This document shows, one piece after another, positions 1 through 64,000 of a DNA stretch of 64,000 nucleotides. The translations under genes and the position numbers were made by a program. Every line of letters starts with the position of its first letter. Positions within the stretch are counted from its first letter, which is position 1. The notes under the pieces are model-generated. The model searched no databases. It saw only the letters and a list, made by a program, of their open reading frames with translations, and was not told the origin of the DNA. Source of the stretch: Brachypodium distachyon (lineage: Eukaryota; Streptophyta; Magnoliopsida; Poales; Poaceae); NCBI RefSeq assembly GCF_000005505.3, contig NC_016133.3:32698737-32762736 (forward strand), read 5' to 3'.

Positions 1-86
1 TCTACTAAAGCCAGTAAATACAGGAGCGATTTCCTTGAATTTGAGCATATAGCGTACGAAAAATATGAAACTTTAGGTGGCCTCAC

Positions 87-522
87 CGTGACGGTGTCCA
101 GCCCGGAGAAATCGAATGACCCACCGGAGGTGCCAAGCAGCCGTACGGCTGCCTCGGTCTCCTGTAGCAGCCTCCGGCTCCGCTCATAGCTCACGTCCTC
201 CACCCCCCACAACTGCTTCTGCACAACCACGCCCCGCGTCAGAGGCAAAGCCCGGCCGTCGTAGGCGATCAGGCGACGAAAATTTACGAAACTCCAGCGG
301 TTTAGACTATGGTACCTCGGTTGCTTCGCGACCGTGCGCGGTGCCGGCGAACGAGGCGACTGCGCGGCAGACCTTGCCCCATTCGAGGAGGCAGAGGCTG
401 CGGGCGGAGGGCGAGGAGGAGGCCGCCGGCGCGAGGGCGCGCAGCCGGACGAGGCGGCGCGGGTGGTGCGGGGAAAGGGAAGCGAGCGAGAGGAGAGAGA
501 GAGTGGTGGAGAGGCGAAGCAT
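87..522 (-). CDS. MUTS2: MutS2-like DNA mismatch-repair family protein, exons 1-2 (partial, plastid-targeted)
   Basis: Two exons on the minus strand: exon 1 is 316-522 (69 codons from the ATG at 520-522) and exon 2 is 87-218 (44 codons). Both introns start with GT (GTACC after exon 1, GTGAGG after exon 2), and exon 2 follows a TGTGCAG acceptor, in phase 0. The first ~40 residues are rich in Ser, Arg, Leu and Ala with no acidic residues, as in a chloroplast transit peptide. They are followed by LEWGKVCRAVASFA and GREATE, then in exon 2 KQLWGVEDVSYERS and a leucine-rich stretch, which I recognise as the N-terminal region of the MutS2 (not MSH) subfamily. Clamp, ATPase and Smr regions lie beyond the left edge. 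MutS2 proteins bind branched or recombination-intermediate DNA; the plant copy is thought to act in plastids. Family call is from memory of the family, not a search. Confidence 0.75.
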
Positions 523-2118
523 GGAGGAGGCGAGGCGGTGAGCCGGTGAGGAGGAAAATGGCGCCGCAGCGTGTTTGGAATGGATAAAAGAACTGCCCAG
601 GTCGATTTTGGCTGTCCCTTCTTTTATTTTTTATTTTTCTTCGAATGGGATTTTGGCTATCACTTGGGGTTTTTACAGGGGAAGAGGTGCCCGATCTTTC
701 GATGAGAATGTAGCTATCGATTATGGTGGAGGTTGAAGTTGACGATCCGACTACAAACGTGCGAGACGTTGTGTTTTAGCGATCGCTACACCAACTTTCA
801 AGGTTATTGACCACGCCGAAGCTAGATCAACTTAGTGCAGAAGGTCGATTTGACACTTGTTCCTATGACGAAGATTAGCAATGGCTAAGTCTTAATAAAC
901 TAAACAAAATCCAAATCTAAACAATTACGTAATGGGGGTATATATGAGGAATAGAGGGGTATGCGGCCAGCCTTGGGAAAGGAGGCCGAAAACCCTCTTC
1001 AGGTCGGTTTCCTTCACCTATACGGACTTTAAAAGTTTAGCCCCTTTATGTGGACGAAAATTACATGGGCCTGGCTCAAACTTGAAGGTGACGCAGCACC
1101 ATATAATTAGGGACAAAATTATGAAGTAGAAAGCTCTATATTTCGTCCACGTCTTCATCGCTTATTATGGTGGTTCTAAAGTTCTGAAATCTCCAATGGT
1201 GGCATCATCTTCAACCCTCACGCGCTTGATGTCATCATCTCCATGCTTGATGTCATCATCTCCATGCGTGATCATGCTCCAGTGCTTGTCCCTCTCATCC
1301 ATGGTAGGTCCATCATTCTTAAGTGTAACAAACACATCTGATTTATGCAGCATCATATTCTCATGTATGTGAGGAATCGTTCCAAGAAACGAAATTACCT
1401 TATAATTAAGTTGGCGCGCACGCGCTCTTGTGAGAGGTCCTTCTGTTGTGGCTGTAGGTGCAGCGGTTGTATCAACATGTGGGATGTCTTCATCAGGTTT
1501 CCCGCAATTCTATTAAAAATCATGAACAACAATGCAAAAAGTTTTAAAAGTAAAATAAAATTATAAATAGGTTCGTTGACCACCTAGCACTAGAATGAGC
1601 TAAAACCGGACCATCATTCTTGCCCCTCCATCACCAGAGCCGGAAAAAAGCTTGCCAAAAGAAAGCTTGTTATAGCAAAAGGTGGTGTAGTCGTCGTTGT
1701 ATTAAGGCCCCAAAGGAGAAACGCACCAGATATACAACTATTGTCAAATGTGAGAACCATAGATCGAAAGAGTCAGGCCCGAAAGCACACAACAAACACG
1801 AAAGCCGGCCGGATCCCAAGAAATTCGTGAGAAACCCGAAAAGCTGACTGGATCCCAAGCAATTCATAGGAAACCTGAAAAGCTGACCGGATCCCAAGGT
1901 ATTTGTTAGACACAGAACTCCACGAGCCGTTCGTCGGCGCTAAGCGTACCACCAGAGTGAGGAAAGGGCAAGGGACGACCTTATTATGATTGTAAGATGT
2001 CGTTGTCGCTCACCATTTTAAAGAGGACACTGGGAAACCAAAAACAAAAGGAAGGAGAAGTCTTTCCGCCAGCGAACGGCCGGGATTTGCCGCACCTCCG
2101 AGGCCATGGAAGCAATCG
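523..2118. other. Intergenic, no supported gene; 39-bp tandem repeat at 1811-1898
   Basis: The first ~100 bases are the likely promoter and 5' UTR of the MutS2-like gene. The rest is AT-rich with only short chance frames. The one clear structure is 2.3 copies of a 39-bp direct repeat beginning GGATCCCAAG at 1811, 1850 and 1889. A short CATGCTTGATGTCATCATCTC-type duplication lies near 1225-1265. Confidence 0.5.
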
Positions 2119-2413
2119 GAGGCTTGTTTGGTGTTATTGTATTTTTTTTAGATACTAATGTTTTGGTATTTGAGGGGTTTGGGTGTTCACCCAAAACTCT
2201 CAAAGCCCAAAACACCGGTGTTTTATAGAAAAACACTAGTATGAGAAGTGTTTTAATTTGGTAAAAAATGAAGTGTTTTGTGGAGGAATACTAGGGATAA
2301 TCCCTCTAAACTCTTACTACCAAACAACCATTTGGGCTTCCTAGTGTTTTTCAATTTGGAGTGAATTATACCCTAGAAAACACTCCAAAAGTTCTGATAC
2401 CAAACAAGGCCTC
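2119..2413. mobile_element. Short inverted-repeat element (hAT-like MITE, tentative)
   Basis: The ends are inverted copies of a GAGGC(C)TTGTTTGGT motif: the left end lies near 2119-2134 and the right end near 2396-2413. The interior is AT-rich and partly palindromic around 2185-2225, with no coding capacity. GGCCTTGTTTGGT-type termini are common in grass hAT-related MITEs. I could not find a convincing 8-bp target duplication, so the exact ends and the superfamily are uncertain. Confidence 0.45.
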
Positions 2414-2676
2414 AAGTGTTTCTCAAGTTTAGGTGCCAAAAATGTACTCGTCAATTATGCTGAAATCTTATGCTGCAGACTGCAGTTAAGTAACATCTAA
2501 CCATGCGTGTAGGAAGTTTTCTTGTTCCTAGAAAGAACAGTTTTCTGAAACAATGCAATGGTTTTTTTTTTCTCATTTAGTGTGTTTATTACGGCATTTG
2601 TTGCAAACTTGAACCCGACATTAATAACTCCCTTAATTTGCAATGTGCTAACTCTGTTACATCAACTTGCTATGCC

Positions 2677-2684
2677 TATAAGTA
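2677..2684 (+). promoter_or_regulatory. TATA box of the small secreted-protein gene
   Basis: TATAAGTA lies about 115 bp upstream of the ATG at 2792. This spacing puts the transcription start near 2710 and gives a leader of about 80 nt. Confidence 0.5.
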
Positions 2685-2791
2685 CACTCGTCTGCCTCGC
2701 CTTGGTTGAAGAAACAGGCTGCATAACAGTCTAAGCAGAACACAGACGGTACGCTCTGTTGATCTAGAGAAAAAACCACAGAAGCGCCAGC

Positions 2792-3217
2792 ATGCCAGCT
2801 TCACGTGTGATGATCCTCGGGCTGTGCCTAATGGGCCTCCTGCTCTCTCCGACGTCAGCCGAGCCACCGCGGCCCAGTCCTGCCTCCAGTGGCGTCGACG
2901 GACGGTGGCCGCTCGATAAGGACTTGCCCGTCGACACGTTGACGGCCCTGCCACCTGGAACGACAGAAGACGCCGCTGTTGACGGAACCGCCGCGGTGCC
3001 TCCGTCGCCGCCGGAGAGGCAACGGTCCAGGATCCCTCGCCACCTTTTCGCGCCCAGTCCGGAGGCCAGACGAGCGCTAGAGCACGAGGCTCGCTGCGGG
3101 CCTCGCATCCATGTGCGGCGAGGCTCCCCGTGGCCGAAGGTGAAACCAGGCTGCCCTGACGGTAGCGATGCGGTTCCTACAGAAGGGGCCGTCCCGGCGT
3201 CTGCGTGGCTCCCGTAG
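2792..3217 (+). CDS. Small predicted secreted protein, 141 aa, unknown family
   Basis: A single GC-rich exon with a typical signal peptide: residues 1-23 contain a hydrophobic core (MILGLCLMGLLL) and a likely cleavage after TSA. The mature part is Pro/Ala/Arg-rich and has only two cysteines (about residues 102 and 120) about 18 residues apart around an Arg/Lys/Pro-rich segment, so one disulfide is possible. No domain is recognised. A TATA box sits at a sensible distance upstream, and G+C falls sharply on both sides, which supports a real gene. An antisense frame over the same DNA (2764-3237) lacks these features. It could be a species- or clade-specific extracellular peptide precursor; function is unknown. 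Confidence 0.55.
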   Translation: MPASRVMILGLCLMGLLLSPTSAEPPRPSPASSGVDGRWPLDKDLPVDTLTALPPGTTEDAAVDGTAAVPPSPPERQRSRIPRHLFAPSPEARRALEHEARCGPRIHVRRGSPWPKVKPGCPDGSDAVPTEGAVPASAWLP

Positions 3218-4266
3218 CAGCCTACGTACGACTTCAAAACTGGACCTTGTTATGTTTTATATGACCACGTACCGGGCATTCTGCAATTTACCAGTACGTT
3301 ACGTGCCAAGAAAAGTCGTAGGAGCTATATATAATAAGCCTCTTGCAAATAAAAAGGTTGCAGTATGGGACGAACCAATCCGCATTTTGTTGATGAAACA
3401 TGTGTCAGATAGCGAGGTGCTTTGGAGAACTCCGCCGGATGTCTCAAGGGGAACCATGACAAGGGAAAGTATTGTTTCTACAGCAAAGGTCTCTTTATGA
3501 GCTTGCAATAGCAGTTAGGAGTAGCAAGTTTTCGCAAGTTCGTGAGCCACCAGGTTAGCTTCACGCGGACTGCTGTACGGAAGTGACCTCTTGATGAAAT
3601 CTTGGGACATGCATGTGAGAGCAATCGTCGTGCACTACTGCCACGGTGCCGTCTCAAGCACAGGGACGTTATCGACAACTGCTTACGGTAAATATCGTTG
3701 ATATTATGGGCCCTGGGGATTGGGGAATGAAGTTGGCTGCCTGCAAAGCGTTGATATTACAAAGTTGACAAAGGGGAAAATTAATGAGTAAACTGATTAA
3801 TTAAGCTAGTGTGAGCTTTAAGTATTTTGAAGAACTAGATTTATCCAATCGGACCTTGCCTAGAGGACGTACAGGGTTTGCCCACTGAGACATCTTGAGT
3901 CCTGGACTTCTGGAAGTGTATGCAAAGTTTGCTTGGCCCACATGTGAGCGTGCTAGATTGCAAAAACGGGCCTCCTGGTCGGACGAAGCGGTCGCTATAC
4001 ACTGACAAACGGGTCGCTGGATGGAGGGTGCAAGAGGGGTCCGGACGGGCTAGCTAGAGGTGCGCACAATGGCACATGCCCAGAGCTATCTCGCTAGCCG
4101 CCTAGCTGGTACTCATAGCAAGTAGCAACCCTGGCTGATGATCTTTAGTTCCCGACACAATTGAGAGGTCGGACATCAACGCATATCAGATCCAGTACAG
4201 GTACACTGATCGATCGAGGAAATAATTTCGATCGCGACGTTAAGCAATATCCCGGGCCGGCCCCTC
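3218..4266. other. Intergenic; 3' flank of the secreted-protein gene
   Basis: No supported gene. An AATAAA at about 3347-3353 could serve as polyadenylation signal for the upstream gene. The remainder is unremarkable single-copy-like sequence up to the LINE poly(T) at 4280. Confidence 0.4.
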
Positions 4267-4724
4267 CTCCCCGTTTTACTTTTTTTTTTGAAAAACAGGG
4301 CTTTCATTAATCAACGATCCTTCAGACAGATGTCTAAAACAATTCTAGGGGCTGACCAAAAACACAGTCGCCTGCAAGGCACTGCCAACTAAGTCTAGCA
4401 AGTTCGTGCGTCGCAGCATTCATCTGACGCGGTTTTTTCCTAACCGCCCACTGGGAGAACTTATCAAACATGAGCTTAACTTCTCTGACAATCAATCGGA
4501 TCGATTTGGCTCCTCCTTCGAAAGGGCGGGAACCAGCTGCAAGCAGTCAGTGGCCAGGACATGGGGGGAAGCGGTGACTCGAGAGGCGGTTGTGAGACTG
4601 TGAAAACACGCCAGCGCCTCAGCCACGCCCGCATTAGGAACTCGAGGTAGTTCCCCCAGGCCGACATCTCGATCTGTCCCAAATGATTTCGGAGGATGCA
4701 CCCCCAGGCCGCCTGCCCAGTATC

Positions 4725-5673
4725 CGTTGAAAAATTAGGTATTTTCGATGAACATTTAATCCAGAAAATCATGGCTAAAAACATGTAGCATATTATATCA
4801 TGCAAACTAGACAAACTAAACAGCAACGCAAAACGATAAAATTCGTCTAATTCCACAGCATGCATAATATAACTATTGAATAAAATCAACAAGAAAAATC
4901 AGATTACGTACGGTAAGGTGCCCTTCTCCTGAGTTGGTTCCTTGTTGATGAATTTGTTGAAGTCGGTGACGAGTCCAGCGGCGTCGATGTTCACGCCGGC
5001 TGCAGCAGCTGACCTGGCAACCTCCTGGGCAGCTGCGAGCGCCTGTGCTTGCATCTGGGCAGCAGCAGTCACCCGTTGTTCGATCTGCTGCTATGCTTGG
5101 AGTTGAGCAGCCTGCTGCTGCTGAGCTTGAGCAGCAGCCAGAGCCGTAGGATTACCGTTGTTGACCATGGTGACGAAGAAGCCGACGAGAAAGGTACGTG
5201 ATGAAGCGACCAGTCGCGTAAGAACGCTCCCCAAAAACCTTATCGACCGTCTCCTGGGCAAGATCTCTAATGTCGGGGTTCCGGAGGCCTGCTCTCCCGG
5301 CGAGCTGTGCACACAGCCGGCGGGATGGAGTAGCAGAATTCAACGAACAGCGAGATTGGATCGTGGGTGCAACGACGGATTTTTGGCGTATTCGTTCTGA
5401 GGCCGGGAACGTCTTATTATATAGGCACGCATGCGGACGTCGATTTAGGAAACCATCAATTTAGGAAACCTTCGGTTTAGGAAACCAACCGACGTTGATT
5501 TACGAAACCAAAGTCGACTCCGCAATTATTGGGATTTGTTACGCGTCCGCAACATATTCCAACTGCCAAAAGAATAAGCAACGATCCGGACTGACCGACT
5601 CGATGAATGGGCATTTGAGATTTTCCAAGAATTTAATTTAGTTTAGACGTTTGCCTTATCCTAAATTCCAACA
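4725..5673 (-). repeat. 3' LTR of the Copia element
   Basis: 949 bp, direct repeat of 11023-12010. It contains the same internal open frame as the 5' LTR (start at 5166-5168 on the minus strand), here with an in-frame stop, and the same TATATAATAA-type promoter near 5415-5425. It is preceded on the minus strand by a weak purine-rich GCGGGA tract. Confidence 0.9.
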
Positions 5674-6202
5674 ATCCCGCACAATATCTCATAAGCACAT
5701 AAGAATGCCGTTGATCCAAAACTCTGTTTTTGATATACCAGCGTTTCAGTGGAGACCGATTAAGGTTGAACATCCACCTAAACAAATAGGTACACTCATA
5801 CACAACTGAGTCAGTTTTCTGTGTTAGAACTTCACTAAGTTGTTGTCTGGTACAGGGCTGCCGAAAGCTACCCCGCGGTGCGGAGCATATAAGTCATTCT
5901 CTAGGCCTTTTTCATGAGCTTACTAGAGACCACCCAAATCTCGTAGACTACGACCAACTGTCAGGCTCATATAGGTGTGTTCTTTCGAGACTACTCTGTA
6001 GGACAATATCTCTCTTGCAAACTAATGTAACGCATCAGAACACATTAAGTTGAACAACCTATCATACAACATACGAGAGTAATGCATCGTCAACGGAGTG
6101 GGATAAGGAATGTACACTCTCCTCAGTTATCCTATGACTTGTTTCTCAGGTCCTACTTCACGGGATCTCCGATCACATAGGCTGGTTTACCGCCATGGTA
6201 AC

Positions 6203-9200
6203 TCATGTGGGTCGCAACCCCATGTCCCTTGATGCAGATTCTATCACATTCCTTGATAGACCCTTCGTAAAGGGATCTGCCAGATTTTTAGCCGTTGTGA
6301 TATATCCCAATGCTATTATTTCGGAATTTCTCATTACTTTGACAGATTTCAAACGTCTCCTGACGTGTCTTGATGATTTCATGTTATCTTTAGAACTGTT
6401 CACTTTGACTATCACAGTTTGATTGTCATAGTTCATAAGAATCGCCGGTATTGGTTTTTCAACAATCGACAAGTCTATCAAGAGCTCACGAAGCCAGTTG
6501 GCTTTAATCTTGGATGTATCTAATGCTGAAAGTTCTGCTTCCATTGTTGATCTGGTTAAAATCATTTGCTTGCAAGACTTCCATGAAACAGCGCCCCCTT
6601 TGAGTGTGAACACATATCCACTCGTGGCCTTTAGCTCATAAATATCAGATATCCAGTTTGAATCACTATAACCCTCAAGTACCTTGAGATACCCAGTATA
6701 GTGTATACCAGAGCTCATTGTGCCCTTTGGATAGCGCATGACCCTCTCAAGTGCACTCCAATGATTATCTCCCGGATTCTTATTGAACCGACTCAGTTTG
6801 CTCACAACAAAAGAGATGTGATGTCTAGTTGCGCTAGCCAAATACATGAGCGAACCAATAATCTGAGAATATCTCAGTTGGTCTCTTCCAATTTTGTGAT
6901 TCTTTGGAAGCAGAACGCTTGGATCATAAGGAGTTGGAGAAGGTTTACAATCAACATAGCCGAAACGACTCAAGATCTTTTCCACATAGTGAGATTGCAA
7001 CAAAGTGATCTCACCATTGTCGCCTCTCACGAGCTTGATGTTCAGAATAACATCAGCTACACCAAGGTCTTTCATGTCAAAGCACTTCGACAAGAAAGTC
7101 TTAACCTCTTCAATCACTTTGAGGTTAGTCCCAAATATTAGTATGTCATCGACATACAAACAAAGTATAACTCCCTCACCCCCACCATGGAGGTAGTATA
7201 CACATTTGTCAGCTTCGTTTACAACAAAGCCGACATATATTAAAGTTTTGTCAAACTTCTCATGCCATTGCTTAGGAGCTTGTTTCAGGCCATATAGAGA
7301 CTTTAATAACTTACACACTTTGCCTTCATGACCCTTTATTACAAATTCATCTTGCTGGTTCGTGTAAATTTCCTCGTCCAACTCTCCGTTAAGGAAAGCT
7401 GTCTTAACGTTCATTTGATGGACGATCAGACCATATGTGGCAGCCAGTGATAGTAATACTCTGATTGTGGTCAATCGAGCTACAGGTGAGTAAGTATCAA
7501 AGAAATTTTCACCTTCTTTCTGGGTAAAACCCTTGGCCACAAGCCGCGCCTTGTACTTCTCAATAGTGCCATCAGGCCTAAGCTTTTTCTTGAATATCCA
7601 CTTGCATCCTATAGGTTTGCACCCGTACGGACGGTCAACGACCTCCCAAGTACCATTAGTCATGATAGAATCCATCTCACTACGAATGACTTTCTTCCAA
7701 TAGTCTGCATCCGGAGATGCAAAGGTCTCATTAATGGTTTTAGGGGTGTCATTCACAAGGTACACAATGAAATCATCACCAAAGGATTTAGCAATCCTTT
7801 GTCGCTTACCCCTAATAGGGGCTTCATTGTCATACTCCTCAGAAATCTCATCAAGTGTTTGTTCAAGATTTTCCACTAGGATGGTGGGTTCAGGAGCTAC
7901 ACCATGATCCTGATGTTCCTTTGAACTGATGGGTTCAACAGGTACATCATGATCCTCTCTAGATGTGCTATGCATATCTCTCATGGGAAATATGTCCTCA
8001 AAGAATGTAGCATCCCTGAACTCCATAATTGTACCGATGCTCATGTCAGGTACTCCAGAATTTACAATCAAGAATCTATAGCCAACACTCCGAAGTGCGT
8101 AGCCAAGAAAGACACAATCAACGGTTTTTGGTCCAAGTTTACGTTTCTTGGTAATTGACACATTTACTTTCGCCAAACAATCCCAAGTCTGTAAGTAAGA
8201 AAGTGTGAGTTTCTTCTTTTCCCATAGCTCGTATGGGGTGACTTCTTTATCTTTTGTGGGAACACGATTTAGGACATGACACGAAGTCAATAGTGCCTCC
8301 CCCCACCATGCCTTGGATAAACCAGCAGTGTCTAACATGGCGTTGACCAAGTCAGTCAGCGTGCGGTTTTTCCTCTCAGCAACCCCGTTTGACTGGGGCG
8401 AATAGGGAGGCGTCCTCTCATGGATTATGCCATGTTCCTCACAAAATGAAGTAAACTCACTGGAGAAATATTCTCCACCGCGGTTAGACCGGAAACGTTT
8501 AATTTTCTTCTCAAGTTGATTCTCGACTTCAGCTTTATAGATCTTGAAATAATGCAATGCTTCATCCTTTGATTTTAATAAATACACATAACAGAATCTA
8601 GTCGCATCATCAATGAAAGTCATAAAGTAACGTTTTCCACCTTTGGTTAATACATCGTTCATCTCACAAAGATCAGAATGTATGAGCTCTAACGGTGCTA
8701 GGTTCCTCTCCTCAGCAGCCTGGTGAGGCTTGCGAGGCTGCTTCACTTGCACACAAGCTTGGCACTTCGAACCTTTAGCCACAGTGATTTTAGGGATTAA
8801 ACTCAGATTTGCTAATCGCGTCATGCAACCAAAATTAATGTGACAAAGTCATGAATGCCAAACATCAGACTCATTATTAATAGAATTGACGCTGTTCATG
8901 ACCTTATTACAAAAATCCAAAAGGGATAAGCAAAACAAGCCTCCGCACTCATAACATTTACCAATAAATTGTCCATACTTAGACACAATAACTTTATTGG
9001 ACTCAAACACTAACTTAAATCCGTCCTTGCAAAGGAGGGATCCACTAACAAGATTCTTTTGAATGGAGGGCACATGCTGCACGTTCCTCAGCTGCACGAT
9101 CTTTCCCGAAGTAAACTTCAGATCCACCGTGCCAACACCATGAACAGAAGCATGGGCGCCGTTCCCCATCGTCACTGAGGACCTGATGGCCTGATATGAA

Positions 9201-9213
9201 GTGTTGTTGTTCT
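6203..9213 (-). pseudogene. Copia pol: protease end, integrase, reverse transcriptase, RNase H
   Basis: The frame from 9213 covers the end of the protease and the pre-integrase region, then a TGA near 8849, then an open frame 6203-8824 of 873 codons. The TGA fits a CGA-to-TGA change in the WHS-LCHINFG pre-integrase motif. Seen in order: integrase core ending in SNGVAERKN; RT with AFLNGELDEEIY and the YVDD box (LYVDDILIFG); RNase H with GYSDSNW and SRHVRRR; and a C-terminal ADPFTKGLS. Two catalytic positions normally Asp are Asn: in the integrase (FRSNRGGEY) and in RT motif A (QMNVKTAF). With the stop, this copy is predicted to be inactive, although the frame is otherwise well preserved. Confidence 0.9.
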
Positions 9214-9222
9214 AGAAAACAA

Positions 9223-10027
9223 CAGGAGTACGGGGGTGCCAATGCACGATGGCACGAATGCGAGAATAGTATGTAGGGGGTGTACGCCGGCCTTATAGCG
9301 AAGGTCGCCGTACACTTGGGACAAGTTGACACGTCGATATTTTTTGAATAGGTTCGGTCGACCCTGTGGGTATGACTTAGTCCTATCTTAGGAGAGGCTT
9401 CAAGGGGGTCGTTAGCCAAGCGCTTGGGCCGAACTCGTCTTCCCAAGTCGCCTATAGCCAGAGATCTCTAGGGGCCGCCTCGGACCCGGGCCGAACTCGT
9501 CTTCACAAGTAGCGAGGTTAGGATACCCTCGAGACTCTAACCCAACCCCTCTACTTCGAGTCGAGGTCGTACTAGACGGCTCGGAACCTCGAAACTAGGC
9601 TTCTCAAGTCGCGTCCTCGAGGTCGAGTCGAGACTAGGCTCGACCCAAGCACTCGAGAGCGGGCTCCTTGGGATGCTCTAGTCCTCTCCCCTTTGATTTT
9701 ATTTCAATGGAGAGTGAATGATACATGCCCCCATGGGAGGGTATTTATAGCCTAAGGGTGCATAACAAAAGACCATGACTACCTTTGAGGGAGACGAAAA
9801 GTAAGGGTAAGGTGGTAACTTTGCTCCTAGAGTTTTCTTGGCCCTTACTCTAGCTCCTTTGACCATGGCTTGGAAGGCTTGACCCTTTGACTCATTTGAC
9901 CGGCGCTTAGTTGGCATGGCTATGCCTTGTTGGCGATTTGACCGGTTTTCGGGATCCGTTGACTTGGTCGTTGCCACGTAGGATCGCGGCCCGACCCATG
10001 TAAGGATTTTGTTATATTACAAGATGA
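9223..10027 (-). mobile_element. Unclassified ~0.8-kb insertion inside the Copia protease
   Basis: It interrupts the Copia frame just after the protease motif (WWVDTGA at about 10090 and the FLF segment). The 9-bp sequence AGAAAACAA occurs on both sides (9214-9222 and 10028-10036) and matches the Copia reading frame, so it is a likely target duplication. No terminal inverted repeat is visible. On the minus strand it has a TATA box (CTATAAATACC near 9750) and an AATAAAATC signal about 50 bp downstream, like a solo LTR, but a 9-bp duplication is not LTR-type. A 27-bp sequence around GGGCCGAACTCGTCTTC is repeated at 9427 and 9490. Confidence 0.55.
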
Positions 10028-10036
10028 AGAAAACAA

Positions 10037-10999
10037 GAAAATATCAGCACACACATGAATAGTTGCACCTGTATCAACCCACCAATCGGTGGATTGACAT
10101 ACAGAAAATACAGTAAATGAATTACAATACTCGTGTGCATCTTCATTGTTGCCAATGGTCAAATTAGCAAACTTTTGCCGAATCTGTCCTCCTTTGTGCT
10201 CCTTGCAGTTACTCACCTAGTGGCCGAGTCCTCCGCACACAAAGCAAGGATTCTTGTCCTTGTTGCCTCTTTTCTTCTTCTTCTTCTTCTTCTTCTTCTT
10301 CTTGAAAGTGGTAAGTGGTAGTGTTCTTTGGACCAGGCATGCTGAATCCTTTTCCCTTTCCCTTGTTGTTACTGTTGTTGTGGTTATGGTTGTTCCTCTG
10401 AACCATGTTGGCAGTGGACGTACCCTCCACGGGATTGCCTTTGGGGCCAGCATCTTTTGCTCTCGCCTTCTCCTCAACATCAAGAGTTCCGATCAGGTTC
10501 TCCACAGAGATTTCCTGTCTCTTGTGTTTTAGAGAAGTAGCAAAGTTCCTTCACGAGAGAGGAAGCTTGGCGATGATGCCCCCGGCAACAAATTTGTCGG
10601 GTAGTGGACACTTGAATTGCTCAAGTTCCTTAGTCATAGTCAGTAGCTCATGAGCTTGTTCGACTACAGATCGGTTTGCAACCATCTCATAGTCAAAGAA
10701 CTGCTCCATGACGTACAGCTCACTGCCAGCATCAGATGTGCCGAATTTTGCGTCGAGCGCATCCCACAGCATCAACGATCTTATCTCCCAGCACACTTAG
10801 GATCGCGCCGACGACTACAACAAAAGCCTCTTCATACAGCTGCTCAGGAGCAACCGTTTGAGTCTTCCCGTGTTGTACCACCCACCATGCGTCCATAGCC
10901 ACAAGCCACATGTGACATTTATACTGCCACCTCTTAAAGTGCAGTCCAGTAAACATAAGTGGTTTCAAAGTAGCAGCAAATTGAGCCATTGAAAATTGC
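10037..10999 (-). pseudogene. Copia gag (UBN2-type) and start of protease
   Basis: Minus-strand frame beginning at an ATG (10987-10989) with the FTGLHFKRWQ motif typical of Copia gag. It is followed by the UBN2-like core (LDAKFGTSDAGSELYVMEQF, DKFVAGGIIAKLP), a basic linker, a CCHC zinc knuckle (CFVCGGLGH...C) and the protease active site (DTGA). Frameshifts near 10760, 10550 and 10210 split the frame. The linker before the zinc knuckle has expanded into a lysine run through a CTT repeat. A predicted splice acceptor at 11000-11002 would join this exon in frame to an ORF in the 5' LTR. Confidence 0.8.
10272..10303. repeat. (CTT)n microsatellite
   Basis: About ten uninterrupted CTT units. On the minus strand it reads (AAG)n and encodes an 11-lysine run immediately before the gag zinc knuckle. 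Confidence 0.95.
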
Positions 11000-11209
11000 C
11001 TACACATATAAGGTTTTTGGATTGTTGAAAAATTAGGTATTTTCGATGAATATTTAATCCAGAAAATCATGGCTAAAAACATGTAGCATATTATGTCATG
11101 CAAACTAGACAAACTAAACAGCAACGCAAAGCGATAAAACTCGTCTAATTCCACAACATGCATAATATAACTATTGAATAAAATCAACAAGAAAAAGCAG
11201 ATTACGTAC
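11000..11209 (-). other. Predicted intron spanning the 5' LTR/internal boundary
   Basis: 210 bp, AT-rich, beginning GTACGTAA and ending ATGTGTAG. Removing it joins the LTR-encoded frame (11210-11466, 257 nt) to the gag frame in register, reading Leu-Pro-Gln-Phe-Ser-Met into gag. The LTR terminus (11023) lies inside it. No transcript evidence is available here. Confidence 0.5.
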
Positions 11210-12010
11210 GGTAAGGTGCCCTTCTTCTGAGTTGGTTCCTTGTTGATGAATTTGTTGAAGTCAGTGACGAGTCCAGCGGCGTCGATGTTCATGCCGGCTG
11301 TAGCAGCCGACCTGGCAACCTCTTGGGCAGCTGCGAGCACCTGTGCTTGCATCTGGGTAGCAGCAGTCGCCCGTTGTTCGATCTTCTGCTCTGCTTGGAG
11401 TTGAGCAGACTGCTGCGGCTGAGCTTGAGCGGCAGCCAGAGCCGCAGGATCACCGTTGTTGACCATGGTGACGAAGAAGCCGACGAGGAAGAGACGTGAT
11501 GAAGCAAGCAGTTGCGTAAGAACGCTCCCCAAAAACCTTATTGACCGTCTCTCGGGCAAGATCTCGAAGGTCGGGGTTCCGGAAGCCTGCTCTCCCGGTG
11601 AGCTGTGCACGCAGCCGGCGGGATGGAGTAGCAGAAGGCAGCGAACAACGAGATTGGATCGTGGGTGCAACGACGGATTTTTGGCGTATTCGTTCTGAGG
11701 CCGGAAACGTCTTATTATATACGCACGCATGCGGACGTCGGTTCAGGAAAACATCAATTTAGGAAACCTTCGGTTTAGGAAACCAACCGACGTTGATTTA
11801 GAAAACCTTCGCTTTAGGAAACCAACCGGTGTTGATTTAGGAAACCAAAGTTGACTCCGCAATTATTGAGATTTGTTACGCGTTCGCAAGATATTCCAAC
11901 TGCCAAAAGAATAAGCAATGATCCGGACCGACCGACTCGATGAATGGGCTTTTGAGATTTTTCAGGAATTTAATTTAGTTTAGACGTTTGCCTTATCCTA
12001 AATTACAACA
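11023..12010 (-). repeat. 5' LTR of the Copia element, with an internal ORF
   Basis: 988 bp, TG...CA in element sense. A TATA-like TATATAATAA (11712-11721 on the minus strand) places the start of transcription near 11690. Downstream an ATG at 11464-11466 opens an Ala/Gln-rich coding frame (MVNNGDPAALAAAQAQ...). It ends at a likely splice donor CC|GTACGT at 11209/11210. Confidence 0.9.
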
Positions 12011-12417
12011 GTATCAGCATTAAAACTCGCGTCCACATTCAGCTTCTGCCAGCCGGTTTCCGGCCTTTCCCATTGGGAACGATTGGGAGGGTCTTCGATT
12101 TTGTTCAGCTGGGTTGCCGGGATACCATCAACCACCCTGTTCCCCTTTCTGTCATCCACACGCGCACCTTTCGTCCATTAGCTGCGTCTGAAGGTAGCTC
12201 TGAAGGAAGGCCACTCCCCCTTTACATGCACGTCGGTCGACCATGTCATTACAAACAAGACATCGTAGGCCGGCCGGAGCAGATCAGTCGTCGAACGTGT
12301 CCCTGGCTTGGGTTTCGGATGAGGGGCATGTGACTCGCAAGCGCGCGCCATCTTTGGAGCGCGCGCCCACATGGCCATACGCGCAGGCCGCGCCCTTATC
12401 CCTTCGTGGTTCCGGCC

Positions 12418-12430
12418 CTATATATATAAT
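12418..12430 (+). promoter_or_regulatory. TATA box of the inhibitor gene
   Basis: CTATATATATAAT about 112 bp upstream of the ATG at 12542. The region 12226-12541 is otherwise the promoter and leader and holds no gene. Confidence 0.65.
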
Positions 12431-12541
12431 CCCACACGTACGCTCTCCACGAGAAAACTCGAACACATCGGCACACCACGCTAAGAACACGTAGAGTACG
12501 TCCGTGCGTAGAGGCGCTGAGGCGAGCTACATTGGCCACCG

Positions 12542-13264
12542 ATGGCACGTAGCTTCCTCCTCAGCTTGTCGCTGCTGCTTGTCGTCTCGTACTGCTGGTG
12601 CGGCCAACACGCCTGCGCGGGCGCAGTGCGGCCGGCGCCGTTGTTTGGCGAAGGCGGCGGCAACGCGAGCTTCGTGAGGGCGTGGTGCGCGAGGGCGGCG
12701 GAGTACCCGGCGCTGTGCGACTCGACACTGTCCCCGTACGCGGCCTCTGTGGGGGACAGCCCGGCCCGCCTGTCGTGGGCCGCGCTGACGGTGGCCCACG
12801 ACGGCGCGCGCAACGCCACGTCGGCCATGAGGGCCATGGCAGCAGCAGCAGCCCGGGGGAGCAACGGCGCCCTGCCTCCCGTGGCGGCGGAGGCGGTGCA
12901 GGACTGCGTGAGCATGCTCGCGGACGCCGCGGGGGAGCTCGGGGACGCCGCGGACGCCATGGCGCGCGTGGTCGAGGCGGAGCAGGAGGAGAAGGAGGCC
13001 GGCGGCGGCGGGAATTCGAACGACGCGCAGGCGCAGGCGAGGAGGCGGAGGAGAAGGTTCGAGGTGGACAGCGTGCGGACGTGGGCCAGCGCGGCGCTGA
13101 CGGACGGGGACATGTGCGTGGAAGGGTTCAAGGGCGAGGCGGCGGGGAGCGGCGGGAGGAGGGAGGCCGTTCGCGGCCACGTCGTGCGCGTCGAACGCCT
13201 CGCCGCCAACGCGCTCGGCATCGTCAACGCCATGGCCGATGATGATGACCAGACGCCGCCGTAG
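12542..13264 (+). CDS. Plant invertase/pectin methylesterase inhibitor (PMEI) domain protein
   Basis: Intact single-exon gene of 240 codons with a signal peptide (residues 1-27, core LLSLSLLLVV). The mature domain has the four cysteines of the family: Cys49 and Cys59 in the helical-hairpin motif WCARAAEYPALC, Cys122 (QDCVSML) and Cys192 (DMCVEGF). This fold is a four-helix bundle that inhibits cell-wall pectin methylesterases or invertases in the apoplast; which of the two cannot be told from sequence. Between Cys122 and Cys192 there is an extra low-complexity segment of about 25 residues (Glu-rich, four Gly, then six Arg), so this spacing is larger than the usual ~40. Very high G+C, as in many intronless grass genes. 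Confidence 0.9.
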   Translation: MARSFLLSLSLLLVVSYCWCGQHACAGAVRPAPLFGEGGGNASFVRAWCARAAEYPALCDSTLSPYAASVGDSPARLSWAALTVAHDGARNATSAMRAMAAAAARGSNGALPPVAAEAVQDCVSMLADAAGELGDAADAMARVVEAEQEEKEAGGGGNSNDAQAQARRRRRRFEVDSVRTWASAALTDGDMCVEGFKGEAAGSGGRREAVRGHVVRVERLAANALGIVNAMADDDDQTPP

Positions 13265-13470
13265 CTAGCTAGGCGAGGAGATATGTACATGCATGCGTGA
13301 TCGACGGTGGTACGCGCGTACACGTACTACATTCGCCGTGATACAATGTAAAACTACAAGTACGGAGTATGTCTTTTTTTTAGAAAACAGGGACCTAATC
13401 CCCGGCCCCATCTATTAAGATGAAACCCCGCCAAGCAGGTTCATACAAACATACCCTCCCAGAGTCTGCA

Positions 13471-13525
13471 GCTAATTTTTTTTAAATAATACGATTTTTT
13501 TAATCATTTTCAAAAATAATATGCG
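13471..13525 (+). repeat. Left terminal inverted repeat
   Basis: Pairs with 21076-21130. Conserved blocks are GCTAA-T8-AAATAATACG, a T7-AATCATTTT block and AAAAATAAT. A GC-rich block (13550-13760) with repeated CAGTCGGCC/GTGGCCGA words follows immediately and may be promoter DNA. Confidence 0.9.
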
Positions 13526-14279
13526 TTTTTCAAAAATTTCAAAAATAATACGGCCTCGGCCTCGCCCAGGCCGAATGGACCCAGTAGGCCTGGCCCAAGC
13601 CGGTTAGGCCCAGTCGGCCTAGCCGTGGCCGACTGCTCAACGCATGGGGCCCCACGAGACAGTCGGCTTAGCCCAGACCGACTGAAACCCAGTCAGTTAC
13701 GCCGGGGCCTACTGGCTAGTCGGCCGAGCCGTGGCCGAAAGGGGCCTGGGCCCCCGAAATCTCCTTTTTCCCTTTCCCTTCCTTCCTTCCCATCCCTCCC
13801 GTGCCCGCGAGCCCAGCCAGACGAGCCGCCCCTGCTTCTTCTTCCTCCTCGTTTTCTTCTGTTCTTCCTTTTCTCCTCAAATGCCCCAATTTTCTAGCCC
13901 AAATTAGTGCATATTGATCCCATGTAACCCACAAAATCGCATTACCTACCTAGTTGGCACCCAAAGACACCTCGATCCACTGTTTTCATAGGCCATGTAG
14001 AGCTAATTTTGTGGTGCAAAGTTGGAGCAATGGTGGTGATTTGGAGGAGTTTGGAGGTGGTTGTGGTGCTCATCCGGTGACTGTGAGGCTGCTCGAGGTT
14101 GGGGTTCACACGCTTCAAGGGTAAATCCCAATCTCTCACGTATTTATCCTATAATGTATATGTTTACGAGGATACGTGTGTATGTATATATAGAAGTATG
14201 TTTTAGCGTTTGGCAGTGCTCATTATTTTGGACAACGGTTAATGTCGTACTGCTTAGTATTTGATGCGTCTAAATATTA

Positions 14280-14800
14280 TGTCCGGTAGTAATATGTTTT
14301 GGTAGACTAGATTTTTTTTGATGCCGTACTATTTAGTATTTGACGCGTATTAATATTTTAAATCTGCCGTACTGCTTAGTATTTGACGCGTCTAAATAGT
14401 ATGGTCGGTAGTAATATGTTTTGATAGGCTAGATTTTATTTATGCCGTACTGTTTAGTATTTGACGCGTATGGCCTTAATATGTACTCTAATATGTGAAA
14501 TATGTGTTAATTTGTACTCTATGTTTTAATTTGTACTCTGTGTGGAATTATGTTATAATTTGTACTCTATGTGGAACTATGTTATAATTTGTACTCTCTA
14601 TGTGAAACTATGTGTTAATTTGTACTCTATGTGGAACTAAGATTTATTTTGTACTCTATGTGAAACTATGTGTTAATTTGTTCCCTATGTTTTAATTTGT
14701 ACTCTGCGTGGAAATATGTGTTAATTTGTACGCTTTGTTCAACTATGTTTTAAGATGTACTCTCAGTTTAACTATGCTTAACTTTGTATTGTATGTCTAA
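14280..14800. repeat. Tandem repeats in the leader intron of the mobile-domain gene
   Basis: Two families in series. About three imperfect copies of a unit containing GCCGTACTGTTTAGTATTTG and GACGCGTATTAATA lie at 14240-14475. Roughly ten imperfect copies of a 25-35-bp unit containing TTAATTTGTACTCTATGTGG follow at 14480-14800, with further copies at 15385-15440 inside the next intron. Confidence 0.7.
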
Positions 14801-14828
14801 CTATGTTTATAAATGCTGCAGGTACAAA

Positions 14829-16766
14829 ATGAAGAGAGTATCATTGCTATCTCCGCAGATGGAGAGTAAGCATCGGGCTGCTCGATTGGTGGCGCATCCT
14901 GGGAGTGTCGAGCCCCTTGTCACGCGCGCTCCTAAGGAAAATTGGATGATACATCCTGCCTGGATTCAGCGGTATTTATTCATTCATCCCTTGCATGTCC
15001 ATTTTATTCATTCATCCCTTGCATGTTCATTTTATTATTCATCCCTTGCATGTCCATTTTATTTATGCAGTTTGAAGTGGGCTGGCCTTTTACCCTTCGC
15101 ACGACTTGTTGAGGCAACTCGTGGGGAAATGGTAGAGGGCGAGCGACGAGGCTTCAACTCTACACGGCTACAAATTGACCACTCGCAGCTGAGCTGCTTA
15201 GTGGATAGATGGAGGCCCGAGACACACATGTTTCACTTTCGCTGGGGAGAGATGGCTCCTACTCTCCAGGATGTGTCGATGCTGCTGGGACTACCATTGG
15301 TGGGTGATCCCATAGAACCGTTGCAGGCACCAGCTGATTGGCAGGAGGGTATGGCACTTCATTTTCAAGGTATGTGTTAATTTGTGCCTATATTTTAATT
15401 TCTACTCTATGTGGAACTATGTGTTAATTTGTATCCTGCGTTTTCAAGGTATTCTTGCCGAAGCTGGGCCACTCACATTGGAGGCTCACAGACCTAAGCT
15501 AGATTGGTTGCTCAATTACCAGGTTAGATCGATGTGTTTTAAGTTAATATATCTAAGAACATACCTCATATACTTGCATGGGTTTACTAACACTTGGTTT
15601 TTGTTGCATGCAGATTCAGAAGTTTGGATATCCAGAGACCCAAATGACTCAGCCTCAGATCACTCGGAGCCTTGAGGCATATATAATGTGGCTTCTCGGG
15701 AAGGTGATGTTCACCGAGAACCACGTCACCACCATTAGCGCACGCTACATCCCTATTGCAGTGGAGATCGCGAATGCAACTTGTGGTGACGACATCACAA
15801 AGAGGAGTTGGGGTTCGGCTGTCTTAGCGGCTACGTACCGAGGTATGTGCAACGCTTGCCAACTTGCGTCGCCCAAGTCAGCCCTGCTTGGATGTCCTTT
15901 ATTGTTGCAGCTCTGGTCTTGGGAGAGGTTTTCTATCGGCCGACTAGACGTTACGGGTGATCACGCTAACCCTAAGCAGGAGTTGTTTGACTTAGAACAC
16001 ATCGACCTGCCTACTTTCGCGACAATTTGGACATGTAACAAGGTATGTCGAATGTAAGATTTATACATTAGTTTACATAAACCATGAATGAAGCTACCTT
16101 TTTTTTTACAGAGACGCTTTGCACACGATCAGGTCAGGAGTTGCTTCCCATCATTCAACGAGCAGTTCGACGTGTTGCACTCTGAGGCGGTTGTCTGGGA
16201 GCCGTACACACAGCACGCCATCGATGTTAGATACCCTGGCGGGATGTCCATGGTCTGCATGAGAGATTACACTTACTGGATGACAAAATCAAAGATCATC
16301 TTCGACGTCTGCGTGGAGGAGATGGCCCAGCAGAGGGTCATGAGGCAGTTTGGGGCACGCCAGTTGGTCGTTCCTCTACCGACGAAGGATCCACTTCCAC
16401 CGATCGTCCACATGTATGTGCAGTTCTACAATTTATGATTGTCGTTCAGAATTGTCCATAATTTAATTGTTCAACTTTCTATTGCGATCTCAGGTTTACC
16501 AGGAAGGGAAGTACCAGGTCACAGAGTGGGAGACTGCGATGACACGGGTTTGGCCATTGGAGGCCTTTGATCTCGATCTATTCAACGGCTATTTGCAAAG
16601 GTACATGACAGCTACCCGATTGAGCATCATTCAACACTCTCACCCTAGGAGATAGCCGAGCCGAGTTTGCAAGATATGTACCTTAGCCAGTCTACTTCAG
16701 GCTCTAGACAACACGCGGTAAATATTTTCTCTTAACATAATGCATGTGTTTGTTACGTACTTTGCC

Positions 16767-16797
<31 letters not shown>

Positions 16798-16907
16798 TGT
16801 ATGTATGTATGTATGTATGTATGTATGTATGTATGTATGTATGTATGTATGTATGTATGTATGTATGTATGTATGTATGTATGTATGTATGTATGTATGT
16901 ATGTATG

Positions 16908-16938
<31 letters not shown>

Positions 16939-17747
16939 TACTCTTCGTGCCAATTGCAGGCTCAGTTGACACAGATTTACAGGCCGAGTTCGCTGCGTAT
17001 GGATGTTCGCTTTCGACCGGTCCACTTCTACTACCACGGGAGCCGCACCAGTCCTGGATAAGACGAATGGAGGAGAAGCCACGCTTTGTTTACGCAGCTA
17101 TCATGTGCACCCACACTTCAGACGTCGTTCACCACCAGGCATCTGTACGGCCCCTGCGTCCCTCCACGCACCAGCAGCGGCCACGTCAGCAGGAAGCACC
17201 GCACCTCCGACACCACTCGCGTCCACGTCTACCAGAGCAGTCAACGCCCAGGCCACCACCTCCTGAGCAGGCCGAAGGTTCGTTGTGGCACCAGTCGCAG
17301 TCTTCTTTGGACTATTGGCACCAGCAGCAGCCCTCTTTTCAGGCTGGAGGTTCGGCGTGGCAGCACCAGCAGAGTCCCACGATGAACTTTGAGTTTCGTC
17401 CACAGACCTAGCCACAGGGTATGTATATTTCTATCTATTGTGTTCATTACCATAACTGCTATACAATTCTAATGCTAAGTACTTTCCCACATGCAGGAGC
17501 CTACGGCATCAGTCGTCGTTGTCCGAACCCTCGTGAGGTAGTGAGCGGGATCACGCTCAAGGAGAGAACTATTCTGTCCAAACACAGCTGGATGTTCAAT
17601 ACTCCGCCACCAGACCCCACACAGGAGGATACACAGTATCGCGAGGATGGGTCCGTGATTCCTCCGCGCAACGTTGTGCCACCTCATAGGTATGACTGGA
17701 CCACGCCACAGGCACCCCCGGAACGCCGTCCCAGATGCCGTGCCTGA
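14829..17747 (+). pseudogene. Plant mobile domain (PMD, MAIN/MAIL-like) protein, element cargo
   Basis: Exons that splice cleanly: 14829-14971, 15071-15369, 15449-15522, 15614-16042, 16112-16417, 16494-~16655, then less certain pieces at 16960-~17411 and 17496-17747. The start ATG at 14829 follows an acceptor at 14821 and a probable leader exon near 13990-14118. The protein contains the PMD core: LKWAGLLPFARLVEATRGE, FHFRWGEMAPTLQDVSMLLG and the C-terminal FATIWTCNK region, then a Pro/Gln/His-rich tail ending YDWTTPQAPPERRPR. PMD proteins occur in host genes for meristem maintenance and silencing (MAIN, MAIL1) and in plant transposons. The 3' half seems broken: the reading frame shifts near 16640, and the exon after the microsatellite meets a TAA near 17060 in the expected frame. 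Confidence 0.75.
16768..16937. repeat. (ATGT)n microsatellite, ~42 units
   Basis: About 170 bp of uninterrupted tetranucleotide repeat, ending about 20 bp before a splice acceptor (TTGCAG, 16954-16959) of the mobile-domain gene. It gives spurious Tyr-Val-Cys-Met frames on both strands. Confidence 0.98.
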
Positions 17748-17998
17748 TATTTGCATGTAGGACCTATGTATGAGACATATTTCTATCTATGTATGAGACT
17801 TATTTCTACCTATGAATGAGACATATTTATATGTATGAGACATATTTCTACCTATGTATGAGAGAGACATGTTACTATTTTTCGCATTCTTATTCAAGTT
17901 ACATTTGCAAATAAAAAACGGTAGGACTGAAATACATATGCAATAGAAAGACTGAAATTAAAACCGACAACTTAAAATAAGATAACCTAACTCTAGCC

Positions 17999-18559
17999 CT
18001 ATGAAGATGAAATGCTCTTGCCCTTAGAAGATGATGTTCTCTTTCCCTTCGACGGTGCAGTACTCTTCCCCTTGGACGATGAAGAACTCTTACCCGTTTT
18101 GCTTGGCATGAAGATATCTTCATCGGACGATGATGTACTCTTCCCCTTGGACGATGATGTACTATTTCCCTTCGACGGTGCAGTACTCTTCCCCTTGGAC
18201 GATGAAGAACTCTTACCCATTTTGCTTGGCATGAAGATATGTTCATTGGATTTCTCTTCTTCAACCCATAACAATGGATGTTTTCTAGCCCATTGTAGGT
18301 ATGACTCACTCTTACCTTGACTGTGCTTCTTCCACCTTTTGTGCAACCGTAGCAGTTCTTGCCGTATCTTTGCAGAAGTCCTCAATGGGAATCTGCACCT
18401 TCTTAATTGGTGGCCAAGCTCAGTTAGTAGGGTGTCACTACTAATGAGTTCGTCCCATGAAACTATCCTATTGTCTACCTTGAAATCACCGGCTAACCAC
18501 AATAGCCTCTGGGACATACCTGACCAAAATCTACGATCATCTGGGAAACCGGACGACAT
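17999..18559 (-). CDS. Lys/Ser-repeat protein, 186 aa, unknown family, element cargo
   Basis: Open minus-strand frame. An ATG at 18596-18598 is in frame, but it lies only 8 bp from the TATA box (18606-18613), so the next ATG (18559) is the likely start. Residues ~1-95 form a basic, compact N-terminal domain with Trp/Leu-rich motifs (RRFWSGMSQRLLWLAGDF, GHQLRRCRFPLRTSA, RWKKHSQGK) that I do not recognise. The C-terminal half is two long repeats of SSSKGKSTAPSKGKSTSSS preceded by EDIFMPSK, i.e. Ser-rich with regularly spaced Lys-Gly-Lys, like a phosphorylated, disordered nucleic-acid-binding tail. At DNA level this is a ~117-bp tandem duplication (18010-18230). It is divergent from the zinc-finger gene and is the only intact cargo frame. 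Confidence 0.6.
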   Translation of the reverse strand: MSSGFPDDRRFWSGMSQRLLWLAGDFKVDNRIVSWDELISSDTLLTELGHQLRRCRFPLRTSAKIRQELLRLHKRWKKHSQGKSESYLQWARKHPLLWVEEEKSNEHIFMPSKMGKSSSSSKGKSTAPSKGNSTSSSKGKSTSSSDEDIFMPSKTGKSSSSSKGKSTAPSKGKRTSSSKGKSISSS

Positions 18560-18605
18560 CTTCCCAAACGAAATGGTGAGACTACACTTCAATACCATGG
18601 ACGGT

Positions 18606-18755
18606 CTTTTATAGTTACAGAAGATACAAATAGGCGGGAAACGGTGGCGGGAAATGGAGGCAGGAAACGCTGGCGGGAAACGGTGGTGGGAAACGCTAGC
18701 GGGAAAACTAGGCGGGAAACGGTGGCGGGAGAATGAGTTTGAGAGCCTATAAATA
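18606..18755. promoter_or_regulatory. Bidirectional promoter with eight E2F-like sites at 13-bp spacing
   Basis: Between divergent TATA boxes (TATAAAAG on the minus strand, 18606-18613; TATAAATA on the plus strand, 18748-18755) lie eight 9-mers starting at 18633, 18646, 18659, 18672, 18685, 18698, 18711 and 18724. Copies 1, 2, 4 and 7 are exactly GGCGGGAAA, the reverse complement of the E2F site TTTCCCGCC. The others differ by one base: GGCAGGAAA, GGTGGGAAA, AGCGGGAAA, GGCGGGAGA. The 13-bp period is exact. It serves the 17999-18559 gene leftward and the 18866 gene rightward. Functional E2F binding is inference. Confidence 0.7.
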
Positions 18756-18865
18756 CCTCATCTCCGGTAGTCATCCAAGCATCCTTCCCACTACTGTTTT
18801 TTCCAATATTCCAGTGTCCCCCAATGAGCTTGCCTTGCTCTGACCAGGGCTAGAGGCCGAGGAAG

Positions 18866-20889
18866 ATGAAAGAAGCGATGTTGCCTCCGGGGGCGGAACA
18901 TCTCAGGTGTTGGTGCGACAATCTATGCAAGGTGAAGGAGGTGACAAATTTTTCAGATAAGCTAGGCATGAAGTTTTTCATGTGTGCGAACTATGAGCAT
19001 GATCCACCTGTCCCGGTTGTTGGGAATATGCCCTAGAGGCAATCATGTATGATGTAATTTCCAATGTATTCATAAATATTATTAAGTTGTCCTTGTTTGA
19101 ACATCTGATATGTATCATTGAATATGTGATTTGATTGTGGAATTATGTATTCATGTTGTTCATACTAAATTGTCCTTTGTCATTGAGGTTGTGCTGGACA
19201 CATAACCTAGACTAATGTGAAAGTTGGCTGATGACTCAGTTCCACTTGTCATGGGCATGGTGATGTCATTCCAGCTTACACGGACTCGGCTAAAGAGTTT
19301 AGCGAGTCGGACTGACCCATATTGAGATGCAACGAGTAGGTCGTCATTTGCATGTCTCAATCAATGTAATCCTTAGACCTGAGGTTATCGCACAATCCGA
19401 GTTGTGGATCACCAACTTAGGTTCTGTCAAACGTTGTTCTGTAACAGGGCAGTTATAAAGGCAGAGTTCGGGTTGACTGAGAATCAAGCTGTGTGATGTG
19501 GATAACCAAGATGGGATTTTGCCCCTCCGACTGGAGAGATATTCTCTGGGCCCTCTCGAGTGATATGATTCGGGAAGCATGGCCATGCGCGACTTGGTTA
19601 ACTGTTAACCGGGTCGATCGACTAAGAGTTAGTCGGATGAATCATATATCACAGATCGAGAAGAGAGTTGAACTATTAAAGGGATGACGATTAATCGCCT
19701 ATAGTTCGACAAGGTATATCGTGAGGCAAAAGGGACTAAGACGTATGTCACATTGGAAGGTACGTCGTCATGACTCGATGGTACTTGGGAGTCGGCACGT
19801 TCTGCTAGGAGCCGCTACCGATTGATCGATTGTGAGTCGGACTCCAATCGTGTCCAAGTCGCCATGAGCCTGTGGGGTCACACACTTAAGAGCGGGAGCA
19901 AGTATTTGGTCGGGTTGGACCCGAACTGGAATTGGGCTGACAATGCGAGTTGGACTCGCAGGGTGGATGGGCCACAAGGCTTGGAGCCCACTTCCACTCG
20001 ATATATAAGCAGGGGCGTGGGATGCCTAAGGGGAACGGTTTTTCCACTCTCATGCGTTGAGAACCCTAGCCCGATTCAGTTCAACCGTCGCACCGGACCT
20101 AGCAGTCCGCCGCCGGAGCTCCTCCTCGCACGTGTGGATACCGGCAGAGGTGCTGTACGTTCAGCACTTCGACGATCGCGGGATTGGATCGGCTGGATCG
20201 GATCGAGGGACTGCACTGCATCAAGGCGCCGCATCAATAATCCGCAACTGCGCGTCTAGTGGTAATCCTCGTGGCCTTCTACCTCGGCTAGATCTTGGGA
20301 GTTCGCGTAGGAAAATGTTTTTGTTTATCTCTACGCGCCCCTTCACCGGTTTCGTCGTACGACAAGCCTCCGGTAAGCACATTTAGGTGTGCTTAAACAT
20401 GTTGTGTGTGTCATATTCAATTTTTTTGTAACATTAGGCTATTTTGTAGTCTCCTCCGCCCCTATGCATGTGGTATCGTTGGATTGACACGGAGATGCCT
20501 GATTGGACGGTTGAAGAGATTAACACAAGGTCACGAAGTGCATCCACGCGGAGGAGCGTGCGGCAAAAGCTGCAGCCCAGGAGAAAGAGGAGCACGAGAG
20601 AGAGCTCAAAGAGCATAGGGAGGAACAACGTCGTTACTTTGATGAAGCACTGAGGAAAAATAGGGAGAAAGTGCTTTGCATGCAAGAGGAGGAACAAACG
20701 CGCAAGGATGCTCGTGAGGCAGAAAGGGAGAGGCAAAGAGAAAGGGCCGCCGTGGCAAAGGCTGCAGAAGAACGTGGCGATACGAGCGGAAAATGGCCTA
20801 AGACTCAGTGGTGCTTGTACTGTGTTTCAATTGTATTTGCTATCTTTAATTCTGTCCAATTGCGGTATTATCGATGTATGTTATTTTAG
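18866..20889 (+). pseudogene. GRF-type zinc finger plus coiled-coil protein, element cargo, broken by a solo LTR
   Basis: The ATG at 18866 follows a TATA box at 18748-18755. Exon 1 is 18866-19017 and continues at 20351-20372 after the LTR; an intron (20373-20449, GTAAGC...TTTGTAG) leads to the last exon from 20450. Residues 15-75 have the cysteine pattern of a GRF zinc finger: CWCDNLCKVKEV, GMKFFMC, then LCMWYRWIDTEMP. The C-terminal ~110 residues form a long charged coiled coil (EKEEHERELKEHREEQ..., AEERGDTSGKWPKTQW) ending in a short hydrophobic tail. A one-base frameshift lies at about 20520-20545, between finger and coil. GRF fingers bind single-stranded DNA or RNA ends in several nucleases and topoisomerases. 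The role here is unknown. Confidence 0.7.
19018..20345 (+). mobile_element. Solo LTR (Copia-like), 1,328 bp
   Basis: Starts TGTTGGGAATATGCCC, a common Copia LTR start in grasses, ends ...CCCCTTCA, and is flanked by a perfect 5-bp duplication CCGGT (19013-19017 and 20346-20350). Removing it with one duplication copy restores the zinc-finger exon frame. A TATATAAGCA box near 19999 and a second transcribed half support LTR identity. No internal retroelement sequence remains. Confidence 0.88.
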
Positions 20890-21075
20890 TCGTGCCTTGG
20901 TTCTGTAACTAGCAGATTATCGATGTATGTTAATTTATCCAAGTTGTCAAGCTTTCAGTTCAAAAAACCCGCAAGGAATCGACACCAAAATTGTCCAGCA
21001 CATTATCGATGTACGTTAATTTATTCAAGTTGTCAAGTTTTTTAGTTCAAAAAGTCGCAAGGATTCGAGACAAAA

Positions 21076-21130
21076 TGCGTATTATTTTTAAAAATGATTA
21101 AAAAAAGCGTATTATTTAAAAAAAATTAGC
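21076..21130 (-). repeat. Right terminal inverted repeat
   Basis: Reverse complement of 13471-13525 with about four or five substitutions. It ends ...AAATTAGC against the 9-bp duplication. Confidence 0.9.
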
Positions 21131-24127
21131 AAGTCTGCACCAGAAACAATTAAAAACGACAGCCAGAACGAAATAAAGCACTCCATTACAGTTCCAAACA
21201 TCTATCTACCAAAGCCAGCCTCTTTGCAAGAGGACGGATGATCATGCCATACTTGTAGCCAAATTGCGCCTACACCAGGTACATTGGGTGCATCTCCAGT
21301 TCACTGATGTTGAGCACCCCATCTTCTCCCAGGCTGCCAGTCGTGACCTTGGAGGCTTCACAGGAAAGAACCAGCCGGCTCCAGTCCCCTTCTAACACAG
21401 CAGCAAAGGCCTTCTCAGAAGCTCCAGGATCTGAGCAACTCCCTGTGATAGTTGCTCCCGAGCAGGTTCTGGCAGCAGGATACGCCAACCTTTGATGTTT
21501 CGAAGGACCATCCCCCACACCTGTTTGATATTGATCCATAACACATTGTTAAAGATCATGTTATTTCTACATTTTCACAGCCCCAACAGAGCTGCTGCTG
21601 ACACAAGATTAAACACAGCCATCGTCTTATGATTAATCCAGTGCCTAGCTAGTGATTCAAAATCCACCACAACAATATTAAACATGGAAGCAATGTCAGC
21701 CCATATATTCCTAGCTACCACACAGTCAAAGAACAGGTGCTTGATAGATTCATGTTCAGTGCAAAACACACAACCTAAAGGTTTTTTCATTTTTCTTTTA
21801 GCCATATTATCTCTAGTCATAAGTTTGTTCTTGGCCAGCAGCCAAAGAAAGATATGAATTTTCGGGGGAACTATCGCTTTCCACATGACAGGTAAGAAAA
21901 CAGGGGTAACACCTCTATTATTAACAATTTTGTATAAAGAGCTAGAAGAGTAATGTCCATTGCTCTCATATTTCCAAATCACAGCATCTTCCTCATCTGT
22001 AAAGCTAATTCCACTAGCTATTGCCTCTAACTCTCTCCATTGTTCCATCATTTGTTCAGAAAAGATCCTCCTAAATGTGCATCTTATGTTTCTACCATCC
22101 CAGACCTCTCGAATGGTCATGTTAGGTTCATTCAAAACAGAATATAACTCCCAGAAGTGAGTAGCTAAAGGTATAGTGCCAAACCAGTTATCCTCCCAGA
22201 ACCGAATCCTATTTCCTTTCCCTAGAGCCCACCTATAGCCAAATTTAACTACCTACGCAGCTTGCATCACCCCCCTCCAGAAGAAAGAGTTGTTACTTGC
22301 CTTGTAGCAAAAAATATTTGGAGAAAACACACCATATTTTGCATCAAACACCTGATTCCACGGCCGTTTTTCCTGCTGGAACAGTCTTTTGATCCAAGGA
22401 CCTATCAAACAGATGTTCAAATCTTGTAAGTTTGGTATTCCTAAACCACCAAATTCCTTCCTCATACAAAGAGATTGCCAGTTCGCAAGGTGTACTTTGT
22501 GGTGCCCCTCATAGTCATTCCACATGCAATTGGCCATTTGGGAATTAATTAACTCTAGTGCCCATTTAGGGAAAATCAGAAAGGACAGAAGGTACACCGG
22601 TATGCTGGCCAAACACGCTTTTACTATGGTGAGTCTGCCCCCACTGGACAGGAGTTTCCCCCTCCACCCAGCAATCCTACTTATGAGTTTGTCCACCACA
22701 GGTTGTAAGTCTTCCCTCCTTAAATACTCATGGTGCAAGGGTATGCCTAAATATTTAATAGGGAAAGCACCCTCAACACATTGGAAGATATGCATGAAAG
22801 GTCCAATTTCTGCCCTATCCATACCTACGCCAATTAGCTCACTCTTATGATAGTTGATTCTCGTTCTAGATATATGCTCAAAGCAAGTTAAAATCCACTT
22901 AAGATTAATTGCATTCCTTTCCTCGGGTGCAACAAATAACAGTGTGTCATCGGCGTATTGCAAGCTGATCACACCCCCCTCACACAACTCAGGACACAAG
23001 CCTTTGATGAGCCCAGCATCTGCCCCTTTACTCAACATCCTAGCAAACACATCCACCACTAGGTTAAAAAGTAGTGGCGACAGGGGATTCCCTTGTCTCA
23101 GACCTTTTCCAGTAACAAAACTATTTCCTTCAATGCCATTTAACTTGACTCCCACGGAGCCACCTTTTGTCACCGATTGGATCCAATTGATCCACCTCTG
23201 ATTGAAACCTCTAACTCTAAGTACCTCCAACAGAAAGTCTAAATTCACTTTGTCGTAAGCTTTTTCGTAGTCTAACTTTAAAACCAACCCTTTCCTCTTA
23301 GAAGTGTGTACCGAGTGCAAAATTTCATGTGCTACTACGACACTTTCCAAAATGTACCTTCCCTTAATAAACGCTGATTGATGATGTCTAATCAGCCTTT
23401 CCATCAACAAAGCTAATCTATTAGTGAGAACCTTGGTAATTTATTTGAAAATGCAGTTCAACAAACTAATAGGTCTAAACTTTTTCATAGATCTAGCATC
23501 ATTTTCCTTAGGAATGAGTGTAAGAAATTTAGCCTATACAGGTCTAGATTGTTTTCCCACCAGCAGTGGAACATAGCCATTATATCATTTTTAAGGATGG
23601 TCCAATATTTTTTGTAAAAACAGGAAAGACAGCCCATCAGGCCCCGACGCTCCCTCAGCATAAGAATCAAAAAGAGCCTTCCTAACCTCCTCCTCTGAGA
23701 ACCTAGCTTCCAAGTCCACATTTTCCTCCTGCAGAACCTCCTCTTCCTCAGAAAAGAAATCCCCCCTAAGTTTCAAATTGGGTTTCTGTTCAAAACAGAA
23801 CAGCTCCTTGTAAAAATTAGTTGCAATCTTCATCATCTCCTCAGATTCATATATTGGGCCCTCAGGCCCATCTAGGACATGTATGATGCACTTCCTCCTT
23901 CTTTGGTTAGCCACGGCTTGAAAGCATTTAGTATTCCTATCTCCTTCTAAAATAAATCTCTCCCTAGCTCGCTGTCTTGTTTTGGTTTCCTCTTGACACC
24001 ATATTTCATTAATCCTCTTACTTAGACTGTGCATTCTTCTGCTGTTAATTGGACAGTCTCAGCTTTCCTATCTAGAATATCATATTCCTCCAAAATCTCT
24101 TTTTTGTGTTTCCTCATAAACGCCTCC
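21131..24127 (-). pseudogene. LINE ORF2: reverse transcriptase and zf-RVT region
   Basis: Minus-strand blocks in order: linker before RT (to 24034, with ARERFILEGDRNTKCFQ), RT core 22253-23410 (HHQSAFIKGR, LKLDYEKAYDKV, GLRQGNPLSPLLF and the catalytic YADD in SLQYADDTLLF), and the zf-RVT-like C-terminal part 21575-22135 (PPKIHIFLWLLAKNKL, GCVFCTEHESIKHLFFDC). Frameshifts and stops separate the blocks. The RNase H and 3' UTR region is degraded from 21131 and continues at 13470 on the other side of the nested element. Confidence 0.85.
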
Positions 24128-24268
24128 AGTACGGAGTATGTATAGCCGTATGTGTGCGTAGGTCTTGACGATCGACATATACCGCGGGCGTACGTAGCGA
24201 GAAAGCTACTCCTGTTTATACCGCGTTTGTGCGTATCTGCTGATTGCTTGTGTGTCTCTGTCGATGTA

Positions 24269-24381
24269 CTCCCTCCGTTTCATAATTCTTGTCGAAATGT
24301 TACATGTATCTAGATACTTTTTAGGAATAGATATATCCATTTTTTAGCAAATTTGAGACAAAAATTATAAAACGGAGGAAG
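24269..24381. mobile_element. Stowaway MITE (Tc1/Mariner type)
   Basis: About 113 bp, ends CTCCCTCCGTTTCATAATT and its inverted copy (...AATTATAAAACGGAGG), preceded by TA. The right end is slightly degraded. Confidence 0.85.
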
Positions 24382-24985
24382 CAGTTGTACAGTGGTGTGA
24401 TCAAATGTCTGATATGGTACACGGCCACAAAAATGCATCGGGTATCACTATCACCAGTGAATTTCCACGGCTACCAAAATCTTGTGGTAATATAACATCG
24501 TGCTGTAAGTAGTATATATCGCTGCTAAAAGGTATTCCAAAATGATCTTTACCGTAAAGAGACACTAGTTGAGTTGTACTTGTAATTTGCGACCCGTTGA
24601 ACGCTTTTCTGCTCTGTAGCTATCTCTTCTATAAAAGATGATACGTCCGTTTGGGTGTTTTATAGAAAAAAAAATCCAAAATAATTTTTAGAATGTCATA
24701 TGAACTAGCGTATCATAAATTCACTTCGCTAAGAGGAATAAGTATGTTTCACTTGGAGATAATGAGAGATAGGATAGATCGATTTAAAACTTAACAGTTG
24801 TACTCCAAGTGTGTGTCTCCCTCACATTGTACTGTGTATAAACCTCATAAACATCAAGGCAATATAATGTTAGAATTTGGTGGGCCTGATCAGTCCAAGT
24901 CCAAGTTATAATAAATTCTGAAAATCTTAAATGCCCATTAATTTATGAAGTGGATGAGGGGAGTGGGAATAGTCCTGCCTTGATA

Positions 24986-25097
24986 CTTCCTCTGTTTCAT
25001 AATTCTTGTCTCAAATTTGCAAAGAAAATGATGTATCTATTCCTAAAAAGTGTTTAGATACATGTAGATTTCGACAAGAATTATGGAACGGAGGAAA
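24986..25097. mobile_element. Stowaway MITE, same family, opposite orientation
   Basis: 112 bp between TA duplications (24984-24985, 25098-25099). Its interior matches the reverse complement of the copy at 24269-24381. Confidence 0.88.
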
Positions 25098-26392
25098 TAG
25101 ATTTTAGAGTGAGTGAGACCAACATACAAGGCATATTGCTTCTCACCTAGTAAGCAAGCGAGTAATGAAAATCCCCACGCGCGCTTCTCCTCCTCCTTCG
25201 CTCGCCTCGCCGCACGTGCCGCGTTGATCGAGTTCGAGGCCGAGCCGTGTCAGTGCGGGACTGGGATTACCTGCGTGACTATTTATACAGCCGCCCCTGT
25301 CTCCCGATTGATACAACATTATCAAACTGAACTAGGGTTTTTGCCGCCTCTCGCTTTTGCGTCGTTGTCGTAGTCTACTCCATCCTGAGAGTCGGCGTGC
25401 ACCCTCTGAAATTTTTCGTCTTTGTGATTCTGTACAGGAGAATGCGAATAAGATTTTTGGGAAGCGCTCCGCGCGACTGCTTGCTTACATACAACCACGG
25501 GTCGTCTACCTCCTCGAGCCGGCGGGTGTGTGACTCGCTGCCGCCTTCTTAATTAGGGTTAAATCATATCTTTCTACGTGGGCCCTTAATATCAACATAA
25601 ATTCATTAAATATTATATCAAACTTAATAAAATTTCACCGATTGTCGAGATGATTGGATCATCTGTCGTGTCGATTTCGGAAACGTCAGATGATAATTTT
25701 GATTTTGTAGCGTGGGATGGCGGCGGAGATTTGATTGGCGAGGTGGGGATGAGACGACATAGTGATAGAGGTGCGACGGGCACTGCACCTCCGCGAGACC
25801 GCAACGAAGTGATCTGGTGTGCTTTTGGACACCTCGGGTTCTCGTCTAGACGGATACTTGATCGTCTCGTCTCATCGAATGGCGTCTTGCGAGTACGGAA
25901 TTGATTTGGACGCAAAACTGATTCTTTACCGATTTCTCACAGAAAACACGCCATCGACATATTGTCGCCGCAAGGACGCCTTCAAGCCATGCATCATCAC
26001 CGACAACCCTGTTGTTTCGTCATCATTGACAGCACATCCCCAACGGCCTTCACCAACCTGATCTCTTCATTAAGCAATCGTCATCAACACGCCGCCGCCG
26101 CTTCATCCACAAGATAAACATCTCCAGTGCATCCTCTGTCAGAGAGTTCTGCTAGACGCTTCATTAGCCTTTTAGTCAATACAAGTTCTGTAATGGGGGA
26201 CACATAAGGAGAATACAACAGGGGCTAAAAACGAGCAACTCAGGATCGTCATGAAGGTTGTGCACCAATTGCCACTTCTTTAGAAGGCTCTAGCCCCTTC
26301 TCAAAAGAAGAAGTCTCTAGCCCCACATTAAGTATACCTCCACAAGGGTATTCTTTTCTAAGGGTAGAACAACAACTACAGTGTCACGATGT

Positions 26393-29371
26393 TCAAGAAG
26401 CTCTCTTGGGAGGAGACATATTCTGTAGGAGTCTGGTAGTTGTAGCGATAACCACCATCTGAAGCAGTACACCTAGCAAATAGAAATGAAGGATTGTTAT
26501 CATCATATAGTCTGTCGATGATTTGAAGAGATCAATGTAGAACTTACCGAGTACAACACGAACCACATCGAACAATTCATAGCTAGTTATGGCTCCAGTG
26601 TTTTGCTTCATGATCTAGCAACAACCAATGCTAATTAATATATGTGTCCATAGTCCGGAGGAAGAGTTTGCCAAGAACATAGACAAAAAAGATGAAGTCG
26701 TACACGAAACTAAGAAAATAATATCGGCAAAGTGCAGAGAGGATGCATTGCAAAATCCCATCCACCCTTTACGTCAAAAAAATAATCCCATCCACAGCAG
26801 CATCCAAGAGCAGTGAAGTGAAAACATAATTCATAATTTAAAGGAGTTAACACATAAACTTCTTAAATTGCCGTCCTACATTTGACGACATCAACAGCCA
26901 GTTACCAGATAGAAAAGAGAGAAATGCCAAATGGATATATGTGGAGACCCGTGTCACTGTTACTTGGAACTATTACAATTAAGATACGTGTCAATTGCTG
27001 TTCCTTGCAGCTAGCTCTACCATGTGGACTTGTGGACAATGGCAGTCACCTTTCACATGCATGTGGACAATTTTACACAACATATTCTATATCTGATTAT
27101 TAAAACTCTCAAATTTGCTACAGCTATTTATATGCTCTATATAATCATTCTTTTTTTTAATGATAATCCATCTTCTTTATAGCCGAATATTTGTATGCTC
27201 TATATAGTCAGTCATTCTTTGTTGAGTATAGTCCAGTCTTCTTTGTAGTCGAATCATCACAAAGACTTCAATTTTCCCTAAACTGCCCTGCTTGGCCGCT
27301 TCTAGCAGGTGGTCAACATTTTGCAATATGGACTTATTATAAGATCAGTAATATATTCAAATTCATAACATATTTTTGGACTTAAGTCTGGTGCCTAATC
27401 AGTGATTAAGTGTGACTAGACAGTAAACCAGAGCCTAAACATGGATCAGTGGGACTAGGTGTCCTCCTAGGCTGGAAGGTGCAGCCGTCTAGGTGGCCAC
27501 CTTTTAGAACAATGGTTTTACATGCATGTTTGGTTCACAACTCAGCTTGAGTTTGTTTCTGAGGTCATGTGTATTGACAGGACTAAGCCATACCAACAAT
27601 AGCAAATATTTCATTGCTTAAACCAACCCTCTAGAAACTACAGAAATTAATGGCCTTAACAAGCCAGGCTGCCACGTCAATGAAGCTGAAGAAGATTTGT
27701 TCATACTCTTAGAGGAACCGAAGCATTAAAAAGAGAGCGTCACGTGAGATACAACTTCACACAGGCATATGATACTTGTAAAAACATTTATGAACTAAAT
27801 TTCTTAGTCCAAAGTCCAAACCTTGACGAACAACTCTGACCGAATAATGCACGTCACAGAGAATGCAACAGCAATTGATGAAAAGCTTGTGTACAGCCGA
27901 AGCAGCACTGCCATAGTCCGCCTCCGCCCTGTGGAGCACCAAACCACAACACAGAACAACACGATCAGCTCAAATGCAATCAACAACCAACAACAAGATT
28001 AGCTCAAATGCAATCAACAACCTGAGTAAGGTAGTCTGATAAAATGAGGCTGTAAAGAGGATGATCATTGCAAAAACATAGCTGGAGTACAAAACATTAT
28101 TTCTTCAGATGTCCTCTAAGAAAGTATATTTGCAATCTGGTGGGAGTAAACTTTGGATACCTACAGTCCCATGATCATTATTCCATATGTGGAGAGAGTG
28201 GTTGAGGCTGTTCAAGAAAAAGGATCAGAAGCTCATTTTTTTTGGATATTGCTGCAATTTGCTGGCCGCAATGGAAGGCATATGATAATGTGCGATTTAA
28301 TAATGTCATACACTCATACTTGCTTATACTAACATGATCGTCTCTGAAGCTATCAAGTAGGACTAGTACTATCTACTATTACCACGCAGGGTTTCATCTT
28401 TCATGCCATGGATGCTCATCAATAGACAGCTTGAAGCCTCTAGCAAGTTGAAGCTCATGAGTCAAACAGACGACAAGAACAATCGAATTGCTGAACTCTC
28501 CTAGTTCGCTAGTCTCCTCCACTAAGAAGTGCAGTGTCCTGTGACTACTGTTGGCGATATTTTTGTGGATTGCCTATACGGATTCCTTCTTTGCTGCCGT
28601 AGTTGTGGTTTTCCCTTTTCAGCTCAGTTACATCAATTTTTCTTTTTCTTTTTGAGATAATAGAATCTTTCAGTGAACTCATTAGACCTTTTCTTTCCTG
28701 AAACTGGTTAGGAATTGTAAAGACCTTAGTGCGATTTCTTTACAAAAAACATACTCCCTCCGTCCCATATTAAGTGTCTCAAATTTGTTCAAATATGAAT
28801 GTATCTACACCTAAAAAGCGTCTAGATACATGTAATATTTCGACACTTAATATGAGACGGAGGGAGTAGTTAGATCCATTGTTACCAGGGAAAAGACAGG
28901 GAATTTGGGTATATAAGTTCAGAACAATTATGATTGACCCAGAACGTCACCTAATTCACCCAACAGAATGGCCAGCAGCCCTGCTGCCACGGAAAGAACG
29001 GCGAACTTGTTCACTTCCGCCCCCTTCGACAGCGAGAGGAACAACAATGCCCCACCGGCGACCTGGTGCAGCGCCTACAGAAATCAAACCACGACCAGAT
29101 CAGCAACCACAGCGATGACAATCGCACGCGCTGGTCCGTACCTGTACGAGGATGAGGCTGGCGAGCCTGGATCTGCCGTCGGCGACTCTCTGGTACCCTG
29201 CGATGGCGCGCGAGAATCGCGGATGTTTTGGGGGCTGGGTTAGGATTCCTGAAGCCAACGAGAAGTGTAGTGCGGGGTCTGGGGCGGTGGATGCTTACGG
29301 GAGTCGACGACCATGCGGTAGGAGAAGTCGGAGCCATCCGTGCCGGATGGCCGGCCGCGCCGCTGCTGCAT
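26393..29371 (-). CDS. Jagunal-like four-transmembrane ER protein, 6 exons, 168 aa
   Basis: Exons on the minus strand: 29299-29371, 29142-29197, 28951-29074, 27822-27928, 26548-26614, 26393-26472. All splice sites are GT-AG and phases join exactly, giving a 168-residue protein from ATG 29371 to TGA 26393. The N terminus has GTDGSDFSYR, which resembles the TDGSDF motif of Jagunal proteins. Four hydrophobic segments follow: LASLILVQALHQVAGGALLF, FAVLSVAAGLLAILL, SFSSIAVAFSVTCII and VVRVVLGVLLQMVVIATT. The tail MSPPKRAS is short and basic. Jagunal proteins organise the endoplasmic reticulum and early secretion in animals; plant relatives are little studied. The exon structure is solid, the family name tentative. 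A Stowaway MITE sits in intron 3. Its start lies 316 bp from the TFCD start on the other strand. Confidence 0.8.
28754..28866. mobile_element. Stowaway MITE in intron 3 of the Jagunal-like gene
   Basis: 113 bp, perfect CTCCCTCCGTCCCATATTAA ends in inverted orientation, TA duplications at 28752-28753 and 28867-28868. It lies 85 bp from exon 3. Confidence 0.93.
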
Positions 29372-29687
29372 CGGAATTGACGACGACGACGACGGGGCTC
29401 GCGGTGAAGGGAGGAGAGAGTCCCCGAGAGGCTAGAGGTCTGTACAGAGAACAGAAGGCGCCTTCATGCTTGACAGACTCTTGTTTGCTGATAAACACGC
29501 CTCCTACTCTTAAACACAGAAAGCTTGAATACGTTTTCGGAACTGCTAAGTGTATCACACTGATTCATTTCCCGCACAACACGGCCGAAGACGCACGCGA
29601 AGACAACGCCACACTAGTCTCCAGTCCACCACCGCCTCCAGCTCCGGCGACACCGACGGTGCCGCCATTCCGCCGTCGGGTGCCTCC
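29372..29687. promoter_or_regulatory. Shared 316-bp region between two divergent genes
   Basis: Separates the ATG of the Jagunal-like gene (minus) from the chosen ATG of TFCD (plus). No TATA box is obvious on either strand. A CGACGACGACGACGACG repeat lies at 29380-29395. Both leaders must fit in this interval, so it is a likely bidirectional promoter. Confidence 0.55.
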
Positions 29688-38982
<9,295 letters not shown>

Positions 38983-39139
38983 TAAGCAGGAGCCAGTTGC
39001 TCTTGCCCTTGCCATCCTTCCCTTTCTTTTTCTTTTGAAGGAACTTGTTGCACATCACATTTTTCTTTTCTTTCATATTTACTGCATGGGATGTGAGGAA
39101 TGTTGTTGTGGATGAACTAGCCCTACATGAGCAGTTCAG

Positions 39140-39580
39140 TCTTTTGTTTTGTTTTGACAATCAAGGTGAGCTTTATTAATCGAGAAGTTACATCATCCAC
39201 CTATAAGAGAACAATCACCTCTAGGGGGGCGTCAAAGCAGACAGGCAGTTCATGCACAACTCTATTTGTTTCTCTAAGATGATGTTCAAAGATCATCTTG
39301 ATGAAATCTCTTGCTAAGTGGTACTAGCAATCATAAAAAGTGGACATGGAAGTATGGCTCATACCCCGCCATCCTCCATTGCTTGATCAGATCGGTATTG
39401 TCAGAATTGACAACCACCCTGTTGCATCCCAAGCTTTTTTTGAGGGAAGGAGGCCATGATGCAAAGCGGAAGCTCAACAAGACCAAATTGTCCGTTGTCA
39501 TCTTGCAAACCCGTACAACCAAACTAGAGTATCTCCGAATAAGGATGCAACTTGTCGTCTTGTGGAACAGCACCTGTTCA
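39140..39580 (-). mobile_element. LINE 3' fragment, RNase H end
   Basis: The minus strand ends in AATAAAGCTCACCTTGATTG followed by an A-rich AAAACAAAACAAAAG, a LINE-type 3' end near 39145. A frame 39331-39573 contains GCNRVVVNSDN, resembling the second acidic motif of the RVT_3 RNase H domain. It abuts the plus-strand LINE that begins near 39590. Confidence 0.55.
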
Positions 39581-40093
39581 TAGGAGACATGGAGCCCGCG
39601 AAAAGGTTTTCGGTTAGGGTTTAGGCGCTCGGGGCGACTCGGCGGTGGCGGCCCTAGATCGACAAGGTTTCGGATGGAGATTGTCTCCGATCCGCGGATG
39701 AAGTCCCTCTCGGCTCCGGCTCAGGTAGTTCATCCTCCCAAACTGAAGACGGCGGATCTCAGAGTCCGGAACGAACTCGTTCCTGGGGTGAAGAACGTCG
39801 GCCTTAAAAGCCAGCCCTGAGGTAGATCGAAGCACACCGCCTCGGCAAGTCTTGGGAAACACTTTGATCCAGGAGACAGATCTTCCTCCGGCCTGCAGTA
39901 CTCGATGGCATCGCTCGACGGTGGGGGTGATTACGGGGCAACCGGTGAGGTCGCTACCCACCTGAAGCCGTCTGGTGACGTCGTTCCCGAGGCAATGCAG
40001 GAAGGGGTGATGGATCTGGCATTGGCAGTAGTTTCGGCGGTCGGCACGGGAGAGGCGGCGGCTTAGAAGGCGGGAGAGAATTGCGATCTGAAC

Positions 40094-43000
40094 ATGGGCG
40101 ACGCAGAAGTGGATGAGGAGGAGGCAGGGGGTGAGGGTGAAGGTGAAGATCTTGCACCAGAGGCAGCGGTACTGGACCTGGATCTTGATGATGCTGAGGA
40201 GGCGATACAGATGGTTCAGCGCTGCATTATTGCTTGTTTCTACTCTATGCGCAGGGTGAAGGCTGCAACGCTTCTCCCAGAATTCAGACGAATCTGGCAG
40301 ATACGTGCTGACATGAAGTTCCACGACGTCGAGGATAATCTCTTTGCCGTAACCTTTGACGCTGAGGGCGATTACCAGCACGTGATCCGAGGAGGACCAT
40401 GGCATCTGCGTGGGGAAGTTCTTATTGTTGCTCCAGTAGATGGCTCTGTGCCACTGGTGGAAATCCCTGTGGACTCGATACCCATCTGGGTCCATATCGA
40501 TAGGGTTCCGCCCATGCTACAGAACGATCGTATCGGCCGTGCTCTGGGTGGACTGATTGGGAAGGTGCTAGAGGTGGACGCCATGACCAACGGCCAGTTT
40601 GGGGCTTTTCTTCGTGTTCGGGTGGAGATTTCGTTGCGTAAACCCCTTCAAGATGAGATCTCTATTAGAATCAAGGGCCAGTTGACGACAAATAAAGTCC
40701 AATATGAACACCTTCCAAACTTTTGCTTCCATTGTGGTTTGATTGGACATGGGAAGAACGAATGTATGAAGGAGCAGCAAGGTGCTAAATCCCGTGGGCT
40801 GGATGCACGCCTCCGTTGTTCCCCGATCCGCCGTTCTGATCGCAAGGAAGGTATTGTACGTGCTAATACGACTGCTGAAGCGATCCTCCCCCTTACAAAA
40901 GGTTCGATCTCTGTGCTTACTGTGCTAGTCCCTGTATCGACTCGCTAACACACACAGTTTCAAGATGTAATATCAAGATACAAAAGTCAAAAGTATATTA
41001 CATCGTATTGATTCAGAATTAAATAGTACCTTACATATTGCGTAACCACATGGGTTAGCTCAAGAGAAAAATAAAATCTCTCGAGAGGTGGTACACTTTA
41101 CCCACAAGAAATCGACGTGTTAATCCCTTGCTGTCCTCGGGGTAGAGTAGCAACGACATCGATTACAGGAATTTTCAGAACATATTTCCCCAAACCACCT
41201 GAGGGACGCGTTCCAACCTACACTGCTACATACCGATGTCACCTCGGATCCAGGTTCATATTTCTTACATCCATCCTGGCAGAGCCCATAATACCATGTG
41301 GTTGTACTGGAAGCTACTAAACAGGAAACTAGTCCAGTCTCTGGTTATCCCGGGTGGCATCCCACATTGTGACACAGGCGCTCCCCGAATCGCACGGGGA
41401 GACGACCATGGACGCTCCCGAATTACACGGAGAGACGACTCAGCGGGCCCCATAGAAACGGACCTAACGTCACTACATCCGAAGACTCAAAGCAGCCCAC
41501 CCAGGACGGTTCATTGAATTACTTGTTTTGCCATACACTAGGAAAATCATAATGTAATTCAATAATATCACATTGTAATAATACCACCCACGTATATTAT
41601 CATAGCATAGCATTTTACTACTACGATGGCAATTGGTGGTAAGGTCATGACAAAGGGTATCCTATACTACTAGGACAGATCATAGCTAGCATAGATACAG
41701 TAATAATTCTAACAATGCAAGTAATAAAATCTAGTGCATAATAAAATAATGGGATGATGGTCAAAGTGAACTTGCCTGATTAGTGTCTTTGTATTCTTCT
41801 TCTTTTCGATACTCACGGTTACCGCACTCCATATAATCTATCGCGAAGAACGAAAAGCAATGACTATTCGAGAACTCCAAATCATAACTCCAAATAAAGA
41901 ACCAAAGCAATATACGAAGTTTAAATTAAACCGTACCTAACTACTGTTAGGCTATCCTAGGCATAGATCTAAGAGGTAAGAACAAGGTTGGGACAAAAGC
42001 GGAGTTGGAACGGAATTGATTTGGTAACCTACGGGCTGTTAATAGATACAATTTTCTAGGGGTCATGAGCTACTGTAGAATAACTTTGGAAGGTGTACAA
42101 AGTGGTCCAGAAATTAGAGTTTGGTGTATTCTTGTCACAACAAAAAGAATGAACTGGTTTGAAAATATGGATCAACATGTATGGGCTTTGGAACATTGCT
42201 AATCAATAAGACAGTGTTAACAGATACAAAGTTCGGTTGGGCATGGACTAGTGTGGCCAAGTCTGGAATTTAAGTCTTTAGGAACTGTTATAACTTAGAT
42301 ACTTTGGCTGTTTGGCAAATGGTGATAAATGGCAGAACATGGGATGAAAAGTATACTACTGTACAGTATTGAGATTGTACTTGCTAAACCAACAAGTCTC
42401 ATCCCAAAAGGATCTACAGAGAATTAGCTACTGGCTTGCAAATTTGGCTGGTCTGATTCTGACAGATTAAAGACACTAACTTATACTGAAAATGTACTGG
42501 TACTAATGGCTTCAAAAGACAGAGGGCCAATGGGATGAATTAAACTAGATCTAACAAGCTTTCAAAAGACACTGGTTAACCTAAATAGGAGTTGTGAGTC
42601 AAAACATACAGGCTTACAAAATAGGCTAATCTATAACAAAGTTTCTGTAACTAAAGGCTTAGAATTGGCTAAGTGTGGGAAACTGCTGAAGGTACTGTTT
42701 TGCAACGACGATTCACTAGTGTAGATGAACTTGGAAAGGTGTTATCTAGGATTTATATTTGGATTTAGTCTTGACATGACAGAAAGAATCATCTAATTTG
42801 GAGAAATGGCTCAAAAGATATAGACTCCGGAAGACAGCTAACTGATGTGACAGTGTTAACAGATATGACTTTTGATTGAAGATGCACCTCTGTAGATGAA
42901 TCCTAAGTTGTGCAAGGTGTACACTAATGTGTAGAACATGATCTAATTGATGATCAATGGATCAATGGAACAATTTATATTAATTTCGAAAGGTGGCTAA

Positions 43001-45637
43001 TCCAGAAACAGCATACTGTGAATAGCAATTTCCAACGAAGATGCCGTACTGAAAATCATGGAGACGGGGTATAAAAACTGACATGATCTATAGTGGAGGA
43101 CGTGCTCTAACAACAACAGAAAGATTCGGCCAAAAATGATACACAGATCAAAAGATATGGGCTTCTAAACATGGCTAATCAAAACTGCTGCGGCTGAAAA
43201 GTTTCTCACCGGAAAAGACACGGAATTCGCCAGAGTTGAAGGAGGACGGCGATGATGTCGATGTAGGGTTCGATGGGGCCGTGGAAGACGTCGAGGCGGA
43301 CACCGTGACGCAGTTTTCGGGGTCGAGGGTGTCTCCGGATGGCGACGGGCGGAGCTCCGGGCGCGGCTTTGGCATGGGGTCGGGGACGGCGCGGCCAACA
43401 GCATCAAGAGGTCACGAAACCTTGTCAAAAAGGTAGATAAGGGTCACGTGAGTCTACCGGTGAAATGAATCGAAGAACGGAGGTTCGGAGTGATCTCACC
43501 GGCAACAATGGTGGCGGTGACCGGCGGAGGAAAACGTCGACATAGCCGACTGTACAGAGGTTTTGAGGCCAAACTTTCTACATGGGAATGGGAGAGGAGA
43601 GGCAAAGGCTCAAAGTAACGCGCGTGGAATCTTTTTATAGTGGCCGAGGAGGAAGATCGGGCGCGTGATGTCGACGGCCGGCATTCGGGGCGTCTTTTTT
43701 GGAAACTGCGATGATGAGAGGAAATTTCAAATTGATTTCCTGAATGGGTTCCCGGGATGGTGAGAATTGATGGGATGGTTTCCTTTCAAAGAAAGACGCG
43801 CGGGAAGGAAAAAAATCGAAAAAAAAAATATGGAAGGAGGATTTCTTACGTGCTTTGCAAAGGAGGAAAAACAAGCATGAGCTCCTCGTGCTCGCTGGCT
43901 GTGGAGATGGGCCGGCCCAGTTGGGTCGGTCCATTTTTTTTTTCTTTTTCTTTTTCCATTTTCTGTTTTTATTAATAACTTTTGATTCCTAACTCCAAAT
44001 AAGTTCAAATAAACTCCAGTAAATTTGTAAATTCAAATCCTCCAAAGTGTGAACTTTTAGAACTTGAATCCTTTCAAAATAAAATAAGTAAAAATATTTT
44101 TGCTTATATAAATGTCATTAGGCTTTATAAGAAATAAACAAAATAGATTTTGAAATCTATTATGAAACCTTTGTTTCAAAAATTAGTTTAAATTCCAATA
44201 AACATATTGGGTTGGCATACTTTGCACTAACCCTTCCTTAACTAAATACCCCATTGGGTTAAACTCCAAATAAAATCTCATAATAATTATATGGTTCAAT
44301 AAATTCCCAAATAGCTTTATAACACCAAATCACTCACTTTGAAATCATAGGAAATGTTTCCAACTATATATAATTTGGGAAGTCACGTTATCCCACTCTC
44401 AACGACGGAATAAATGTTGGAATAACATTTGCACACGAGGATGTCATGTTATCCTCTTCTCGAATATTTGATAGTTTCCTCTCAGAAACAAAATGAACAC
44501 GACAAAGCAAATATCGAGAAAAACATAGTCGAATCATTAAATATGTTTTCCAACCATATACTTGAGGAAGTCATATTATTCTCTTACTTTAACATTTAAA
44601 TAAATGTCGGAAATTATTTCTAATTGATTCAAATACTCCAAAGATGCTCTCAAATGGTCATGACATCCAAATTGGAAACTTAGTGTGCTAATAAATCCTT
44701 CAAAAAGAACGTAGGATTTATTTAGATGCAAAGAATAATCCGTTGGAAATCATAAGATGCATATGGGTCCAAAATAGGATAACTTTGAACTTACATAAAT
44801 GTCCCAACCATGTTGTATAATTTGGATAGTCATATTAATCCACTCTTTTGTTGAATATTCAAACATGGTGTGGAAAAATTTAAATAAGTCTTAAAAATTT
44901 CAAATCCTTCAGAATTCACAACCCAAAACATTTCCAAAGCAAATATTTTTATTTAAAATAACTATTTTATTTAACATTCTAAAATAGGAAAATTCTGGGA
45001 TGTTACAACTACTCGGCGCAAATTGGTGTTGCCCTTTGGTGCTTCTAGCTCCTCAACAAGCCGTGCCAACCCAACCAGAGGGGCGGGTCAGCAGCAGCAG
45101 TACACGGGTGAGAACGAGACAGATGAGGAGCTGTCCAACAAAATTCATGACCTCAGCGTTCACGAAGGAGATGAGGAGGTGCCTCCACCACCGTCTCATG
45201 TTAAGGAGCTGGTAGATAGGTGGGAGAAGGGGCGCTCGGCAAGTAACAAGCAGAAGGGGTCCGGGCCGTACCGCAGAACCAACAGAGCTGATAGGGCCGC
45301 GAGTGCTCAGGAACCTCGCTCCTCTGACATGATACCCCCACTCCGTGAGTAGTTGCAGGGGGATGTTAGCAGGGGTTATAGCTCAACCACTGATATTTCT
45401 TCTAGGCACAATCAGGGGAAGAAGCGAACGGCTGAGGAGCAAGAAGGTGCAGTGTTTGAACCCCTGACTGGCAACTTACCCCTGGTTCCCTATAAGGGCC
45501 AGGAACCTGTCGGTGGGATGCCGAAGAAGTGGAAAGTGTCGGATGATCTAGGCAAGAAGGATGTCATCATTGGAGATAGTAACCAGGAGAGTGAGGCGGA
45601 ATTGGAAGCAGCCGGTCTTGGGGCTACTGCAAACTGA
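40094..45637 (+). pseudogene. LINE ORF1 (DUF4283 plus CCHC zinc knuckle), split by a solo LTR
   Basis: First part 40094-40920: acidic N terminus, then a DUF4283-like RNA-binding region (FAVTFDAEGDYQHVIRGGPW, VDSIPIWVHIDRVP) and a knuckle CFHCGLIGHGKNEC. Second part 45013-45637: a basic, low-complexity C terminus. The frame reads straight through from 40920 to 45013 when the LTR is removed. A TAG at 45350-45352 interrupts the C-terminal part. Confidence 0.8.
40921..45007 (-). mobile_element. Very long solo LTR (4,087 bp) inside LINE ORF1
   Basis: In minus-strand sense it starts TGTAACATCCCAGAATTTTC, a common grass LTR start, and ends ...GACTAGCACA. Flanking 5-mers CTTAC (40916-40920) and ACTAC (45008-45012) match at 3 of 5 positions, so the duplication has decayed. 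A TATA box CTATAAAAAG lies at 43631-43640 (minus), about 1.4 kb from the LTR start, with a GC-rich transcribed part after it and a very AT-rich upstream part (43.9-45.0 kb). No gag or pol is seen. The small frames in it (43.2 kb, 41.2 kb) have no family features. Confidence 0.75.
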
Positions 45638-45668
45638 AGGGGCCAACTGTGGCACCCCGTCAGGAGTA

Positions 45669-48463
45669 ATGTATTGCCTAAGCTGGAACTGCCGAGGGGT
45701 GGGGAACCCTCGGACAGTTCGTGACCTTCTCGCACTCACACAGGCGAGTCACTCGGAGTTAGTGTTTTTGTGTGAAACTAGACAACCAAAAGAGAAAGTT
45801 AGGCGTTTGAGAAGCAAATTAGGTCTTAGAGGTTTTGAAGGTGTGAGTAGTAATGGTTGTAGTGGAGGTCTTGCTTTGTTATGGCATGAAAATGTACTAG
45901 TTGATATTCAGTCTATGAGTGAAAGACATATTGATGCTTATATTCGCTCTTCTACTGATGATGATATGTGGAGGCTTACATGTGTTTATGGAGAACCAAG
46001 AGTGGAGAATAGACATCGCATGTGGGACTTGTTGAAGAATTTAAAGGCTGGATGTGATTTGCCTTGGCTTGTTGTGGGGGACTTTAATGAAGCAATGTGG
46101 CAATTTGAGCATTTCTCCAGCAGCTTAAGGCCAGAGAACCAGATGCTCGCTTTCCGGGACACATTAGAACTGTGTGGCTTATATGATCTGGGATTTACAG
46201 GTGTTCCTTTTACTTGGGATAACAAACAGAGAGGGAGGCACAATGTTAAAGTGCGCCTTGATAGGGCAGTGGCTGACTTTCCCTGGCGCTCGAGGTTTAA
46301 TTCAGTCACTGTTAAGCATCTGGTGTCACCTTGTTCTGACCATTGTCCCATACTTGTTTGCCTTTTAACAGAGCCTGACGATCGGCCACGAGTGCGGTGC
46401 CAGCAGTACGAAATCGCCTGGGAGCGTGAACTAGGCTTGCCAGAAGTCATTTAGAGTGCATGGGAACGGATGGGCCAGAAGGAAGATCTGGGCCAAATTC
46501 ATTCTGCTCTGAAGGGGATCATGGGCTCGCTGAGAATCTGGTCGGTGAAAAAAGTTGGGAATGTGATAAAGGCCATCGAGAAATCACGGACAAGGTTGGA
46601 AGAGTTGATGGCCATGAATGTTGATATGGCAGAGATAAGGAAAGAGACGGACAAGATGAACGAGCTCCTATACCGGAGGAGATGCTTTGGTTGCAACGAT
46701 CATGAATTACGTGGCTCAAGGAAGGAGATAGGAATACCAAATTCTTTCACAGCAAAGCAGTCTGGCGGGCTCATAAAAATAGAATAAAGGAACTCCATCG
46801 TCCGGATGGCTCCACCACAGCAGTGGTGAAGGAGATGCATGCTATGACTACCAACTACTTCCAGGAGCTGTTCACTAAGGATCCGGAGATTGATTACACT
46901 GGAATTCTTGATCTTATTAATGCTTCTGTTTCAGATGAGATGAATGAGGAACTATGCAAGGCCTTTTCCGATGATGAAATTTCCAATGCCTTATTCCAGA
47001 TAGGACCACTTAAAGCCCCTGGTGTGGATGGATTTCCTACCCGTTTTTATCAGAGGAATTGGCAGATTATGCGGGAGGAGATTACAAAGGCAGTGCGCCC
47101 GTTTTTTGAAACTGGGGAGATGCCGGCGGATGTCAATACAACTGCTATAGTGTTGATTCCTGAAGTGGACCAGCCTAGAACTCTTAAAGATTATCGGCCG
47201 ATAAGCCTTTGCTCTGTGCTGTACAAGATTGTGGCTAAGTGTCTTGTGAACCGCCTCCGGCCTATACTTGGGGAGCTCATATCTCCAAATCAAAGCGCCT
47301 TTGTCCCAGGTAGGCTTATCACTGATAATGCTTTGCTAGCCTTTGAATGTATGCATTCTATCGAGACGGACACAGCTGCCGGTGATAGCTTTTGTGCTTA
47401 CAAGTTGGACCTGTCCAAGGCTTATGATCGGGTGGATTGGGGATATTTGGAGTGCACGATGCAAAAGATGGGATTTGCGCCCGTATGGATCAATTGGATC
47501 ATGACGTGCGTCAAAACTATGAGATACTCAGTTAAGTTCAATGGTTCCCCCTTGGATTCGTTTGCACCATCTCACGGACTTTGGCAAGGTGACCCATTAT
47601 CCCCATTCTTATTCTTATTTGTCGCGGATGGCTTATCAGCCCAGGCTCCAGGAATTTCTGACCTCCTTTTTGCCGATGATACGCTTCTGTTTTTTAAGGC
47701 TGATAATGCGGAAGCAGAGCAGGTTCTTGATATCATCCATAGATATGAGAGAGGGACGGGGCAACTCATCAATCCCGCTAAGTGTTCCATGTTCTTTGGC
47801 AAGTCCTGTCCGGAGGAGACCAAGCATGAAATGAGGAATACGTTGCAAGTGGTTGAAGTGGACTTTGAATCAAAGTACCTGGGCTTGCCAACGCCTGAAG
47901 GTCGTGTTAACCGAAGTAAGTTTCAGAACCTGTAGGCTAAGCTCCAGAAATGACTTATGCAATGGGGAGATAATCACCTATCGGTAGGAGGGAAGGAGGT
48001 ACTGATTAAAGCTGTTGCCCAAGCTCTACCCACTTACGTCATGGGGGTGTTCAAGCTGCCTTTCTCTGTCTGTGAGGATCTCACTCAAATGACAAGGAAC
48101 TACTGGTGGGGAGCAGAAAACGGGAAACAGAAAACACACTGGATGGCGTGGGATAAAATGATAAGGCCGAAGCGGCAAGGCGGTATTGGGTTCCGGGACA
48201 TGCGTATCTTCAACCAGACTCTCCTTGCGAGGCAGGCATGGTGGCTGATCGAGAACCCTAACAGCCTTTGTGCCCAGGTGTTGAAAGCTAATACTATCCA
48301 CATGGGAATATCATTGATGCTGTCTTCACGGGGCGCCCCTCGTCGACGTGGCAACCCATTGCATATGGGCTTGAGCTACTGAAAAAAGGTATGATATGGA
48401 GAATTGGTACAGGGAGTAAGGTGCGAGTGTGGCGTGATAATTGGATGCCTAGGGATTTATATC
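45669..48463 (+). pseudogene. LINE ORF2: APE-type endonuclease and reverse transcriptase
   Basis: Endonuclease domain 45669-46454 with SWNCRG at the start, LFLCETR-type strand, WLVVGDFNE and the terminal SDHCPI motif: the catalytic set of LINE endonucleases. A TAG (46452-46454) and a frameshift near 46680 precede the RT frame 46823-47935, which contains the fingers motif APGVDGFPTRFYQ, LDLSKAYDRVDW, GDPLSPFLF and the active-site FADD. A deletion of some tens of codons lies between FVADGLSA and QAPGISDL (about 47645). Stops at 47933 and 48380 follow; the zf-RVT part begins (VRVWRDNWMP) and is cut at 48463. Confidence 0.88.
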
Positions 48464-49331
48464 TGTCGGAGCGCCGGTCTCCGGCACCGGGGATGTGGAG
48501 CACCCCTTTTTGGTTCGGTGGAGGGCGAGGTGATCGCTTCGGCGATCGCCGGCATGACGATGTACACGAAGTGTTGACACGAGAGTTTACCCAGGTTCGG
48601 GCCACCCGGAGGTGTAATACCCTATGTCCTGCTTTGGAGTTGTATTCCTTAGTATGAGTGTTACAGGTTGTCGGGGAGTTCCCGGGCTTTTCTACTCGAC
48701 CCTCTAAGGGCTTAGTTACTTGGGTGAATGCTGAACTGGACCCAACCGAACCGAACCGAGGTCCAACCCTTTGATCGGTGGCGTCGGTCCTCCTTTTATA
48801 GACAAGGGGATACCATAGGTGCCTATGCATGCAGCGTGGCACTTTTCCCAGACGTGTGTCACAGCCACATGAAATACAACTTTGATCATCCATGCTGAAC
48901 GCCATGCAGCGCCTAGTCCACTGTACACGGTAGAAAAAATGGTTCGTAGAGGAGTCGCCCTAGCCTTGCTAAGCAAGACTAGGCCTGCTGATAAGACTCC
49001 TGTCGGTGCATTAAATGCACTGCGCCCGCCGTCTTGTCCTGTCTTCACTATTCTGCGGGCCTCGCCTGCATTCCCGAGCGTGGGTTGCTGGAGTGCCCCT
49101 ACCCGGCTAGCGCACCTGCTAGTTGCCGGGAGGCATTCCTTCAGCTTCCCGGGACCGGGGTTCCCGGGGGCTTCTTGCACTCGGCCCTTAGCTTCACCTT
49201 CACCGAGGGTCGCCTCCTCAAGGCAGGCTTCCTGGACTCATCGCTTCCCAGGAGGTCTTCCTGACGGGGCTTCGTCACTGGCGACCCACGCGTCCCGTAT
49301 CAGTGGGACCCCGTGGGCCACTAGTACGACA
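48464..49331 (-). repeat. Gypsy LTR, probably the 3' LTR of outer Tat-like element 1
   Basis: 868 bp; on the plus strand it reads TGTCGGAGCG...CTAGTACGACA, so TG...CA in minus sense. The TATA box is CTATAAAAGGAGG on the minus strand near 48790-48802. It shares the block GGAGGTGTAATACCCTATGTCCTG with the LTRs at 55213 and 62836 but is clearly diverged. The flanking 5-mers (ATATC, GTAGC) differ, as expected if the other boundary of the element lies elsewhere. It cuts LINE ORF2. Confidence 0.7.
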
Positions 49332-49749
49332 GTAGCCCTCGGGCGTGGGCCGGCAGCCTTGAAGCTCCCAGCAAGTGCTATCCTCGGTCGGTTGCCGGGC
49401 TACGCTCTATCTGACGCGTGGGTCCCAAGGGGGAACCCTCCTGGCACCCGGCCTTGCAGGCCGCATTTATAGTTCCACTCCACCGAGCGAAACGGTCGGG
49501 CGCACGATTTCGTGCCTTATCCCCCTTAATCACCAGAGAGTTAAGGCCACGTCGCGCACCCCCCTCTTAATCTCCGATTCTTTAGGGCTCTTTATTGCCG
49601 ATTGTGGGGGTGTCTGTTGCAGTCCGCCAGCCCCGATAAATACCCAAGGCCGGCGGCGGGCACTCCCCACTGTCTCTCGCTCCATCCATCGCCTCCTCCC
49701 AAGCTCCCCGCGCCCCAACTCCAACCAAACCACCTCTCCACCTTCGCCG

Positions 49750-52700
49750 ATGTCTTCCAAGGGCCAGAACTGTCCCAAGGGGAGCACCAGCAAAGGGGAA
49801 AAGCACGATAAGGCCGGCAAGAAAGAGCTGTCGGACAGGGCCCGGAAGGATTAGGAAATGCGGGCTAAGTTTGCCTTCTTCTCCCCCGGGTACAACGGCG
49901 AGGGGGTCGACAAGATGGTATTGGCGCTGGCCACCAAGCACAATGAGTACGGGCCAACGCGGGTTCTCCCTGTCGGTGCGGAGCGCGAGGGGCAGTACTT
50001 TCGGATCTTCGGGAGGTTCATACTTGCCAGGTTCATGCCGCCACACTCGTACTTCCTTTCCGCCATCATGGAGACCTACGGGCTCATCATGGCGCAGCTT
50101 CACCCCACGTCGTTCTTCACACTGGCCGTCTTCCTACACCTCTGTGAAGCGTTCGTGGGGGTGATGCCGTCGATGGCGTTATTCCTCCACTACTACTACC
50201 CGAGGGTGGAGAAGAAGGCTCCCCTGTCCTCGGGGGTAGTAATCCAATTCCGCGACAGGATCAAGTCGGAGTTCATCGAGCTGGGGAAGAAAAATATCGA
50301 GCACGAGTGGCACCGCGACTAGTGCTGGGTGCGCACCGACGAGCTCCAGGAGTTCCACGAGGAGCCCCTCGGGCCTCCAAAGGGCACCGACGACTGGACG
50401 CTCCGCGACCAGAAGGACGAGGAGCTTGCCCCAATCTGTGAGAAGATCAAGGCGCTCCGTGTGGTTGGGCTCACGGACACGGATGGGGCGCGCCACTTCA
50501 TCGGGAGGCGCGTGGCTCCCCTGTAGCGGCGCTCACATCCAGCGTGGATGTACAACGGGGCCGGCGACCGGACCCGGCTGCAGCGCACGGACCTCCTTCC
50601 GGAAAAAGTGCAGTTCTAGGTGAAGAGCATCACCGGCGAGGACGAACCTTACTGGCTGCCCCCGCTTGGAGCGCACCCGCTCCATGCCGTGATCCCGAAC
50701 CCAGGAGCCCGGGATCTCCCACTCTGCGACGAGTGGGGGATCGTGGAGGACCCCTCGGCGGAACCCTCCCCCCCCCCCCCCCCCCGCAGCCTAGGACCTA
50801 GAGGGGCAAGGAGCCGGCTGCCGACTCGGGGAAAGGGGGGCCAAGGCTAGGCCTCCGCCAAGGCAGAGGGCTTGGACTCCGACAACCCCTCGCTTCGCGT
50901 CGGAGGAGACCTCAGCGACAACGACGACGCTCCCCCGGCAGTCGGCGGGGTCACGCTGGAGGAGGAAGATGACGTCCCCATGGTGAGGCAGTCCGCGGCG
51001 GAGCGGGCGGGCAGGCGGGAGGCCAGCCCACAGCCTCAGGAGCCTCACGACGACGCGGGGGCTAGGGCCTCCAACGGCGGCGATGCGGCTGCAATAGCCA
51101 CGCCGACCACCCCGACGGCTCCGACAGCTCCCCCCGCGCGAAGCGGCCCTCCGGCGAGGAGCATCCTGGCGGACAGGGTGCTCAAGGTCAAACCAACAGG
51201 GTAAGTTCAATGTTGTCCAAAACGCCTTTGAATTCACAAATTTTTTCTGTGCCCGACTAACTTGTTCTTGTGCTTTTCAGTTCGTCGAGGAAGCGGGAGT
51301 AGACCAGCACGTCGCCGGCGGCCCCGACCAAGAAGCCCCGCCCGGCATCGGGCGGTGACGATGCAAACGCCGCTGACGCGGCTGCTGGGGACCCAAGGGT
51401 CCCCAATTCGAGCTCGCAGGGCACTGGCCTGGCGGCAGGTACGTGCGAGTTCCCATATTTCCTTTATTCATCTTCGCCGTCTCCCGTACTTGACTTAGGT
51501 GCTCTTCGTGCAGTTGCCGGGGAGGTTCCGACTGCGCCCGCGCCCACAGAGGTGCGGGTAATCGACCTCACTGGCGAGGTCGACGATGATGCTCCAGCAG
51601 AGGTTGTCTCCGTCGGAGGCCTTCAGCAATCGGCCACGGCACCCGCCGGGGCCGTGATTGCTGCCGCAGGTGACGCCACGCAGGGGGCGCCATCTGAGGC
51701 GGGTGACACGGAGCAGCCTCCGCCAGCCCTTGCGGATGGGCAGGGAGCGGCAAGGCTTGGCCAGGCTGGGGGCGCGCCGTCAAATCCCGACGCGCCCTCA
51801 GGATCACAGATGGTCGCTGCAGGGTCCTCCTCCTCCGCTAGAGCCGCCTTCAGCCCGGGAGCAGGGGAACTCGCCGGGCGGACTTGGGGTCGGATTACCT
51901 TCGACCCCAGCGTGTTCCAACAGGGACACCAAGTGATTGACAACGTCCAGCAAGAACAGCGGATGTTCGTTGATTTCTTCAACGACGCAGCAGCACCACG
52001 CCCGCGTGGTAGCGGAACTGGGCGCGGCGCGGCGGGAGGCAGAGGAGCAGCGCACCGAGCTGCAGCGGCTCCGGGAGGAGCTCCAGCAGTTGCAGCAAGT
52101 CGGGGCGACGCCTGCTGTGGAGGGGGTGCCGCAGGCGGAAGTCTTCCAGCAGCTGTGGGATCTCCAGCAAGAGCACCAGCGGGAGCTCGAGCTGGTGAAA
52201 GCCACACACGCCAAGAGCGAGGAGGAGCACCAGGCGGCTCTGGACTCGTTCTAGGGGTGTCTCCGGGAGAAGACGGACTTGCTGTCCGGCTACTCGCTAG
52301 AGATCCAGCGCCTCCGCCGCGAGGTCGGAGAGCTGGAGACGGCCGTTGCAACGGCAGCCGAAGCCTCAGCGTGCCGGGAGAAGGAGCTGCAGGACCAGGC
52401 CCGCTCCCGGGAGCGCGAACTTGCGGGGCAGCTCAAGGCTGCCCAAGATGCCGGCTCGTCTCTTCAGGGCGAGCTCGACACGGTGCGGCAGGAACTCCGG
52501 CTGATCAACGACGACAACACCAAAAAGGCGTACGAGATCGGCAGACTGAAGTCCGAGTGCCGCGAGCACAAGCTGCAGGCTCAGGAGGCTCACGGTGCAT
52601 GCACCAAGCTGGCGGACTCGGCGGTGGAGGCGCTGCAGGGGTTTGACATCCCTGTGGCTTTCTTCGATGGGGCAGACATGGGCAGCTTCACTTCTTTCTT

Positions 52701-53037
52701 CACAGACTTCATTTTGCCAGCTGAGCGGCCTGCGGAGTTGTGTTACAGCCTTCGGGGACCGGCAAGTCAGCCTTGCGGCCGAGCAGGTTGCCGGGGAAAT
52801 TCTCACCCGGGTCCACTCCGCCCACCCTGACTTCCCATTTGAGTTGGTCTTCGACGCCTGGTCGGACGAGGAAAGAGGCCAAGACCCACCGGGAAGCGGT
52901 GCAGGGCGTCGTGGACGAGATGGCGGTGCGGATGCAGGGCAAGGTCGATGAAGACGAAGCCGCTGCTGAGGAAAGCCCCCGATGCCGAGGATGCACCCGA
53001 CACCGACACAGCCGCCCCGGGAGCACCTCCCGCATGA
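49750..53037 (+). pseudogene. Antisense ORF of Tat-like element 1: PF04195-like 'putative gypsy type transposon' protein with coiled coils
   Basis: Starts at ATG 49750, about 110 bp after a GATAAATACC box (49634-49643). An N-terminal PF04195-like domain lies at ~49858-50322 (FFSPGYNG, FGRFILARFMPPHSYF, FLHLCEAFVGVMPS). A WMYNGAGDRTRLQ segment follows. Then come a Pro/Asp-rich linker with two introns (51200-51280 and about 51440-51499, GT-AG) and long heptad repeats (51980-52640). The frame is broken by at least four TAG codons (49852, 50320, 50524, 50617), a C17 run near 50770 and frameshifts. It runs opposite to the gag-pol of the same element. Function unknown; such ORFs are a known feature of Tat-lineage elements. 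Confidence 0.7.
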
Positions 53038-54231
53038 TTGCCTGTTGTTCTTTTTATTCATTTTCCTGCAAGTGGCGCATGGCACCTTAGAACTTTTTAT
53101 GTTAGCTTTCCCTTATCACCGCAAGTGTTATTTGTCAACTTGTTTTGCTCAAGCTTCAATATATCCAATGCCACTTTTATTTGCTTCTTTGCCTAAGACT
53201 AGTGTGCTGGGGAGGGGCTCTGTCCTTCTCGTATCCGAACCACGTGTGGGGGGCGTCCTCACCCGTCTAGCATCCTTCCTACGCTCCGGCAACACGAGGA
53301 CCGAGCTTACCTTAGCAAGCCAGCGTTTACTGAAGGGAAAAAACCAAGTACCCAAAATGAGATACTTAGCTTCCCGTTCTCTTTGGTCTTGTAGCGCCTC
53401 GTTGAGAGCCGTGGCAAGGACGCTGTGGCAGTGCACCCTCCAGCGGCATGCGCGGAGGCATGCACCACCACAGCGTCTTTGCGACGCTGCTCGCCCACTG
53501 CACCGCCACTTCTGGTGTCGTTCCATAAGAGATGTGGCAAGGCCGCGATGGTGGGAACACCCTCAGCGACAAGCACAGAGGGATGCACCACCATCGCCTC
53601 TCTGCGACATCTCTTGTTTTCTTGCCCGTTGCTGGTGTTGCACTTGCCCTGGTCTATTTAAATAGCCGAAGCGCTGCCCTTGCCTGCACACACGCAGGAC
53701 CACCAGTCGTCGCGTGGAGGCACTGGCCCTGTCTCAATTCCCTGCATCAAGCCTCGAAGTAATTGCCATATATGTACAACTTACTTGCAAGACAACGACA
53801 CCCATGACCACCCCACGAGCATCACAGTGTGCCTTCGCCTCATCTTTAACCTGAATGTAAGATTCCTGTAGTGCCCAAGGTGCATAGCAAAAAGTCCTGC
53901 CTCCCAGCCCCCGGCCATGGAAGAGTCGACCTCAAACTTGGGTGTGAGTATCTTTCTGTTCCCATGGTACCTCGCTGGCACGTAGCACGTTGCGGAGGGG
54001 TCCGGCAACTGCTAGGCCTCGTTCCGAGGCGTCCCGGCAACGAGCTTGGTTTTCGGGGTTTCGGCAGCCCCCTGCTCACAGCCAAGGATGAGGAGACAAT
54101 TCTGTGCACCCAGAGCAGGAGACAGAAGCATTCAACTTTGTGCTAGTGGATTACAATCGGGCCTTGCCCGGCTACGCTAGCTTAAAGAGGTACGCTGCCG
54201 CAGCGTCACCCGTGGGTAAGGCACCACCGTT
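53038..54231. other. Non-coding spacer between antisense ORF and pol end
   Basis: No coding frame supported. It holds a CTATTTAAATAG palindrome (53655-53666) and a short imperfect repeat around ATGCACCACCA at about 53460 and 53584. It is a plausible 3' region of both converging transcripts. Confidence 0.4.
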
Positions 54232-57218
54232 TCACGGGTAGAACTTGCGCAGGTGCGCAATGTTCCACCTATTGGGCACCGACAAGTCTTCTTCAGTTTC
54301 CAGCCGGACAGCCCCCGGTTTTGGTCACCTGCACTACCCGGAAAGGGCCTTCCCAGATTGGAGTCAACTTGTTCCCGGCCTTCGTTCCTTGTATCTGGCG
54401 CAGGACAAGGTCTCCAACCTCGAACCCCTAGGGACGGACTCTCCTATCGTGATAACGACGGAGTCCCTGCTGGTAGCTTGCAGCTCGCACGACAGCCCGG
54501 CATCAAATCTCCTCGATGAAGGTAAGGTCATCAATCCTTTGCACGTGTTGGCTCTTGTCGTCGTACGCGCGTACCCGAGGTGACCCATACTTGAGTTCGA
54601 GGGGCAACACAGCTTCTGCCCGTTAGACGAGGGTAAACGGCGTTTGACCCGTCGCCCGACTCGGTGTGGTCCGTAGCGACCACATCACGGGCTGGCGTTC
54701 GTCAACCCAGTGTTTCCCGTGGCCTTTTAGCTTGTCAAAGGTTCTGGTTTTGAGCCCCCGCAGCACTTCTGCGTTGGCTCGCTCAACCTGCCCATTGCTC
54801 CTCGGTTGAGCAACAGAGGCAAAGTGAATCCTAGTGTCCATGTCCTCGCAGTAATCTTGGAACACCGCACTAGTGAATTGTGCGCCGTTGTTGGTGATGA
54901 TGCCGTTAGGCACACCAAACAGGCACACAATGCCTTGAAAAACTTGATGGCCACCTGTGTCGTGACGGGTCGGACAGGCTCCACCTCGATCCACTTCGAG
55001 AACATGTCGATGGCCACGAGCAGGCACTCGTAGCCACCAACTGCTCTCGGCAACTTGCCGACGATGTCCAGCCCCCAAACCGCGAACGGCCACGAGAGCA
55101 GGATGACTTGCAGGTCTTGCGCTGGTTGGTTCCTCTTCTTGGCGTGGAACTGGCACGCTTCACAGGTCTTGACTAATTGCTCGGCATCGCTAGTGCTGTC
55201 GGCCAGTAGAAGTGTCGCACCAGTGGCACCCGGGGTGCCACCGTTGCATGACGCATGGGTCGCCTCACCCGCTCCCTGCAAGGATAGCGCCCCGGGCAGC
55301 ACCGCACAAGCTGCCCGGCAAGCCACCAGCCCGGCAGGGCTAGCCGGGCTGCGGGGGTTGCCCTAGAAGGCAACAAGAGAATTCCTGTCTGGGCGCTCCC
55401 CGGGAAGGTCACTTGCCGGGGAAGGTGTTCACGGGCGCGGATAGTTGCTACAAGAACGGTACCAAACGGACAGAGCATCGACGCCACGTGGCCGCCCGGC
55501 GGGCTCCCTGTGCGCAAGGCTCGTCAAGGCAAGGTGTGAAGCACAAGCAAGCATTTAATGTTCCGGTAGAAAGGGGATTCCCCGTCCAGTCAGCCCACAG
55601 TGACTGGCCCGCTGTGAATTCTAGGCGCGTAGCGCCCTAGCTGCAGGGCTACTCACCTTGCATGCAAGCCAGCACAGCGAGGGCAAGCTGCCCGAGTTCT
55701 TTGCTCGCCACTTGTCACCCATGCACCAAGGCACCTGTGGTATCCCCTTGAGTATAAAAAGAGGAGCCCTGCCAACGGTCAAAGGGTTCGGTTCTCTACT
55801 AGTTTTAGCCAGAAATTGCAAGTAGCCCTTAGCAGAAAAGGAGAGAACGCCCGAAAACTCCCCCGGCAACCTGTAAACCCTTGTTCACTGGCTAATAAGA
55901 ACACAGAATCAGGACGTAGGGTTTTACACCTCAGGGTGGTCCGAACCTGGGTAAAACGATCGTGTGCATCTTCACGTTTGACATTGGCCTCTCCGGCGAT
56001 CGCTGGAGCGATCCACGACGCCCTCTGCCGACGAACCTAAAAGGGGGTGCCACTCACCCCCGGTGTCTAAGCCCCGGGCTACGACAAGAAGTCGTGCCGG
56101 AACGCTTTCCCAGCTAGTGCCCTGGAGGCCACATGGTGCGAGCATGTGCCTCGATGTATATCCTCCAGCAATGTGCACCCTTCCTCCCGGGGCACGCAGA
56201 GGAGCATGACTCCATTAGGACGCCTCCGGTACAGTTCTCCGTCCACCAGGGCGTACATCTTAGCTTGCCGGGCTACTCGCTCCGCGGCAATGTCTTCCTT
56301 CGAGAGGGTCCCATCCCTGAGGTAGCGAATAATATCCGTCCCCCAGGGTGATGGCTCCCGGCTAGTGTATGCCACCAACTTGGCGGCATGATCCCCCGCA
56401 GCTGCAGGGTCGCCTTGAGTTGCCGGAGGGGCTTCCCCGGCAACTATCTTGGGATCGACAGAGGGCTTGATGTCGAGGGCGATAGCCACGCACAGCCCGA
56501 CAAGTAGCCCCTCGTACTCTGCTGTGTTGTTGGTGGAGTTGGCGAAGTCGAGTTGTATCACGAACTTGAGCTGGTCTCCAGTGGGTGACTCGATCACCAC
56601 TCCGGCACCGGCGCCCTGCAAGCAGAAGGCACCGTCGAAGTACATGACCCAGTACCCTTCGTCCAATCTGCCGAGAAGACTCGCTTCCGGCTCTTCTTCT
56701 TCTATGCTTGTCGATGTCCACTCCATGACGAAATCAGCGAGAGCGGTGCTCTTGATGCTCTTTGTGTTTGCGAAACGCAGCTCGAACTCCGCCCTCTCCA
56801 TCCTCCACTCGGCCACCCTCCCGGTGGCTTCACGGTTGGTGAGGGACCTCTCCAGGCAGAACCCCGACACCACCGTGATGTTGTGCGCCTGAAAGTAATG
56901 GCGCAGCTTCCTTGAAGCGAGAAGGATTCCAGGCAGAAGCTTCTGGACCTGTGGGTACTGTACCCGGGCATCGCGCAGCACCGTACTAACGAAGTACACG
57001 GGATGCTGCACTAGCCGCTTGCGGGGGGTAGTCTTCATAAGCCGTCTCTTGGATCCAGGGGTAGAGGAGGTAGCTGGGGGTTCCTTCAGCTCGCCGAGAG
57101 CCGCCGGCCCATCCGTCTCAGCCCCCAGGACTTGCTCTTCCCTCTCGGCAACGAGCACGGAGCTCACTACCTAATCCGTTGCTGCCAGTTATAGCAGCAA
57201 CGGCTCGCCCAACTTGGG
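54232..57218 (-). pseudogene. Gypsy pol, element 1: RNase H and integrase, split by a solo LTR
   Basis: Minus strand. From 57218: end of RT/linker ([13 protein letters not shown]), an RNase H with [16 protein letters not shown] and [13 protein letters not shown], then the zinc-binding H2C2 region ending [10 protein letters not shown]...FRHDF at 56087. After the LTR it resumes at 55212 with YWPT and the core: CEACQ, VAIDMFSKW, GIITNNGAQF, QVERANAEVL. The C-terminal part ends ...HLRKFYP with TGA at 54232-54234. Stops and frameshifts are frequent. The second catalytic Asp of the integrase (normally in ITDNG) is Asn. The RT core is missing because the LTR at 57219 interrupts pol. Confidence 0.85.
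55213..56086 (+). mobile_element. Solo LTR (874 bp) in the integrase zinc-binding region
   Basis: Starts TGTCGCACCAGTGG and ends GGGCTACGACA, with a perfect 5-bp duplication AGAAG at 55208-55212 and 56087-56091. TATA box TATAAAAAGAGG at about 55755, so it is oriented plus, opposite to the pol it interrupts. Same family as the LTR at the right edge. Confidence 0.92.
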
Positions 57219-57983
57219 TGTCGTGGTGGTATCACGGCAGATGCCATGGGATGGCTTAACTTGGGGCCGATGGATGAAGGAGGAACCGGAGGAGGAAGGA
57301 CGTGAAGGGAAACACGCACAAACACACAAGCACACATAGATTTACCCAGGTTCGGAGAGCCCTCTTGCCGAGGTAAGACTCCTACTCCTGCTTTGTTGTA
57401 TTAGCCGAGATGAGCAAGCTCTACAATGGCGCTCCTTGACATGTATTCTTGAGGAAGAAGAAGAAGAGAGGAAAAATCCTAAATGCCTAAGTGCTCTCTT
57501 CCTCTCCACAGAGGGGTAGTGCTCTATTTATAGGCCGCCCATGTCACACTGACATGCGGGCCGAGTACTAAAGTCACCTTCCTTGGGCCCCGCCGGGCAC
57601 GCGGGTTGGTTCCCTCCGGGTGGCACCGCAGGAGACAAGACAACTTTACTTTCCATGGCACCCTGCAACAAGTACTGCTGCCCCCTGCTGGCTCCCGTCA
57701 GAGATTCTCTTTCGGTGCTTCTTTTGTGCAGTCGCCTGGCACCGCTACGTATGCGGCAATTGCTTTTCCACGATAATGATGGCGCTGCTTTACTCTGCAC
57801 CGCGCGGTCAGGATAAGACCGTTGAGAGATCTCGGTGCTGGCCGAGATCAGGGTGCTCGTCCTTATCCTGCAAACTCATAAGATAAGATAATCATGCCAG
57901 CATACACAACCATGCCGGCTTTGCCTTCGTCATCTCGGCTAGAGCGTGTCGTCGTGACTCTACCCGGGGTCATCCCCCCGACA
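57219..57983 (-). repeat. Gypsy LTR, probably the 3' LTR of inner element 2
   Basis: 765 bp; on the plus strand TGTCGTGGTGG...CCCCCCGACA. The minus-strand TATA box TATAAATAGA (57523-57532) sets its orientation. The pol frame of element 1 runs right up to its edge. Flanking 5-mers (TTGGG, CTAAT) do not match, as expected for one end of a longer insertion. Confidence 0.7.
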
Positions 57984-58807
57984 CTAATCCCTGAAACTGT
58001 TGCGGTCCGACAGGGAAGAATGTCGGGCCACGACAGTTTCCCATAGACGAATCATCGAAGCCTACAAGGGCCTAACCGGAAAAGATGTCGAGATCACCCC
58101 GAGTTCTCTTAGTCGAGATCAAGTTAGTCCGACATATCGGGTCAGCGTGCTTATCAGCCTTTGTCCGAGATTCTTTTCTCCTACGTGACCAACAGCAGAA
58201 AACTTACTTATGCCGACACTGATGCCACCTGTTGCTTGTACTCTGTGCTCTTCTAAAATAACGGGAGGATAAGACCCCAGTTACTGCTGATGCGCTTTTT
58301 GAGGCGAGCGCGTCGTCCCATCAGACAGTAAAGCCGACAGAGCCATTAAGAAGGGAATTTCGGTTCCCACGCGGACACTTATCCTCCCGGATCTGGCGGG
58401 ATTCTCTGCCCCACGCCACGCGGTAACCGAGCGCGTGCGCTTTGATGGGGTTGAATGCCCCCGCAGTCGTGCGCGTTCTTCCCGTTGGCAATAGGGATCA
58501 TGGGCGCGGGGGATCCGCGCCCCATTAGTGTGATGCGGGTATAAGTAGAGGGAGAGGGCAAGGGTAAAAAACCCTTCGCACTCCTCGTCTTCCTCGCTCT
58601 CCTCTTCCCCCTTGCTCTCTGCGCACTCCGCCGTCACTGCTAGCTTCAAGCTCCTCCGCCGCCGCGGTCCCTAGCTCTCAGCCACCGAGCTCACCGCCGC
58701 AAACTCGCGCGTGCTCGCTTGGCTCTCCGCGGCACTTCCTTGCTCGCTCGAGCCTTGCGCCAACACCTTCTCACCGGAAAAGCAAACCCTAGATCTACTC
58801 CCAAACC
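57984..58807 (+). promoter_or_regulatory. Promoter and leader of the second antisense ORF
   Basis: Plus-strand TATAAGTA at 58540-58547, followed by a long CT/GC-rich leader and the ATG at 58808. A TGTCGGGCCACGACA palindrome lies at 58020-58034. No other gene is seen. Confidence 0.4.
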
Positions 58808-59605
58808 ATGGCCTCCTCTTCCCGCAACCCTGCCGCCGTCGACCTTGCTGCTCAGCAGGTTCAAGAGAGGACGGCCTCGGAGCGAGCTGGCTGGGAGGGC
58901 TCCGACGTCTCCCCAGCGGACATTGCGTGGCTCCGCCGCACCCGGCGGATTCCGGAGGACGTGGAGTGCCGGATTCCCGGCGACAAGACCGTGCCGACAC
59001 CGGAGCATGGTGAGCATGTTGTATTCCTCGCTCATTTCGAACGCGGCTTTGCTCTCCCGGCTAGCAACTTCCTTAGGAACTTCTTACACTTTTTCGGCCT
59101 TCAGTCACACCATCTTCCGGCGAACGCCATCCTCACACTCTCGGTGCTCATCACATGCTGCGAGGCCTATCTCGGTCTCTGGCCTTCCGTTGACTTGTGG
59201 GCCAAATACTTCATGTTCCGGCCCCAAGTTTTACCCGACAAAGAAAATCCTGGCGCCGCTAAGCCGATGACCCAATGCGGCGCCGCCACCGTCATACCTT
59301 GCCGGGGTTCGGTTTTTCCGCGGATTCAAGGTCTTGAGTCCTGTAAAAAGTGGCTCAAGACCTTCTTCTACGTCAAGAACTCCTCCGAAGCCGACAAGAT
59401 CAACTTGTCGGGATTTGTAGTCGGCCCGCCAGAGGAGAAGAAGAACTGGTCGTTCGATCCGAAGGAGACCAACGCCGAGATCAACGAAATCCACGCTGGC
59501 ATCCAGCCGAAAGCACCGTGCGCCCCCGGTAAGTTTTTGTTTATATGTATCTTCTGTTCTCATCCGTCATATGGTTATGGCGGCTTTCCTTTGATTAAGA
59601 CTTAA
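58808..59605 (+). pseudogene. Antisense ORF of element 2: PF04195-like protein, truncated
   Basis: An intact first exon (58808-59528) encoding 240 residues with the PF04195-like pattern (FERGFALPASNFLRNFLHFFG, ILTLSVLITCCEAYLG, SVDLWAKYF) followed by a donor GTAAGTTTTT. Only about 75 bp of the intron remain before an abrupt switch to minus-strand gag-pol at ~59605; the coiled-coil part is deleted. Clearly related to, but not a copy of, the ORF at 49750. Confidence 0.7.
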
Positions 59606-62600
59606 CTCGGCTGCTTCACTGGTCTTGCGTCTGGTCTGACATGTAATGAGTGCTCACCCAACTCCCTCGGCACACCCGGCAGGTCTTGATTTGACCATGC
59701 GAAGATGTCCCGATTCTCAAGGAGAAAGCTGGTGAGCTCACCTTCCTATTTTTCACCCAGGCCGGCACCAATAATGACGGTGTGGTCCGGGAACTCACTA
59801 TCGACTTGTACCTTCTTTGTCTCCTTGGCTGCCTGAAAATCCACACTTCCATGGGGATTGGTCATAGCCGGCAGGCCAATTTGTGCCGCCTGAGCCATCG
59901 CAACAGCTTCTTGTAACTTCTTCTTCTCGCCAGCGATGACCAGTGACTCGGCCAAAGCAGACTCGGCCGTTGCGCACTCCATTGAGCATTTGCAGTTGCC
60001 AGTAACGGTTATAGTGCCGTTCGGCCCCGGCATCTTCATCTTCAGATAGCCTATGTGGGTCGTCGCCATGAATTTGGCCAATGTCGGTCTGCTAAGGAGG
60101 GCATGGTATGGACTGCTAAGGTCCACGACTTCGAACACTAGGTTCTCGGTCCGACAATTCTCCCGGGTGTCGAATAGGACGTCGACTCGGATCTTGCCCA
60201 CCGGGGCACAAGACACTCCCGGCACGATACCATAAAAAGTTATTCGGGCTAGGCTCAAGCATGTTATCAGTAATGTCGAGCTTGAGCATCGTGTCCCGGT
60301 ACATGATATTTATACTGCTCCCATTATCAATGAGAACCCGAGTGAACTTGACGTTAATGTTGGGCCCGATGAGTGTCGGGTCAACCACCAGAGCATATCC
60401 ACCAGGATTTGGCATAACTTTCCGATGATCTGCCCTGTTCCAGTTGAGCTCCTGTTCCGACCAGTACATGAATTTCAAAACCGCCGGCATCACAGCATTG
60501 ACTTCCATCTCTCGCCTGCGCTGACTTTGCTTGTCAGTCGGCTCAGTGATGAAGATCATGTAGCTTTGGTGATGCTCCTTGTACTCATTTCTTCCGGCAT
60601 ATCCTGGGATATCTTGGTCTTCCACCTGGTTGATAGCATTGTTTGACTGAGGGGGTCCCTGGATCTGTGCGTTAGCACCTGTGAGCGGTGGAGGAGGGGG
60701 TAACCGACTTGCCTCACCCTTCTCGGCCCGCTTCATCCAGCTGCATTGCTGCGTTGAGTGATTCGCCGGCTTTTTGGGGTTAGTCGTGTGAAAACGACAA
60801 GGCTGATCCAACATCACCTCGAACGTATACTTCGGCTTATCTTGCCAGGGCTTCTTTTGTTCTCCCTTCTTGACCCACTACTGATTTCCTATTTTCTGAC
60901 GCTGGCTGGAGCCGGCATCAGGTTGATCCTGAATAGCGGCGACACGGGCTGGCCCATATCGGTAATCTGGCATGTCATCCCTTCTCTTGTTGCGGTGATC
61001 TTGATGATCATTCCTCCAGAATGCCCCGGCAGGATTGTATGTCGGCTGCTCCTTTTGTGGTTCTGTCGGCATCAGTGATGGCTCAGTCGGATCCCCAAGC
61101 GCATACATGTCGGCGATCCTGATCATCTCAGATAGAGTAGCCGGCATCTCTCTTTGCAGCTCTTGCGACAACATGCTACCGTGCCGGCATCCTTGGGCAA
61201 ACCACGCTATGGCTTGCGATTCCACTATCCCTTCACAGGAATTGTGAAAATTGTTCCATCTTGTCAGGTAATCCCGGTCAGTCTCGTTGTCTCTTTGCTT
61301 GCACATGGACAACTGCTGAGGGTGATTTGGCCTGACAAAAGCTTCTTCAAAGTCTATCCAGCAATTGATGCTGCCTTCCGGCAAATTGTTCAGCCAGATC
61401 CTTGCTGGTCCCACCAGCATCTGGGGTACATAGCGTACCGCCCATCTGCGGTTGCCGCCTGCCACACTTGCTGCAGTGACATAATCTTCCAGCCAATCTT
61501 CTGGCTTAGTATTGCCGTCATATGTTCTAGTACCCCTGGGCAGCTGGAAGCCTGGGGCTGGTCTCTCCCTCATGATCCGATGCGCAAAACAACGCGGTCC
61601 AAGAGGGCCTTGTTCTTCCAGAAGCTCAGACAGATGAATTCTGTCAAGCCGATGTTGGGCATCTAGGGGTGATACTTGCCTGTTCCCAACTCGAGCTCCA
61701 AGCGGACCGAGATTATCACATTCTCGCCTGATATAACCCTCATCATCCATGGCCGAGTATCCATCATCGTAACGGTCATACTGGCGATCTTCACCTTGAT
61801 ACAGGGGGTTGCGCCCGACACCCTGCTGACCTGCAGCAGTATTGGGTGCCGGACCCCGAGGTCGGTGTCCATGATCAAACGAGTAAAGTTCTTGCTGGTC
61901 TCAGCGATTGTCGCCGGGACGTAGGCCACTCTGGCTGTCATCAACCCTTCTGACCATCTGTTTCTCGGCCAAGGCCGGGTCAAAACGCTCCAGTTGCTTT
62001 TCTCGGCCAGAGTTGACACTTTTGTCTCGCATGCCACCAGGCGAAGACGCTTGTTTGTCAACTCGGCCACCAGCATCTGCTGCCGAGTGAATAACCTGAG
62101 ATGCATCGGGCTTGCTGTGCATTCTCATGTATGCCTCATTCTGCTCATTAGTTGTGCGGAGCAGCTCTTTCACGCGCAGCTGCTACTGCCAGAGTGCCTC
62201 TCTTGTAAGATTCGGCAACTCTTCGGCGGCGGCCTCAGCAGCTCTGAGATTCTTGACAGGGATATTGTATTTCGGCTTCAGTACCGAGGCAAAACTTGCC
62301 GACACTGCGGGCACACCCCTGCCATCTCTAGCCATCTCAGCGTTCAAGTTCTTGCCACGGTTACACACTTCCCCAACTCGGCTAGGGTTAGTCAACGTGG
62401 TAGAACTGAGACCATGGGCTTTGTTATACTCACGGAGTGAAATATCAAGTTGTTGCCGAGCGTGAGCGAGGTCGACAGCTTCCTTCACCAGTTTTTGTCG
62501 CTCCAGCTCCAACTCCGCCTGCAGCTGGGCCGGGTTAGCGTTCGACGCCACCGGCGTGGTCAGCCGTTCGATGGATGCCTGGAGCTGAGTCAGCTTCGGC

Positions 62601-62816
62601 GGCAGGGCCGACGTGCCGGCTTGAGCAGCAATGTTTTCTGGCTTCTCCAAGGGGAGCTTTGCCGTTCTGCCGGATTTGGTTGGGACCGCGCCACTTTCTG
62701 TAGCGCCCCGTCCAACATCGGCGCCATGAGCCGTCACCATGACCTCCACACGGTCAGCGGGGCAGTCAGCATGCCGGCCGCGAACCGTGCATATGGCGGG
62801 AGGATCTTCGGCCATG
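59606..62816 (-). pseudogene. Gypsy gag, protease and start of RT, element 2
   Basis: Minus strand, from ATG 62814-62816. Blocks: N-terminal gag with coiled coil (ELELERQKLVKEAVDLAHARQ), retrotransposon gag core at ~61170-61600 (DWLEDYVTAASVAGGNRRWA, ARIWLNNLPEGSI), aspartic protease with VLIDNGSSINIMY at ~60330, linker with YHALLSRPTLAKFMATTHIGYL, and the beginning of RT (DIFAWS, about 59700). RT is cut at ~59605. Several stops and frameshifts. The domain order gag-protease-RT matches Ty3/Gypsy. Confidence 0.85.
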
Positions 62817-62835
62817 ACCACCCGCTCTGGGTACC

Positions 62836-64000
62836 TGTCGTAGCACGAGGCTTTGACACCGGGGATGCGCGGGCACCCCATTTTCTGTTCGGCAGTGGGC
62901 GACGGGGACCGCTCCGGCGATCGCCGGCGAGGGCAACGCGAAGCGCGCCAACACACAATGAACACGAGTGCGCGTTTTTACCCAAGTTCGGGCCACCCGG
63001 AGGTGTAAAACCCTACGTCCTGCTTGTCTGAGCTTGTATTGACAGGAGAACAAGTGCTTACTTACAGGTTGCCGGGGGGAGCCCCCGGGTTTTCTCCCTG
63101 TCGCGAGGCACGGGGCGCGTCTCCGTGCCCCGGGTTTTGCCCGCGGCCTGAGCCTGCCGGGGCGCCCTCGCCCTGTGGTTGTTGGGCCACGAGCGCGAGG
63201 AGCACGTCCAACCCCGCGCTCCATGCTTCGTGTGCCGGGGCTTTGACACCGGGGATGCGCAGGCACCCCCTTTTTGGTTCGGTAGTGGGCGACGGGGATT
63301 GCTCTGGCGATCGCCGGCGGGGCCAATGCGAAGTGCGCCAACACACAATGAACACGAGCGCGCGTTTTTACCCAGGTTCGGGCCACCCGGAGGTGTAAAA
63401 CCCTACGTCCTACTTGTTTGAGCTTGTATTGACAGGAGAACAAGTGCTTACTTACAGGTTGCCGGGGGGAGCCCCCGGGTGCTCTCTTTTTGGCTAAGTG
63501 TCCTTTGCTACTTTGGGCTACTACTAGTGTGGTACTACGAGTTGGTCTAGCCCTTTGACCGCTGGTGGGGGTCCTCACTTTATAGCCAAGGGGATAGCAC
63601 AGGTGCCACGGTGCATGGTTTACAAGTGGCGAGCAGGAAGCTCGGGCAGCTCCTCCTCGGTGCGCTGGCATACATGCAAGAATACTAGCCCTGTAACTAG
63701 GGGTCTAAAGGTCTAAAAACTACTCTTGAGCAGTCGCTGTTTGCTTGACTTGACGGGGAATCCCCTTTCTGTCGGTTCATTAAATGCGCCGTGTGCCTCA
63801 CTCCTTGTCCTGACGAACCCTGCGCACAGGGTGCCTGCCGCGCACCCACGTGGCATCTTTGTTCTGCTTGCTCGGTCCCGCTCTCGCAACGGAAACCTGC
63901 GCCCGGGAACGCCCCTCCCAGCAAGTAGCTTCCGCAAGTAGCCTCCCAAGAGGTGCCCAGGCGGGAATTCTCCCCCGAAGCCCCGCTAGTCCGGCCGGGC
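62836..64000 (-). repeat. Gypsy LTR (same family as 55213-56086), partial, internally duplicated
   Basis: Begins on the plus strand TGTCGTAGCACGAGG and aligns, in reverse orientation, with the solo LTR at 55213-56086 up to the window edge (GGAATTCTC and GCCGGGC blocks near 63965-64000 match the far part of that LTR). A minus-strand TATA (CTATAAAGTGAGG, near 63575-63585) fits. It lies 20 bp before the gag start codon of element 2. Whether it is that element's own 5' LTR or a separate insertion cannot be decided here. Confidence 0.65.
62854..63484. repeat. Direct duplication, ~245 bp, period 385 bp, within the LTR
   Basis: 62854-63105 and 63239-63484 are near-identical (GCTTTGACACCGGGGATGCG ... 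TTGCCGGGGGGAGCCCCCGGGT). The solo LTR at 55213 has a single copy of this segment. Confidence 0.85.

Follow-up and report, generated by a model that had tools for sequence, protein, structure and literature searches.

Target-site duplications of 9 bp are the hallmark of the Mutator superfamily, and the Pack-MULEs are non-autonomous MULEs that contain gene pieces. MAIN and MAIL1, two PMD proteins, are silencing factors in Arabidopsis. PMD genes occur as host genes too (PMC7156037), and they are also carried by transposons. Grass MULE transposases fused to PMD-C have been described, with capture by transduplication and a suggested anti-silencing use (Ikeda et al., 2017; PMC5418596), and PMD is present in plant MULE groups 42 and 45–50 in sense or antisense orientation (Dupeyron et al., 2019; PMC6446971). 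Abermu is a large grass MULE with a transposase ORF1, an ORF2, an antisense ORFR of variable presence, and 9-bp duplications (Gao et al., 2022; PMC9168764). In VANDAL MULEs, the VANC proteins are anti-silencing factors that bind short motifs spread by tandem repetition (Hosaka et al., 2017; PMC5735166). PMD-bearing MULEs and MULEs with extra or antisense ORFs are, in short, already published; the combination of a Lys/Ser-repeat (K/S) gene and a GRF-like gene in a MULE was not found in the literature searched, namely open-licence PMC text, and a named Repbase entry may well exist.

The element considered here carries such a combination and occupies positions 13,471 to 21,130 of a stretch of 64,000 nucleotides of Brachypodium distachyon (contig NC_016133.3), referred to below as the window. 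With a probability of about 0.9, it is a non-autonomous copy that arose by internal deletion within a MULE family, the fuller members of which carry transposase, PMD and GRF genes and, in one sub-lineage, the K/S gene. The linkage of K/S and GRF to a MULE was read from this one genome. Features of the window copy are given in Table 1.

Table 1. Features of the window element and its flanks, in window positions (TIR, terminal inverted repeat; strand as reported).
Feature	Position	Strand	Remarks
Left target-site duplication, 9 bp, GAGTCTGCA	13462..13470	.	8/9 identical to right flank
Left TIR	13471..13529	+	59 nt, 93% complementary to 21072–21130
Rfam MIR7729 match, element 5' region	13971..14056	+	109.9 bits, gathering 92
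Remnant of 43-bp-unit tandem array, 4 core units	14245..14470	+	normally upstream of transposase
Deletion junction	14471..14491	.	site of about 2.7-kb transposase gene in relatives; BLAST vs L039 and L040
About 29-bp AT-rich tandem repeats, 5' of PMD	14476..14808	+	TRF; also in L039 and L040
PMD gene, several exons	14829..17747	+	PF10536 in three exon frames; exon limits are a reading of the frames
Segment missing from K/S-minus relatives	17980..18627	.	breakpoints agree within a few bases in 9/9 K/S-minus copies compared
K/S gene, intact open frame, 186 codons plus stop	17996..18559 (open frame with stop, 17999–18559)	-	N-terminal domain of ~100 aa and Ser/Lys repeat tail
GGCGGGAAA-type short tandem repeats	18631..18735	.	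between divergent K/S and GRF genes; TRF
GRF-like zinc finger and coiled-coil gene	18824..20810 (3' limit approximate)	+	second exon from about 20450
Solo LTR, 1,328 bp, TG...CA ends, within GRF gene	19018..20345	.	flanks CCGGT (19013–19017) and CCGGT (20346–20350)
Right TIR	21072..21130	-	pairs with 13471–13529
Right target-site duplication, 9 bp, AAGTCTGCA	21131..21139	.	8/9 identical to left flank

PMD-carrying grass MULEs resemble this family in having a transposase with PMD adjoining or fused, and 9-bp duplications; the accessible text of the two reports mentions no Lys/Ser SANT-like gene, GRF gene in the same element or tandem array (PMC5418596, PMC6446971). The present family further differs in that PMD lies on the strand of the transposase and the in-frame fusion in relative L041 results from an internal deletion, which joins transposase and PMD into a single 980-aa frame. 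Transposase-PMD fusions can therefore arise secondarily, as by-products of internal deletion. By our own count, MULE and PMD domains are found in one protein in 36 of 120 transposase homologues among the matches listed (e.g., Lolium P0159, rice P0189), and fusion of the transposase to K/S or to GRF is seen in 0/120 for each. Transposase homologues are up to 75% identical in Lolium; for rice the figure is about 40%.

Like the present family, Abermu is a large grass MULE with 9-bp duplications and extra ORFs, one of them antisense and variably present. It differs in its GGG...CCC ends, TIR of 138–145 bp and TA-rich duplications (PMC9168764), whereas the ends here read GCTAATTTTTT..., the TIR range from 59 to about 227 bp and the duplications are not TA-rich. 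The GGG...CCC termini of Abermu are absent here. The likeness to VANDAL/VANC, where a MULE likewise combines accessory gene(s) with tandem repeats that are non-coding, is one of architecture only (PMC5735166). MuDR (mudrA/mudrB) shares a transposase with an opposite-strand accessory gene (PMC9168764), but K/S begins internally and not at the right TIR. Pack-MULEs are comparable as non-autonomous MULEs with gene pieces, the difference being that the cargo here is the gene set of the family itself.

The window element ends in GCTAATT...AATTAGC. The first-pass annotation had proposed inverted repeats of ~52 bp and a 9-bp target duplication with one mismatch; both are real, the arms measuring 59 nt at 93% complementarity and the flanks agreeing at 8/9 positions. 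The arms reach about 227 bp at 87% in the relative L040. A 23-bp terminus pattern (≤2 mismatches) matches 99 forward and 103 reverse sites, 202 in all, in the genome (271.3 Mb, 11 contigs), and its reversed control matches 0 sites genome-wide at the same threshold. Among 19 elements with both ends read, which were paired as neighbouring opposite termini among the terminus matches listed and therefore are not a random sample, the 9-bp flanks are identical in 10 and agree at 8/9 in 4 (14/19 matching); one of the remaining five has a 10-bp match with one mismatch, and four have no match. None of 342 mismatched pairings reaches 8/9 identity. As both controls are empty, the window termini are not due to chance. 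The family thus combines 9-bp (8–11) target-site duplications, TIR and a MULE transposase domain, and its assignment to the Mutator superfamily stands on the matching flanks and the 202 termini. Other copies that share these termini and have 9-bp flanks, the lack of which would have refuted the mobile unit proposed in the first-pass annotation, are present in the genome.

The description of the unit as transposase-less applies to the window copy and fails for the family. In a tblastn search of the window element with the transposase of a relative, the best match has only E = 1.2, so the copy has no transposase gene of its own and is not autonomous, as had been proposed for one reading of it. 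In longer relatives, the interval from the left end to PMD encodes a MULE transposase. In L039, this region has MuDR DNA-binding, MULE (PF10551, 2.2e-18) and SWIM matches in broken frames. L040, with 9.0 kb between termini and flanks showing no target-duplication match, has one uninterrupted transposase frame of 908 aa from the first Met, with the MULE domain (PF10551) at 1.6e-19 and, by motif, a DDE-type acidic triad (D428, D491, E660) with a C2H motif. Aligned by BLAST, the window element jumps at the junction from ~1,298 to ~4,062 of L039 and from ~1,667 to ~4,426 of L040 (flipped), and its 43-bp array is joined directly to repeats that in L040 follow the transposase stop codon. Because of this jump and the missing tblastn remnant, the window copy is read as an internal-deletion derivative. 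L072, which measures 2.9 kb and whose 9-bp flanks match perfectly, is another.

Genome queries with one PMD exon, one GRF exon and one MULE transposase piece gave at least 135, at least 154 and at least 129 matches, respectively. The co-occurrence count used 106/135 PMD, 134/154 GRF, 112/129 transposase and 40/40 terminus matches; additional fragments of the same copy were omitted, as were matches that were short or of low identity. Among the matches listed, 80 of the 106 PMD loci are preceded within 9 kb by a transposase on the same strand, 91 have a GRF match ≤9 kb downstream, and 71 have all of transposase, PMD and GRF. Random placement of the GRF matches gives 0.2/106 on average and at most 2/106. 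A transposase match is missing at 26/106 PMD loci among the matches listed, which do not include every transposase: C1:12926615 has no transposase among the matches listed, yet its left arm is full length by its terminus. Shared termini, 9-bp flanks and gene co-occurrence between such termini bear out the earlier view of a multi-gene mobile unit, and of a conserved module as opposed to random capture.

The PMD gene of the window matches PF10536 in three frames at 1.2e-18, 5.6e-19 and 6.3e-9 (67.8, 69.0 and 35.9 bits), all above the cut-off of 34.9 bits. Beyond the PMD domain, on its 3' side, the frame is interrupted, and an apparent intron holds a TATG microsatellite of 42 copies (16768–16937; TRF). 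PMD relatives elsewhere in the genome are 92–95% identical, and dN/dS for a PMD exon is 0.61 (269 pairs, 24 copies).

The layout of PMD (+), Lys/Ser-repeat (-) and GRF-like (+) genes noted by the first-pass annotation is present in the window, but the trio is not fixed in the family, since 43 of 91 copies fall by gene spacing in a class without K/S, and K/S is absent in 8/8 members of that class that were read. Judging from the shared breakpoints (Table 1), K/S was apparently lost a single time. It is not essential, because the K/S-minus sub-lineage has spread. Where present, it has a median dN/dS of 0.36 (36 pairs, 9 copies; L080, with a broken frame, omitted), which together with the PMD value speaks for selection on the cargo. 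There are 168 homologues at E ≤ 1e-3, and homologues occur in grasses, wheat among them. No credible Pfam match was found for 42 K/S members, no match in a PDB sequence search, and no Pfam-type relative at E ≤ 0.001 by Foldseek with the predicted model; an alignment-based search of viral contigs gave 61 pattern matches, 0 of them confirmed. The predicted model has pLDDT of about 83–96 per 10-residue block over residues 11–90, and in comparison with 51 chains it is weakly SANT/Sap1-like, other fold families not standing out. The domain of ~100 aa may thus be called weakly Myb/SANT-like on its predicted fold. It represents a protein family without a matching Pfam entry. Of the up to three helper-like genes in fuller members of the transposon family, one may encode a DNA- or chromatin-binding protein of a new kind.

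GRF fingers have a CxC ... C ... C spacing with FFxC and C-x-Y-Y-x-W-I-D. In the GRF-like proteins, C29xC31, C54 and C79 are kept, with FFMC and YxWID, in most alignment rows. PF06839 matches four full-length proteins below its cut-off (15.2–16.8 vs 25.9 bits) and partially, over the first 33 of 45 profile positions. The cysteine pattern recalls GRF fingers, and the assignment is a weak one. In the predicted model, residues 1–88 (the finger part) have pLDDT <50, and a long helix is predicted with confidence for the second half. A PDB sequence search gave weak HMG/coiled-coil matches only (best E 0.01). Full-length homologues of 196 aa, 57–65% identical, occur in wheat (one row) and barley (eight rows, with clusters of up to 127 members). 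The window gene is broken twice, by an early in-frame stop and by the solo LTR, which the first reading of this DNA had missed. The GRF fingers of APE2 bind single-stranded DNA (PMC8593216).

The 43-bp units, which are specific to the family, have the core TACTGCTTAGTATTTGACGCGTC (in short ...GTATTTGACGCGTC). The window copy has 4 units, L039 has 6, L040 11, L041 17 and L072 15, the array being retained even in the 2.9-kb derivative; no unit was found in the remainder of the window. Genome-wide, the core matches 1,073 sites (≤2 mismatches) and its control 0. Of the 100 sites listed from these 1,073, 95 lie ≤10 kb from a family match, compared with 1.6 on average for random placement.

How such an element came about can be explained in other ways. 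A fortuitous nesting of independent insertions between AT-rich repeats that are themselves unrelated would agree with the nested solo LTR and the AT-rich terminal repeats, but its probability is negligible given the empty terminus and flank controls and a gene order kept at dozens of loci, and it is rejected. It is scarcely credible that PMD or GRF is a novel mobilising enzyme that dispenses with a MULE transposase. The window copy and the 26/106 PMD loci without a transposase match (among the matches listed) would fit such an enzyme, and the first-pass annotation had considered that one of these proteins takes part in mobilisation. Relatives such as L039 and L040, however, encode a resident MULE transposase, with an intact frame in the latter, to which the 9-bp duplications are suited; neither protein is therefore put in the place of the transposase, and this candidate is rejected. 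A Pack-MULE with three captured host genes or fragments is very unlikely, if less so. The lack of transposase and the split genes of the window copy point that way, as does the occurrence of PMD as host genes (PMC7156037). Against it, the same gene order is found in transposase-bearing copies (71/106 PMD loci), the genes have full structures and dN/dS <1, and their homologues form multi-copy clusters in other species. With a cargo common to transposase-bearing copies, this origin is largely refuted and is rejected.

An explanation of another kind concerns what the accessory genes do. In analogy with VANC, PMD, K/S and/or GRF might recognise the 43-bp array and open chromatin for transposase expression, an anti-silencing or self-licensing role that is a tentative possibility and on balance unlikely. 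It is favoured by arrays of 4–17 units in all five copies counted, the derivative L072 included, by the concentration of the core near the family and its absence from the control, by the weakly SANT/Sap1-like model of K/S, by the frequent tandem repetition of VANC targets (PMC5735166), and by the speculation of Ikeda et al. that MULEs employ the PMDs they captured in an anti-silencing pathway (PMC5418596). Slippage also yields tandem arrays, however, K/S is not needed for spread, and the resemblance of the array to VANDAL/VANC is architectural. More doubtful still is the wider proposal, drawn by analogy, that PMD, the GRF/coiled-coil protein and a novel, Ser/Lys-tailed SANT-like protein would form a self-licensing module on their own 43-bp array, a monocot counterpart of VANDAL/VANC built from unrelated proteins. 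If so, the copies of the K/S-minus sub-lineage, drawing on K/S protein made by others, would be cheaters or would have shifted specificity.

Derivation of the window copy by internal deletion from a MULE family remains the preferred reading. Counting against it are the four of 19 elements with no flank match, the one with only a 10-bp one-mismatch match, and the 26/106 PMD loci at which no transposase is among the matches listed. Fuller members of the family measure about 9.0–9.5 kb, with 9-bp target duplications, and are ordered as left TIR, 43-bp array, MULE transposase, AT-rich repeats, PMD, antisense K/S (in one sub-lineage), divergent GRF/coiled-coil gene and right TIR. Their transposase presumably works on the termini that the copies share, both in cis and in trans, and the window copy would either have been moved in trans through these termini or have lost its transposase after insertion. 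It can be a passenger at most, and would supply none of the transposase, PMD and GRF proteins in intact form. PMD, K/S and GRF are probably accessory transposon proteins and not captured host passengers, and at least one of them may bind DNA or chromatin of the element, possibly via the array, and so aid expression or mobility. The family offers many dated natural variants, with or without transposase, with or without K/S and with 4 to 17 repeat units, through which one can ask what each accessory gene is needed for. It also bears on the role of PMD, known from silencing factors such as MAIN and MAIL1, and on why MULEs carry PMD genes.

Two minor observations concern the 5' region and the PMD tree. 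The hairpin of the MIR7729 match is not strong (z = -1.55), and no match was found in L039, L040, L041, L072 and L018, of which only L039, L040 and L072 span the matching region. In a tree of 30 PMD loci, labelled by gene spacing and containing two long branches (L027, L037), these two loci and L018 stand outside the simple picture, and L026, K/S-plus by spacing, sits in the K/S-minus group.

In L041, a relative of the element in the same genome, transposase and PMD (plant mobile domain) are joined in-frame over 980 aa (951–3890), and this fusion is the product of an internal deletion. Some of the published transposase-PMD "fusion proteins" may be of secondary origin, L041 being a relevant case. 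In the genome search with a PMD exon, four matches (contig:position C6:24336944, C6:24382373, C6:20743417, and C5:19832319) had only 43–45% identity and long open frames of 251–435 aa; they probably represent separate PMD lineages, either host genes or different MULEs.

MIR7729 is a Brachypodium miRNA family, described as rare in PMC8156279. The matching segment folds into a weak hairpin (z = -1.55), and MIR7729 was below threshold in three other copies spanning the corresponding region (L039, L040, and L072). The annotated MIR7729 miRNA may be of transposon origin.

Features within and beside the element
Feature	Window position	Strand	Details
Invertase/pectin methylesterase inhibitor gene	12521–13264		PF04043, 4.8e-26; left neighbor
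MIR7729 match	13971–14056		Rfam; inside transposon copy
TATG microsatellite	16768–16937		42 copies, perfect; within PMD gene
zf-RVT domain	21578–22252	minus	PF13966, 1.1e-22; right neighbor

The inhibitor gene terminates ~200 bp upstream of the inserted element, and the PF13966 segment right beside the element's right end appears to be a remnant of a non-LTR-type reverse-transcriptase gene.
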